Positions 1 through 51,257 of a stretch of 51,257 nt of DNA are shown here, in pieces. Position 1 is the first letter of the stretch, and each line of letters opens with the position of its first letter. The position numbers were made by a program, and so were the translations under genes. The notes under the pieces were generated by a model. The model ran no database searches and was not told the origin of the DNA. It saw nothing but the letters and a program-made list of their open reading frames with translations. This DNA comes from Candidatus Nomurabacteria bacterium (GTDB lineage Bacteria > Patescibacteriota > Minisyncoccia > Phycocordibacterales > UBA9973): positions 1 to 51,257 of the forward strand of contig CALRFQ010000005.1 in NCBI GenBank assembly GCA_943356675.1, read 5' to 3'.

Positions 1-1
1 A

Positions 2-685
2 ATATACATTGCCGGCCTTGAGCTAGGAAAATTTTCTGTTGTGGCTATTTCTGAAAATACTGGGATTAAAAGACCTACTTGCTACCTAATATTAGAAGAC
101 TTAAAAAAGAAGGGTCTTATCACAACTTTTCCAAAAGCTAAAAAGGTTTTATATGTTGCTGAGCATCCAAACAATCTTTTGAAAAGCACAGAAAGTTCTT
201 TCAATCTAGCCAAGCAACTTATGCCAGAACTTCAAAACTTAATTGGTTCCGGATCACAAAAGCCAATACTCAAGGTATATGTAGGTCAAAAGGGTATTCA
301 AAACATTTTTGAAGAAATATTAAGTGAAGGAAAAGATTTCTATTATATTATCTCTGTAAAAGATTTAGTGGAATCCGTTGGACAGGAATTTCTAGATGCT
401 TGGATTGAGAAAAGAATTGCTAAAGGAATGAAATCTATTAGTGTGCGAATACAAGAAGGGGAAACTGAAAAAGAATTATATGGTGATGCTCCAGGGAATC
501 TCAGAACACTCCGATATGCACCAAATGGATTTAAAATGCCATACACGATTTATATATTTGGGAATAAGGTTGCATTCGTTTCAAAAAATAAAGAACTCTT
601 CGGATTTATTATCGAGAGTAATGATATGGCAATCTCAATGAAAGCACTTTTTGATGTAGTGTGGGGAATATCAAAAGAAAAATGA
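2..685 (+). CDS. TrmB-like wHTH transcriptional regulator, 5' truncated by the window edge; possible frameshifted C-terminal extension to 842
   Basis: The frame is open to the window edge (IYIAGLELGKFSVVAISENTGIKRPTCYLILEDLKKKGL). It is paralogous in layout to the 17908-18681 protein (ELGKGTVTQIARKAGINRPTAYHVL). Confidence 0.75.
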   Translation: MYIAGLELGKFSVVAISENTGIKRPTCYLILEDLKKKGLITTFPKAKKVLYVAEHPNNLLKSTESSFNLAKQLMPELQNLIGSGSQKPILKVYVGQKGIQNIFEEILSEGKDFYYIISVKDLVESVGQEFLDAWIEKRIAKGMKSISVRIQEGETEKELYGDAPGNLRTLRYAPNGFKMPYTIYIFGNKVAFVSKNKELFGFIIESNDMAISMKALFDVVWGISKEK

Positions 686-846
686 AATAGAATATTTAAG
701 TCAAAGAGTAGGGGAGTTTGAAAATCTTTCCGATGCAGACCTCCGCGCACTAGGTGAAAAAGCTAAAGAGAAGAAAGAAGAACTTGAGGAAGAAGAAATA
801 GCACAGCTACATTCAAAGCACGGAGTAAACAGGAAAAAATAAAACG

Positions 847-870
847 CCGGAACATAAAGTTCCGGTTTTT
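847..870. terminator. Rho-independent terminator between convergent genes
   Basis: CCGGAAC ataaa GTTCCGG followed by TTTTT. Confidence 0.75.
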
Positions 871-1165
871 ATTCTTTGTCTGTTTTGGGTTCCGGTTGAA
901 TTATGATAGGGGAAGCATCATGTTGCTTCGCGCCTTCACTTATTTCTTCTGGCTCCTGAACAGATTCTGTTTTAGTTTCAGGAAGATAACTTTTTACATC
1001 ATCAGAATCCTCAGCTAACTTGTCTTCATGATTTTTAATAGCCTCATCTAAATTAAAAATCTTTGGGCGCAAATCAAACTTAGACTCTTTGCTGGTGACG
1101 TCTGAGGGCTGTTTTTCATTGTAATTTTTACCTGGACCTTGTTTTGAATAATCTGGTGTTTTCAT
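869..1165 (-). CDS. Hypothetical acidic/low-complexity protein (98 aa)
   Basis: Complete ORF ending at the shared terminator; no recognisable domain. Confidence 0.55.
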   Translation of the reverse strand: MKTPDYSKQGPGKNYNEKQPSDVTSKESKFDLRPKIFNLDEAIKNHEDKLAEDSDDVKSYLPETKTESVQEPEEISEGAKQHDASPIIIQPEPKTDKE

Positions 1166-1251
1166 GATATATAAATAATTATTCGTTTAATATATTATAC
1201 TCCAAAAATCGACTAAATACATTATATCATCTCCATTATATAATACGATTA

Positions 1252-1290
1252 TAAAAAAATAACTAGCACGCTCTAAGCATACTAGTTATT
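1252..1290 (-). terminator. Hairpin plus T-tract (minus strand)
   Basis: Minus strand reads ATAACTAGTATGCTTAGAGCGTGCTAGTTAT followed by TTTTTTT. Confidence 0.65.
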
Positions 1291-1384
1291 CCGGACCTTT
1301 TTCTTCTAATGTGAATGCTAAATATAAGAGATAGCATCCAGTGAAAATAGAAATTATTCCTAATGCGTATTCTAATATATTCAT
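1286..1384 (-). CDS. Putative single-pass membrane microprotein (32 aa)
   Basis: ATG..TAA on the minus strand translates to MNILEYALGIISIFTGCYLLYLAFTLEEKGPE; the stop lies inside the terminator hairpin. Below the 60-aa cutoff of the supplied track. Confidence 0.5.
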   Translation of the reverse strand: MNILEYALGIISIFTGCYLLYLAFTLEEKGPE

Positions 1385-1431
1385 TTTAATTGTTTTTTTT
1401 ATAGTTTAACACGAAAAAACAAAAAAGTCAA

Positions 1432-2226
1432 TTATTTTAATTCGAGAGTTATAGGGCAGTGGTCGGAGCCCATGTAGTCGGAAAGCATTGAAGAAGCTGT
1501 GACATTTTTCATTAATTCGGAGGAGACGAAGAAGTAATCAATGCGCCAGCCAACGTTCCTATCACGAGAAGAAGTCTTCTGATCCCAATATGAATACATA
1601 TCCTTAGTATTTGGATGTAATGTGCGGAAGGTATCCACATAGCCACTGTTTATGACTTCATCTATCCATGCGCGCTCGATAGGGAGAAAGCCGGTATTCT
1701 CTTCATTTGCTTTCGGGCGAGCTAGGTCCACAGCTTCGTGAGCAGTGTTCACATCACCAGTAAAGATAATGTGGTAGCCACTTTTTCTTTTCTTATTTAT
1801 AAATTTCAAAAATGCGTCATAGAATTTGAGTTTGTATTCAAGGCGGTGCGGACCCTGGCCACCGTTTGGATAGTAGCCATTTATGAGAATAGTTTTATCT
1901 TTTATTTTTCCTAAACCTTTTTCATAGTAGAGTACGAGCAGTCTTCCTTCTTGGTCGAGCTCTTTTACACCCATTCCGTATTCCACTTTGTCTGGCTTTA
2001 CCTTCGTATAGATAGCCACACCACTGTAGCCCTTCCTCTCAAGTGATGGGGAAATATAGAAATGGTAATCCTCAAAATTCACAACTTCTTCTGGAAGCTG
2101 ATCGAGAGTGGACTTCGTCTCCTGCAGGCACAAAATATCTGGCTTATACTTTTTAAATAACGGCTCAAAGTGGCCTTGCTTCACCGTAGCCCTTAGACCA
2201 TTTGTATTCCAAGAAATTATTTTCAT
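1432..2226 (-). CDS. xth: Exodeoxyribonuclease III family AP endonuclease
   Basis: MKIISWNTNGLRA, CLQETK, GDVNTAHEAVDLARP and GSDHCPI motifs. Confidence 0.93.
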   Translation of the reverse strand: MKIISWNTNGLRATVKQGHFEPLFKKYKPDILCLQETKSTLDQLPEEVVNFEDYHFYISPSLERKGYSGVAIYTKVKPDKVEYGMGVKELDQEGRLLVLYYEKGLGKIKDKTILINGYYPNGGQGPHRLEYKLKFYDAFLKFINKKRKSGYHIIFTGDVNTAHEAVDLARPKANEENTGFLPIERAWIDEVINSGYVDTFRTLHPNTKDMYSYWDQKTSSRDRNVGWRIDYFFVSSELMKNVTASSMLSDYMGSDHCPITLELK

Positions 2227-2246
2227 AAATTCAGTATACCAAATTT

Positions 2247-3182
2247 CTATTTATTTTTACCATGAAACTTCTTATGTACGTCACGGAGTTGAGCGTCGGT
2301 CACGTGGGTATATATCTGAGTTGTGGCGATGTTCGCATGACCGAGCATCATTTGTACGGAGCGAATGTCTGCACCGTTTGAGAGTAAATCAGTAGCGAAA
2401 GAGTGGCGGAGCCCGTGAGGTGTGACTTTCTTTGAGATACCAGCCTTTATCGCATAATTTTTCACTATCCTTTCAATCGAGCGCTGAGTGAGACGGCCAC
2501 CATTTGCAGAATTCCCAGTTCCTGCCTTTTTATTGCGAGACGCTTGCACAAACATTGGCTCATCCATATCTTTTCGAGATTTCAAATATTCTCTTATCGC
2601 TTTCTTGGCCTCATCGGAAATGAACACAACACGAACTTTCTCTCCCTTTCCACGCACAGAGAAATCATCTTGTGATAAATCCAAATCATTATTGAGAGAG
2701 CAGAGCTCGGAGAGACGGAGTCCAGTAGAGAAAAATAATTCTAGTATCGCTTTATCACGCAGTCCTATCGGAGTATTGAGGTCTGGCGCATCAAGCAAGC
2801 GCTTGAGTTCTGTGGGTGTGATGATGTCCAAACTTCTTTGCTTCACTTTCGCAAGCTCTATCCTGTCTGGCGGAAGGGAAGTGATACCTCGCTTCATTAA
2901 ATATTTGAGGAATACACGAAGTGCAATGAGGTGATAGTTCTGAGTATTCTTCTTCATCGTCGCAGATTGCTGGCCTTTCACTTTTACTCCACTCTGGCGG
3001 TTTAAGAAAAGACGAAATTCACGAATTTTATCATCTGTGATATCTCCGGAATCAGAAATTTTTCCAAATTCAAAAAATCTTGTGAGGTAATACTCATAAT
3101 TATGCACAGTCTTCAGACTGTTGCCCTTTTCAATCTCGACATGCTCGAGAAATTCGCGTTTTAGTTGGTCGATTTGTGCCAT
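2247..3182 (-). CDS. Tyrosine recombinase, XerC/XerD-like
   Basis: SAM-like N-terminal domain; catalytic-domain motifs STGLRLSEL, HGLRHSFATDLL, LGHANIATTQIYTHV. Confidence 0.93.
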   Translation of the reverse strand: MAQIDQLKREFLEHVEIEKGNSLKTVHNYEYYLTRFFEFGKISDSGDITDDKIREFRLFLNRQSGVKVKGQQSATMKKNTQNYHLIALRVFLKYLMKRGITSLPPDRIELAKVKQRSLDIITPTELKRLLDAPDLNTPIGLRDKAILELFFSTGLRLSELCSLNNDLDLSQDDFSVRGKGEKVRVVFISDEAKKAIREYLKSRKDMDEPMFVQASRNKKAGTGNSANGGRLTQRSIERIVKNYAIKAGISKKVTPHGLRHSFATDLLSNGADIRSVQMMLGHANIATTQIYTHVTDAQLRDVHKKFHGKNK

Positions 3183-3395
3183 ATCGTTAGAAGTAGGAAA
3201 TCTTTAGATTTCCGCAGTTATACTAAGTTTAATAATTCTATAAAATAATCTAAAAAGTTTAATTTTCCATCAAAATATGACATGAGGGACTTCTAACGTG
3301 AGCCATATCTAGTGTCGTAAAACATTATATCACATAAAAGGAGCGAAATAGGTGAGATATTGCAATATATTTCAAAGTGTGCTACTATATGACCT

Positions 3396-3656
3396 ATGTT
3401 AACAACGAAGAAAAAGCAAAATATCATTAAGAAAAACCAGGTTCATGCTACTGACACTGGCTCTCCTGAAGTGCAGATTGCGATGATCTCAGAGCGTATC
3501 GACGAACTTGCTCTCCACCTCAAGAAACACAAGAAGGATAATCACTCACGTCGCGGACTTATCAAGATGGTTGCTGACCGAAGAAGTCACCTAAAGCACC
3601 TTGAGAAGACAGACAAGTCTCGCCACGAGAAAGTTGCTAAAAAATTAAAAGCTTAA
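3396..3656 (+). CDS. rpsO: 30S ribosomal protein S15
   Basis: HATDTGSPEVQIAMISERI...HSRRGLIKMVADRRSHLKHL. Confidence 0.97.
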   Translation: MLTTKKKQNIIKKNQVHATDTGSPEVQIAMISERIDELALHLKKHKKDNHSRRGLIKMVADRRSHLKHLEKTDKSRHEKVAKKLKA

Positions 3657-3695
3657 ATCAAATTGCTCCACCAATAGGTGAGGGCATTTTGATTT
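3655..3695 (+). terminator. Hairpin after rpsO (weak T-tract)
   Basis: AAATCAAATTGCTC..AGGGCATTTTGATTT inverted repeat. Confidence 0.45.
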
Positions 3696-3709
3696 GATAT
3701 ACTATATAT

Positions 3710-4213
3710 ATGATAATCAAACACAAAGAACAGAGAGTTGGCGTGTTTATCGACACCTCCAACCTATACCATAGTGCCAAGAACCTATACAAAAGAAAGG
3801 TAAACTTCGGTGCTGTACTAAAAGAAGCAGTCGCTGGGCGAAAGCTCGTGCGTGCTACAGCATATGTGATCTCAAGTGAAGGCGGAGATGAGAAGAACTT
3901 CTTCGAAGCTCTCACTAAGCTCGGTATTGAGACTAAGACAAAAGACCTCCAAGTATTCGCCGGCGGAGCAAAGAAGGGTGACTGGGATGTGGGTATCGCT
4001 GTGGATGCTATGAAAATGGCACCTCGACTCGATGCTGTAATACTCGTGGCAGGTGATGGCGACTTCATTCCACTCGTAGAATACTTACAGAACACATACG
4101 GCACGCAAGTAGAAGTAGTTTCATTTGGCAAATCCGCTTCAATGAAACTCAAGGAAGCTGCCGATGATTTCCTAGACCTTTCACTGAACCCACAGAAATA
4201 TTTAATACGCTAA
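3710..4213 (+). CDS. NYN domain (LabA/DUF88-like, PIN-fold) protein
   Basis: GVFIDTSNLYHSAKN, KKGDWDVGIAVDAMKMA, VAGDGDFIPLVEYLQ. Confidence 0.88.
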   Translation: MIIKHKEQRVGVFIDTSNLYHSAKNLYKRKVNFGAVLKEAVAGRKLVRATAYVISSEGGDEKNFFEALTKLGIETKTKDLQVFAGGAKKGDWDVGIAVDAMKMAPRLDAVILVAGDGDFIPLVEYLQNTYGTQVEVVSFGKSASMKLKEAADDFLDLSLNPQKYLIR

Positions 4214-4217
4214 ATTT

Positions 4218-5141
4218 ATGGCAGATAATCTCGCACCCATAACACTCACAAGAAAAGTAGAAGATATCCATTCTGGTGGATTTTCTATGGAAGAGGAGAA
4301 GGCTCTTGGGTTTAAAGATGGGGAATTATTTAAAATACCACAGGCACTTCCTGAGCTTATTACTCTACACAAGAAATACTTCTGCAGAAATATGGAATTG
4401 TATAAAGAAAAGATTTTACAAAATAATCCTGAATACGTAGAAATACAGAAAGACGTATACTATCATACTAGTACGATAGTATCTGAACAGATAGCATATG
4501 ATGCCAGTAAGGGAGTTATAGTTATCGAGAAAGGTGCAAAGATAATGCCATTTTCTTATCTCGTAGGACCACTTCGCATCGATGAAGGTGCTACCGTAAA
4601 CCCTCATTCATATATCTCAAATTCATATATTGGAAAACATTCCAAAGTGGGAGGAGAAGTGGGGGGAAGCACGATGGAAGCCTACTCAAACAAATCTCAC
4701 TACGGTGGAATCTTCGACTCATATATTGGCTCATGGGTAAATCTTGGAGGAGGCACCTCAAACTCAAATTTAAAAAATACATATGGCCCAGTGAAAATGG
4801 CAGGAATTGAAACGAATGAATTGTTTTTAGGAGCTATCATTTCTGACCATGTGAAAACAGCTATTAATACTTCGATCTACACAGGAAAAATAATTGGTAT
4901 TGGTGCACATATTTATGGTACGGTAACGGAGGATGTCCCTTCGTTTACAAACTATATAAATAAGGACAAAATGACTACTATTCCATTTGATGTAATACTT
5001 AAAACTGCAGCGCGAATGTGGGGAAGACGGCACGAGACAGAATTTCCTGAAGAAGACAAAAAGGTGCTATCATATGCATACACAGAGACAGAAAGTGAGA
5101 GAAAGGAGAGAGGTGTGAAAGAGGGCAAATTAACATTTTAA
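4218..5141 (+). CDS. Left-handed beta-helix (hexapeptide) acyltransferase-like protein, sugar-nucleotidyltransferase C-terminal type
   Basis: Hexapeptide-type stretches: IEKGAKIMPFSYLVGPLRIDEGATVNPHSYISNSYIGKHSKVGGEVGGS. Confidence 0.75.
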   Translation: MADNLAPITLTRKVEDIHSGGFSMEEEKALGFKDGELFKIPQALPELITLHKKYFCRNMELYKEKILQNNPEYVEIQKDVYYHTSTIVSEQIAYDASKGVIVIEKGAKIMPFSYLVGPLRIDEGATVNPHSYISNSYIGKHSKVGGEVGGSTMEAYSNKSHYGGIFDSYIGSWVNLGGGTSNSNLKNTYGPVKMAGIETNELFLGAIISDHVKTAINTSIYTGKIIGIGAHIYGTVTEDVPSFTNYINKDKMTTIPFDVILKTAARMWGRRHETEFPEEDKKVLSYAYTETESERKERGVKEGKLTF

Positions 5142-5162
5142 ATAATCTTAAAAATTTTTACA

Positions 5163-5293
5163 TTTTAAAGGTTGTCGCAGGTGTAACTTTTCGAGAGGCT
5201 TACGGAGGTGGGCGCACCGAGTACGAGATGCTTTTTCAGCAGAAAAAGACAGCGTACTTAAAGAAAAGTTATACCAAGAAAAAATCTTTAAAA
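5163..5293 (+). repeat. Intergenic hairpin element, subtype 1 (copy A)
   Basis: GGTGTAACTTTTC (5180-5192) pairs with GAAAAGTTATACC (5263-5275); outer TTTTAAAG/CTTTAAAA; inner CTTTTT..AAAAAG hairpin. Shared core with 9701-9814 and 15598-15716. Confidence 0.8.
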
Positions 5294-5306
5294 TAAATAA
5301 ACATAT

Positions 5307-6257
5307 ATGCAAAAAATATTAGTGATAGGCGCGTGTGGACAGATTGGTGGAGAGCTTACACTCTCACTGCGGAAAATTTATGGTGGAGAGAATGTAATTG
5401 CTGCAGATATTAAGGATGAGCACCCAATGCTAAAAGGCACTGGCCCATACACTACTCTTGATGCTACTGATGCGGAAGCCACAAAAGCTCTAGTTGAGAA
5501 AGAAGGTGTGACTGATATTTATTTACTCGCGGCACTCCTCTCTGCCACAGGTGAGAAGAATCCGAAGCTCGCTTGGGATCTTAATATGAGTAGCCTCCGT
5601 CAAATCTTAGACCTCGGTGTGGAGAAAAAGTTAAAAATCTTCTGGCCATCTTCCATCGCAGTCTTCGGAGCTACTACTCCAAGAGACAACACTCCTCAAA
5701 AGACAATCGTGGAACCTACTACAATGTATGGAGTCACTAAGTACGCAGGTGAACTTCTTTGCCAATATTATGCGAATCGCTACGGGCTCGATATAAGAAG
5801 TGTGCGCTACCCAGGACTCATAAGCTGGAAGGGTGAACCAGGTGGAGGCACCACAGACTACGCAGTGGATATATTCTACGGAGCACTGAAAGATAAAAAG
5901 TATTCTTGCTTCCTATCCGAAGACACATACCTCCCAATGATGTATATGGATGATGCCATTCGTGCAACGACAAGCCTCATGCAAGTGCCGATTGAAAATA
6001 TGAAAACTCATATGTCTTACAACCTTTCTGCTATCAGCTTCTCACCAAAAGAAATCTCAGAAGAAATTAAAAAGCACATTCCAGAATTTACCATCGAATA
6101 CACAGAGAACGATCCTCGCCAAGCTATAGCTAATGGTTGGCCAAAATCCATCGATGATTCTGCCGCTCGCGCCGACTGGGGCTGGAAGCATGAATTTGAT
6201 TTGAGTAAGATGACAGAGGTGATGCTGGAGAATTTAAAAATTAAGTTAGAACTTTAA
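5307..6257 (+). CDS. NAD-dependent epimerase-type L-threonine 3-dehydrogenase-like SDR
   Basis: GACGQIGGEL Rossmann motif and YGVTK catalytic motif; immediately precedes a KBL-like gene. Confidence 0.75.
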   Translation: MQKILVIGACGQIGGELTLSLRKIYGGENVIAADIKDEHPMLKGTGPYTTLDATDAEATKALVEKEGVTDIYLLAALLSATGEKNPKLAWDLNMSSLRQILDLGVEKKLKIFWPSSIAVFGATTPRDNTPQKTIVEPTTMYGVTKYAGELLCQYYANRYGLDIRSVRYPGLISWKGEPGGGTTDYAVDIFYGALKDKKYSCFLSEDTYLPMMYMDDAIRATTSLMQVPIENMKTHMSYNLSAISFSPKEISEEIKKHIPEFTIEYTENDPRQAIANGWPKSIDDSAARADWGWKHEFDLSKMTEVMLENLKIKLEL

Positions 6258-6287
6258 AAATATTTATAAGATTTTTTTGAAATTTTT

Positions 6288-6411
6288 CAAGATTGTCGCA
6301 CGCGTATCTTTTTGAGGGGCTTGCTTAGCGCGACGGCGCGTAGCACTGAAGAGATTTTTCACCAGAAAAATCTGTGTGCCCGAAAAAAAGACATGCGAAG
6401 TAAAAATCTTG
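6288..6411 (+). repeat. Intergenic hairpin element, subtype 2-like (copy B)
   Basis: ATTGTCGCACGCGTATCTTTTTGAGGGGC..CCCGAAAAAAAGACATGC, inner AGATTTTTcaccAGAAAAATCT hairpin, outer CAAGATT/AATCTTG. Confidence 0.65.
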
Positions 6412-6436
6412 GAAACCAAAATTTAATTAAAAATAT

Positions 6437-7651
6437 ATGTATACAAAAAAACTGATAGATTTTATAGAAGGGGATTTGAAAGCCATAAAGGATAATGGTA
6501 AGTATAAGAATGAGCGCGCAATTGAAGGTGCGCAAGGTGCGCATGTGTCTGTGGGTGGGAAAGATGTGATAATGTTCGCTTCAAACAATTACCTCGGACT
6601 TGCAAACCATCCTAAACTGATTGCAGCTGCAAAAGAGGGAATGGATAAATTTGGCTTCGGCACTGCATCTGTGCGCTTCCTTTCTGGTACACAAACTCTG
6701 CATGCAGAGCTTGAGAGAAGAATTGCAAAGTGGATTGGCACAGAAGATGTGATCCTGTATTCTACGAACTTCATGTCGAACCTCGGAATTTTTGCTACTC
6801 TAGTAAACGAACCCTTCGGATCTGCAGAAGCTTATAAAGATGTGATCTATAGTGATGCAAACAATCACGCTTCTATCATCGATGCATTCAAACTCTGCAA
6901 GAAAGAAAATTTAGATAAAAGAATTTACAAAGGTGGCGACCTAGCCATGCTCGAACAATTTCTAGAAGAAGATAAAGAAAAGAATTACAGAAATAAAATA
7001 ATAGTAACTGATGGAATATTTAGTATGGAAGGAGTCTCTGCAAACTTACCAAAGATGGCAGAACTCGCTGAGAAATATGAAGCACTACTATTCGTAGACG
7101 ATGCCCACGGAGTGGGAGTAATGGGTGAAACAGGAAGGGGAACTGCAGAATCCCAAGGCATGCTTGGTAAGATCGATGTAGTAAGTGGCACACTTGGCAA
7201 AGCCTTAGGTGGTGCCATCGGAGGATACATAGGTGGTAAAAAGCAATTGATTGATTTACTTCGCCAGAAATCCCGCACCTACTTATTCTCAAACGCTGTG
7301 CCAGCTTCCATCGTGAATGCAGGTATCGCAGCTTTTGATTTACTTGAGGGTGATACTAGCCTCACAAAGAAAGTAAAAGAGAATGCTTCATACTTCCGCA
7401 ATCTTCTAGAAAAGAATAACCTCCCAACGTTACACGGTAATCACGCCATCGTGCCACTCATGATAGGCGACGCCACAAAAGCACAAGAACTCTCCAAGAA
7501 GCTTTTTGAAAACGGCATATATGCTGTATCACTTTCTTTCCCTGTCGTGCCTGAAGGCGAAGCCCGCATCCGCTTCCAAGTTTCCGCGTTACACACTCAA
7601 AAAGATCTTAATGAAACGGTAGAGAAAATCAAAGAGCTGTATCAAAAATAA
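6437..7651 (+). CDS. kbl: Alpha-oxoamine synthase family, probably glycine C-acetyltransferase (2-amino-3-ketobutyrate CoA ligase)
   Basis: FASNNYLGLANHPKL, DGIFSMEGVSANLP, DDAHGVGVMGE, SGTLGKALGGAIGG (PLP lysine region). Confidence 0.85.
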   Translation: MYTKKLIDFIEGDLKAIKDNGKYKNERAIEGAQGAHVSVGGKDVIMFASNNYLGLANHPKLIAAAKEGMDKFGFGTASVRFLSGTQTLHAELERRIAKWIGTEDVILYSTNFMSNLGIFATLVNEPFGSAEAYKDVIYSDANNHASIIDAFKLCKKENLDKRIYKGGDLAMLEQFLEEDKEKNYRNKIIVTDGIFSMEGVSANLPKMAELAEKYEALLFVDDAHGVGVMGETGRGTAESQGMLGKIDVVSGTLGKALGGAIGGYIGGKKQLIDLLRQKSRTYLFSNAVPASIVNAGIAAFDLLEGDTSLTKKVKENASYFRNLLEKNNLPTLHGNHAIVPLMIGDATKAQELSKKLFENGIYAVSLSFPVVPEGEARIRFQVSALHTQKDLNETVEKIKELYQK

Positions 7652-7652
7652 A

Positions 7653-7685
7653 ACAAAAGCCACAAAGTGCGGCTTTTGTGGCTAG
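7653..7685 (+). terminator. Rho-independent terminator after kbl
   Basis: ACAAAAGCC..GGCTTTTGT hairpin. Confidence 0.6.
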
Positions 7686-7790
7686 ATCTATCTTGTTGTA
7701 CGTTTCCCAACACTTCTCAAAAGAGAAGTGTTTCTTTTATGTTCAAGCTGATTACTAGCATTTGAAAACAGATTAACACAAAAATATTTT

Positions 7791-9626
7791 TTATTCTACT
7801 GTCACAGACTTCGCGAGATTGCGAGGCTTGTCCACATCGGCGCCGCGGATTAGTGCAGTATGGTAGGCGAGGAGCTGGAGAGGGAGGACAGAAAGTATTG
7901 GCATCCATTCGTCCGGCACGTTTGGGATTTCAATAACGTGATCGAAGATTGAGTGGAGCTCATCTTTGCCTTCGCGAATAATTCCGATAGTCATTGCTCC
8001 ACGAGCTTTCACTTCTTGCACGTTTGAAATTACTTTATCTATCATATCTTCATTTGTAGCGACTACAATAACTGGGAAATCTTTCTCCACTAGCGCGATA
8101 GGGCCATGCTTCATCTCACCAGCTGGGTAACCCTCAGCATGAATGTAAGATATTTCCTTAAGTTTGAGTGCGCCTTCAAGTGCGACAGGGAAGAGGATTC
8201 CACGGCCGATAAAGAGTGCACTTTCTTTTTCTTTCAAAATTTCCGCAATCTTTTTAATCTTCTCTTCTTCTTTCAGAACTTTGTTCACAGACTCACCAAT
8301 CTTTTCAAGTGAATCCACTAACTTTTTATAAGCATCAGCTTCTAGTGTTTCACGTCTTTGCGAAAGCAGTAGTGCGAGTAATGAAAGGAGAACTACTTGC
8401 CCTGTGAAAGCCTTCGTGGATGCCACACCGATCTCAGGACCGACGTGTATATATGAGCCTGCATCTGTAGTGCGAGCTATAGATGAGCCCACAACATTAC
8501 AAATTCCATATGTCACAGCCCCTCTTTCTTTTGCGAGAGATAGTGCGGCGAGTGTGTCGGCAGTTTCACCAGACTGTGAAATGGCAATCACGATGTCGTG
8601 CTTGTTTAGGATTGGGTCGCGGTAGCGGAATTCTGATGCATACTCCACTTCCACTGGCATCTTCGCAAGTGATTCGATAAGGTATTCACCCACGAGTCCA
8701 GATATCCAAGATGTTCCACAAGCTACGATGATGAGGCGGCGAGCTATAGCGAGCTGGTCGGCAATTTCTTCAAGACCTCGCAGGTGCACGGAGCGATCAG
8801 GAAGTATATGCCCGCGGAGTGCATCTTCAATAGTATGCGCCTGTTCGAAAATCTCTTTCTGCATGTAATGATCGTATCCGTTCTTGTCGAGCATTGTGGC
8901 TTCGAGTGTGAGCTTCTCGATAAATGGTGTGTGTGGCACACCAGCAATTGATGAAACTGTGTATTCACCACTACGTTTCACGATAGCTACTTGGTTGTCA
9001 TCCAAATAAATTACGCTCTTTGTGTATTCAGCGATAGGTGATGCATCGGAAGCAATAAAGAATTCTTGCTCACCGATTCCGATTACTAGCGGGCTACCCT
9101 TACGAGCTACAATGAGAGTATCCTTGTCACTTTCATCCATCACGATAATGGCGTATGCACCCACGACTTGTGTGAGTGACTGGCGGACAGCTTCAAGAAG
9201 TGTGAGGTTTCCTTTCTCTTTCACTGCTTCGATAAGGTGGGCGAGGACTTCAGTATCTGTGTCTGATGTGAAAGTGTGGCCTTCTTTAAGTAGGGCGGAC
9301 TTCAAGACTGCATAGTTCTCGATTATACCATTGTGAATGATAGCAATCTTGCCGGAGGCAGAAGTGTGAGGGTGGGAATTCCTGTCGGATGGCTCACCAT
9401 GAGTGGCCCAGCGAGTGTGCCCAATGCCGATATTGCCCTTTGCACCATGCTCTTTAGCATGCTTATAAACCTCGGCAACCTTACCCTTTTTCTTATAAAC
9501 CTTTAAATTATCGTCCATAATAGCAATACCGGCGGAGTCATAACCGCGGTACTCAAGCATCTCTAAGCCCTTTATAAGTATAGGGAATGCGTCTCTTTTA
9601 CCAATGTAACCAATTATTCCACACAT
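7791..9626 (-). CDS. glmS: Glutamine--fructose-6-phosphate aminotransferase (isomerizing)
   Basis: N-terminal MCGIIGYIGKRDA class II GATase; two SIS domains; C-terminal DKPRNLAKSVTVE. Confidence 0.97.
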   Translation of the reverse strand: MCGIIGYIGKRDAFPILIKGLEMLEYRGYDSAGIAIMDDNLKVYKKKGKVAEVYKHAKEHGAKGNIGIGHTRWATHGEPSDRNSHPHTSASGKIAIIHNGIIENYAVLKSALLKEGHTFTSDTDTEVLAHLIEAVKEKGNLTLLEAVRQSLTQVVGAYAIIVMDESDKDTLIVARKGSPLVIGIGEQEFFIASDASPIAEYTKSVIYLDDNQVAIVKRSGEYTVSSIAGVPHTPFIEKLTLEATMLDKNGYDHYMQKEIFEQAHTIEDALRGHILPDRSVHLRGLEEIADQLAIARRLIIVACGTSWISGLVGEYLIESLAKMPVEVEYASEFRYRDPILNKHDIVIAISQSGETADTLAALSLAKERGAVTYGICNVVGSSIARTTDAGSYIHVGPEIGVASTKAFTGQVVLLSLLALLLSQRRETLEADAYKKLVDSLEKIGESVNKVLKEEEKIKKIAEILKEKESALFIGRGILFPVALEGALKLKEISYIHAEGYPAGEMKHGPIALVEKDFPVIVVATNEDMIDKVISNVQEVKARGAMTIGIIREGKDELHSIFDHVIEIPNVPDEWMPILSVLPLQLLAYHTALIRGADVDKPRNLAKSVTVE

Positions 9627-9700
9627 ATAAGTAGATTATACATTTATTAGGCTATATATCAAAAATTAAAAATCGCCCTAGGCTTATCTTTTTTCTTAAA

Positions 9701-9814
9701 ATTCTCGTAGGTGTAACTTTTCTGGAGGCTTACGGAGGCGGACGCGCCGAGTACGAGATGCTTTTTCAACAGAAAAAGACAGCGTACTCCAAGAAAAGTT
9801 ATACCAAGAGGATT
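9701..9814 (+). repeat. Intergenic hairpin element, subtype 1 (copy C)
   Basis: GTAGGTGTAACTTTTCTGGAGGCTTACGGAGGCGGACGCGCCGAGTACGAGATGC..GAAAAGTTATACCAAG. Confidence 0.8.
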
Positions 9815-9817
9815 TAC

Positions 9818-9931
9818 AAATTGCCTTGGTATATCTTTTTTCGGGTCCGCATAATTTCTTGTTAGAAATTTGCTCAGCACTCAGACCGTCGTCTTCCGTC
9901 GGCCCCTCAAAAGTTACACCTGCGACAATTT
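9818..9931 (-). repeat. Intergenic hairpin element, subtype 2 (copy C')
   Basis: Reverse complement starts AAATTGTCGCAGGTGTAACTTTTGAGGGGCCGACGG and ends GCGGACCCGAAAAAAGATATACCAAGG. Confidence 0.78.
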
Positions 9932-9964
9932 TAGGTAGTGATTAAATAGTGATAGAATAGATAC

Positions 9965-10993
9965 ATGAACGAAAATATAAAAAATGCTATTAGTAAATTT
10001 GATTCAAAGAATGTACTCGGGTCTGTGGAACTTTTCAGCAAGCAATGTGAGCTCGCGTGGGGAAGTGTAAGTGAGAATAAAAATCACAGCGATGTGAAAA
10101 ATATTTTAGTTTGCGGAATGGGAGGCTCAGCGCTCGGTGCATACATACTACAGTCACTGAATATTTTCACAGTGCCTATTACGATGAGTCATGATTACAA
10201 TATCCCAGCTTGGGTAGGTGAGGGCACGCTCGTGCTCGCGATGAGCTACTCCGGAGGAACAGAAGAAACTCTTTCAGCGTCACAGAAAGCAATTGAAAAA
10301 AATGCGGAAGTGGTAGTGATCACAGTTGGTGGTGAACTGAAAAATATTGCAGGGAAAAATAATTTGGAAATTCATTTGATAGACAAGAGCGCAAACCCAT
10401 GCGGACAGCCACGTTTCGGAGTGGGAAGTATGATGATGGAAATTTTGAAAGTTTGCATCGATCACAATATTTGTAATTTGAAAAAGGAGGAAGTGGGAGC
10501 TGCACTCACAGAGCTTTCAAACTACAAAATAAATTTTGAAAGTGTGTGGGCAGAAGCCGAGAAATTAAAAAATAAAATGCCAGTACTTATCTTCAGTGAG
10601 CACCTCACAAATCTCGGGCGCTTCACTCGCAACCAAATTCACGAGACAGCAAAAGAGCTCGCACTATTCCACGAGATCCCAGAACTCAATCACCACCTTA
10701 TGGAAGGACTCACATTCCCCGATACAAATAAAGAGAAATTATATTTCGTATTTTTCGAATCAAATATGTACAGTGCAAAGATTGTGAAAAGAATCGCAGT
10801 GACGAAAGATGTACTCGGAAAGCAGGGGATACAATATATGAGTATCGAGATGGAAGGTGAGTCACCACTTTCTCAAGCTCTCATAGGAATGCTCCACTCC
10901 ATGTACCTCGCATATTCACTCGCTCTCATACACGAGAAGGACCCTAGCGACATCCCTTGGGTGAATTACTTTAAAGAGCAGTTAACTAAATAA
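9965..10993 (+). CDS. Bifunctional phosphoglucose/phosphomannose isomerase-like SIS protein
   Basis: VCGMGGSALGAYIL, SYSGGTEETL, HETAKELALFHEIPELNHHLMEGL. Confidence 0.85.
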   Translation: MNENIKNAISKFDSKNVLGSVELFSKQCELAWGSVSENKNHSDVKNILVCGMGGSALGAYILQSLNIFTVPITMSHDYNIPAWVGEGTLVLAMSYSGGTEETLSASQKAIEKNAEVVVITVGGELKNIAGKNNLEIHLIDKSANPCGQPRFGVGSMMMEILKVCIDHNICNLKKEEVGAALTELSNYKINFESVWAEAEKLKNKMPVLIFSEHLTNLGRFTRNQIHETAKELALFHEIPELNHHLMEGLTFPDTNKEKLYFVFFESNMYSAKIVKRIAVTKDVLGKQGIQYMSIEMEGESPLSQALIGMLHSMYLAYSLALIHEKDPSDIPWVNYFKEQLTK

Positions 10994-11007
10994 AACAGTA
11001 TTCCTTC

Positions 11008-11037
11008 AAAATAGCCCTATAAATAGGGCTATTTTAG
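11008..11037. terminator. Rho-independent terminator
   Basis: AAAATAGCCCTAT aa ATAGGGCTATTTT. Confidence 0.75.
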
Positions 11038-11038
11038 C

Positions 11039-11068
11039 TTGACAAATGAGCTATAAATATGCTATAAT
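11039..11068 (+). promoter_or_regulatory. Sigma-70-type promoter
   Basis: TTGACA (11039-11044), 18 nt spacer, TATAAT (11063-11068). Confidence 0.7.
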
Positions 11069-11104
11069 ATATTAAATTTTTAAACCTATAATTTCCTTCA
11101 AATC

Positions 11105-11737
11105 ATGAAAAAGTTTTTCTCGTATTTACAAAAAACAACTTGGGTAGTTATTGTAACTTGCCTAATCCACTTAATTTTCCGAATTATTAAAAAGGGTGAA
11201 TTTGATATTCACTATTTTAGAAACATCGGAGATGTTATCGTTCCCACAATCATTTCATTTTCCCTAATTATATGCCTGTGGGAAATTGAATTCCTTAAAA
11301 AACCAAGAGAATGGAAGTCTGGAAGAGATATTGCATTAATTATAAATTTTTGCATTTCAACCTTGATTCTTGGTGTACTGTACTACGATTATGCGTTTGG
11401 ATTTAGTTCCGACATTAGCATGTGGAAAATTGAGTATGCGGTTGCTGGGTTAAGTATTGTTGCCGGTGTTATTCGTCTACGCTACAGCATAGTCGTAAAC
11501 ATTGTCGCTAGCATGCTACCAGTAATACTTTACGCAGATGCGGGAATGTTTACGGTTAGCATTATCTGCTTAACTATTGCTTCATTAATCTCAGTTGTCT
11601 TAAGATATTTAATCTTCAGCGACTGGGGTACATTAGGAGAAAAAATTGATCAGTGGTTTGCTAAAAAAAAGAAACTTTATCGTGAAAAAAATACCGATAC
11701 TACTGGAAACAGTAAAGAGGTACAAACAACAAATTAA
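11105..11737 (+). CDS. Hypothetical multi-pass membrane protein (210 aa)
   Basis: Several hydrophobic segments, a good upstream promoter and a downstream terminator; no recognised family. Confidence 0.7.
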   Translation: MKKFFSYLQKTTWVVIVTCLIHLIFRIIKKGEFDIHYFRNIGDVIVPTIISFSLIICLWEIEFLKKPREWKSGRDIALIINFCISTLILGVLYYDYAFGFSSDISMWKIEYAVAGLSIVAGVIRLRYSIVVNIVASMLPVILYADAGMFTVSIICLTIASLISVVLRYLIFSDWGTLGEKIDQWFAKKKKLYREKNTDTTGNSKEVQTTN

Positions 11738-11742
11738 AGCTT

Positions 11743-11785
11743 AGCCGCTTTTAGACACATTAAGTCGTCTAAAAGCGGCTTTTTG
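11743..11785 (+). terminator. Rho-independent terminator
   Basis: AGCCGCTTTTAGAC..GTCTAAAAGCGGCT followed by TTTTT. Confidence 0.8.
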
Positions 11786-11853
11786 TTTGTGTGATTTTAC
11801 TCTTTATAAAAAGCTCATAATCTGCTAGTATAAGGGTATTATCAAATTAGTTC

Positions 11854-11924
11854 GCTAATCTCCAGACAGATAGAATTGAAGCCCGAAAATATAGGGATTT
11901 CAAAGCTAGAGTCTGGAGAGTAGC
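11854..11924 (+). promoter_or_regulatory. Structured 5' leader of pnp
   Basis: GCTAATCTCCAGAC (11854-11867) pairs with GTCTGGAGAGTAGC (11911-11924), with an inner TTGAA..TTCAA stem. Confidence 0.65.
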
Positions 11925-11934
11925 TCAAAAGAAT

Positions 11935-14070
11935 ATGCATTCACAAGAATTCGAAGTGGAGATTGGTGGCAAGAAGATTGTCGCTATGTTTTCTGATTTG
12001 GCAGACCAAGCCAACGGTTCAGTAATATTAAAAGCAGGGGACACAGTAGTAATGGCAACAGCTGTCATCTCAAGAGACGGGAAGTCCAATCCTGGATTTT
12101 TCAATTTGACTGTGGAGTATTTAGAAAAGTTTTATGCATCAGGAAAAATTCTTGGTTCACAATTCACACGCCGTGAAGGCCGTCCTTCTGACCAAGCTAT
12201 ACTAGCAGCGCGCGTGATCGACAGAACTATCCGCCCACTCTTCGACCACAGAATTAAAAACGCTGTGCAAGTAATCATCACAGTCCTCGCAGTGGGAACT
12301 GAAGATCCAAAGACGCTCGGAATCAATGCTGCATCTATCGCACTACACATGAGTGACATCCCATGGGGAGGTCCTATCGGAGCTGTGCACATCAGTAGTA
12401 CAAAAGAGAATGCACAAATCGCAGTGAACAATTACATTCCTCAAGGAAATGATCCAGTGTATGCACTCGACCTTATGGTGTGCGGTAAAGACAATACTAT
12501 AAATATGATCGAGGCTATGGCATTTGAATTTGAAGAGAGTATCGTTGGCAGTGCATTTGACCTAGCAGTATCTGAGATCACAAAGTGGGAGAATTTCCAA
12601 AAGGATCTCCGCGCGAAAATCGGAAAGGAGAAGCTCATATTTGAAACAGCTGAAACTACAGAAGAAATCAAAAAGCTCTTCAACGGCCTAATCGTTCCAA
12701 TCCTTGATAAAGGACTTTTCAGTAAAACTGAAAGCAAAAAGACAATCACAGAAGCTGAGCACGAATGGAAGAAGTTTGTGGAAGAAAAGTATGAGGATGA
12801 CCAAGCAATGAAGTTCATCGCTGAAGACTACATCGAAACTTACATTGATGATGCTCTTCACGTAGCTGCTCTTACGAAAGATATGCGCCCAGACATGCGT
12901 GCGCTCGACGAAGTTCGCGAACTCTTCGGTCAGGCTGGTGGTGTGTCACCTGTGTTACACGGTTCTGGAATCTTCTACCGCGGGCAAACTCATGTGCTAT
13001 CAGTACTCACTCTCGCAGGACCTGATGCTATGCACACTATAGATGGTATCGAATTTGATGCGAAGAAAAGATTTATGCATCACTACAATTTCCCTCCATA
13101 TTCTGCAGGTGAAACAGGAAGAGTAGGCGGAATTAATCGCCGTGAAATGGGCCATGGGTTCCTCGCCGAGAAAGCTCTAACTCCAGTTCTTCCAGATAAA
13201 GTTCTATTCCCATACACTATCCGCGTGGTTTCAGAGTCCACAGCATCGAACGGTTCCACATCACAAGCAAGTATTTGTGCTGCAACTATCGCTCTTATGG
13301 ATGGTGGCGTGCCTATAAAGGCGCCGGTTGCCGGAATTTCTATCGGAGTAATGATGGACGCAAACGATAGTACAAAGTACAAACTCATAACGGACATTCA
13401 GGGACCAGAAGATCACTATGGTGATATGGACTTCAAAGTAGCCGGAACAAAAGAAGGTATCACAGCTATCCAGCTCGATATCAAAGTGGACGGTGTGCCA
13501 GTGCAAGTACTCAAGGATGCGCTCGTGCAAGCAAAGAAAGCTCGTCTTCATATCCTAGAAACTATCGTGAGTGTCATCGCATCACCACGCGCAGACATAT
13601 CACCACGTGCTCCAAAAATCTTAACTGTAAAAATCAACAAGGATCAAATCGGTATGGTCATCGGCCCAGGTGGAAAGAATGTGAATATGATTCGCGAACT
13701 TACTGGCGCTGAGATAACTATCGAAGAAGATGGCACAGTGTTCGTCACAGGTAAAGATGGCTCTGCGGAGAAAGCTGCAAAGATGATTGCTGACCAAACT
13801 CATGTATGGCAACCAGGTGAAATGATGAAAGGTGAAGTGGTGAAGATCGTGGACTTCGGTGCATTCGTACGCTTCGGCGGAGGAAGTACAGAAGGACTTG
13901 TGCACATTTCTGAAATGGCACCCTTCCGCGTAAACAATGTAAATGATATTCTTAAAGAAGGAGAGATAGTGCCGATTAAAATTCTGAAAGTAGATGAGAA
14001 AGGAAAGATTAGTCTTTCTATAAAAGAAGCAGACAACAAATACTTCGAATCAAAAGCTCCTAAAGCCTAA
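11935..14070 (+). CDS. pnp: Polyribonucleotide nucleotidyltransferase (PNPase)
   Basis: Two RNase PH domains, KH (VIGPGGKNVNMIRELTGAEITIEEDG) and S1 (GEVVKIVDFGAFVRF) domains. Confidence 0.97.
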   Translation: MHSQEFEVEIGGKKIVAMFSDLADQANGSVILKAGDTVVMATAVISRDGKSNPGFFNLTVEYLEKFYASGKILGSQFTRREGRPSDQAILAARVIDRTIRPLFDHRIKNAVQVIITVLAVGTEDPKTLGINAASIALHMSDIPWGGPIGAVHISSTKENAQIAVNNYIPQGNDPVYALDLMVCGKDNTINMIEAMAFEFEESIVGSAFDLAVSEITKWENFQKDLRAKIGKEKLIFETAETTEEIKKLFNGLIVPILDKGLFSKTESKKTITEAEHEWKKFVEEKYEDDQAMKFIAEDYIETYIDDALHVAALTKDMRPDMRALDEVRELFGQAGGVSPVLHGSGIFYRGQTHVLSVLTLAGPDAMHTIDGIEFDAKKRFMHHYNFPPYSAGETGRVGGINRREMGHGFLAEKALTPVLPDKVLFPYTIRVVSESTASNGSTSQASICAATIALMDGGVPIKAPVAGISIGVMMDANDSTKYKLITDIQGPEDHYGDMDFKVAGTKEGITAIQLDIKVDGVPVQVLKDALVQAKKARLHILETIVSVIASPRADISPRAPKILTVKINKDQIGMVIGPGGKNVNMIRELTGAEITIEEDGTVFVTGKDGSAEKAAKMIADQTHVWQPGEMMKGEVVKIVDFGAFVRFGGGSTEGLVHISEMAPFRVNNVNDILKEGEIVPIKILKVDEKGKISLSIKEADNKYFESKAPKA

Positions 14071-14180
14071 AAATAATGGATCCCGATAGAAATTTAACAA
14101 AAAAAATAAATTTACAATTTAATTCTGGGAACATTATCTATATTAGAATAAACATAATTAATTAATAAATTTCACACGGG

Positions 14181-15077
14181 ATGGATACAGAAAATAAAAA
14201 TGAAATAATGGGTAGCAGTGAATCACGTATACCTGCTGTGCATACATATCGTAGTGATATGGAAGAGGTAGTGCACAGTGAAGGTGCATCACTTGCTAGT
14301 ATTATGCTTGCAGAAAAAAAGCGACAAGAAGAAGAGATAGAAACAACAGAAGGTACTGGTGTGAAAAATTCTGTAGTATATATCGTGCTTAGTATCATAC
14401 TTGTAATCGGTGCTGTAGTAACTGTGTATGTGCTGAAGAATATGACAAACACTGCTTCAACTGCGCAAATAGTTCAAGATAAACTTTCGACATATATTTC
14501 TTATGATAAAGTCACTCACATAAATGCTGATGGATTACTCGGCAAAGAAACAATAGGGAATGTAATACAAAAAGCTCGCTCACAAGCTGGCAAGCAAGGT
14601 GAGGTGGAAGCATTGTCACTCGAGAAAGACGCAACCGCACTCGCCCTAACTACAAATGAATTCTGGAGTGCAAATGGTAGCACATTACCTAGTGATGTAA
14701 TGAGCGCACTTTCAAGCAATATGATGCTTGGGCTATATACAACTTCAAGCTTGGATCGCCATGTATTCTTTATCTTCGGAGTGCAGAATTATGACAAAGC
14801 ACTGTCTGGTACATTAGCGTGGGAGAAGACAATCCTCGACGATGTGTATGCGATATTCAATATTCAGATAAATGGAAATTATTCTCCTATAATGCAAGCC
14901 TCATTTGAAGATGTGGTGATCAATAACAAAAATGCTCGAATCGTACGTGATGTGAATGGAAACCCTGCACTATATATTCTCTTTATAAATAAAGATCTAT
15001 TAATAGTGACAGACAATGAAGATGCAATACAAGAAATTACTAACCGCAGCCTAGTGAAAAACGCAAAGCCCCTCTAG
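14181..15077 (+). CDS. Hypothetical single-TM protein (298 aa)
   Basis: TM segment SVVYIVLSIILVIGAVVTVYVL followed by an extracytoplasmic-looking domain. Confidence 0.65.
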   Translation: MDTENKNEIMGSSESRIPAVHTYRSDMEEVVHSEGASLASIMLAEKKRQEEEIETTEGTGVKNSVVYIVLSIILVIGAVVTVYVLKNMTNTASTAQIVQDKLSTYISYDKVTHINADGLLGKETIGNVIQKARSQAGKQGEVEALSLEKDATALALTTNEFWSANGSTLPSDVMSALSSNMMLGLYTTSSLDRHVFFIFGVQNYDKALSGTLAWEKTILDDVYAIFNIQINGNYSPIMQASFEDVVINNKNARIVRDVNGNPALYILFINKDLLIVTDNEDAIQEITNRSLVKNAKPL

Positions 15078-15111
15078 TTGCGCGTTTACCCTAGAATGCT
15101 AAAATTGATAT

Positions 15112-15465
15112 ATGGAAAATTATAAAAACAAACTAATAGAAGAGAAGGCATTAATCGAGAGTGAGCTTGGGGGAGTAGCCATCAAGCACGAAGAAACTGG
15201 CGTTTGGGAAGCAAAGCCAGTGGAAGAGACTTACACAGAAGCTGATGAGAATGACCAAGCAGATAGAACAGAGGATTACGAAGAGCGCTCTGCCTTAGTA
15301 AACACGCTCGGAGACAGACTAAATGATGTACTTGCATCACTTGCAGACATTGAATCTGGAAAGTTTGGAACTTGCACAGTTTGCGGAATGAAGATTGAGG
15401 AAGACCGCCTAGAGGCAAACCCCGCAGCTCGCACATGCAAAACTTGCATGAATAAGGTTAACTAG
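15112..15465 (+). CDS. DksA/TraR C4-type zinc finger protein
   Basis: GTCTVCGMKIEEDRLEANPAARTCKTC. Confidence 0.88.
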   Translation: MENYKNKLIEEKALIESELGGVAIKHEETGVWEAKPVEETYTEADENDQADRTEDYEERSALVNTLGDRLNDVLASLADIESGKFGTCTVCGMKIEEDRLEANPAARTCKTCMNKVN

Positions 15466-15481
15466 TTTATTAATAAAAAAT

Positions 15482-15589
15482 GAGAATAGTTCTTGAAGAG
15501 GGGCTGGCGCAGGACGACGGTCCGAGCGCTGAGCAAATTTTTAGCAAAAAATTATGCGGACCCTCTGAGAGAAGCTATTCTCTTTTTTT
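15482..15589 (+). repeat. Intergenic hairpin element, subtype 2 (copy D), also terminator-like
   Basis: GAGAATAGTTCTT..GAGAAGCTATTCTC followed by T7. Core GAGGGGC..GACGACGGTCCGAGCGCTGAGCAAATTT..AAATTATGCGGACCC matches copy C'. Confidence 0.78.
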
Positions 15590-15597
15590 ATTTAAGT

Positions 15598-15716
15598 AAA
15601 TTACCCTTGGTATAACTTTTCTTGGAGTACGACGTATTTTTCTGGTGAAAAATCGTCTCCTACTCGGCGCGTCCACCTCCGTAAGCCTCCAGAAAAGTTA
15701 CACCTACGTGCAATTT
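15598..15716 (-). repeat. Intergenic hairpin element, subtype 1 (copy E)
   Basis: Reverse complement GTAGGTGTAACTTTTCTGGAGGCTTACGGAGGTGGACGCGCCGAGTAGGAGACGATTTTTCACCAGAAAAATACGTCGTACTCCAAGAAAAGTTATACCAAGGG. Confidence 0.82.
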
Positions 15717-15751
15717 GTTTGGTAAATAAGATTTTGTAGTATAATAATTAT

Positions 15752-17323
15752 ATGTCGTTCTCGAGAGTTTATGCGGCACAACCTCATATGCTGAAAGGGA
15801 AGGTGGTTACCGTTGAAGTGGATATTACAAAAGGCACACTTCACGCTTTTACAATGGTAGGACTTCCAGACAAGGCAGTCGACGAAGCGAAGGACCGCAT
15901 GAGCTCCGCGCTCAAGAACTCTGGCTTCAATTCTCCTAAGAATCAAAATCAAAAAATAGTTATTTCACTTTCGCCCGCAGACCTGAAAAAGGAAGGGGCG
16001 TATTTTGATTTGGCTATCGCGCTCTCGTATTTACTATCTGCTGAAGATATAGACTTCAATCCTGAAGGCCGAATTTTCCTCGGAGAACTTTCACTAAACG
16101 GTGAGCTACGTCCTATCAAGGGAGTGCTCCCACTCACTCAAGCTGCGAAGAGGGAAGGCTATAAAGAAATCTTTGTACCGAAAGCAAATGCAGAGGAAGC
16201 AGCACTCGTGGATGGCATCACCGTATACGGTGCAAATACTCTAAAGGAAGTGGTGGACCATATTTATAAAATTAAATATGACAAAAAGGGAAACCCCTTG
16301 GAACCTGAGAGAGCGAAAATAATTCCCCAACCCAAAACTCAAATACTAAAGAAAGATAAAATTCACACCATCGACTTCTCTGACATTCGTGGGCAAGAGG
16401 GAGCAAAGAGAGGATTAGAAATTGCTGCAGCCGGTGGGCACAACATCGCAATGTCAGGACCACCCGGCACTGGGAAGACGATGCTCGCTCGCGTGTTCTC
16501 ACACATTCTGCCAGACTTAGCTAATGATGACATTTTAGAAGTGACCGGCATCCACTCCATAGTCGGAATGCTTGAAGATAATTTAATTACAGAATCTCCA
16601 TTCCGCTCTCCTCACCACACTGCAAGTTATGTGGCGATGATAGGTGGCGGAGCAAATCCGAAGCCAGGGGAAGTGACCCTCGCACACAAAGGTGTGCTCT
16701 TCCTCGACGAATTCCCAGAATTTGAAAAAAGAGTGCTTGAAGCACTACGCCAACCACTTGAAGATAATGTGGTTTCCATTTCACGTGCACGAGGCTCGGC
16801 ACTCTTCCCATCAAACTTCATCCTCGTCGCTGCAATGAACCCTTGCCCATGTGGCAATAAAGGCAACAAGCAGAAAGCTTGCATCTGTAAGCAAATGGAC
16901 CTCGATAGATATGCGAGGAAAATTTCCGGTCCAATAATAGACCGCATCGATATCTGGGTCACAGTAGGGGCAGTGGACTACGACAAACTTTCAAGCACCG
17001 AAACGCACGGAGAAAAGACAGAAAGAATAAAGGAGAGGGTAATGCGAGCAAGAAATATTCAAGAGAAAAGATTTAAGAGTGCCACAAGAGTTTTGAAAAC
17101 AAATAGTGAAATGAATGTAAAAGAATTAAATACTTTCGCGCCACTCGCAGATGATGTGAAAAATTTGTTAAACCAAAGTGCAGAAAGATTACAACTCTCC
17201 GCCCGCGCCTACCACCGCGTCATCAAGCTCGCCCGCACAATAGCCGACCTCGAATCCGCCGAGCATATTTCCTCTTCTCACATTCTCGAAGCACTACAAT
17301 ATAGACCAAGAGTTAATCAATAA
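15752..17323 (+). CDS. comM: YifB/ComM-family Mg-chelatase-like AAA+ ATPase
   Basis: GLPDKAVDEAKDRM, GPPGTGKTMLA, ESPFRSPHHTASYVAMIGGG, AAMNPCPCG. Confidence 0.92.
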   Translation: MSFSRVYAAQPHMLKGKVVTVEVDITKGTLHAFTMVGLPDKAVDEAKDRMSSALKNSGFNSPKNQNQKIVISLSPADLKKEGAYFDLAIALSYLLSAEDIDFNPEGRIFLGELSLNGELRPIKGVLPLTQAAKREGYKEIFVPKANAEEAALVDGITVYGANTLKEVVDHIYKIKYDKKGNPLEPERAKIIPQPKTQILKKDKIHTIDFSDIRGQEGAKRGLEIAAAGGHNIAMSGPPGTGKTMLARVFSHILPDLANDDILEVTGIHSIVGMLEDNLITESPFRSPHHTASYVAMIGGGANPKPGEVTLAHKGVLFLDEFPEFEKRVLEALRQPLEDNVVSISRARGSALFPSNFILVAAMNPCPCGNKGNKQKACICKQMDLDRYARKISGPIIDRIDIWVTVGAVDYDKLSSTETHGEKTERIKERVMRARNIQEKRFKSATRVLKTNSEMNVKELNTFAPLADDVKNLLNQSAERLQLSARAYHRVIKLARTIADLESAEHISSSHILEALQYRPRVNQ

Positions 17324-17348
17324 TTAATACAATATCTATAACCAACAT

Positions 17349-17372
17349 AAGCGATAGCATACTATGAGTATA
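17349..17372. repeat. 24-bp imperfect direct repeat, left copy, overlapping the start codon of the Cas2/PaaX-like gene
   Basis: AAGCGATAGCATACTATGAGTATA versus 17859-17882 AAGCGATAGCATACATTGAGTATA (22/24 identical). Confidence 0.75.
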
Positions 17373-17807
17373 ACTGAAAAAATCTTAATACTTCTAGCTA
17401 CACCTAAGTATCGATATAAAGGTGTACCAGTTAATTGTTTTGGTATGACTGTTTTCAATGAATACAAAAAACAATCAGTAAAAAATACTTTCTCAAAATT
17501 AAACACAAGTAATTATATATCAAGATCGGAAGGTAATTATATGATTACTCCAAACGGAGAAAAGTATTTAAATAAAAGGAATAAATTTTTAAAAACATTT
17601 AATTCACCTTTTAAAAATAACTCAGAAAGAAATCTACTCGTTCTATTTGATATAACTGAGGGAAGAAAAATAGAGAGGGAATGGTTAAGGAGACACCTAA
17701 GAAAATTTGATTATCATATGATCCAAAGAAGTGTGTGGGTTGGACCTTCACCATTACCAAAGGAATTTATATCGTATATTAAAAAGTTAAACTTGAAGAT
17801 TCAATAA
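17364..17807 (+). CDS. wHTH plus Cas2-like/PaaX-C-like ferredoxin-fold protein; C-terminus possibly lost by frameshift
   Basis: NLLVLFDITEGRKIEREWLRRHLRKFDYHMIQRSVWVGPSPLPKEF matches the Cas2-like fold signature; N-terminal winged-helix-like region. Confidence 0.65.
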   Translation: MSITEKILILLATPKYRYKGVPVNCFGMTVFNEYKKQSVKNTFSKLNTSNYISRSEGNYMITPNGEKYLNKRNKFLKTFNSPFKNNSERNLLVLFDITEGRKIEREWLRRHLRKFDYHMIQRSVWVGPSPLPKEFISYIKKLNLKIQ

Positions 17808-17858
17808 AAACTTTCAAGCTGGCAAAACCATATACGATTAAGAGATAGTACTCATAGT

Positions 17859-17882
17859 AAGCGATAGCATACATTGAGTATA
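17859..17882. repeat. 24-bp imperfect direct repeat, right copy
   Basis: See 17349-17372; also flanked by the inverted words CATAGTA..TACTATG. Confidence 0.75.
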
Positions 17883-17907
17883 CTATGATGGAAACAAGGG
17901 AGGTAGA

Positions 17908-18681
17908 TTAAATTTCTTTTTCGAGGCGTTTGGCTTCGGCCCAAGCGAGCTCGTAGATCTTTTTCATTGCGTCGGCAATCTCACTACTTTCAATAATTAT
18001 TCCTAGCTTCTCACGCCATGATGCAATCATAACTTTGTTATCATAAATATTTATTTCAGGATGAAAGCCAAATGAATCTGGAACTATGACTGATTCACGC
18101 TTCTCTTCTTTATCTAGGCTTGCACGCTCTTGAGCCTCAGGTGAATTCGGAAAAATTGCGCGGATTGGTATTCCTTTCTTTGCACGGCGCTTATAATACT
18201 CTGGGAAATAGTGGGGAAGTGTCGGTTCTATATCCTCTACACTCGCATAAGCAAGAATCGTTTCATGAGAGCTTAAAGTATCTTCATACACTTTTTGTAA
18301 TCCATCTTTGCCTTCATAAAATTTAATCTTTGGGCGATTATCTTTATTGTGTAATGACACAAGCTCGGGGATAATTTCTTTCGCCTTTCTCAAGGCAGAA
18401 TTATATTCAGCAATCTTTTCTTCTAAGATCATTTCAATATTCTCTGGTGATTCTGCAGTGTATTCCTGCTTTGGCTCTTTACCAGAAGTGCGCACCAATT
18501 TTTTCAGCTCAAGTGATGCCAGCACGTGATAGGCAGTAGGGCGGTTAATTCCAGCTTTACGTGCAATCTGTGTTACCGTGCCTTTACCTAATTCGAGTAA
18601 TGCTAAATAGACTTCAATTTCCTTTTCAGAGAAGCCAATAGTAAGCAAATTTCTTTTAGTATCAAACTGAGTGTTTATCAT
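17908..18681 (-). CDS. TrmB family transcriptional regulator
   Basis: LLTIGFSEKEIEVYLALLELGKGTVTQIARKAGINRPTAYHVLASLELKKLV wHTH; C-terminal effector-like domain. Confidence 0.85.
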   Translation of the reverse strand: MINTQFDTKRNLLTIGFSEKEIEVYLALLELGKGTVTQIARKAGINRPTAYHVLASLELKKLVRTSGKEPKQEYTAESPENIEMILEEKIAEYNSALRKAKEIIPELVSLHNKDNRPKIKFYEGKDGLQKVYEDTLSSHETILAYASVEDIEPTLPHYFPEYYKRRAKKGIPIRAIFPNSPEAQERASLDKEEKRESVIVPDSFGFHPEINIYDNKVMIASWREKLGIIIESSEIADAMKKIYELAWAEAKRLEKEI

Positions 18682-18795
18682 AAATCCATTGTATTCTAAA
18701 AGCCATACTTTGTCAACCTATATCAACAAAATTTAAGTATAATACAAAATACCTTATTTTATATAGTTAAAATTATATCTTTTCGTTCTAAACAC

Positions 18796-18823
18796 TTGAC
18801 AATATGTTATATTTTGCTATAAT
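18796..18823 (+). promoter_or_regulatory. Sigma-70-type promoter of the radical SAM gene
   Basis: TTGACA (18796-18801), 16 nt spacer, TATAAT (18818-18823). Confidence 0.7.
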
Positions 18824-18848
18824 ATGTACAAATTAAATTATTTAAAAA

Positions 18849-20594
18849 TTGAAATCTAGGACAAACCATCCAAAAAATGCAAAGAAAACAATACAGGGTA
18901 TTGGAATACTTGCGATCATTATTCTAGTAATAATGAGTAGTCTACAATTCAGAACTATATCAGTTTTAGAATTTGATGAATACACTAACAACGCTGGGAG
19001 TATTAGCCCTAACTATTGGGTTTTACCAGACGGTAAACAAATTAAACTCCTTACTGGAGAAACAAGAACAATCGAAGGATTTGATTTCTGTGTAATGCAT
19101 GACTATCTAGATTTGGTAGGGATGCACAAATACATAGAGAGAAAACTACCAGCAAAGAAAGAAACAAGGATTAGCTTAAAATTATCAGAATTTACTAAGC
19201 CTGAAAAATTTATTTGTGGAACATTGCCATTCGCTCGACCAAAAAGAATCAGATTGATTCAACCATCCTATCCTTATGGTAAAAAGCAAACTTATTTAGG
19301 AGGAACATTGGTAACCGTAGCGTCACAACTTGAAGCCATTGGTTATGAAGTTGAAATTCTAGACATGAACATTAATGAGTTCTACTCTTTAGAATTGGAA
19401 AGGGGGCAATTTATTGGAATCACAATTTTGGGTGCACCTTACATACCAAAAGTTATTGTGTACGCAGAGGTACTTAAGCGCCAAGGGCATACTGTTTTAA
19501 TTGGTGGTCAAGGAATTGAAGGTTTTAGTAATGAACAATTTAAAAGTTTATTTGGTGAAACCGCAATTCAGATTACAAATGATAATGATTTACTAAGTGC
19601 TCTGGGAGAAAAAGATAATACACTTCCACATACATATGACGTTTCTTTAATAAATGTATTATCTAAAATAGATAAAAGACTATTAAAACATTATCTCTCT
19701 CATGAAATGACAATGGTAATGTCTCAAGGTTGTCACTTCAAGTGTGCTTTCTGCGCTGCAAGAAAAAGTAGGGTAGAACAGTTCAAATCAATTGTGTGTT
19801 TTGGAAAAGACATGCGGTTCCTCGCACAATCAGCAAAAGATTTCGAAATTAGTGAATTGAATTTCTATGCAACCTCTTTAGACTTTTTCCAAAACCCAAA
19901 AACTGTTTTTAAATATCTTGAACTTCTCAGAACTATCCAGCAAGAGACAGGAGTAAAATTTAAGATTCGTTGTTTAAGTTGCACTCCTTCATTCATTAAT
20001 GCTGTTCATTTGATAGGTGTAGAAAATTTTAAGCATCTGATGGTAAGTTCAGGATTATGGTGCGTTGGGCTCGGTATTGATGGAGGAGATCCGACAATAT
20101 GGAAAGCTCAGAAAAAAAACCAAAACAGTATCAGCAAAAACAAGGATTCACTTGATTTAGCAAGGGAAGTAGGAATTCGAGCAGAAATTCTTATGATCAT
20201 GGGATTCCCCCAGGACAATATTAAGACATTATTTAAATGTGTGAGGGATTCAATTCGATATGCATGGCACTGGCCTAATACAATGCTTCGCCCATATCTT
20301 GCAAAAGAATTTGTTCCAGGAAATGATAGTTGGAAATCTGGTGGACCAATAGTAAACAGTTTTATTTCTGACCCTAAAAAGTTTTATAACTTAGACTTTT
20401 GCGCGGTTGGATCTAAAACAACTCATCCTAGATTTTGGCACAGAATGTGGAGCAATGCTTCATACCTAACCATAATCGGAATTCTAACTCCATTTGGTAG
20501 ATGTGTAACATCACCACTACTTCCACAAGGAAACGACGGCTGGTATGGCAAGTTCGCAAAATGGTTCAATAAAATTGTTCCTTTTGATAGGTAG
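18849..20594 (+). CDS. Radical SAM protein with cobalamin-binding-like N-terminal domain (start uncertain; TTG)
   Basis: CHFKCAFC (CX3CX2C) cluster motif; RIRLIQPSYPYGKKQTYLGGTLVTVASQLEAIGYEVEILDMN resembles a B12-binding domain; N-terminal hydrophobic segment GIGILAIIILVIMSSL. Confidence 0.8.
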   Translation: MKSRTNHPKNAKKTIQGIGILAIIILVIMSSLQFRTISVLEFDEYTNNAGSISPNYWVLPDGKQIKLLTGETRTIEGFDFCVMHDYLDLVGMHKYIERKLPAKKETRISLKLSEFTKPEKFICGTLPFARPKRIRLIQPSYPYGKKQTYLGGTLVTVASQLEAIGYEVEILDMNINEFYSLELERGQFIGITILGAPYIPKVIVYAEVLKRQGHTVLIGGQGIEGFSNEQFKSLFGETAIQITNDNDLLSALGEKDNTLPHTYDVSLINVLSKIDKRLLKHYLSHEMTMVMSQGCHFKCAFCAARKSRVEQFKSIVCFGKDMRFLAQSAKDFEISELNFYATSLDFFQNPKTVFKYLELLRTIQQETGVKFKIRCLSCTPSFINAVHLIGVENFKHLMVSSGLWCVGLGIDGGDPTIWKAQKKNQNSISKNKDSLDLAREVGIRAEILMIMGFPQDNIKTLFKCVRDSIRYAWHWPNTMLRPYLAKEFVPGNDSWKSGGPIVNSFISDPKKFYNLDFCAVGSKTTHPRFWHRMWSNASYLTIIGILTPFGRCVTSPLLPQGNDGWYGKFAKWFNKIVPFDR

Positions 20595-20604
20595 TTCTAA
20601 AATT

Positions 20605-20634
20605 AAAAACCCCTCGACATGTCGAGGGGTTTTT
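20605..20634. terminator. Bidirectional terminator
   Basis: Perfect palindrome AAAAACCCCTCGACATGTCGAGGGGTTTTT. Confidence 0.85.
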
Positions 20635-20947
20635 ATCTTGGAGTGTGGGGAGCGGTTTCGGGAGTGATTAATTTGGGCTGAAGAGTTAGGGTCTCTTTTT
20701 TCTTGGCTTTCTTTTTCACGACTTTCTTCTTAACTACTGGCTTTTTCACCACGGGCTTCTTTACAGTATTCTGCGCTAGGACCACGGGCTTCTCTGGCAC
20801 TAGCACGATAGGTGCAACAGGTGGTGTAGAGATAAGTGCGCTATCTACTATCGGCTTTTCTTCTTTGGCTGAAAGTGCAAGAAAAGAGATTGGTATAGCG
20901 AGCGCTATAATAAATGAAGCTATAGAAATGTGACGAATTTTAATCAT
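20633..20947 (-). CDS. Hypothetical Lys/Pro/Val-rich exported protein (104 aa)
   Basis: N-terminal signal-like ISIASFIIALAIPISFLALSA; KKPVVKKPVVKKKVVKKKAKKK tail. Confidence 0.6.
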   Translation of the reverse strand: MIKIRHISIASFIIALAIPISFLALSAKEEKPIVDSALISTPPVAPIVLVPEKPVVLAQNTVKKPVVKKPVVKKKVVKKKAKKKETLTLQPKLITPETAPHTPR

Positions 20948-22163
20948 GGAAGTCGGATGATGTGTTATTTACCTTTAAATCTTTAAAAGGATTAACTCCA
21001 CCGCGACGCTCAATATGAAGATGAGGTCCAGTAGAGTGCCCTGTAGAACCCACATAACCGATAAGATCACCTTGTTTCACTGTACTTCCTTGAACTGCAG
21101 TCACCTTACTCATATGTCCATACAAGCTTTGTGAACCATCTGCAAAGTTCTCCACTACATAAAGTCCATATCCACCGTTGTATCCACTACCTTTTGCAAT
21201 AAGAATATCACCGTCTGCGACTGCATATATAGGAGTACCCTTTGGGGCAGCTAAGTCTACACCATTAGCACCGTGAAGCTTTTGAGAAATCCTTCCTGAT
21301 CCAGCTGGGAATGGCCAAATGAAACCTTTCACTATCTGACCTGTAGGCTGACCATCCTTTTCAGGAGTGTCATTTACTATCACTGGCTTTGGAGTAGGCT
21401 TCTTTACGATTACTGGCTTTTCGATGAGAGCTGACTTACTTACACCTACGAGTACTATAGTATTACCAGCCTTTATATCACTCGCTTTATCGAGCACATT
21501 GTATTCTAGGATATCTGCAACACTAATTTTGTATTTCTTTGAGATGCTTTCAGCTGTGTCACCATTCTTCACTATATATAGTGCACCACTAAGAGGGATA
21601 ATAATGAGTGAAGTGCCTGGTTTCGTAAGATCTGCCTTATTTATATCACTGTTTGCGTAGACTATAGCTTGCCTTGTTACATTGAAAGCCTTAGCAATTG
21701 ATTCTAGGGTATCACCCTGCTTTACTAGGTAAACGTTAATCTTTACAGAGGAGGAAGAATAGCCATCTTTTGATAGGTCGGCTTCTGTGCCCATAGGACC
21801 CACCTTAGATTCGATAGCCTCATCACCCACAATAGTTACTGTTGGCGTTTCACTCATATTTTTAAGGTCTGTAGTTAGTGAAGGCTCTAGTGCACTGCCT
21901 GTCTGCACATTGTGAGTCTGCTCTGAGACAGGACCTATAGTAGTTACCTCAGAAGCATCAGCTCCTGTGCCAAAAATATCACCTATAAACGAGAAAAAAC
22001 CGGCGTGGGTCGTGAAAGGGGTGAATACTAGCATTGACGCAAAAGAAAATACAAAACAAGCCTTTAGTACTTGGCCTTTATAAAATAAGGTTATTTTAGA
22101 TAAAACGGCATTTCGTGACTGAATTACGCTCGTTGTATCCTTTTTAGGATTTTTGTTACTCAT
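20940..22163 (-). CDS. Secreted peptidoglycan hydrolase: two LysM domains plus M23 metallopeptidase
   Basis: VYLVKQGDTLESIAKAFNV and LYIVKNGDTAESISKKYKI (LysM); HGANGVDLAAPKGTPIYAVADG, YGHMSK, GSTGHSTGPHLHIE (M23). Confidence 0.92.
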   Translation of the reverse strand: MSNKNPKKDTTSVIQSRNAVLSKITLFYKGQVLKACFVFSFASMLVFTPFTTHAGFFSFIGDIFGTGADASEVTTIGPVSEQTHNVQTGSALEPSLTTDLKNMSETPTVTIVGDEAIESKVGPMGTEADLSKDGYSSSSVKINVYLVKQGDTLESIAKAFNVTRQAIVYANSDINKADLTKPGTSLIIIPLSGALYIVKNGDTAESISKKYKISVADILEYNVLDKASDIKAGNTIVLVGVSKSALIEKPVIVKKPTPKPVIVNDTPEKDGQPTGQIVKGFIWPFPAGSGRISQKLHGANGVDLAAPKGTPIYAVADGDILIAKGSGYNGGYGLYVVENFADGSQSLYGHMSKVTAVQGSTVKQGDLIGYVGSTGHSTGPHLHIERRGGVNPFKDLKVNNTSSDFHD

Positions 22164-22348
22164 GGGTTTTGGGGATAGACAGAGAAGGCTGTGAGCTAAG
22201 GAAATGTGCTTATTTTACTGATTTATACAGGTTTGACCCCTGTATCTATATAGCGTACCGCAACTCCTAGGCCAAGTCAACCCAGAAAGTGGATACGGGG
22301 TGGATAAAGAAATTAGACGATTATAGCTATAGGTTGTATAATAAAAAT

Positions 22349-25300
22349 ATGAAAAATTCATTTGAACCTAAGAAAAAAAATGAGAAGCCTATAGGCCCGC
22401 TAAAGATTAAGGACTTATCTAAATTATCATATAATGAACTCAGAAAGTTGGGCTATAGTGTGGCAAATCCTGCCACTGACAAGGCAATGAAGGAGATCGT
22501 TAAGCTTAAAACTGAGGCCCTTGAAAAAAGCATTAAAAGTAAGAGGACCAAACAGCAAGTTTCTGTAAATGAGCCTCCGGCAGGACCCGCACCTGTTGTA
22601 AGTACACAAAATGCCAAAGTTGGTAAAGCGTACCGTATGGATGATAGTACTCCTACTTCGGCTACTCAAAAAGTAGATAGCAATACTGTCGTAACTTCAA
22701 ATGTAAATACCTCCGTACAAGAAACACCTGAAGCAAAAAATGAAAATATAGCAAACGAGGAGCAAAAAGCTTCCGACACGAAAGAGGAGGTGAAGAATGA
22801 AGAAAGTTTGTATAGTGATGAGTTTACAAAAAATATTCAAACAATTTATCTAACGGAAGAATCAAGATTAGAGAACCTAGGTGTGACAGGAAGAGCACTA
22901 GAGGTACGCCTTGCGGAATTCAAAAAAAGAACTCTTGAGCCAATGCTTGAAGCAGAACTAGAAAGAACTGGTAAGAAAATTGAAACTCAAGAAGAAAAGG
23001 AAGTTATAAATCCTGAACTGAAAGCTATGCACGACTCTATAGATAAATCTCGCGATGATTACATAAAAGGATTAGTAAAATTTCAAAAGCTAAATACTTT
23101 AAAAAGTAAAATAAGTGGGATGCTTGGTGGAAGCAATGAAAAGAAAAATGAAGCCGAGCAAGAAGTAAAAGACCTAAAAGAAAAATACGACCAGGCTCGC
23201 ATGGAATTAAATACAAAGTTGTATCGTGAGAGAAAGGCACAACTTGAAGAGAGTGGAATGTCTCACGGTAAAATTCAAACTGAGCTCGCAAACTTCAGAA
23301 TTGAGATGCTGAAGCAAATTTCTTTTGCTGAAATGGCACTCGTGAACGAGAAGAGGGCTGAACAGTTGCCAAAATCAAGATTGGCAATATTTAAAAATGC
23401 TTGGGATAATACTTTGAAATTCGTTGCAAAGCCTATAAGTATATACCAGAAGCTCGGTACAGACTGGGGAGAGTATCAGAAATACAATGTGGGACTCATC
23501 CCTATGGGTAAAGACAAAGATGGCAAGCAAAAGTACTACAGACTTGGCCAAGTATTAAGAACTGTAGCAATGTCTACAATGTTTAGCTATGCCGGAGCAG
23601 GAATGCTTGGTGTAAAACTTGCAAGAAGTATAGGAACCACCATCGGAGGTAGTGCGGCGATCGACAAGCTTGGTAAAAACATAACTGAAAAGAAATTAGA
23701 TTTTGCAAAACAGAAAGAAGAATTGGTAGGTCGGTTTAGCAGAGAAGAAATTAATCTTCCTGAATACGAGGCACAACTTCAAGCTATAGAGAAGGCAGAA
23801 AGAAAAGCAGAAAGAATGAATAATATGGCAAGTATTGCCGTCGCTGGCCTCATGGTGGAAGCAAACTTAGCTGGAGGAAGCGGTCATATGTTTGGTATTG
23901 ATACTCACACAGGATTTAATTTAGACAAAACTATAAGTGATAGCCTAAGTCATATTGGTTCTGGAGAAAACATGCACACAATGGAACAAGCGGGACACTT
24001 CGTAGACAATAGTAATGCAGAATTCAAACCAAAGATTTTCACAAACCCAAACGACAATACAAGTGTAGCATTTAGACCAAATATGCCTCAGCATCCAGAT
24101 ATGCCTAGTGAAAGCTTGGGTGAGAAATCTCAAGGCTGGCTTCATAAAATCGGTCAGTGGTTCAGTAAGACTGATAAGCACAGTATGAGCAATCCAAAAA
24201 TTTCTTTGGAAGATAAAAATATAAATACTGGTGGTAAAAGTATATTCGATAATCAAAACATTAAACCTGGCTATAAAAATATTTTTGACCAGTACAATAC
24301 CCCAGAAAATACTGCTCACGAAATTCCCAAGGAGGCAATAATAGATTCAAAGCACAATGTGGGTATTACTTACGCACTCAAATCACAAATTGAACTTAAG
24401 GGAGATGCATATGCACAAGAAGTAGCAAAAGCTATAGGCTACAATGGCGACACTCATAATCCAGAATTTTACAAAGCTCTTGGTGAGAAATTCGGCTACT
24501 TGGGAGAAGGTGGTGGTGTAGGAGTGCAAGCTGGAGCTGCTTACGAACTTGGCTTCGATAATAGTGGAAAATTATCAATCCAAGAATACGGAGTTGATGG
24601 CAAAGCTACAGAAATACACTATGTAGGTGATAACGGCAATGACCTAAATGGTGCAAATGAAAAGTATGAATATAAGTATTCAAATATTGTTCCAAAAAAT
24701 AATGAAGTTCTTGCATATAAAACTGATGAATTAAAAGATGTTGATTTCAAACCAGAAGTTAATCAAGTAGAAAGAGCGGAGATGCCTGAAGTAAATAATA
24801 CAGAAATATCAAATACCACTAGTGCTCAAAATCTGGAGAACGCGAACAACACAACAGATCCTTATGAACTTAAATCAAAAGATATTGAAGTAGGTAATAC
24901 AGAAAATACTACTGGTACAAAAGTAGATCCATATAATCTTGAATCTAAGGGAATAAGAGTGGGCACACATCCTACAGATCAAAATACTGGAGGGAACAAT
25001 ATTAATTCCTATTATGATCCGTACGGATTACAAGCTAAAGGTATACAAGTAGGTAATCATCCTACAGATAATGGAGGACCCCACCCTACAAGTAATGGCC
25101 CTCACCAAACAGGAAGAACCTTACCACACCCTACAAATAACACTCGAAGTGTTATAGATATCATTAATGAAAGAAGAATGGGTATCCCTCGTGGTGGTCA
25201 CGGAGGTGGTGCGCCACAAGATCAATATCCAAATGATACAGATAACCCAGACCAGAACTCCGGTAAGGTGCCTATAAATACTGAAGCAGGACAAATTCAA

Positions 25301-25618
25301 AGAATCAAAGTGAATAAAGCTGTGGATTACATATTTGGAGAGAACAGACCTTCAGGTAGACACATAGATGGATTAGAAACTAGAGAGTGGAATAAGATGA
25401 AAGATATGCCAATGCAAGACATAGAAGACAGGAAGCATTGGTTTCCACTTAATCAAAGAGATAATGCAGACCAAATAAAACACGTAGTAAATGCATCTGG
25501 AGTGAGCTACATGAGAGAAGATGGCACAAGCCTTACACTCAAAGAATACCTAGAAAAGATTGAGGCACAAAATAATAACAATGGTTACAATGCTACTAGG
25601 CACTGGTTAGAGCAATAA
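22349..25618 (+). CDS. Large hypothetical protein (~1089 aa), coiled-coil/charged with a membrane segment and short C-terminal repeats; start revised from 22289
   Basis: Internal ATG at 22349 lies 6 nt after TATAAT (22337-22342). Repeats DPYELKSKDIEVG, DPYNLESKGIRVG, DPYGLQAKGIQVG. Confidence 0.75.
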   Translation: MKNSFEPKKKNEKPIGPLKIKDLSKLSYNELRKLGYSVANPATDKAMKEIVKLKTEALEKSIKSKRTKQQVSVNEPPAGPAPVVSTQNAKVGKAYRMDDSTPTSATQKVDSNTVVTSNVNTSVQETPEAKNENIANEEQKASDTKEEVKNEESLYSDEFTKNIQTIYLTEESRLENLGVTGRALEVRLAEFKKRTLEPMLEAELERTGKKIETQEEKEVINPELKAMHDSIDKSRDDYIKGLVKFQKLNTLKSKISGMLGGSNEKKNEAEQEVKDLKEKYDQARMELNTKLYRERKAQLEESGMSHGKIQTELANFRIEMLKQISFAEMALVNEKRAEQLPKSRLAIFKNAWDNTLKFVAKPISIYQKLGTDWGEYQKYNVGLIPMGKDKDGKQKYYRLGQVLRTVAMSTMFSYAGAGMLGVKLARSIGTTIGGSAAIDKLGKNITEKKLDFAKQKEELVGRFSREEINLPEYEAQLQAIEKAERKAERMNNMASIAVAGLMVEANLAGGSGHMFGIDTHTGFNLDKTISDSLSHIGSGENMHTMEQAGHFVDNSNAEFKPKIFTNPNDNTSVAFRPNMPQHPDMPSESLGEKSQGWLHKIGQWFSKTDKHSMSNPKISLEDKNINTGGKSIFDNQNIKPGYKNIFDQYNTPENTAHEIPKEAIIDSKHNVGITYALKSQIELKGDAYAQEVAKAIGYNGDTHNPEFYKALGEKFGYLGEGGGVGVQAGAAYELGFDNSGKLSIQEYGVDGKATEIHYVGDNGNDLNGANEKYEYKYSNIVPKNNEVLAYKTDELKDVDFKPEVNQVERAEMPEVNNTEISNTTSAQNLENANNTTDPYELKSKDIEVGNTENTTGTKVDPYNLESKGIRVGTHPTDQNTGGNNINSYYDPYGLQAKGIQVGNHPTDNGGPHPTSNGPHQTGRTLPHPTNNTRSVIDIINERRMGIPRGGHGGGAPQDQYPNDTDNPDQNSGKVPINTEAGQIQRIKVNKAVDYIFGENRPSGRHIDGLETREWNKMKDMPMQDIEDRKHWFPLNQRDNADQIKHVVNASGVSYMREDGTSLTLKEYLEKIEAQNNNNGYNATRHWLEQ

Positions 25619-25652
25619 TTATAAAGTCGATAATAAATAAAAATTAAAATAT

Positions 25653-25967
25653 ATGGCTACAAATAAAAATATACATAAAGTTCTAATCAAGGTCCTAGGG
25701 GTGGAAGATGCGAGCCCTGAGAAACAGGATGAGTTAGTCGACTCTGTCGGTGCTGTAGTATACCAAGCAGTGATCGTGCGTGCGATGGAAGAAATGAGTG
25801 ACGAAGTTATAGACGAATTTGAAAAGCTTACAAATGGTGCACCTACTCCAGACTTAATCATTGAATTCTTTATGAAAAATATTCCAAACTTTGAGCAAAT
25901 GATGAAAGAAGAGGCAGAAAAAGTTCTAGGAGACGGAATTGTAATGATGAAAAATTTAGAAAAATAA
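25653..25967 (+). CDS. Small conserved-looking hypothetical protein (possibly DUF5663-like)
   Basis: 104-aa acidic helical protein with adjacent terminator; family assignment is from memory only. Confidence 0.5.
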   Translation: MATNKNIHKVLIKVLGVEDASPEKQDELVDSVGAVVYQAVIVRAMEEMSDEVIDEFEKLTNGAPTPDLIIEFFMKNIPNFEQMMKEEAEKVLGDGIVMMKNLEK

Positions 25968-25979
25968 ATTTATTATTCT

Positions 25980-26012
25980 AAAAAATACCACGATTAAAGT
26001 CGTGGTATTTTT
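25980..26012 (+). terminator. Rho-independent terminator
   Basis: AAAAATACCACGA ttaaag TCGTGGTATTTTTT. Confidence 0.8.
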
Positions 26013-26034
26013 TATGCTACAATAGGAAAACAAT

Positions 26035-27957
26035 ATGGAAAAAGATATCTTAAAAGAATTAAATGAACGCCAAAGGGATGCAGCGGACTACACAGAAGGT
26101 CCGCTTCTTATTGTGGCAGGAGCTGGAGCAGGGAAGACCAAGACTCTTACATATAGAATCATAAACCTAATCCGTAAGGGCGTGAGTCCTGATGAAATCC
26201 TAGCTGTAACCTTTACAAATAAGGCTGCAAAGGAGATGCGTGACCGTACAGTGGCACTACTTTCAGATAGGCAGTACAACAGATTGCCATTCATTTCCAC
26301 ATTTCACGCTCTCGGTGTGTACATACTAAAAGAAAATGCGCATATTCTCGGCCTCACCAAGCATTTCACTATTGCCGACGAATCAGATGCTCAGTCTATA
26401 ATCAAGGATGCACTGAAGTCGCTCGATCTTGATCCCAAGCAGTACGAACCGAGAAAAATTAAAAGTATGATTTCAAAAGCCAAGGGTGACTTCATCTCCC
26501 GCGAGAAATTTGCCGAGGAAGCAGTGGCGCCATTTGCTGTGATGGTCGCAAAGATTTGGGAAATGTATGAGAAGGGACTCAAAGCGGAAGGAGCACTAGA
26601 CTTCGATGATTTACTTCTACAGACAGTATTACTACTAAAAAAATATCCAGAAATAAAATTAAGTTACCAAAACAAATGGAAGTATATTCACATCGATGAG
26701 TATCAGGATACCAACGAAGTGCAATACGAACTCACAAAACTTCTCGTGGGTCCAAAAGAAAATATTTGTGTCGTGGGTGATACAGATCAAAACATTTATT
26801 CATGGCGCGGAGCAAATATAAAAAATATGCTTCACTTCGAGAAAGATTACCCGAGCGCAAAGATAGTAATGCTTGAGCAGAATTACCGCTCCACGAAAAC
26901 TATCATCGAAGCCGCAAATGAAATCATTAAGAAAAACGTTTTCCGTGCTCCGAAGAATCTTTTCACAGAAAATAATATCGGTGAGCAAATCGGAATTTGC
27001 GTGGCTTATGATGAGACGGTGGAAGCGAATTTTATCGCACAAAAGATTTATGAACTCTGCGAGAGCAAGGAAGCAGAGCCAAAGGATATAGCCATATTAT
27101 ATAGAGCAAATTTCCAATCCCGCGTACTCGAGGAGGCACTTCTCTCTCGGCAAATACCGTATCATGTGCTCGGAGTAAAGTTCTTCGACCGTAAAGAAGT
27201 GCGTGATATCCTATCGTATATTCGTGCATCACTCAATCAGGAAAGTTTGTCTGATATAAAAAGAATTATAAATATTCCAGCACGCGGAATAGGTAAGGTA
27301 ACTCTAGCAAAACTTTTTGCGAATCAGTTTAGTGAACTTCCAGCAGGTATGCAAACTAAAATAAATAAATTCTACGCAACGCTTGAAGATTTTAAAATTT
27401 ATATGGAGAGCCATACTGCGAGTGAAAGTGTAAAATACATTCTGGAGAAAAGTGGAATGGAAGCTGAGCTCAAAGCCGGTGGTGAAATGGAACTTGAAAG
27501 GCTCGAAAACATAAAAGAGCTCGTAACGCTCGCACTCAAGTATGATGCATACGGAGAGGAGAGTATCGACATGCTCCTTACTGACGCATCACTAGCATCA
27601 GACCAAGACAGCTTAATGCACGACAAGAAAAATGAAGGTGTGAGACTCATGACTGTGCACGCATCGAAAGGATTAGAATTCAAATATGTATTCATAACAG
27701 GGCTCGAGCAAGATCTCTTTCCACACGCAGGAATTGGAGGAAAAGGGAAATCAGACAGCGAAGAGGAACGTAGACTATTTTATGTGGCAGTCACGCGCGC
27801 TGAACATAAACTATTCTTATCATACGCAAACATTCGCACAATCTTCGGAATGCGCCAAGTAAATTCACCAAGTGAATTCCTTTCTGACATTCCAGCACAT
27901 CTCACAACACTAGAAGAAGCGAATTACGAAAGTACTGATAGAGTGGTGTACCTGTAA
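26035..27957 (+). CDS. UvrD/PcrA/Rep-type SF1 DNA helicase
   Basis: GAGAGKTKTLTYRI, VTFTNKAAKEMRDR, HIDEYQDTNEVQ, GDTDQNIYSWRGA, MTVHASKGLEFKYVFITGLE. Confidence 0.95.
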   Translation: MEKDILKELNERQRDAADYTEGPLLIVAGAGAGKTKTLTYRIINLIRKGVSPDEILAVTFTNKAAKEMRDRTVALLSDRQYNRLPFISTFHALGVYILKENAHILGLTKHFTIADESDAQSIIKDALKSLDLDPKQYEPRKIKSMISKAKGDFISREKFAEEAVAPFAVMVAKIWEMYEKGLKAEGALDFDDLLLQTVLLLKKYPEIKLSYQNKWKYIHIDEYQDTNEVQYELTKLLVGPKENICVVGDTDQNIYSWRGANIKNMLHFEKDYPSAKIVMLEQNYRSTKTIIEAANEIIKKNVFRAPKNLFTENNIGEQIGICVAYDETVEANFIAQKIYELCESKEAEPKDIAILYRANFQSRVLEEALLSRQIPYHVLGVKFFDRKEVRDILSYIRASLNQESLSDIKRIINIPARGIGKVTLAKLFANQFSELPAGMQTKINKFYATLEDFKIYMESHTASESVKYILEKSGMEAELKAGGEMELERLENIKELVTLALKYDAYGEESIDMLLTDASLASDQDSLMHDKKNEGVRLMTVHASKGLEFKYVFITGLEQDLFPHAGIGGKGKSDSEEERRLFYVAVTRAEHKLFLSYANIRTIFGMRQVNSPSEFLSDIPAHLTTLEEANYESTDRVVYL

Positions 27958-28074
27958 CTCGCTTCGTGGTTATAATAAATTCCACTCTTTATCCCTACAA
28001 ATCCGGCCCACAAGCCGGATTTGCGCGCGTCCACACCTACTCGTGGAATTTATCATAACCACTTCGCTTGCGAG
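27958..28074. repeat. Large intergenic hairpin (28-nt arms), possibly related to the dispersed element
   Basis: CTCGCTTCGTGGTTATAATAAATTCCAC..GTGGAATTTATCATAACCACTTCGCTTGCGAG with inner AAATCCGGC..GCCGGATTT and the GCGCGTCCAC word. Confidence 0.65.
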
Positions 28075-28115
28075 AAATTTTATATTCCTACGAAGCACTG
28101 TGGTATTATGTATCT

Positions 28116-28910
28116 ATGGAACATAAAGCTAAAAAGTCGCTTGGGCAGAACTTTTTGACCTCACATACAGCCCTTTCGGCTATGTGTAAGGCTGGAAATG
28201 TGCAAAAAGGCGATATTGTGCTTGAAATTGGCCCTGGAAAAGGGGCTCTTACCGAGGTAATCCTGTCTTTTGGGGCTAAAGTAATAGCCATAGAGAAGGA
28301 TCACGACTTGATACCGCTTTTGGAGGAGAAATTCAAAATAGCCTTGGAAAATAAGGATTTAATCCTAATCGAGGGGGATATTATGGATTTTGACCCGAAA
28401 AAATACGAACTTAACCCAAAGGCCTATAAAGTCATCGCAAACATCCCATACTATATTACAGGCCTAATTATAAGGCTATTTTTGGAAAGTGAGGTTCAGC
28501 CTGAAAATATGGTGCTCCTAGTCCAAAAGGAGGTTGCGGACCGAATAGTGGCTAGAGATAAGAAAGAAAGCATATTATCCTTGTCTGTAAAGGCTTATGC
28601 CGAGCCAAAATACATACTAAAAGTAAGCAAAAAGCTCTTCCGCCCTGTGCCAAAGGTGGATTCTGCAGTAATTGCCATAAATAACATAGGAAATAGCAAC
28701 TTCAAAGACAAGAAAGAGATGGAAAATTACTTCAACATCATGAAGCTCGGCTTCGCACACAAGAGAAAGATGCTAATAGGGAATTTGAGCCAAGAAATTT
28801 CTAAAGAAAAGATAATTGAGGCGTTCAAAAAAGCGGAGATAGAAGAAAAATCTAGAGCAGAAGATATACCACTAAGTAAATGGATAAAACTCGCACAATG
28901 CTTGGATTAA
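28116..28910 (+). CDS. rsmA: 16S rRNA (adenine(1518)-N(6)/adenine(1519)-N(6))-dimethyltransferase; start revised from 28068
   Basis: KKSLGQNFL, VLEIGPGKGALT, VIANIPYYITG; TATTAT (28104-28109) 6 nt upstream of ATG 28116. Confidence 0.95.
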   Translation: MEHKAKKSLGQNFLTSHTALSAMCKAGNVQKGDIVLEIGPGKGALTEVILSFGAKVIAIEKDHDLIPLLEEKFKIALENKDLILIEGDIMDFDPKKYELNPKAYKVIANIPYYITGLIIRLFLESEVQPENMVLLVQKEVADRIVARDKKESILSLSVKAYAEPKYILKVSKKLFRPVPKVDSAVIAINNIGNSNFKDKKEMENYFNIMKLGFAHKRKMLIGNLSQEISKEKIIEAFKKAEIEEKSRAEDIPLSKWIKLAQCLD

Positions 28911-28949
28911 AAGCTAGAATATAATTTAAAAACATTGTATACTTAGTGA

Positions 28950-29828
28950 ATGGATAGCAAATATCTACCTAGTTCAATTTTCATAAAAAAAGCTGGCATA
29001 TTAATCGTACTTATTGTGATCGCAATCTTGATTGTGAAGATTACTCCAACACTCCGTGCAAAAATAAAATCAAACACTCTTTCAAAAGTTTTTGTGAAGG
29101 ATGTGGCTAGCAACGATAGTAATAGTAATGGAATTCAAGACTGGGAAGAGAAGCTCTGGGGTCTAGATCCAAAAGGTAATGGACCATCAAACAAAGAATT
29201 TATAACAGCAAAGAAAAAGATTCTTGCGGCAAATTCACCTGCAGGTAGTGAGCCTACAGAGAACGACAAGTTATCAAGAGAATTCTTCGCACTTGTAATG
29301 TCACTACAAGACAGCGGACTTAGTAATGATGAGATACTTTCAAAGGTTTCTGACCAAATCGGTAGTAAAGTAACACTTATAGATGTTAAAAATATGTACT
29401 CATACGATATCGTGAAGACGGTATCCACAAACAGAACTTCTGTAACTACATACCGCAACAACCTAGCTATATTAATGAAAACTTGCCAAGATAATGGTAT
29501 AAGCTCAGAGATGGATCTTATCGGTACAGCACTAAACCATGATGACAAAAATTTACTTAAAGGATTACCAAATATAGAAAATGCCTACAAAGATTGTGTC
29601 GTAAAAATGATGCAAATGAATACCCCACTTGAACTTTCAAAATACCATTTAAATATTATGAACAATTTTGAAAAGTCTGCACAAATGCTAAAAACCGTAG
29701 AGAATCTCTTCGATGACCAAATATCTGGCCTTTCTGCGATTGTAAGTTATAATGAATACAATAGAATAATAATTGAGTCACTGAACGGCATACGAGATTA
29801 TAAAATAAGTGCTATAATTTCTAGATAA
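28950..29828 (+). CDS. Hypothetical single-TM protein with Ca-binding-like motif, first gene of the T4SS-like locus
   Basis: TM IKKAGILIVLIVIAILIVKI followed by DSNSNGIQDWEEKLWGLDP. Confidence 0.65.
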   Translation: MDSKYLPSSIFIKKAGILIVLIVIAILIVKITPTLRAKIKSNTLSKVFVKDVASNDSNSNGIQDWEEKLWGLDPKGNGPSNKEFITAKKKILAANSPAGSEPTENDKLSREFFALVMSLQDSGLSNDEILSKVSDQIGSKVTLIDVKNMYSYDIVKTVSTNRTSVTTYRNNLAILMKTCQDNGISSEMDLIGTALNHDDKNLLKGLPNIENAYKDCVVKMMQMNTPLELSKYHLNIMNNFEKSAQMLKTVENLFDDQISGLSAIVSYNEYNRIIIESLNGIRDYKISAIISR

Positions 29829-29829
29829 T

Positions 29830-32800
29830 ATGGAATACGAGAAAAAATTTCAAATTAATAAAAAACTGTCCGCAGTTTTAGTTTTTTCATTATTAATTTC
29901 TCCATTATTGCCATTCTCAAATGACTTAAAAATAAACTTTGCTAGCGCTGCGAGTACTCTTCCTCCATACTCTTCCATACTTGACTCAAGCTTGAAGAAC
30001 GCAGATGAATCAGGAGAGGAATCGAGTGTTCCACAAATGACCGACTTCGCCAAGTATGGGACAAAAGTTCTAGGCTGCAACAATAGTGCGGGATTATTTA
30101 GAAAAGCATTATCAGACCTGAATGCTGAAAACGCAGATATTACTTCCTCTGGAACATCTGCTGTTACAGGTAGCTCTGATGAGTCGGCACTAAAAGACAT
30201 GCTATCCTCAGGGGTTGGAGATAATGCTGGTAACGGATCATCAGACGGAACGATAGATTTCGAACTAAATAAATATGGTAATGTAGATGCAGAAATAAAC
30301 TCAGCTAGTGATATCGGAGCAATAGCCTTAACCACTGGTTCTCAGCCTGTAGCTGATGCAGGTGTACTAAAATCTCTTAAGAAACTAAACGATAATCAAA
30401 AAAAGATAATGGAAGACTCTGCCAATAAAAAGGTTTGGGAGCAATGTCTAAATGGTATCGCGGTGAAAATTTCTCAAAAGCAGATTGCATCAATGTCGCA
30501 AGGGATACTAAACTGGGTGAACACAGGCTTCAATGGTGACCCTCTCTTTGTGCGCGACCAAGAGTCATTCTTTAAGAAGATTCAAAACGATAGTCTTCAA
30601 TCATTTATCGCGCCATTCACAGACCCTACAAATGCATCACTATACCCATATGGAAAAAGTACTGCACAAATGCTTGTAAATAATTCGAAAATTACCTTCT
30701 CTGATGTTGCGAAATCAACTCTTCAGGATTCACTACCAGAAGGAGTAACAACAGAGGATTTTAGTAAGGATTTCTCGAAAGGTGGGTGGACTGGGTGGCT
30801 GTCACTCACACAGAATCCTGCGAATAATCCTCTTGGTTTCACGCTCATGGCAAGTGAGGAAGCACTAAAACAAGAGAGTGAAAAAGTGCAAATAAAGAAG
30901 GATGAGTTGTTGCAAGGCAAAGGTTTCCTCTCAGCTACAAAGTGTATAGAGCAATCTTCTCCAGACGGCACAGTTGGGCAAGAGAGTACTTATCGTGAGA
31001 CAGGTAACTCTTTAAACTCTGGCGACCCTACATGTATTCGAACTGAAGTAGTAACACCTGGGTCTATCATTGCCGACCAAGCAAGTGCAGTGCTTACTTC
31101 ACCTATTCGCCAGCTTGAGCTCGCAAAGACAGTGAACGACTCACTCGATCAAGTATTTAATTCTCTCGTAAATCAATTAACAACAAAAGGCTTATCTTCT
31201 CTTGATTCATATGCGAGAGGTTCTGTAACGATGGGAGATGTACCAGCATTAAACATGCTAGAAAAGCCATTTTATGACACTTATTCAAATCTTATAAAAG
31301 TAAACCAAGGATATGGCGGATGGTACCGAAGTGGTGATGATTTCGATATTACAAGAGACTTGGGCGACATATACACACCAGCTTTTGAATATAGAGAAAT
31401 AATAGATCCAGTTAGTGTAATCGCCGGTGGTACTAAAACAGTTAAAATTCCAATTCTCGACGCAAAAGGTAAGCAAAAGAAAATAGTTGCCAAGAAAGGA
31501 ATAATTTCAATACAAGAAGATTATATAATAGCTGCCACAGAATCCTTGAAGGCATTAGATCCTATCCTACCAGCGATAGGTGAGCTTGATTACTGCATCC
31601 CAGGACCAAACCCTTCGTGGGAAACTAGAACTAAAAACAGAATATACGACTTGCAAAATTACCTCTCAAACATGAGTTATAATGGGAAAGAAAGAATATC
31701 GGAGCCTAAGTGGTTGAAGACAGATGCGAACCTTAGTACAGCACAAGGCATTGTATCAGGCCTCGGAGTCGCATTGTCTGGACCAACAGGGGGGATAAGC
31801 TTAGCAGTAGCTGGAATATTTGCAGGTGTAGTTGCTCTGATACATAGTAGCCATGCAAATAAAAATGCAGCAAATGCTGCTGAAATTGAAAGGCAGAATC
31901 TGAAATCTGAATTCTACTTTAATAGCAATCAATCTGGCTTAGTAAACAGTCTTACTACTCGATTCGGACTCTACCAAACCTACATAAAGCAAAGATACAC
32001 GAAAATATTCGGAGGATATGATATCACTGGGGGGACAGAGCCACAATGTAATGACGGGATAGACAATGATAATAATGGTTTGAAAGATTCTGCAGATCCA
32101 GGATGCCATAGTGATCTACATCCAAACAATGCTAGTTCTTGGGATAAAGAAAGGGGTGAGGACAAACCTCAAATGAAATGTAATGACAATAGAAGTGAAA
32201 GTAGTCAGGGGCAGAATACTACAAATGGTGGATTGAATTCATTAACTGTGACTGATAACATGAACCCAGATTGTTACCCTACACTAAGCCCACGGCCAAA
32301 AATAGAACTCAACCGACAAAAATTTGTAGTCCCCAACGGTACAAATGGATTGACGGTAACTACAATTGACCCAAGGTATGTACTCGCTCAGTACATGGGG
32401 CCAGCTAGAACACTCGATCCTATCGCAGATGGATATGATAAATACTTTGATGGATACAAGGCCGGTGTCGCGAGGGAATGTAGCGATGGTATAGAAAATG
32501 ATACAGATGGAGTAAGTGGGGCTCCTGATGGATACACAGATGCACTAGACCCAGGATGCCATACAGATGGAAACAGGAATAATCCTACTACATACAACAG
32601 ATACGGAAATAGTGAATCGAACTCTACTGTATGTAGGAATAACACAGATGATGATGGGGATGGCACAAAAGATATGGGGGATACCGGATGCCATAGTGAC
32701 CTCGATGCAAGTAATATCGCAACATACTTACCATACAGAACAAGTGAAATACACCTAGACGCCACAGTGCAAGCGCAGCTTCCGATGGCAGCTGCTGGGC

Positions 32801-33090
32801 TCAATATAACAAAGGATATAGAAAACTATGATGCCAATATCGCCCAAGCAAAGAAGGATTACAAGACAGAAGTGACTGAGGTAAAGAATAATATTGTAAA
32901 GTTAAAATCAATAAAAACAGAAGTAGACAAAATAATGAAGGATGCACAAGATAGACGAAATGCAAAAATATTTAGTATGAAAAAAGCTGCATTACCCAAC
33001 GAAGTTAATTTCTGCCCGGGAGTAGATCCTGATCCAACATTAACTGCTCAAGTGGATCCAAATGGTAGTACTGGCGGAAGTGTGCAATAA
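29830..33090 (+). CDS. Large exported protein (1086 aa) with ~3 Asp-rich two-Cys repeats and a TM segment
   Basis: Hydrophobic N-terminus; QCNDGIDNDNNGLKDSADPGCHSD, ECSDGIEND..DPGCHTD, VCRNNTDDDGDGTKDMGDTGCHSD. Confidence 0.75.
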   Translation: MEYEKKFQINKKLSAVLVFSLLISPLLPFSNDLKINFASAASTLPPYSSILDSSLKNADESGEESSVPQMTDFAKYGTKVLGCNNSAGLFRKALSDLNAENADITSSGTSAVTGSSDESALKDMLSSGVGDNAGNGSSDGTIDFELNKYGNVDAEINSASDIGAIALTTGSQPVADAGVLKSLKKLNDNQKKIMEDSANKKVWEQCLNGIAVKISQKQIASMSQGILNWVNTGFNGDPLFVRDQESFFKKIQNDSLQSFIAPFTDPTNASLYPYGKSTAQMLVNNSKITFSDVAKSTLQDSLPEGVTTEDFSKDFSKGGWTGWLSLTQNPANNPLGFTLMASEEALKQESEKVQIKKDELLQGKGFLSATKCIEQSSPDGTVGQESTYRETGNSLNSGDPTCIRTEVVTPGSIIADQASAVLTSPIRQLELAKTVNDSLDQVFNSLVNQLTTKGLSSLDSYARGSVTMGDVPALNMLEKPFYDTYSNLIKVNQGYGGWYRSGDDFDITRDLGDIYTPAFEYREIIDPVSVIAGGTKTVKIPILDAKGKQKKIVAKKGIISIQEDYIIAATESLKALDPILPAIGELDYCIPGPNPSWETRTKNRIYDLQNYLSNMSYNGKERISEPKWLKTDANLSTAQGIVSGLGVALSGPTGGISLAVAGIFAGVVALIHSSHANKNAANAAEIERQNLKSEFYFNSNQSGLVNSLTTRFGLYQTYIKQRYTKIFGGYDITGGTEPQCNDGIDNDNNGLKDSADPGCHSDLHPNNASSWDKERGEDKPQMKCNDNRSESSQGQNTTNGGLNSLTVTDNMNPDCYPTLSPRPKIELNRQKFVVPNGTNGLTVTTIDPRYVLAQYMGPARTLDPIADGYDKYFDGYKAGVARECSDGIENDTDGVSGAPDGYTDALDPGCHTDGNRNNPTTYNRYGNSESNSTVCRNNTDDDGDGTKDMGDTGCHSDLDASNIATYLPYRTSEIHLDATVQAQLPMAAAGLNITKDIENYDANIAQAKKDYKTEVTEVKNNIVKLKSIKTEVDKIMKDAQDRRNAKIFSMKKAALPNEVNFCPGVDPDPTLTAQVDPNGSTGGSVQ

Positions 33091-33098
33091 TAAATTAT

Positions 33099-36000
33099 AT
33101 GGAAAGAAACCCAAGAAAAACAAAAGCATTCATAATAACCTTCATCTCAGTGTTGGCATTACTTATCATTGCTTACTTCCTGTTTTTCCGTGGTGACGGC
33201 AAGATTTCTCAAACACTTAGCGGAATACAAAAAACATTCTCACCACTTCTTGGAACCTCAAAACCAAAAGACATTAGTACTGTTACAAATTCTAGCTCTA
33301 CGGGTAGTACAAGTAGTAGTAGCGGAAATGGTGCATCATCTAGTGGCAGTATAGCAGGCACAAGCTCTGGAGCAGGGAATGGGGGGACTCTTGGAGGTGG
33401 TACTACAAAAAATGGTATCAAATATCCTACGCAATGTAGCGATGGGGTAGATAATGATGGCAGAAATGGTATAGATATGGCAGACAGGAGCTGCCACACT
33501 GATGGAAATGCAAACAATATAAATAGTTATAACCCAGAGAGTGCTCTTGAGTACGACTTCTCTACTCTAGGGAATGGGACTACATCAGTACCACAGTGTG
33601 CAGACGGAATAGACAATGATAATAAGAACGGCGCCGATGCAAAAGACAAGAGCTGCCACACTGACGGAAATGCAAATAATACAAAAAGTTATAGTAAAAA
33701 TATATTACTCGAGTTTGATTTCAAAGCTAATGGTAAAAACACGAACAATACACCACAATGTAGTGATGGAGTAGACAACGACGGCAAGAATGGAATAGAT
33801 ATGGCGGATAAGAGCTGCCACACAGATGGAAATGCAAATAATATAAATAGTTATAATCCAGAGAGTGCTCTTGAGTACGACTTCTCTGTGGATGGAAAGT
33901 ATCCTTTATATATTCCGCAATGTAGTGACTGGGTAGATACAAACAAGAATGGAACGAAAAATGTCGGTGATGCTGGAGACAATGATGGAGATGGATTAAT
34001 AGATTCACAAGATCCTGATTGTCATACAGATGGAAATGCAAACAATATAAATAGCTATAATCCCGACAGCGCGTTGGAATACGATTTTCTCTCTGTTTAT
34101 AAAGGTTTGAATACAGAAACTCAATGTAGTGACGGAGCAGACAATGATGGCAATGGGCTCGCTGACACAAAAGATCCAGGATGCTGGAAGGATAGAAATG
34201 ATCCTACTACTTATGATGCAAACGACTCTGTAGAGTTTGATATAAATACAAATGACTATGTTGATGCATGTACTGTGTCACTTATGAAAGCTCAGATTAT
34301 CACAAACCAAGCAGCTATAGACAAACTCGAAGCTGCTGCAGTTCTAGCATACAATAATTCATTCATTATAAAAGCTGGGAAAAGAGGAATCTGGCCAATA
34401 GTGAAGAAGGGTGGAGGTGGTGGTGGACCAGTAAGCATCGGATCAGGACCTGTTACTACAGAATGTAGTGATGCGGCAGATAATGATGGTAATAATCTAA
34501 AAGATGAAAGTGACCCAAGCTGTCATACTGATGGCGACAAATATAATCCTGTATCTTATGATAAAACCATAGCAAAAGAATTCAACATACCTAAGGTTGA
34601 CACAGCTCCAGTGCTTGATTGTGTGGACGGCATAGATAATGATAGGAATGGACTATCAGACGCGAAAGACCCAGGATGCTGGACCAATATGATTGATCCG
34701 AGTACATATAATCTAAATGATAATTATGAAAAAATAGAAATTACTGAATGTAATGACAGTGTCGATAACGACAGTAATGGTGTGATAGATAGCAAAGACC
34801 CAGCATGCTGGACCAATATTAAAGATCCAAAAACATACAACCCAAGTTTGCTTTATGAGAACTTAGTGGGTACATTTACTATTCCTCATGTTCAATATAC
34901 AAAAACTACAGTTACGGTAGTTACAAAGAATGGCACACTCCTCATACCGGTTATCCTTCTTGGAATTTACCCTGGAAATATACTTCCAGTAAGTGACACT
35001 CTAATAAATAATTACTTAAATACGATGGGCTACGACAAACAAGCTGTAGACTCAGATGGCACAGCCTGCTTGATAAATGGAAGAGCTCCGCAATGTAATG
35101 ACTGGGTTGATACAAATAAAAATGGAAGAAAAGACAAGGGTGACAGTGGTGACAATGATGGTGATGGCCTTTTCGATCGCTCAGACCCAGGCTGTCACAT
35201 AGACAATAATCCTATACTTGCGTGGGACAAGACAAAGAATTCTGAAATAGATGGAACAAAAATAATCCACCCTCCTTATGTGCCTGCATGTAGTGATGGG
35301 GTAGACAATGACGGCGATAATCTAACAGATGAGAACGATCCAGGTTGCCATAGTGACCTGAACCCAAATGTAATCCTGTCGTACATACCAAATAAAACTA
35401 GCGAGCTTAATTTCATTCCTCAGTGTCGTGATAGTAAAGATAATGATGCGGATACTCTCGTAGATGACAAGGACCCAGGATGCCACACAGATTTGGACCC
35501 AAATAACGCTGCTTCATATGACCCCAATGCGTATACAGAATTCAATTTCATTCCACAGTGTCGTGATGGCAAGGACAATGACGGCAACAAACTTGCTGAT
35601 GATAAAGATCCAGGATGCTACACAGATCTCAAGATTACAAAGAAAACAGACGGTACTATCGACACTACGAAGTATGACCCAAATAAGGCAATAGAGTTTA
35701 AGTATCTAGCTCAGTGTAGTGATGGTATAGATAATGATGGCAAGAACGGAATAGACTCCGCAGATTTGGGATGCTGGGAGGATAAGACAGATTCAAGTAC
35801 ATATAATCCAGAAGACAATATGGAGGCAGAATTTAGTGGAGGATACACACCACAGTGTAGTGATTTGAAAGACAATGATGGTGATACATTCATAGATGCA
35901 GCAGATCCTACTTGCCACACAGATGGTAATGCAAATAACAACGGACAAGATGCTGCACATCCAAATACTTACGACCCTAAATACTATTCTGAATATGTTA

Positions 36001-37037
36001 ATCCAAACATAATTCCTCCTCCGAATCCTACTCCGTCTATAGCAAGCTGTGTGGATGTGCCACTCACATTCACACCAGAAGAGCAAAGAAGGCTTGATGA
36101 ATTGAAAAGGCAATTCGCATTACTCGCTCCAAAACTTAAAACTGATGCAGATATAATCACTGAAAATGACCAGAAGCAAAGCTATATTGATTTGGTTGCA
36201 AATGTGAAGGCTCTTACAATTCAGTGTTATGACCAGACAAGCCCTAGCAAGTATGCAGGCCCTCTAGACCGCTTGAGTAACCCATACTACAAGTCTCCAA
36301 CTCAAACTTCATTTACTTATGCTTCCACAGAGACTTCAAACATAGACAGTGGCACATGGCTTGGGGATTGGAATTACCTACACTTTGAAATAGATGCAAG
36401 TAAAAAGATTAACTCATACAAACACCTTGGTGATGCTAACGGGAACAGACCTAGATACGGCCTATACGATATAAAGGAAATAATCGATAAAGCAGACAGG
36501 GAAAATAAAATATTCCTAGATCGGAGGGATGTGTATAACTCTGCAATAGGAACGCAAGGTTCACCAACGCTTTCACAATTTAATAATGGAGATTATGTAA
36601 GTAATAAAGATATGGAGGTAGACCCAGCCTTCTCATCTACACCAAAACTAAATACTATATACCAAATAGCAGAAGGATATGTAAACACTATTGGAAATGA
36701 ATATTCTTGTACTCCTAACAAAGTTTCCAAAACTTACGATGAAACTAAACACACCAGCCCAGATAACATAGATGTAGTGTATGTATGCCCATTCCTAGAT
36801 GGATTAAGAAAAATGATTTATGATGAAACTCCTATCATAGTGAATGGTAATATAAGAAGCGGTGCCCATGATGGAGGTAGCTATCAAGTAACTAGTTTAC
36901 AGAAAATTAATGTGAAAGTTCTAAAGAGAATGGTGGACAACCTTGTAATGAAAGTGAAGAATGGTGACCCTTCAAACACAAGTTCTATATATGCATTCCC
37001 ACTTTACGACTTCGAGCAGGTAGTGAAAATCTGGTAA
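33099..37037 (+). CDS. Giant exported repeat protein (1312 aa) with ~14 'CSDGxDNDGxG..D..DPGCHTD' repeats
   Basis: N-terminal TM AFIITFISVLALLIIAYFLFF, Ser/Gly linker, then repeats read directly in the translation. Confidence 0.85.
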   Translation: MERNPRKTKAFIITFISVLALLIIAYFLFFRGDGKISQTLSGIQKTFSPLLGTSKPKDISTVTNSSSTGSTSSSSGNGASSSGSIAGTSSGAGNGGTLGGGTTKNGIKYPTQCSDGVDNDGRNGIDMADRSCHTDGNANNINSYNPESALEYDFSTLGNGTTSVPQCADGIDNDNKNGADAKDKSCHTDGNANNTKSYSKNILLEFDFKANGKNTNNTPQCSDGVDNDGKNGIDMADKSCHTDGNANNINSYNPESALEYDFSVDGKYPLYIPQCSDWVDTNKNGTKNVGDAGDNDGDGLIDSQDPDCHTDGNANNINSYNPDSALEYDFLSVYKGLNTETQCSDGADNDGNGLADTKDPGCWKDRNDPTTYDANDSVEFDINTNDYVDACTVSLMKAQIITNQAAIDKLEAAAVLAYNNSFIIKAGKRGIWPIVKKGGGGGGPVSIGSGPVTTECSDAADNDGNNLKDESDPSCHTDGDKYNPVSYDKTIAKEFNIPKVDTAPVLDCVDGIDNDRNGLSDAKDPGCWTNMIDPSTYNLNDNYEKIEITECNDSVDNDSNGVIDSKDPACWTNIKDPKTYNPSLLYENLVGTFTIPHVQYTKTTVTVVTKNGTLLIPVILLGIYPGNILPVSDTLINNYLNTMGYDKQAVDSDGTACLINGRAPQCNDWVDTNKNGRKDKGDSGDNDGDGLFDRSDPGCHIDNNPILAWDKTKNSEIDGTKIIHPPYVPACSDGVDNDGDNLTDENDPGCHSDLNPNVILSYIPNKTSELNFIPQCRDSKDNDADTLVDDKDPGCHTDLDPNNAASYDPNAYTEFNFIPQCRDGKDNDGNKLADDKDPGCYTDLKITKKTDGTIDTTKYDPNKAIEFKYLAQCSDGIDNDGKNGIDSADLGCWEDKTDSSTYNPEDNMEAEFSGGYTPQCSDLKDNDGDTFIDAADPTCHTDGNANNNGQDAAHPNTYDPKYYSEYVNPNIIPPPNPTPSIASCVDVPLTFTPEEQRRLDELKRQFALLAPKLKTDADIITENDQKQSYIDLVANVKALTIQCYDQTSPSKYAGPLDRLSNPYYKSPTQTSFTYASTETSNIDSGTWLGDWNYLHFEIDASKKINSYKHLGDANGNRPRYGLYDIKEIIDKADRENKIFLDRRDVYNSAIGTQGSPTLSQFNNGDYVSNKDMEVDPAFSSTPKLNTIYQIAEGYVNTIGNEYSCTPNKVSKTYDETKHTSPDNIDVVYVCPFLDGLRKMIYDETPIIVNGNIRSGAHDGGSYQVTSLQKINVKVLKRMVDNLVMKVKNGDPSNTSSIYAFPLYDFEQVVKIW

Positions 37038-37041
37038 TAAG

Positions 37042-37080
37042 CGCTCCTATAAGGTAATACACCTTATAGGAGCGTGTTGT
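37042..37080 (+). terminator. Rho-independent terminator inside the T4SS-like locus
   Basis: CGCTCCTATAAGGT..ACCTTATAGGAGCG then TGTTGTTTT. Confidence 0.7.
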
Positions 37081-37130
37081 TTTAGAAAAAAATGTTATAC
37101 TAAAGGAGCAAAGAGGGCATTGTAAAAACA

Positions 37131-39437
37131 GTGAAAAAATTCTTGCCATACATCTTCACATTGGTTATCATCGCGAACATCCTCGCGCCTATTTCAGTCG
37201 TATTTTCAAACAATAAAGCTCAAGTGGTGACTCAAAAAGCAGAGGCGGTAGGTGATAATGAACCGACTACTAAAGAAGCAATGGACCAGGCAAAATTAAA
37301 GGAAAAAGAGCTAAATAAAAATGAAGTGACTCCGAGCAATATGAGTCAATCTACAGGAGACAAATACGACACTAGTTTTTTTATTTGTATGCTAGATCCT
37401 AGGCCACATTGGAATGGGGAGCGATCGTGGGCCGCATGTTTTATTGGAGTATTTGATGTAATATTTATTATAACAGCAAAGTTAATGGCCTATGCAGGTA
37501 TGTTTTTCGATTGGACAGTGGGCTACTCACTAGATAGTAACTCCTATAGGTCTACTTTTGTGACGGAAGGGTGGGGTATAGTGAGGGATATGTGTAATGT
37601 ATTCTTTATATTTATACTTTTATATGTTGCATTCTCTACTGTACTAAATCTTCATGGCTTTAAAACAAAAGAAATGATAGTGAATGTAGTTATAATTGGA
37701 CTCTTGATCAACTTCAGCCTATTTGCTACGCATGTCATTATAGACACTTCAAACATTCTAGCTCGAGTATTTTATAATAATGTGGAGGTAAATGTCGGGA
37801 CAAATAGTAATGGTACAAACACAGTAGTTGCAGGAGTGGACACAGGTGTAGATAAAAATCTAACTTCAGATCTAGGTGAGAAGCATCTATCAGCATTATT
37901 AGTAAGTAAAATCAACCCACAAGAGATTCTTACAAATGCTTCTAAATTGGAACCAGGGAGTGCTGGCAGCATAAGTGCTGGTACATTTTTAATTATTTCT
38001 TTCTTGTCTATTGTAATGTGTATTATAGGTACAATAGTTTTCCTATCAGTAGGATTAGTATTTATAGCTAGAGTCATAGGATTATGGCTTGCTATGGTAC
38101 TAGTGCCTCTCACATTCTTCTCATACACAGTGCCAGCACTGCAAGACATAGACATGGTGGGTTGGAAGAAGTGGTGGCCAGAAACTCTCAATCTCGCATT
38201 CCTAGCACCGGTATTCATGTTCTTCTTATATTTGATTATTAAATTCCTTGATACTGGTCTGGGATTATTTAATGCTGGCTCAAAAGATGGTATTCAATGG
38301 CTAATGGGAATAATAATTCCATTCATCTTCCTTATGGTACTACTATGGAAAGCAAAGGGTATTGCGACAAAAATGTCTGGTGAACTCGGTCAGCAAATTA
38401 CTGGTGCCCTCGCAGCTACAGCCGGCCTCGCCCTTGGTGGTGCAGCACTAGGAACAGCATTACTAGGAAGAAAGGTTATTGGACAGACAGTGGCGAGAGC
38501 TTCGAGGGGGGAGACCGCTACACAAAAGTATGAAGCTGGAAAAGCAACTGGTGTAGGTAAGGTGACTGGGTGGGTTGGATCAAAGCTTAAACTAGGAAGA
38601 GTGTTTGGTAACACGAGAGATGCAAATGGTACTATTAACAATGGTATTGGAAGTATATTAAATGAAAGACAAAAGAAAGTAAACGAGATAGAGCATGGCC
38701 GCCATGAATTAGAATCTCTAAAAGAGAAGGCCCACTTGAAAGATGTGTCTGATGAAAATTTGTCAGGTGAAAATATCAAAACCCTAAAAACAACATATAA
38801 TAAAGATAAAAGAGGTGAGATTGAAGCAGATATTCGTAAGGGGGCTAAACCATTAGAAGATGAAAATGGTGTTTCATACGCAGGAGGAGAAAGTGGATTT
38901 AAATCAGCTAATAGAACAGCTTTTGTAAATAAAATGAAGAAAGAGGATGTAGATAGTATGGATATAAATGGAGACCTTACTGATGAAGCAAAAAAGAAAG
39001 TGGAAGACCAGCTTACAGTACAATTTAATGCAGCCCTGAAAATATCTGCTGACAAGGCAAGCGAAGCAGGGTTTACGCATTTGCAAGAGGAAGCAAAGAG
39101 ACAAATTAGCATAGGAGACAGATTAGTTTCAAAATCAAATACTGGAACATACGATGTAAGAAACATTTCACAGAGCAAAACTGATAAAAGAGAAGGTATT
39201 GTAACGAAACTCGGAGTTGGTGCTGTAGCAGGGATTGCTCTAGCTGTTAGAACTGGACTTAAAAAATCTGTAGATGTTAACCATGGTACTGGTCAAGGAA
39301 ATTTCCTAAAAGATTTGAGTCACACTTTTACTGAGGCGATGAAGAGCGCTAAAGTAGATGTAAAAGTTGCTGCACCTCATGGCGGAGGAGATCACGGTGG
39401 AGGGCATGATGACCATGGGGGAGGAGGACATCACTAG
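37131..39437 (+). CDS. VirB6/TrbL-like polytopic T4SS membrane protein with His/Gly-rich C-terminal tail
   Basis: Multiple TM helices in the N-terminal two-thirds, cytoplasmic-like charged C-terminus ending HGGGDHGGGHDDHGGGGHH; adjacent PrgI and VirB4. Confidence 0.7.
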   Translation: MKKFLPYIFTLVIIANILAPISVVFSNNKAQVVTQKAEAVGDNEPTTKEAMDQAKLKEKELNKNEVTPSNMSQSTGDKYDTSFFICMLDPRPHWNGERSWAACFIGVFDVIFIITAKLMAYAGMFFDWTVGYSLDSNSYRSTFVTEGWGIVRDMCNVFFIFILLYVAFSTVLNLHGFKTKEMIVNVVIIGLLINFSLFATHVIIDTSNILARVFYNNVEVNVGTNSNGTNTVVAGVDTGVDKNLTSDLGEKHLSALLVSKINPQEILTNASKLEPGSAGSISAGTFLIISFLSIVMCIIGTIVFLSVGLVFIARVIGLWLAMVLVPLTFFSYTVPALQDIDMVGWKKWWPETLNLAFLAPVFMFFLYLIIKFLDTGLGLFNAGSKDGIQWLMGIIIPFIFLMVLLWKAKGIATKMSGELGQQITGALAATAGLALGGAALGTALLGRKVIGQTVARASRGETATQKYEAGKATGVGKVTGWVGSKLKLGRVFGNTRDANGTINNGIGSILNERQKKVNEIEHGRHELESLKEKAHLKDVSDENLSGENIKTLKTTYNKDKRGEIEADIRKGAKPLEDENGVSYAGGESGFKSANRTAFVNKMKKEDVDSMDINGDLTDEAKKKVEDQLTVQFNAALKISADKASEAGFTHLQEEAKRQISIGDRLVSKSNTGTYDVRNISQSKTDKREGIVTKLGVGAVAGIALAVRTGLKKSVDVNHGTGQGNFLKDLSHTFTEAMKSAKVDVKVAAPHGGGDHGGGHDDHGGGGHH

Positions 39438-39502
39438 GATTAAGTAGGAAGTAGTAGGCAGTAAGTATTAAGGAAGGAAGTAGTGGTATAATAAAAATAC
39501 AA

Positions 39503-40705
39503 ATGGACGAGAAACAATTACAACAAAAGATTGCAGAGTTCTACACAAAATTGTCACCAAAAATGCAAGAGATGTTTTCGAAGATGGAGTGGCTTGAGAA
39601 ACTTCGTGGCATTAGCCTGAAATACAATCTCACAGAAACTCAAATTCAAACTCTTGGCACAGAAACATCTCTCGTAATGCTTGGAATTATTCACCCAGAT
39701 GAATATGAGCAGACTCTTATGGCAGATCTTGCAGTACCTCGCCCTACAGGCCTAAATATTCTAGACGATATAAATCTCCAAATTCTAAAAGAATGGAGAG
39801 GGGATTTAACTACAACTTTTGAAAACAATGCGAAGGATTTAGCAGATAAAGAGTACGGGAATGGAAAAACCGTCGATGAAAGATTCGCAAGCCTACCTCA
39901 GGATGTGCAGGATGCCATCTCTTCTTCTGGCTACCAGAATGCACTTCTTGAGATCGGTAAGGCGAATAACTTCAATATAGAGATGATGGGAATACTCGAC
40001 AATACGACAACAAAGATGATGCTAGGCGTGATTCACCCTGAGGAATACAGTATGAAAATAAGCTCCGCGATGAATATATCGAAGGAAAAAGCCGACATAA
40101 TAGCCAAAGATGTAAACGAGAAAATCCTAAAAAACATTCGCACTTCACTTATAACTCACACAGAGAAAGTGCAAAAGGAAGAGCAGCCAGAGCCTGCAGT
40201 GCCACTGCCTCCATACAAAAAGCCTGAAGTTGAAATGAAGAAGGAAGAAGTGAAAGTAGTAGAAAGTGCTCCTCTTATTACGCCAGTCTCAGATTATATA
40301 AATATAGATATTCCTATGCCACCACAAATGCTACCTGTGGCAGATAACAACAATGGAGTATTCCAAAATGCCGGAATTGAAATTGAGAATAAAATCACTC
40401 AAGAGCCAACGAAATCTATGACAGAAGAAATGGTGAAAAAAGATGAGCAAGCCCTATCCATGTCTGGAGTAAGTGTGGTAGAAGAAAAAACCGTAGTAAA
40501 CCCTCCTGTTTCTACAACACAAGCTCAAATGATTGCTGGTATTGAAGATACTCCAAAGCCAGCACCAAACATAATGAGTGATAAATTAAAAAATATCACA
40601 ATCAACGCAAACTCTATAAAAAAGCCAAATACTACAACCTTCAACATACCTACAGCAGGTAGTGGTGCACCAAACAGTGGTGATCAATATAGAGAGAGAA
40701 TATAA
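39503..40705 (+). CDS. Hypothetical protein of the T4SS-like locus (400 aa)
   Basis: Two similar helical segments (LVMLGIIHPDEYEQTLMADLAVPR and KMMLGVIHPEEYSMKISSAMNIS) plus a disordered Pro-rich C-terminus. Confidence 0.65.
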   Translation: MDEKQLQQKIAEFYTKLSPKMQEMFSKMEWLEKLRGISLKYNLTETQIQTLGTETSLVMLGIIHPDEYEQTLMADLAVPRPTGLNILDDINLQILKEWRGDLTTTFENNAKDLADKEYGNGKTVDERFASLPQDVQDAISSSGYQNALLEIGKANNFNIEMMGILDNTTTKMMLGVIHPEEYSMKISSAMNISKEKADIIAKDVNEKILKNIRTSLITHTEKVQKEEQPEPAVPLPPYKKPEVEMKKEEVKVVESAPLITPVSDYINIDIPMPPQMLPVADNNNGVFQNAGIEIENKITQEPTKSMTEEMVKKDEQALSMSGVSVVEEKTVVNPPVSTTQAQMIAGIEDTPKPAPNIMSDKLKNITINANSIKKPNTTTFNIPTAGSGAPNSGDQYRERI

Positions 40706-40708
40706 CAT

Positions 40709-41110
40709 ATGCAATTCAAAGTACCACAATTTATAGATGTCGAAGACAAACTCTTTGGACCTTTCACATTTAAAGAGTTCGTATATCTAGCTGGTGGAGC
40801 AGGGCTTATCTATGTAATTTATAAATTAGTAATCATATGGATCGCTGTACCACTTATCATAGTAGTAGCGGCATTTTCTGCAGCATTAACATTCTATAAA
40901 ATAAATAATAAACCATTTATCTATTACGTACAGGCAAGCATAACATACGCCCTAAAAAGCAAGCTGTATATATGGAAACAACATTTGAAGAAACCAGAAG
41001 TAGTAAAAGACAAAGTGGCAGAGCAAACAGAAGCACTACCCGCTATGACCACAAGTAGGCTCAAAGATTTGGCATGGAGTTTGGATGTTTTGGATCAGGC
41101 ACACAAGTAG
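40709..41110 (+). CDS. PrgI family (VirB3-like) membrane protein
   Basis: MQFKVPQFIDVEDKLFGPFTFKEFVYLAGG; two TM segments; precedes VirB4. Confidence 0.85.
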   Translation: MQFKVPQFIDVEDKLFGPFTFKEFVYLAGGAGLIYVIYKLVIIWIAVPLIIVVAAFSAALTFYKINNKPFIYYVQASITYALKSKLYIWKQHLKKPEVVKDKVAEQTEALPAMTTSRLKDLAWSLDVLDQAHK

Positions 41111-41204
41111 AAAGTATTAAGCAGTAAGTATTATGTATTATGGAATAATGAATTTAACCCCTTGATACTTTCTACTTACTGCTTACTACTGTATAATAAT
41201 ACAT

Positions 41205-41849
41205 ATGGCATTAAATGCTCGCGCAGCACAAGAATTTGTTCCCATCAAAGAAGTTCGTGATGGAGTCATCGTCCTAAAAGACGGGGGCTTGCGTGCTGTC
41301 CTCATAGCATCGTCTATAAACCTTTCTCTAAAATCAGAAGATGAACAGCATGCAACCATAATGCAGTTCCAGACATTTTTAAACGGACTCGATTTCTCTG
41401 TGGAAATTTCCGTGCAATCCCGCAAGCTTGATATCCGCCCATACATAGTATCTCTTGAAGAGAGAATGAAGCTCCAAACTGAGCCACTAATCAAGCTTCA
41501 AACAAAAGAATATATGGATTTCATTCGTTCTTTCACTGAAGAAGTAAACATAATGACGAAAAGTTTTTTCGTGACTATCCCATACAGTGGCGACACTAGC
41601 TTCGCTCCAAAAAAAGGTTTCTTTGATAAATTATTTGGTGGTAATCAGAAAGCAACCACAAAAGAAGAAGATTCAAAAACAAGATTTGAGGAGAAGCGCA
41701 CTCAGCTCGACGAGAGAGTAGGGGTAGTAATGCAAGGACTCGGATCTTTTGGTGTGCGTAGCACTCAGCTCGGCACAGAGGAAATAATTGAACTGTTCTA
41801 CAAGACATTTAATCCGGGTGATATAAGTCAGGGAGTAAAATTACAATAA
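41205..41849 (+). CDS. VirB4/TraC N-terminal-domain protein (split from ATPase)
   Basis: Position directly upstream of the VirB4 ATPase; PIKEVRDGVIVLKDGGLRAVLIASSINL. Confidence 0.65.
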   Translation: MALNARAAQEFVPIKEVRDGVIVLKDGGLRAVLIASSINLSLKSEDEQHATIMQFQTFLNGLDFSVEISVQSRKLDIRPYIVSLEERMKLQTEPLIKLQTKEYMDFIRSFTEEVNIMTKSFFVTIPYSGDTSFAPKKGFFDKLFGGNQKATTKEEDSKTRFEEKRTQLDERVGVVMQGLGSFGVRSTQLGTEEIIELFYKTFNPGDISQGVKLQ

Positions 41850-41853
41850 TTAT

Positions 41854-43686
41854 ATGGGAATAATATCAGACATTTTTGGAAAGAAAGGAAATGCTCAGCA
41901 AGGGCACGGCATGATACTTCCTGTACTTCCTGAAGAAATATACAAAGCAGCCACACTTGAGCTTGGTGATATCATCGCACCGTCAGCGCTGCAAATCACA
42001 CCAAAGTCACTAAACTTGGGGGACAAAATTGCTCGTACTTTCTTCGTAATCTCATACCCAAGGTTTCTCACAGACAACTGGTTCTCACCAATTATAAATT
42101 TGGATAAAATTTTCGATGTTGCATTCTTCATACACCCTATAGACACACCAGAAATATTAAAAGCTTTTCAAAACAAAGTGGCGGAGGTTCAGAGCCAGAT
42201 TTCAATCCGTGAATCAAAAGGAATGGTGCGTGACCCAATGCTCGACACTGCATACAATGACCTTGAATCTCTTCGTGATTCTCTTATGCAAGCTCAGGAG
42301 AAAATGTTTGATGTAGGACTATACATCACAATCTATGCAGACAGTGAGATAGATTTATTTAAAATTGAGAGTGAAATAAAGTCTCTCCTTGAGTCCAAGC
42401 TCGTATACCTTAAGCCGGCGCTCTTCCAGCAGGAAGAAGCCTTTAAAAGTGTGATTCCACTAGGCACAGACATACTAGGTATTCACCAGAAGCTAAACAC
42501 AGAGCCTCTTTCATCTGTATTTCCATTCGTATCATTTGACCTTACATCAGACAAAGGAATACTCTATGGTGTGAACCGCCACAATTCAAGTCTTATAATA
42601 TTCGACAGATTCTCTCTTCCAAACTACAACTCTATTACTTTTGCTACATCTGGTGCAGGTAAATCATATGCAACTAAGCTAGAAATCTTGCGCACACTGA
42701 TGTTCGACACAGAAGTAATCGTGATCGACCCTGAAAGAGAATATGAATACCTTTCTGAAGCAGTAGGGGGCAGATACTTCAACATCGCACTTTCATCAGA
42801 TCACCACATAAACCCATTTGACCTTCCACTTCCTTCTGAGGATGAAACTGGCGCAGATGTACTACGAAGTAACACTATAAACCTAGTGGGATTATTCCGC
42901 ATAATGCTCGGAGGTCTTACTCCAGAAGAAGATTCAATCATCGACAGAGCCATTACGGAGACATATGCACTCAAGGACATCACAGCTGAATCAGATTTTA
43001 ATAATATCGAACCGCCACTACTTTCTGATATGGAAATGGTGCTAGCAGGGATGGATGGAAGTGAATCTATAATCCAAAGACTTTCAAAATACACTCGTGG
43101 TAGCTGGGCAACATTCTTAAACCAGCCATCAAATGTGGATATCAACCGCAAATTCGTAGTCTTTTCTGTGCGTGATATGGAGGACGAGCTCAAGCCGGTC
43201 GCTATGTACATAGTCACACACTACATCTGGAATGCAGTTAGGAAGAACATTAAAAAGAGACTCCTAGTGGTGGATGAGGCATGGTGGATGATGAAAAGTG
43301 AAGATACAGCATCTTTCCTATTCTCAATTGCTAAGAGAGGCCGTAAGTACTACCTAGGGCTTGCCACAATCACTCAAGACGTGGGCGACTTTATGAAAAG
43401 CCCATATGGAGTGCCTATTGTGACAAACTCTTCCATCCAGCTACTACTAAAGCAATCTCCATCGACGGTGGACCTGCTCCAAAAGACTTTCAACCTTACA
43501 GATCAAGAGAAATTCCTACTTCTTGAGTGTAATGTGGGGGAGGGCATATTCTTTGCAGGACTCAAGCACGTGGCTGTGAAGACCATCGCATCCTACACTG
43601 AAGACCAAATCATTACTTCTGACCCATCACAAATACTCGCCATAAAGAAAGCTAAGGAGGAGCTAGCGGCGGGAGAGAATAAGTAG
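41854..43686 (+). CDS. VirB4/TraC-like conjugative ATPase
   Basis: Walker A ATSGAGKSYATKLE; VIDPEREYEYL; Walker B RLLVVDEAWWMM; ITQDVGDFM. Confidence 0.9.
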   Translation: MGIISDIFGKKGNAQQGHGMILPVLPEEIYKAATLELGDIIAPSALQITPKSLNLGDKIARTFFVISYPRFLTDNWFSPIINLDKIFDVAFFIHPIDTPEILKAFQNKVAEVQSQISIRESKGMVRDPMLDTAYNDLESLRDSLMQAQEKMFDVGLYITIYADSEIDLFKIESEIKSLLESKLVYLKPALFQQEEAFKSVIPLGTDILGIHQKLNTEPLSSVFPFVSFDLTSDKGILYGVNRHNSSLIIFDRFSLPNYNSITFATSGAGKSYATKLEILRTLMFDTEVIVIDPEREYEYLSEAVGGRYFNIALSSDHHINPFDLPLPSEDETGADVLRSNTINLVGLFRIMLGGLTPEEDSIIDRAITETYALKDITAESDFNNIEPPLLSDMEMVLAGMDGSESIIQRLSKYTRGSWATFLNQPSNVDINRKFVVFSVRDMEDELKPVAMYIVTHYIWNAVRKNIKKRLLVVDEAWWMMKSEDTASFLFSIAKRGRKYYLGLATITQDVGDFMKSPYGVPIVTNSSIQLLLKQSPSTVDLLQKTFNLTDQEKFLLLECNVGEGIFFAGLKHVAVKTIASYTEDQIITSDPSQILAIKKAKEELAAGENK

Positions 43687-43777
43687 TATGTATTAAGTAG
43701 TAAGTAGTAGGGGATTAGAATGCACTTACATTAATATAATACTTTCTACTTACTGCTTTATGTACTATAATATAAAG

Positions 43778-44764
43778 GTGAAAAGATTTGTCCTAAAGTC
43801 TACTATTCTATTTATTTTGCTAATGACCATAAGCACTCCTTTTGTAATGCATGCAGAGTCTAGTATAAATGAAAGTGATGTTAATGTAGAAATAAATCCT
43901 CAAAATCCAGCCCCAGGAAAAAATGTGACAATCACAGTTTCAAGCTATTCTGCGAATTTAAACAGAGCTCAAATTGACTGGAAAGATAATGCGGGGAATG
44001 TTCTATCTAGTGGGGTGGGGTCCACAAGCTACTCACTTGTGGCTGGCGGACCAAATAGTGATGTAAATGTGCAAGTATATATCACCCCATATGGAGACAG
44101 CACTGCAGTGGTAAAGCAAATTTTTATTCACCCTACAGATGTGGACATCCTTTGGCAATCTATCGACGGATATGTGCCCCCATTTTACAAAGGGAAAGCT
44201 TTACCCACTAGCGAGAGTGTGATCCGTGCAGTAGCTATGCCAAATGCTGGGGCAGTGGCAAATAACAACAACATTGTTTACACATGGAAGCTCGAGCACA
44301 ATACTATGAGCAAATTCTCCGGCTATGGCAAAGATTCATTTACATTCGAGAACAGCTACCTAAGAAACACTGAGCATATAAATGTGAGTGCATCATCTGT
44401 GAACGGATCTTATAATGCAGAGAACAGTATTACAATTCCAATACAAAAATCAAAAGTATTATTTTATTTAAAAAACCAAGACGGGACTGTAAATTACAGC
44501 AATGCTCTTGCAGACAATTCACAAATAAGTGGGGAAGAGAGTACTATCGTGGCAGAGCCTTACTTCTTTCCACTCACTAGCGGAGCAGGATCACTTAAAT
44601 ATACTTGGAAGATAAACGGGGGTGCAATAGATACACCAAGAAACCCACTATCTCTCACAATCAGGCCAGCATCCACAGGTGGCTATGCTACAATTTCATT
44701 ATCAATCGACAATATATCAAAATTATTCCAAAGTGTATCAAACACTTTAAAACTTAATTTATAA
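43778..44764 (+). CDS. Hypothetical exported Ig/PKD-like protein; start revised from 43760 to GTG
   Basis: GTG 43778 lies 6 nt after TATAAT (43766-43771) and gives the signal peptide MKRFVLKSTILFILLMTISTPFVMHA. Confidence 0.65.
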   Translation: MKRFVLKSTILFILLMTISTPFVMHAESSINESDVNVEINPQNPAPGKNVTITVSSYSANLNRAQIDWKDNAGNVLSSGVGSTSYSLVAGGPNSDVNVQVYITPYGDSTAVVKQIFIHPTDVDILWQSIDGYVPPFYKGKALPTSESVIRAVAMPNAGAVANNNNIVYTWKLEHNTMSKFSGYGKDSFTFENSYLRNTEHINVSASSVNGSYNAENSITIPIQKSKVLFYLKNQDGTVNYSNALADNSQISGEESTIVAEPYFFPLTSGAGSLKYTWKINGGAIDTPRNPLSLTIRPASTGGYATISLSIDNISKLFQSVSNTLKLNL

Positions 44765-44767
44765 AAT

Positions 44768-46627
44768 ATGAAAAAATATATCTTTATCTTAACAATTTTA
44801 TCTTTACTAGTAGGTAATTTTGCTTATGCAAGAATTGATTTAAGCACTGATACAGATAAAGTTGCAGTAAATGATAATATTCTCTCAGTAAAAGTGGATT
44901 TCTTGGCAAATACCGCTCAAATAAATGCACAAAAAATAGTATACACAGGATCTACAAAAACAAGTGCCGGCACAGTACTTCAAGCGGTGTCTGGGTCGAT
45001 ATCTGTAAATTCAACTTCGAACCCAAATGTAAATGGCACAGCAACAATAACAATAAATTTAGATAAAGCAAAACATCCAACAGGTACTACTTTTACATTA
45101 TATTTAGCAGATAATGATGGCTCAAATTTTACTACATCATTTAATACACCGTCATCTTATAAAACTGCTGCGGGTTCTGGCGATTTTTATTATACTACTG
45201 GCTATGATTTAGGTGTAGCATCAAATTATTCTATTTACAAAAATGATATAAACAATAGCTTCTTTAGATTTACCACCTTAGCAGCATGCACCACAGCATG
45301 GCAAAAAGCTATAGATGATATGTATTCAACAGAAGGTATTGGTTACAGTAGAAAAACTATTAAATTTACTGAATGTTTTGAATCAAAAAATTTAATCCCA
45401 GCACTAAATACTTTTATAGGTAAACTTAAAGAATATGGCACATTCTCATCTTCAGTTCCATTTTATTACTATAGTTGGAACCAGTATGATAACACTTGGG
45501 GCGGATCAATAGGCTTTAAAACTAAAGATGCCTGTGATAAAAGAGAGAAACTTGAATTCGGAAAAGGAATAGTGTCACATTGTGCACCGTATAGTATTCC
45601 ACCAAAACAACCAGTGAGTTGGAATGGAAATGCTGTAAATGTAACACCAACCCCAAATACACCATATAAAGATGAGTATAAATTACTTGCCCCAATTCCT
45701 GGACTTACTGAGATAAATAGTACGACTACAATTAGTGACTATTTGAACATAATATTTAAAGTAGGTATCGGGCTCCTTATCGCACTCTCAGTGATAATGC
45801 TTGTCATACACGGCGTTCAATATATGGGCGATGAATCAGTATTCGGCAAGACGGAAGCTATGCACAGCATCCGCGCCACAATAGGAGGGCTACTACTCGC
45901 TCTTGGTGCTTATGCAATATTAAACACGATTAATCCTGATCTGGTAAATGGAAGTTTGAATATTAAGAAATTAAATTTTACAATAACGCCTACTAGTAGT
46001 AACACCTCAACAGGAGCTACATCAACTATGTGTGTAAAATCTGCAAATGATCCAAACCCTGATGACGCAAAAGGTTGGAAAATAGATATTAATGCTTATC
46101 CTCTTATAAGAGATGAATATATTCCAGCGATTGATAAAAATCTACCTCTGGGTGCCCAATACTTGTTAACAGCACATACAATCGCCGAAGGATTTTCTAA
46201 AACAAATGGTAGAGCATACCCAACTCATAATCCAGGTAATATAGGTAATACAGACCCAGCTGGATTACCCCTAGACTGTGGTGATTTTAGTACTATTCCA
46301 CCTGAGGGGAGAAAAGCAGTTTCTAAAAACTCATATTGTTTTAAAAATCTTACTGATGGAATTAATGCACAAGCTAAGCATTTTAGAATAGTAGCTAACA
46401 AAAATGCCACGTCTAAAGAGTCCTCCTATGTAGTAGGTGGAACTTATGCTGAATGTACATTAGGTGGAGTTCCTTATGACGGATCTCTATATCAATACCT
46501 GTGGATTTATGCTGGTGGTGCTAGGTTAGATAATGGTTATGCAAATATTATAATCGGATATTTTGACTCAAAAGGAAAAACAATAACAGCCAGAAGTAAA
46601 ATGTGGGATATTTATAATATAAAATAA
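44768..46627 (+). CDS. Exported protein with VirB2/TrbC-like two-TM segment and C-terminal lysozyme/lytic-enzyme-like domain
   Basis: YLNIIFKVGIGLLIALSVIMLVIHGVQYMGDESVFGKTEAMHSIRATIGGLLLALGAYAILNTINPDLV, then HTIAEGF..THNPGNIGNTD. Confidence 0.65.
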   Translation: MKKYIFILTILSLLVGNFAYARIDLSTDTDKVAVNDNILSVKVDFLANTAQINAQKIVYTGSTKTSAGTVLQAVSGSISVNSTSNPNVNGTATITINLDKAKHPTGTTFTLYLADNDGSNFTTSFNTPSSYKTAAGSGDFYYTTGYDLGVASNYSIYKNDINNSFFRFTTLAACTTAWQKAIDDMYSTEGIGYSRKTIKFTECFESKNLIPALNTFIGKLKEYGTFSSSVPFYYYSWNQYDNTWGGSIGFKTKDACDKREKLEFGKGIVSHCAPYSIPPKQPVSWNGNAVNVTPTPNTPYKDEYKLLAPIPGLTEINSTTTISDYLNIIFKVGIGLLIALSVIMLVIHGVQYMGDESVFGKTEAMHSIRATIGGLLLALGAYAILNTINPDLVNGSLNIKKLNFTITPTSSNTSTGATSTMCVKSANDPNPDDAKGWKIDINAYPLIRDEYIPAIDKNLPLGAQYLLTAHTIAEGFSKTNGRAYPTHNPGNIGNTDPAGLPLDCGDFSTIPPEGRKAVSKNSYCFKNLTDGINAQAKHFRIVANKNATSKESSYVVGGTYAECTLGGVPYDGSLYQYLWIYAGGARLDNGYANIIIGYFDSKGKTITARSKMWDIYNIK

Positions 46628-46628
46628 T

Positions 46629-47885
46629 ATGTCAAAAAAGTTATTAATGTTAATAATAGGGAGCATACTAATCCTAGGAGGGGTAGGGGTCTTCATATAC
46701 TACAAAACTGCTGCCACAACGACTGGAGCAAATACTGCGACGAGTACATTTAAAAGTTTCCTACCATTCGGACTTGGTAATAGCTCTGGCACTACAGCAG
46801 GCGACACTACAAACACAAATACAGTGGGTGGTGACACTACCTCAGGAGTAGGCACAGATGGTGCAGCCCCAAGAGATGTATTAACACAGGTCACTACTTA
46901 TGGAGTAACGGGGGCTAATTCTTTTATGGTTATGAAGGCCACACAACCAGGTGATACAAATACGGCTACTCAAAATGCCTCGGCTATAAAGTTTATTGAG
47001 AAATCAAATGGTCACATTCACCAGATATTTATAGATGATGGTCAGAGTTCAGAAATAGATAATTCTGCAATTCCAAATACTTATGAAGCATTATTTAGCT
47101 CTGCTGGTGATTCTGTGGTGTACAGATACTTAGATGATACAGGGAAGAACATACAGAGCTTCTTAAGTATAGTGGGTATGCCTAGTGGTCAGTACCTACC
47201 AGAAAATGTAATTTCTATTTCTTCCTCGCCAGCAAATTCATCGTTCTTCTATATTACAAAAGATGAAAAAAATAATGCAGTAGGAAACCTCTTCACCCCA
47301 GCGGGAAGTAAGAATGTAAAAGTATTTAAATCTCCATTCTCAGAGTGGAATACCGACTTCACTGGAGCTGAAAATGTATATCTTACAACGAAGCCATCCT
47401 ATAATACAGAGGGTTCTGTATATTCTCTAAACACTAGAACTGGCATATTTACAAAGGTTTTGAGTGGTATTAAAGGCTTAACTACAAAGGTTAATCAGGA
47501 TAATTCTAGAATGATTTACAGTAGTAATGAAGGTAATGGTCCTAAGCTTTATGTGTACAATATCCAAAGTCACGAGATAAAAGATACTGGACTATATAGC
47601 TTCGCAGATAAATGTGTCTTTGCTTTTAATAAGATAGATGCATACTGTGCTATTCCAAACACAAATCCTAAAATCCAAAACCCAGATCTATGGTACCAAG
47701 GACTTGAATCTTATTCAGATTCTATTTTCAAAGTAAATACAAATACTGGCACAATATCTCAAGTTATTGACACAAGCATAAAAGGCGAGATAGATGCTAC
47801 AAATCTATTCCTAGATAAAACAGAGAATAATTTATTCTTCACAAATAAAAAAGATTCCACTCTCTGGAATCTAAACCTAAAATAA
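46629..47885 (+). CDS. Membrane-anchored beta-propeller-like protein (418 aa)
   Basis: N-terminal TM, Thr/Gly-rich linker, repeated beta-blade-like segments. Confidence 0.6.
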   Translation: MSKKLLMLIIGSILILGGVGVFIYYKTAATTTGANTATSTFKSFLPFGLGNSSGTTAGDTTNTNTVGGDTTSGVGTDGAAPRDVLTQVTTYGVTGANSFMVMKATQPGDTNTATQNASAIKFIEKSNGHIHQIFIDDGQSSEIDNSAIPNTYEALFSSAGDSVVYRYLDDTGKNIQSFLSIVGMPSGQYLPENVISISSSPANSSFFYITKDEKNNAVGNLFTPAGSKNVKVFKSPFSEWNTDFTGAENVYLTTKPSYNTEGSVYSLNTRTGIFTKVLSGIKGLTTKVNQDNSRMIYSSNEGNGPKLYVYNIQSHEIKDTGLYSFADKCVFAFNKIDAYCAIPNTNPKIQNPDLWYQGLESYSDSIFKVNTNTGTISQVIDTSIKGEIDATNLFLDKTENNLFFTNKKDSTLWNLNLK

Positions 47886-47920
47886 AAATATAAAATCCCC
47901 GAAAGGGGATTTTATATTTT
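47885..47920. terminator. Bidirectional terminator
   Basis: AAAATATAAAATCCCC gaaa GGGGATTTTATATTTT, 16-bp perfect stem. Confidence 0.85.
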
Positions 47921-48388
47921 ATCGTTATCAAAATTTTCTACAAAGGTAATCACCACTTTTCTATCACGCCCTTCTCCCTTTGATTCAGTCTTAATATCTT
48001 TCATTTGCTCTAGGAACATATGCATCACTCTTCTCTCAAAGGCTGGCATAGGCTCGGCTTCAATACTGCTCTTGAAGTACCTAGCACGCTCTGCAAGCAT
48101 ATGAGCAGTAGCACGAATAGAATCCATATGTTGCTTCTGGTAACCATTCACATCAATTTGTAAGTTCCTAAGTGCCTCTTCTCCATGTTCTTTCTCAGCC
48201 ATTTTCTTCACGAGGTGATTGAATGATTTAAGAGCCTCACCATCACGACCAATAAGGAATCTAGAATCAGGAGTAGAGATAGAACACCAAAGTGTGTCGC
48301 CATCTTCTGTGAAGGTGCATTCATTTATCTTGCATCCTGTAAGAGCGCAAACATTTTCTACGATTGTTTTAATATTTTTTGTATCCAT
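47912..48388 (-). CDS. jag: Jag/KhpB KH-R3H RNA-binding protein
   Basis: FLIGRDGEALKSFNHLV (KH) and R3H-type C-terminus MPAFERRVMHMFL; downstream of yidC. Confidence 0.85.
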   Translation of the reverse strand: MDTKNIKTIVENVCALTGCKINECTFTEDGDTLWCSISTPDSRFLIGRDGEALKSFNHLVKKMAEKEHGEEALRNLQIDVNGYQKQHMDSIRATAHMLAERARYFKSSIEAEPMPAFERRVMHMFLEQMKDIKTESKGEGRDRKVVITFVENFDNDKI

Positions 48389-48391
48389 AAA

Positions 48392-49153
48392 TTAATTCAT
48401 GCGTTCTGCTACTACCTTTCCCACAGGAGTCGGCTTCGCAGGTAATGTTCTTCTAATATACATCTCTTGCAGAATAGTGTAAATATTACTTGTAACCCAA
48501 TAGATGGCTACACCTGCAGAGAATTTGTACGCAATGAAACCAATAAATACTGGGAGGATGTATTTTATGTTTATAGCCATAGAATCTGAGAGTTGTTCTT
48601 GGAAAGTCTGGTCCTCCTTTTTTACATTTGGGTCCTTCTTCGGTAGGGGACTTGCATAATAGCCTTGTAGAAATTGCGATACTCCAGCAAGTATTGCTAG
48701 AACTAGTGAATTACCATGAAGATCTAATACCCCTAGAAACATAGTATGCATACTGGTAGGCATCTGTATGAAGCTATATAAAGGACCTGTCTCAAGTGAA
48801 AGACCCCTCAAGAAAACATAATAAAGTGCAAATATCACTGGGAGCTGAACTAAAACAAGTAAAAGTCCTGAAAATGGATTAATATCATAATCCTTATATA
48901 ATGCAAAGGTTTTTTTAGCTTGTTCTTCTTTGTTTGGGAAGTCAGTCTTTATCTTCTTGAGCATTGGGGCCAGCTCTTTCATTATAATCTGACTCTTAAT
49001 AGACTTCTTGGATAGGGGGTAAAGTATGAATTTAACAAGAATTGTAAGGATAATAATAGCAAAGCCCACATCACCCATAGTGACATTGTTTATTATAAAT
49101 ATTAGAGCGTTATATATTGGCTGATAGAAAACTGTATTCCATAGTGTATGCAT
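48392..49153 (-). CDS. yidC: YidC/Oxa1 membrane protein insertase
   Basis: GDVGFAIIILTILVKFILYPLSKKSIKS; polytopic; canonical gene order. Confidence 0.93.
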   Translation of the reverse strand: MHTLWNTVFYQPIYNALIFIINNVTMGDVGFAIIILTILVKFILYPLSKKSIKSQIIMKELAPMLKKIKTDFPNKEEQAKKTFALYKDYDINPFSGLLLVLVQLPVIFALYYVFLRGLSLETGPLYSFIQMPTSMHTMFLGVLDLHGNSLVLAILAGVSQFLQGYYASPLPKKDPNVKKEDQTFQEQLSDSMAINIKYILPVFIGFIAYKFSAGVAIYWVTSNIYTILQEMYIRRTLPAKPTPVGKVVAERMN

Positions 49154-49194
49154 TCATCTATTGTACACGAGGAATGCATATTTTCAAACTGAAA

Positions 49195-49527
49195 CTATAA
49201 TAAAAGGTTGGCTTTTTTAAGCAAAGATATTACATCACTTGAAATATCCATCGAGCTAACATTTTTAGCTTCTTTTTTGAAGAAAAACACACCCACAGAG
49301 TTAGTTGTATTTAGGGGATAAAGTATTGAATAACCCTTTCTTCTAAGTTTATTTCTATCAACAGCGAGTTTGGCTACTGATTTTGGGGCTACAAAAGCAA
49401 AATGGCTATATAAATCAAGGCTTTTTGGCATATAACGCAAATAAAGAAGGTTCCCGTGTGTGGTTTTACCTTCCTTGAGCACTGTATCAAATAAAGACTT
49501 TGTGACTCTTCTATGCTTTGAGAGCAT
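49195..49527 (-). CDS. rnpA: Ribonuclease P protein component
   Basis: LSKHRRVTKSLFDTVLKEGK..VAPKSVAKLAVDRNKLRRKGY. Confidence 0.88.
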   Translation of the reverse strand: MLSKHRRVTKSLFDTVLKEGKTTHGNLLYLRYMPKSLDLYSHFAFVAPKSVAKLAVDRNKLRRKGYSILYPLNTTNSVGVFFFKKEAKNVSSMDISSDVISLLKKANLLL

Positions 49528-49532
49528 GAAAA

Positions 49533-49667
49533 TTAAATAGCGATCTTTGCGCGACCTTTTTGGCGTCTAGCTTTTAGAACTCTTTTACCATTTGGAGTCT
49601 TAGAACGCACGAGAAATCCGTGTGTTTTAGCTCTTTTTCTCTTATTTGGCTGGTATGTTTGAGACAT
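49533..49667 (-). CDS. rpmH: 50S ribosomal protein L34 (start revised from 49721)
   Basis: [44 protein letters not shown]. Confidence 0.95.
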
Positions 49668-49713
49668 AGGACAAATATATACTAAAACAGGCCATAAAGC
49701 AAGTGTATAGGGG

Positions 49714-49741
49714 TTATCCACCTATTCACAGGTTATTAACA
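49714..49741. promoter_or_regulatory. Cluster of DnaA-box-like 9-mers upstream of dnaA
   Basis: TTATCCACC (49714-49722), CTATTCACA (49722-49730), TTATTAACA (49733-49741). Confidence 0.65.
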
Positions 49742-49783
49742 GGTTAATTAAGATATAGATTATTGCCCTAGGGAAAGAACTTG

Positions 49784-49789
49784 TATAAT
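49784..49789 (+). promoter_or_regulatory. -10 box of dnaA, 7 nt before the ATG
   Basis: TATAAT followed by agtaccc then ATG (49797). Confidence 0.65.
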
Positions 49790-49796
49790 AGTACCC

Positions 49797-51146
49797 ATGA
49801 TACCATTTAAAGACCTCTGGAATAGTTGCTTACTAGATATTGAGGCAAACACATCTCGCGCCAACTTCACAACTTGGTTTAAAAATACATCTATCGTAAA
49901 AGAAGATCAAGGAACTTTATATATTGGTGTACCAAATGAGTTTGTAAAAGACTGGCTCTACAATAAATTTCATAAATTAATAGTGAAGACTCTCATGACA
50001 CACGGGGGAGACATAAGAAGTGTTGAATATATAATAATTAAGTATGAACCTCAAACTACAGCAAAAGAAAATACTCAAATAAAACCTCAAACAAACAAAG
50101 AACTACCTCTTACTGATTTGTATATAAACAAAGAAGATAACTTAAACCCTAAATACACATTTAATTCTTTTATTGTGGGTCCTTTTAATGAGCTTGCATA
50201 TGCTGTGGCACAATCAATCCTAAATAATCCTGGTCACAACTACAATCCATTCTTTGTGTATGGAGGCACAGGGCTTGGTAAAACTCATATGATCCAATCA
50301 ATAGGAAATAGTATAAAAACAAAATACCCAAATAAGAAAATTTTGTATGTAAGCTTAGAGAGGTTCTCTATTGACTATGTGACTTCACTTCAAAATAAAA
50401 CTCCAAACGCCTTCAAAGAGAAATACAGAAAGTATGATGTAATAATAATGGATGACATCCAATTTATCTCAGGTAAAGATAAAACACAAGAAGAACTCTT
50501 TCATTTATTCAACACTCTATATGAAAGCAATAGGCAAATTATCTTTTCTTCAGATAAACACCCAAACTTCATTCAGGGTTTGGAAGAAAGATTACTATCA
50601 AGACTTTCCTCTGGTATGACAGTGCAAATAGTAGAGCCTGATTATGAATCAAGACTTGCTATAATTAAAGCCAAAATAACGCAAAACAACTACCAGCTTG
50701 ATGAAGATGTCATTTCTTATCTTGCAGCCTCTCTGGAGGGCAACATACGCGAATTAGAGGGTAGTCTAAACGCACTCATTGCCCAATCAAATCTAAAAAA
50801 TAAAAGTATTTCTCTTACTGAAGCTAAAGCTTTAATTAAAAACAACATAAAACCAAAAAAAAATGTGGCTATAAAAGAAATAGTGGCTACAATCGCTGAA
50901 TACTACAATATAGAAGAAGCTAGTATTTATGAAAAAACAAGAAGAAAAGAAATAGTAAGAGCTCGACAAGTAATAATGTATATACTCCGCGAAGACTTCA
51001 GTATTTCATACCCACTCATTGGCCAAAAGCTTGGGGGTAAAGATCATACAACAGTAATACACTCACATTTGAAAATTAAAAAAGATTTAATTACAGATCC
51101 GGGGTTAGTTCAAGAGATAGAGAAGATTAGAATCATGTTTAAATAG
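49797..51146 (+). CDS. dnaA: Chromosomal replication initiator DnaA
   Basis: NPFFVYGGTGLGKTHMIQSIG, IIMDDIQFISGKDKTQEELFH, C-terminal IGQKLGGKDHTTVIHSHLKI. Confidence 0.98.
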   Translation: MIPFKDLWNSCLLDIEANTSRANFTTWFKNTSIVKEDQGTLYIGVPNEFVKDWLYNKFHKLIVKTLMTHGGDIRSVEYIIIKYEPQTTAKENTQIKPQTNKELPLTDLYINKEDNLNPKYTFNSFIVGPFNELAYAVAQSILNNPGHNYNPFFVYGGTGLGKTHMIQSIGNSIKTKYPNKKILYVSLERFSIDYVTSLQNKTPNAFKEKYRKYDVIIMDDIQFISGKDKTQEELFHLFNTLYESNRQIIFSSDKHPNFIQGLEERLLSRLSSGMTVQIVEPDYESRLAIIKAKITQNNYQLDEDVISYLAASLEGNIRELEGSLNALIAQSNLKNKSISLTEAKALIKNNIKPKKNVAIKEIVATIAEYYNIEEASIYEKTRRKEIVRARQVIMYILREDFSISYPLIGQKLGGKDHTTVIHSHLKIKKDLITDPGLVQEIEKIRIMFK

Positions 51147-51147
51147 G

Positions 51148-51257
51148 TGTGGATAAAGATATGTGTAAATGTGGATAAGTAAGGTAAAAAAGCTAATAGG
51201 TTAATATTTTAAAAAATGATTAATGAGATATTAAAAATAAATAACTTTATAAAAAAC
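51148..51257. other. Candidate oriC (DnaA boxes plus AT-rich DUE-like region), truncated by window end
   Basis: Perfect TGTGGATAA at 51148-51156 and 51170-51178 (22 bp apart), degenerate box at 51162, then an almost pure A/T stretch to the window end. Confidence 0.7.

Follow-up and report, generated by a model that had tools for sequence, protein, structure and literature searches.

What is the role of a protein with a long array of Asp-rich, cysteine-containing repeats in an ultrasmall bacterium that probably depends on a host, and are the repeats its working part? We analyzed 51,257 nucleotides from Candidatus Nomurabacteria bacterium (the window) that contain such a gene, here called gene A. 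The initial annotation was right about both the coordinates and the length (1312 amino acids) of this open reading frame (Table 1). Gene A lies between gene B, which encodes a conserved secreted protein of a T4SS cluster, and a gene for a VirB6-like protein. With moderate confidence, and judging from sequence, we favor the view that the product of gene A is associated with the T4SS and anchored in the membrane, and that its extracytoplasmic stalk, made of Ca2+/disulfide beads, is variable.

The locus bears on how Patescibacteria hold on to their hosts and exchange material with them. The T4SS is essential in the one patescibacterial strain surveyed (PMC11665869). As far as the available portion of the published account goes, neither an adhesin of the PrgB type nor a part that spans the envelope has so far been recognized in the T4SS cluster of Patescibacteria. 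Gene A is a concrete candidate: it is syntenic, and the surface protein that it would encode varies rapidly around a core that is conserved.

The repeat units and their family

We found exactly 14 two-Cys, Asp-rich units in gene A, where "about 14" had been noted. Twelve of the 14 have C-x18-C spacing and strictly fit C-x-D-x-x-D-N-D-x5-D-x2-D-x2-C. This motif appeared in none of 1000 shuffles of the gene A protein, and C-x18-C spacing, observed 12 times, averaged 0.8 occurrences per shuffle. The shuffles rule out chance composition as the source of the units. The units account for 28 of the 34 cysteines of the protein, forming 14 pairs, and the last third (residues ~980-1312) is without repeat. 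The insertion described earlier in two units is real: it is 14 amino acids long in each and is in the same place, between Cys 275 and 308 and between Cys 666 and 699. These two units (4 and 9) resemble each other (80% amino acid and 77% DNA identity) more than either resembles any other unit, and units 1 and 3 show 79% DNA identity across 162 bases. From these two likenesses we conclude that local duplication gave rise to part of the array.

The repeat belongs to a family that has a name. Gene A matched NCBIfam NF033662 (acid_disulf_rpt, acidic double-disulfide repeat) with 244.8 bits (cut-off 41) in 14 stretches; one unit (unit 10, 41.6 bits) exceeded the cut-off alone. Gene A had no match to any Pfam family at E <= 0.1 and none in PHROGs. 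A tblastn search of phages and plasmids with gene A also gave no matches, a search in which low-complexity filtering may mask relatives. Of 287 genomes sampled across the phylum, 48 had the NF033662 repeat.

There are two forms of this repeat. The four-Cys form has two extra cysteines, one at +14 and one soon after C2; the two-Cys form lacks both. The family name implies two disulfides, or four Cys, per unit, and four are common among the best-scoring units from the rest of the phylum. In contrast, the window units lack the second pair: both extra positions are without Cys in 12/12 strict units of gene A and 2/2 in gene B. The window units also differ from four-Cys units in having H, W or Y directly after C2, followed by an aromatic...Glu tail. 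By sequence, then, the window repeats are a two-cysteine variant of NF033662.

The second pair of cysteines is all-or-none. Among 119 distinct units, 24 had both extra cysteines, 91 had neither, four had only the later one and none had only the earlier one (Fisher p 2e-21, with units within one protein not independent). This is expected if the C1-C2 pair forms a self-contained bond. After C2, the two-Cys form usually continues H-T-D-G...aromatic...Glu. The residue directly after C2 is His in 67 of 95 units, and 76 of these tails contain aromatic-x(3-8)-Glu, compared to about 30 in shuffles. The same tail was found at two loci in distant genomes of the phylum.

The repeats are not confined to gene A. 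The initial annotation described those in gene A correctly and overlooked the three units in the upstream gene B, the known family and the T4SS context. A third open reading frame with one unit lies outside the window, on another contig of the same genome.

Table 1. Coordinates of gene A, gene B, their units and neighboring T4SS genes in the window
Feature	Coordinates	Strand	Basis
Gene B, 1086 aa, signal peptide, conserved T4SS-cluster protein with three units	29830..33090	+	
Gene B unit, C740-C759	32047..32106	+	
Gene B unit, C884-C910, longer loop	32479..32559	+	
Gene B unit, C935-C954	32632..32691	+	
Gene A, 1312-aa membrane-anchored (predicted) repeat protein of T4SS cluster	33099..37037	+	
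Gene A N-terminal signal-anchor helix, residues 11-29	33129..33185	+	hydropathy; N-terminal HMM; kept in orthologs
Unit 1, C113-C132	33435..33494	+	
Unit 2, C167-C186	33597..33656	+	
Unit 3, C221-C240; identity with unit 1 across 25 aa is 92% (aa) and 84% (DNA)	33759..33818	+	
Unit 4, C275-C308, 14-aa insertion (DTNKNGTKNVGDAG)	33921..34022	+	
Unit 5, C343-C362	34125..34184	+	
Unit 6, C456-C475	34464..34523	+	
Unit 7, C508-C527	34620..34679	+	
Unit 8, C551-C570	34749..34808	+	
Unit 9, C666-C699, 14-aa insertion placed as in unit 4	35094..35195	+	
Unit 10, C731-C750, best NF033662 match, alone over cut-off	35289..35348	+	
Unit 11, C776-C795	35424..35483	+	
Unit 12, C821-C840	35559..35618	+	
Unit 13, C873-C892	35715..35774	+	
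Unit 14, C920-C939	35856..35915	+	
Gene A conserved C-terminal core, PLTFT...helical hairpin...QCY...NPYYK...KIW end	36030..37034	+	core HMM; helices predicted
VirB6-like polytopic membrane protein	37131..39437	+	topology and position
PrgI (VirB3-like)	40709..41110	+	PF12666, 34.8 bits, cut-off 27
VirB4 ATPase, CD1110 family	41854..43686	+	NF045971, 366 bits, cut-off 325

Predicted calcium loops, disulfides and the shape of the array

The initial annotation proposed that in each unit one disulfide closes a Ca2+-binding loop and that the units together form a rigid fibre. The first part is well supported by homology with the C-rich domain of teneurin-4, and the second is not. Teneurins were the significant matches to the unit among solved structures (profile E 1.5e-4 and 7e-4), with the C-rich domain of teneurin-4 closest by sequence, and C1 through C2 of the unit aligned with C838 through C857 of teneurin-4 without a gap. 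In teneurin-4, C838 and C857 form a disulfide. The domain binds three Ca2+, with D840, D843, N844, D845, D847, D851 and D854 among their ligands, and binding at two of the sites (I and II) matches that in thrombospondin type 3 repeats (PMC9058538). These ligands (PDB 7plp) correspond to unit positions +2, +5, +6, +7, +9, +13 and +16, so that within the C-x18-C frame the units have the ligand positions of both site I and site II. Nearly all of 98 distinct C-x18-C units have Asp or Asn at these positions: Asp was present at +13 in 98, at +16 in 97 and at +2 in 92, and Asp or Asn at +9 in 93. The filter that defined these units partly imposed +5 and +7, and did not individually impose +2, +9, +13 or +16.

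There are also differences from the animal domain. The teneurin C-rich domain has three disulfides and three Ca2+, whereas each window unit has one Cys pair. Teneurin D856 (+18) is mostly replaced by a non-acidic residue (G, N, S or Q), and the third Ca site and the two extra disulfides are not kept. In animals the C-rich domain is single; in this bacterium the units form a tandem array. The homology provides a teneurin-type Ca/disulfide module as a structural model for a repeat that NCBI had only named.

Two other assignments were considered and rejected. Thrombospondin type 3 repeats have Asp-rich Ca loops, as predicted for gene A, but no Pfam family matched gene A at E <= 0.1. The same lack of a Pfam match speaks against dockerin or EF-hand repeats, and the units were modelled with helical turns of 3 residues only. 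In the search of PDB profiles with the unit, oncomodulin reached only E 0.46.

Could the array nevertheless be a straight, rigid, Ca2+-dependent fibre, as first proposed? Thrombospondin type 3 repeats, which are related, pack continuously around Ca2+. In addition, units 1-3 of gene A have a regular 54-aa period, and Ca2+/disulfide modules would suit such a fibre. Over the whole array, however, unit-to-unit spacing ranges from 43 to 68 aa, the linkers differ in length and sequence, and the array is broken around residues 391-455 and 600-665, leaving two gaps of about 65 aa or more. AlphaFold gave the units pLDDT of about 81-93 and the linkers less than 50, indicative of disorder, with pTM 0.30. 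We therefore regard the rigid fibre as very unlikely. The model suggests instead that the units are well-formed beads with no fixed mutual orientation. A Foldseek search with a gene A model (five units and the core) gave no match in the PDB.

The initial annotation had proposed a check for Dsb-type oxidoreductases. In the window's genome we found genes for a DsbA-like protein (membrane-anchored, CPFC) and for VKOR (CTWC), making disulfides outside the membrane plausible. DsbD was not found in this genome. Across the genus, DsbA-like proteins were encoded in 24 of 24 genomes, VKOR in 9 of 24 and DsbD in 1 of 24. VKOR did not track with unit number: it was present in genomes with no units and was not found in those with nine and eight.

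The T4SS cluster and variation of gene A among relatives

The window contains a Nomurabacteria-type T4SS cluster, of the MPF_FATA-like kind of Patescibacteria, with VirB4 and PrgI homologues side by side. The cluster adjoins jag, yidC, rnpA and dnaA (47912-51146), i.e., it is near the replication origin. The available portion of an account of Patescibacteria T4SS clusters (PMC12102498) describes VirB4, PrgI, VirB6-like and pilin-like genes, next to dnaA in some members, as in the window; it does not describe gene A or its repeats. In genomes of the same genus, the order UvrD-RsmA-U292-B-A-VirB6L-p400-PrgI-p214-VirB4-p334-p619-p418 is the same as far as the contigs reach. This gene order points to a putative association of gene A with the T4SS.

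The ends of the gene A protein are kept and the middle is not. Gene A had been called exported; we found a signal-anchor helix near the N terminus and, by hydropathy, no clearly cleaved signal. Orthologs in the genus keep this anchor as well as about 110 residues of C-terminal core, and each of the 18 whose 3' end is intact terminates in [I/V]W. Within the core region, conservation is limited to these ~110 residues at its start and a few at its end (core HMM); the helical hairpin is an AlphaFold prediction. In contrast, ortholog length ranges from 269 to 1312 aa, and the middle consists of 0-14 units, Ig-like domains, single units or a low-complexity linker. The zero-unit orthologs (269 and 311 aa) have the low-complexity linker. 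Based on these results we infer that the repeats are dispensable and exchangeable and that the ends are not.

Unit number is labile between close relatives. In a VirB4+p214 tree, a 9-unit and a 1-unit form are sisters beside a 0-unit form, and the window protein, with its 14 units, is sister to a pair with one unit each. Because relatives carry 0 to 9 units in the same protein, compared to 14 in the window, the units look like an adjustable stalk and not like the working part.

In six loci, gene A orthologs have tandem Ig-like units (TISWTSTNTTSCNAGxGNGTGTTGSF) replacing the Asp-rich units, and CLNGATNPPxCT repeats also stand in their place. Short relatives of gene A with no repeats were found at three loci in other Nomurabacteria. 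At ten loci in other Nomurabacteria genera, the slot between gene B and the VirB6-like gene is occupied by secreted proteins of 428-1287 aa that are FN3/Ig-like (a label read from the sequences). These proteins are unrelated to gene A and share a C-terminal domain that ends YEYYF(K)K. In many other genera the gene A slot is empty. Since many relatives have an empty or unrelated slot, gene A is not a universal part of the T4SS.

A proposed variable stalk and its alternatives

How might such a protein work? One N-terminal helix would anchor it in the cytoplasmic membrane with the remainder outside. The conserved ends would do the work: at one end the membrane anchor, at the other the helical core with its terminal -[I/V]W. 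Between them would lie a spacer of variable length, built here from 14 two-Cys Asp-rich modules. Each module would fold independently around one or two Ca2+ ions, its loop closed by a C1-C2 disulfide made by a DsbA-like/VKOR pathway. Joined by flexible linkers, the modules would form a protease-resistant, beads-on-a-string stalk that sets the C-terminal core away from the membrane, level with the T4SS exit or past it. The topology, the stalk role, Ca2+ binding, the disulfide and physical association with the T4SS are putative.

The main rival is that the repeats themselves do the work, as an array of adhesin units that binds the host cell surface and whose unit number alters avidity or specificity. 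Surface proteins predicted to be adhesins are, along with the T4SS, essential in one cultured patescibacterium (PMC11665869), and the available portion of the cluster account reports no PrgB-type adhesin (PMC12102498). The slot is variable and holds other surface-type proteins in relatives. On the other hand, orthologs in the same genus with no repeat at all still keep both ends, and the same genomes also encode unrelated exported proteins that contain the module, as expected for a generic scaffold. We consider an adhesin array unlikely, if worth keeping in mind.

It is also conceivable, by analogy, that gene A is a CagY-like channel or sheath component in which Cys repeats cross-link neighboring subunits and unit number tunes the machine. 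The two proteins share a plan: a membrane anchor, polymorphic Cys repeats in the middle, a conserved C terminus and a T4SS locus (for CagY, the Cag T4SS of Helicobacter pylori; PMC2581425, PMC10706595). The regular cysteines of the CagY repeats affect multimerisation, and the repeats expand and contract by recombination (PMC2581425). However, CagY repeats are alpha-helical and Lys/Glu-rich (PMC2581425), whereas gene A units are Asp-rich with predicted Ca loops and a Cys pair within the unit. Moreover, no VirB10 domain was found in gene A in Pfam or NCBIfam profile searches. Fold and composition differ, CagY is an analogy only, and we think a CagY-like function quite improbable.

In a more elaborate version of the stalk, the gene slot that gene B and the VirB6-like gene enclose would encode a T4SS subunit for host contact, its reach set by the number of Ca-disulfide modules. 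Gain and loss of repeats would then act as a dial by which evolution fits the stalk to the host envelope or capsule in length, and gene A would be a monoderm-type counterpart, not a homologue, of CagY. We offer this as a speculation and consider it unlikely.

Some of this was known and some appears to be new. The repeat family was known by name, and a literature search on the NF033662 repeat found no paper. In the literature searched we found no description of the two-Cys form, of the teneurin-type model or of the setting of a putative labile stalk in a patescibacterial T4SS slot.

Several observations concern other genes of the cluster. Gene B has over 60 homologues in the fetched loci, with invariant W/G/C positions, and a hydrophobic stretch (residues 653-671) precedes its repeats. 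A model of the gene B core (AlphaFold pLDDT 60, pTM 0.31) gave only chance matches in a structure search. The open reading frame at 44768-46627 specifies a signal peptide, an N-terminal region and a VirB2/pilin-like hydrophobic pair (a weak NF045849 match), and its C-terminal domain has an NPGNIG motif and looks like a cell-wall hydrolase. Lastly, orthologs of the 418-aa protein (46629-47885) were matched by the N-terminal profile of gene A (E 3e-8 to 7e-4); perhaps the likeness of the two anchors reflects a shared docking motif.
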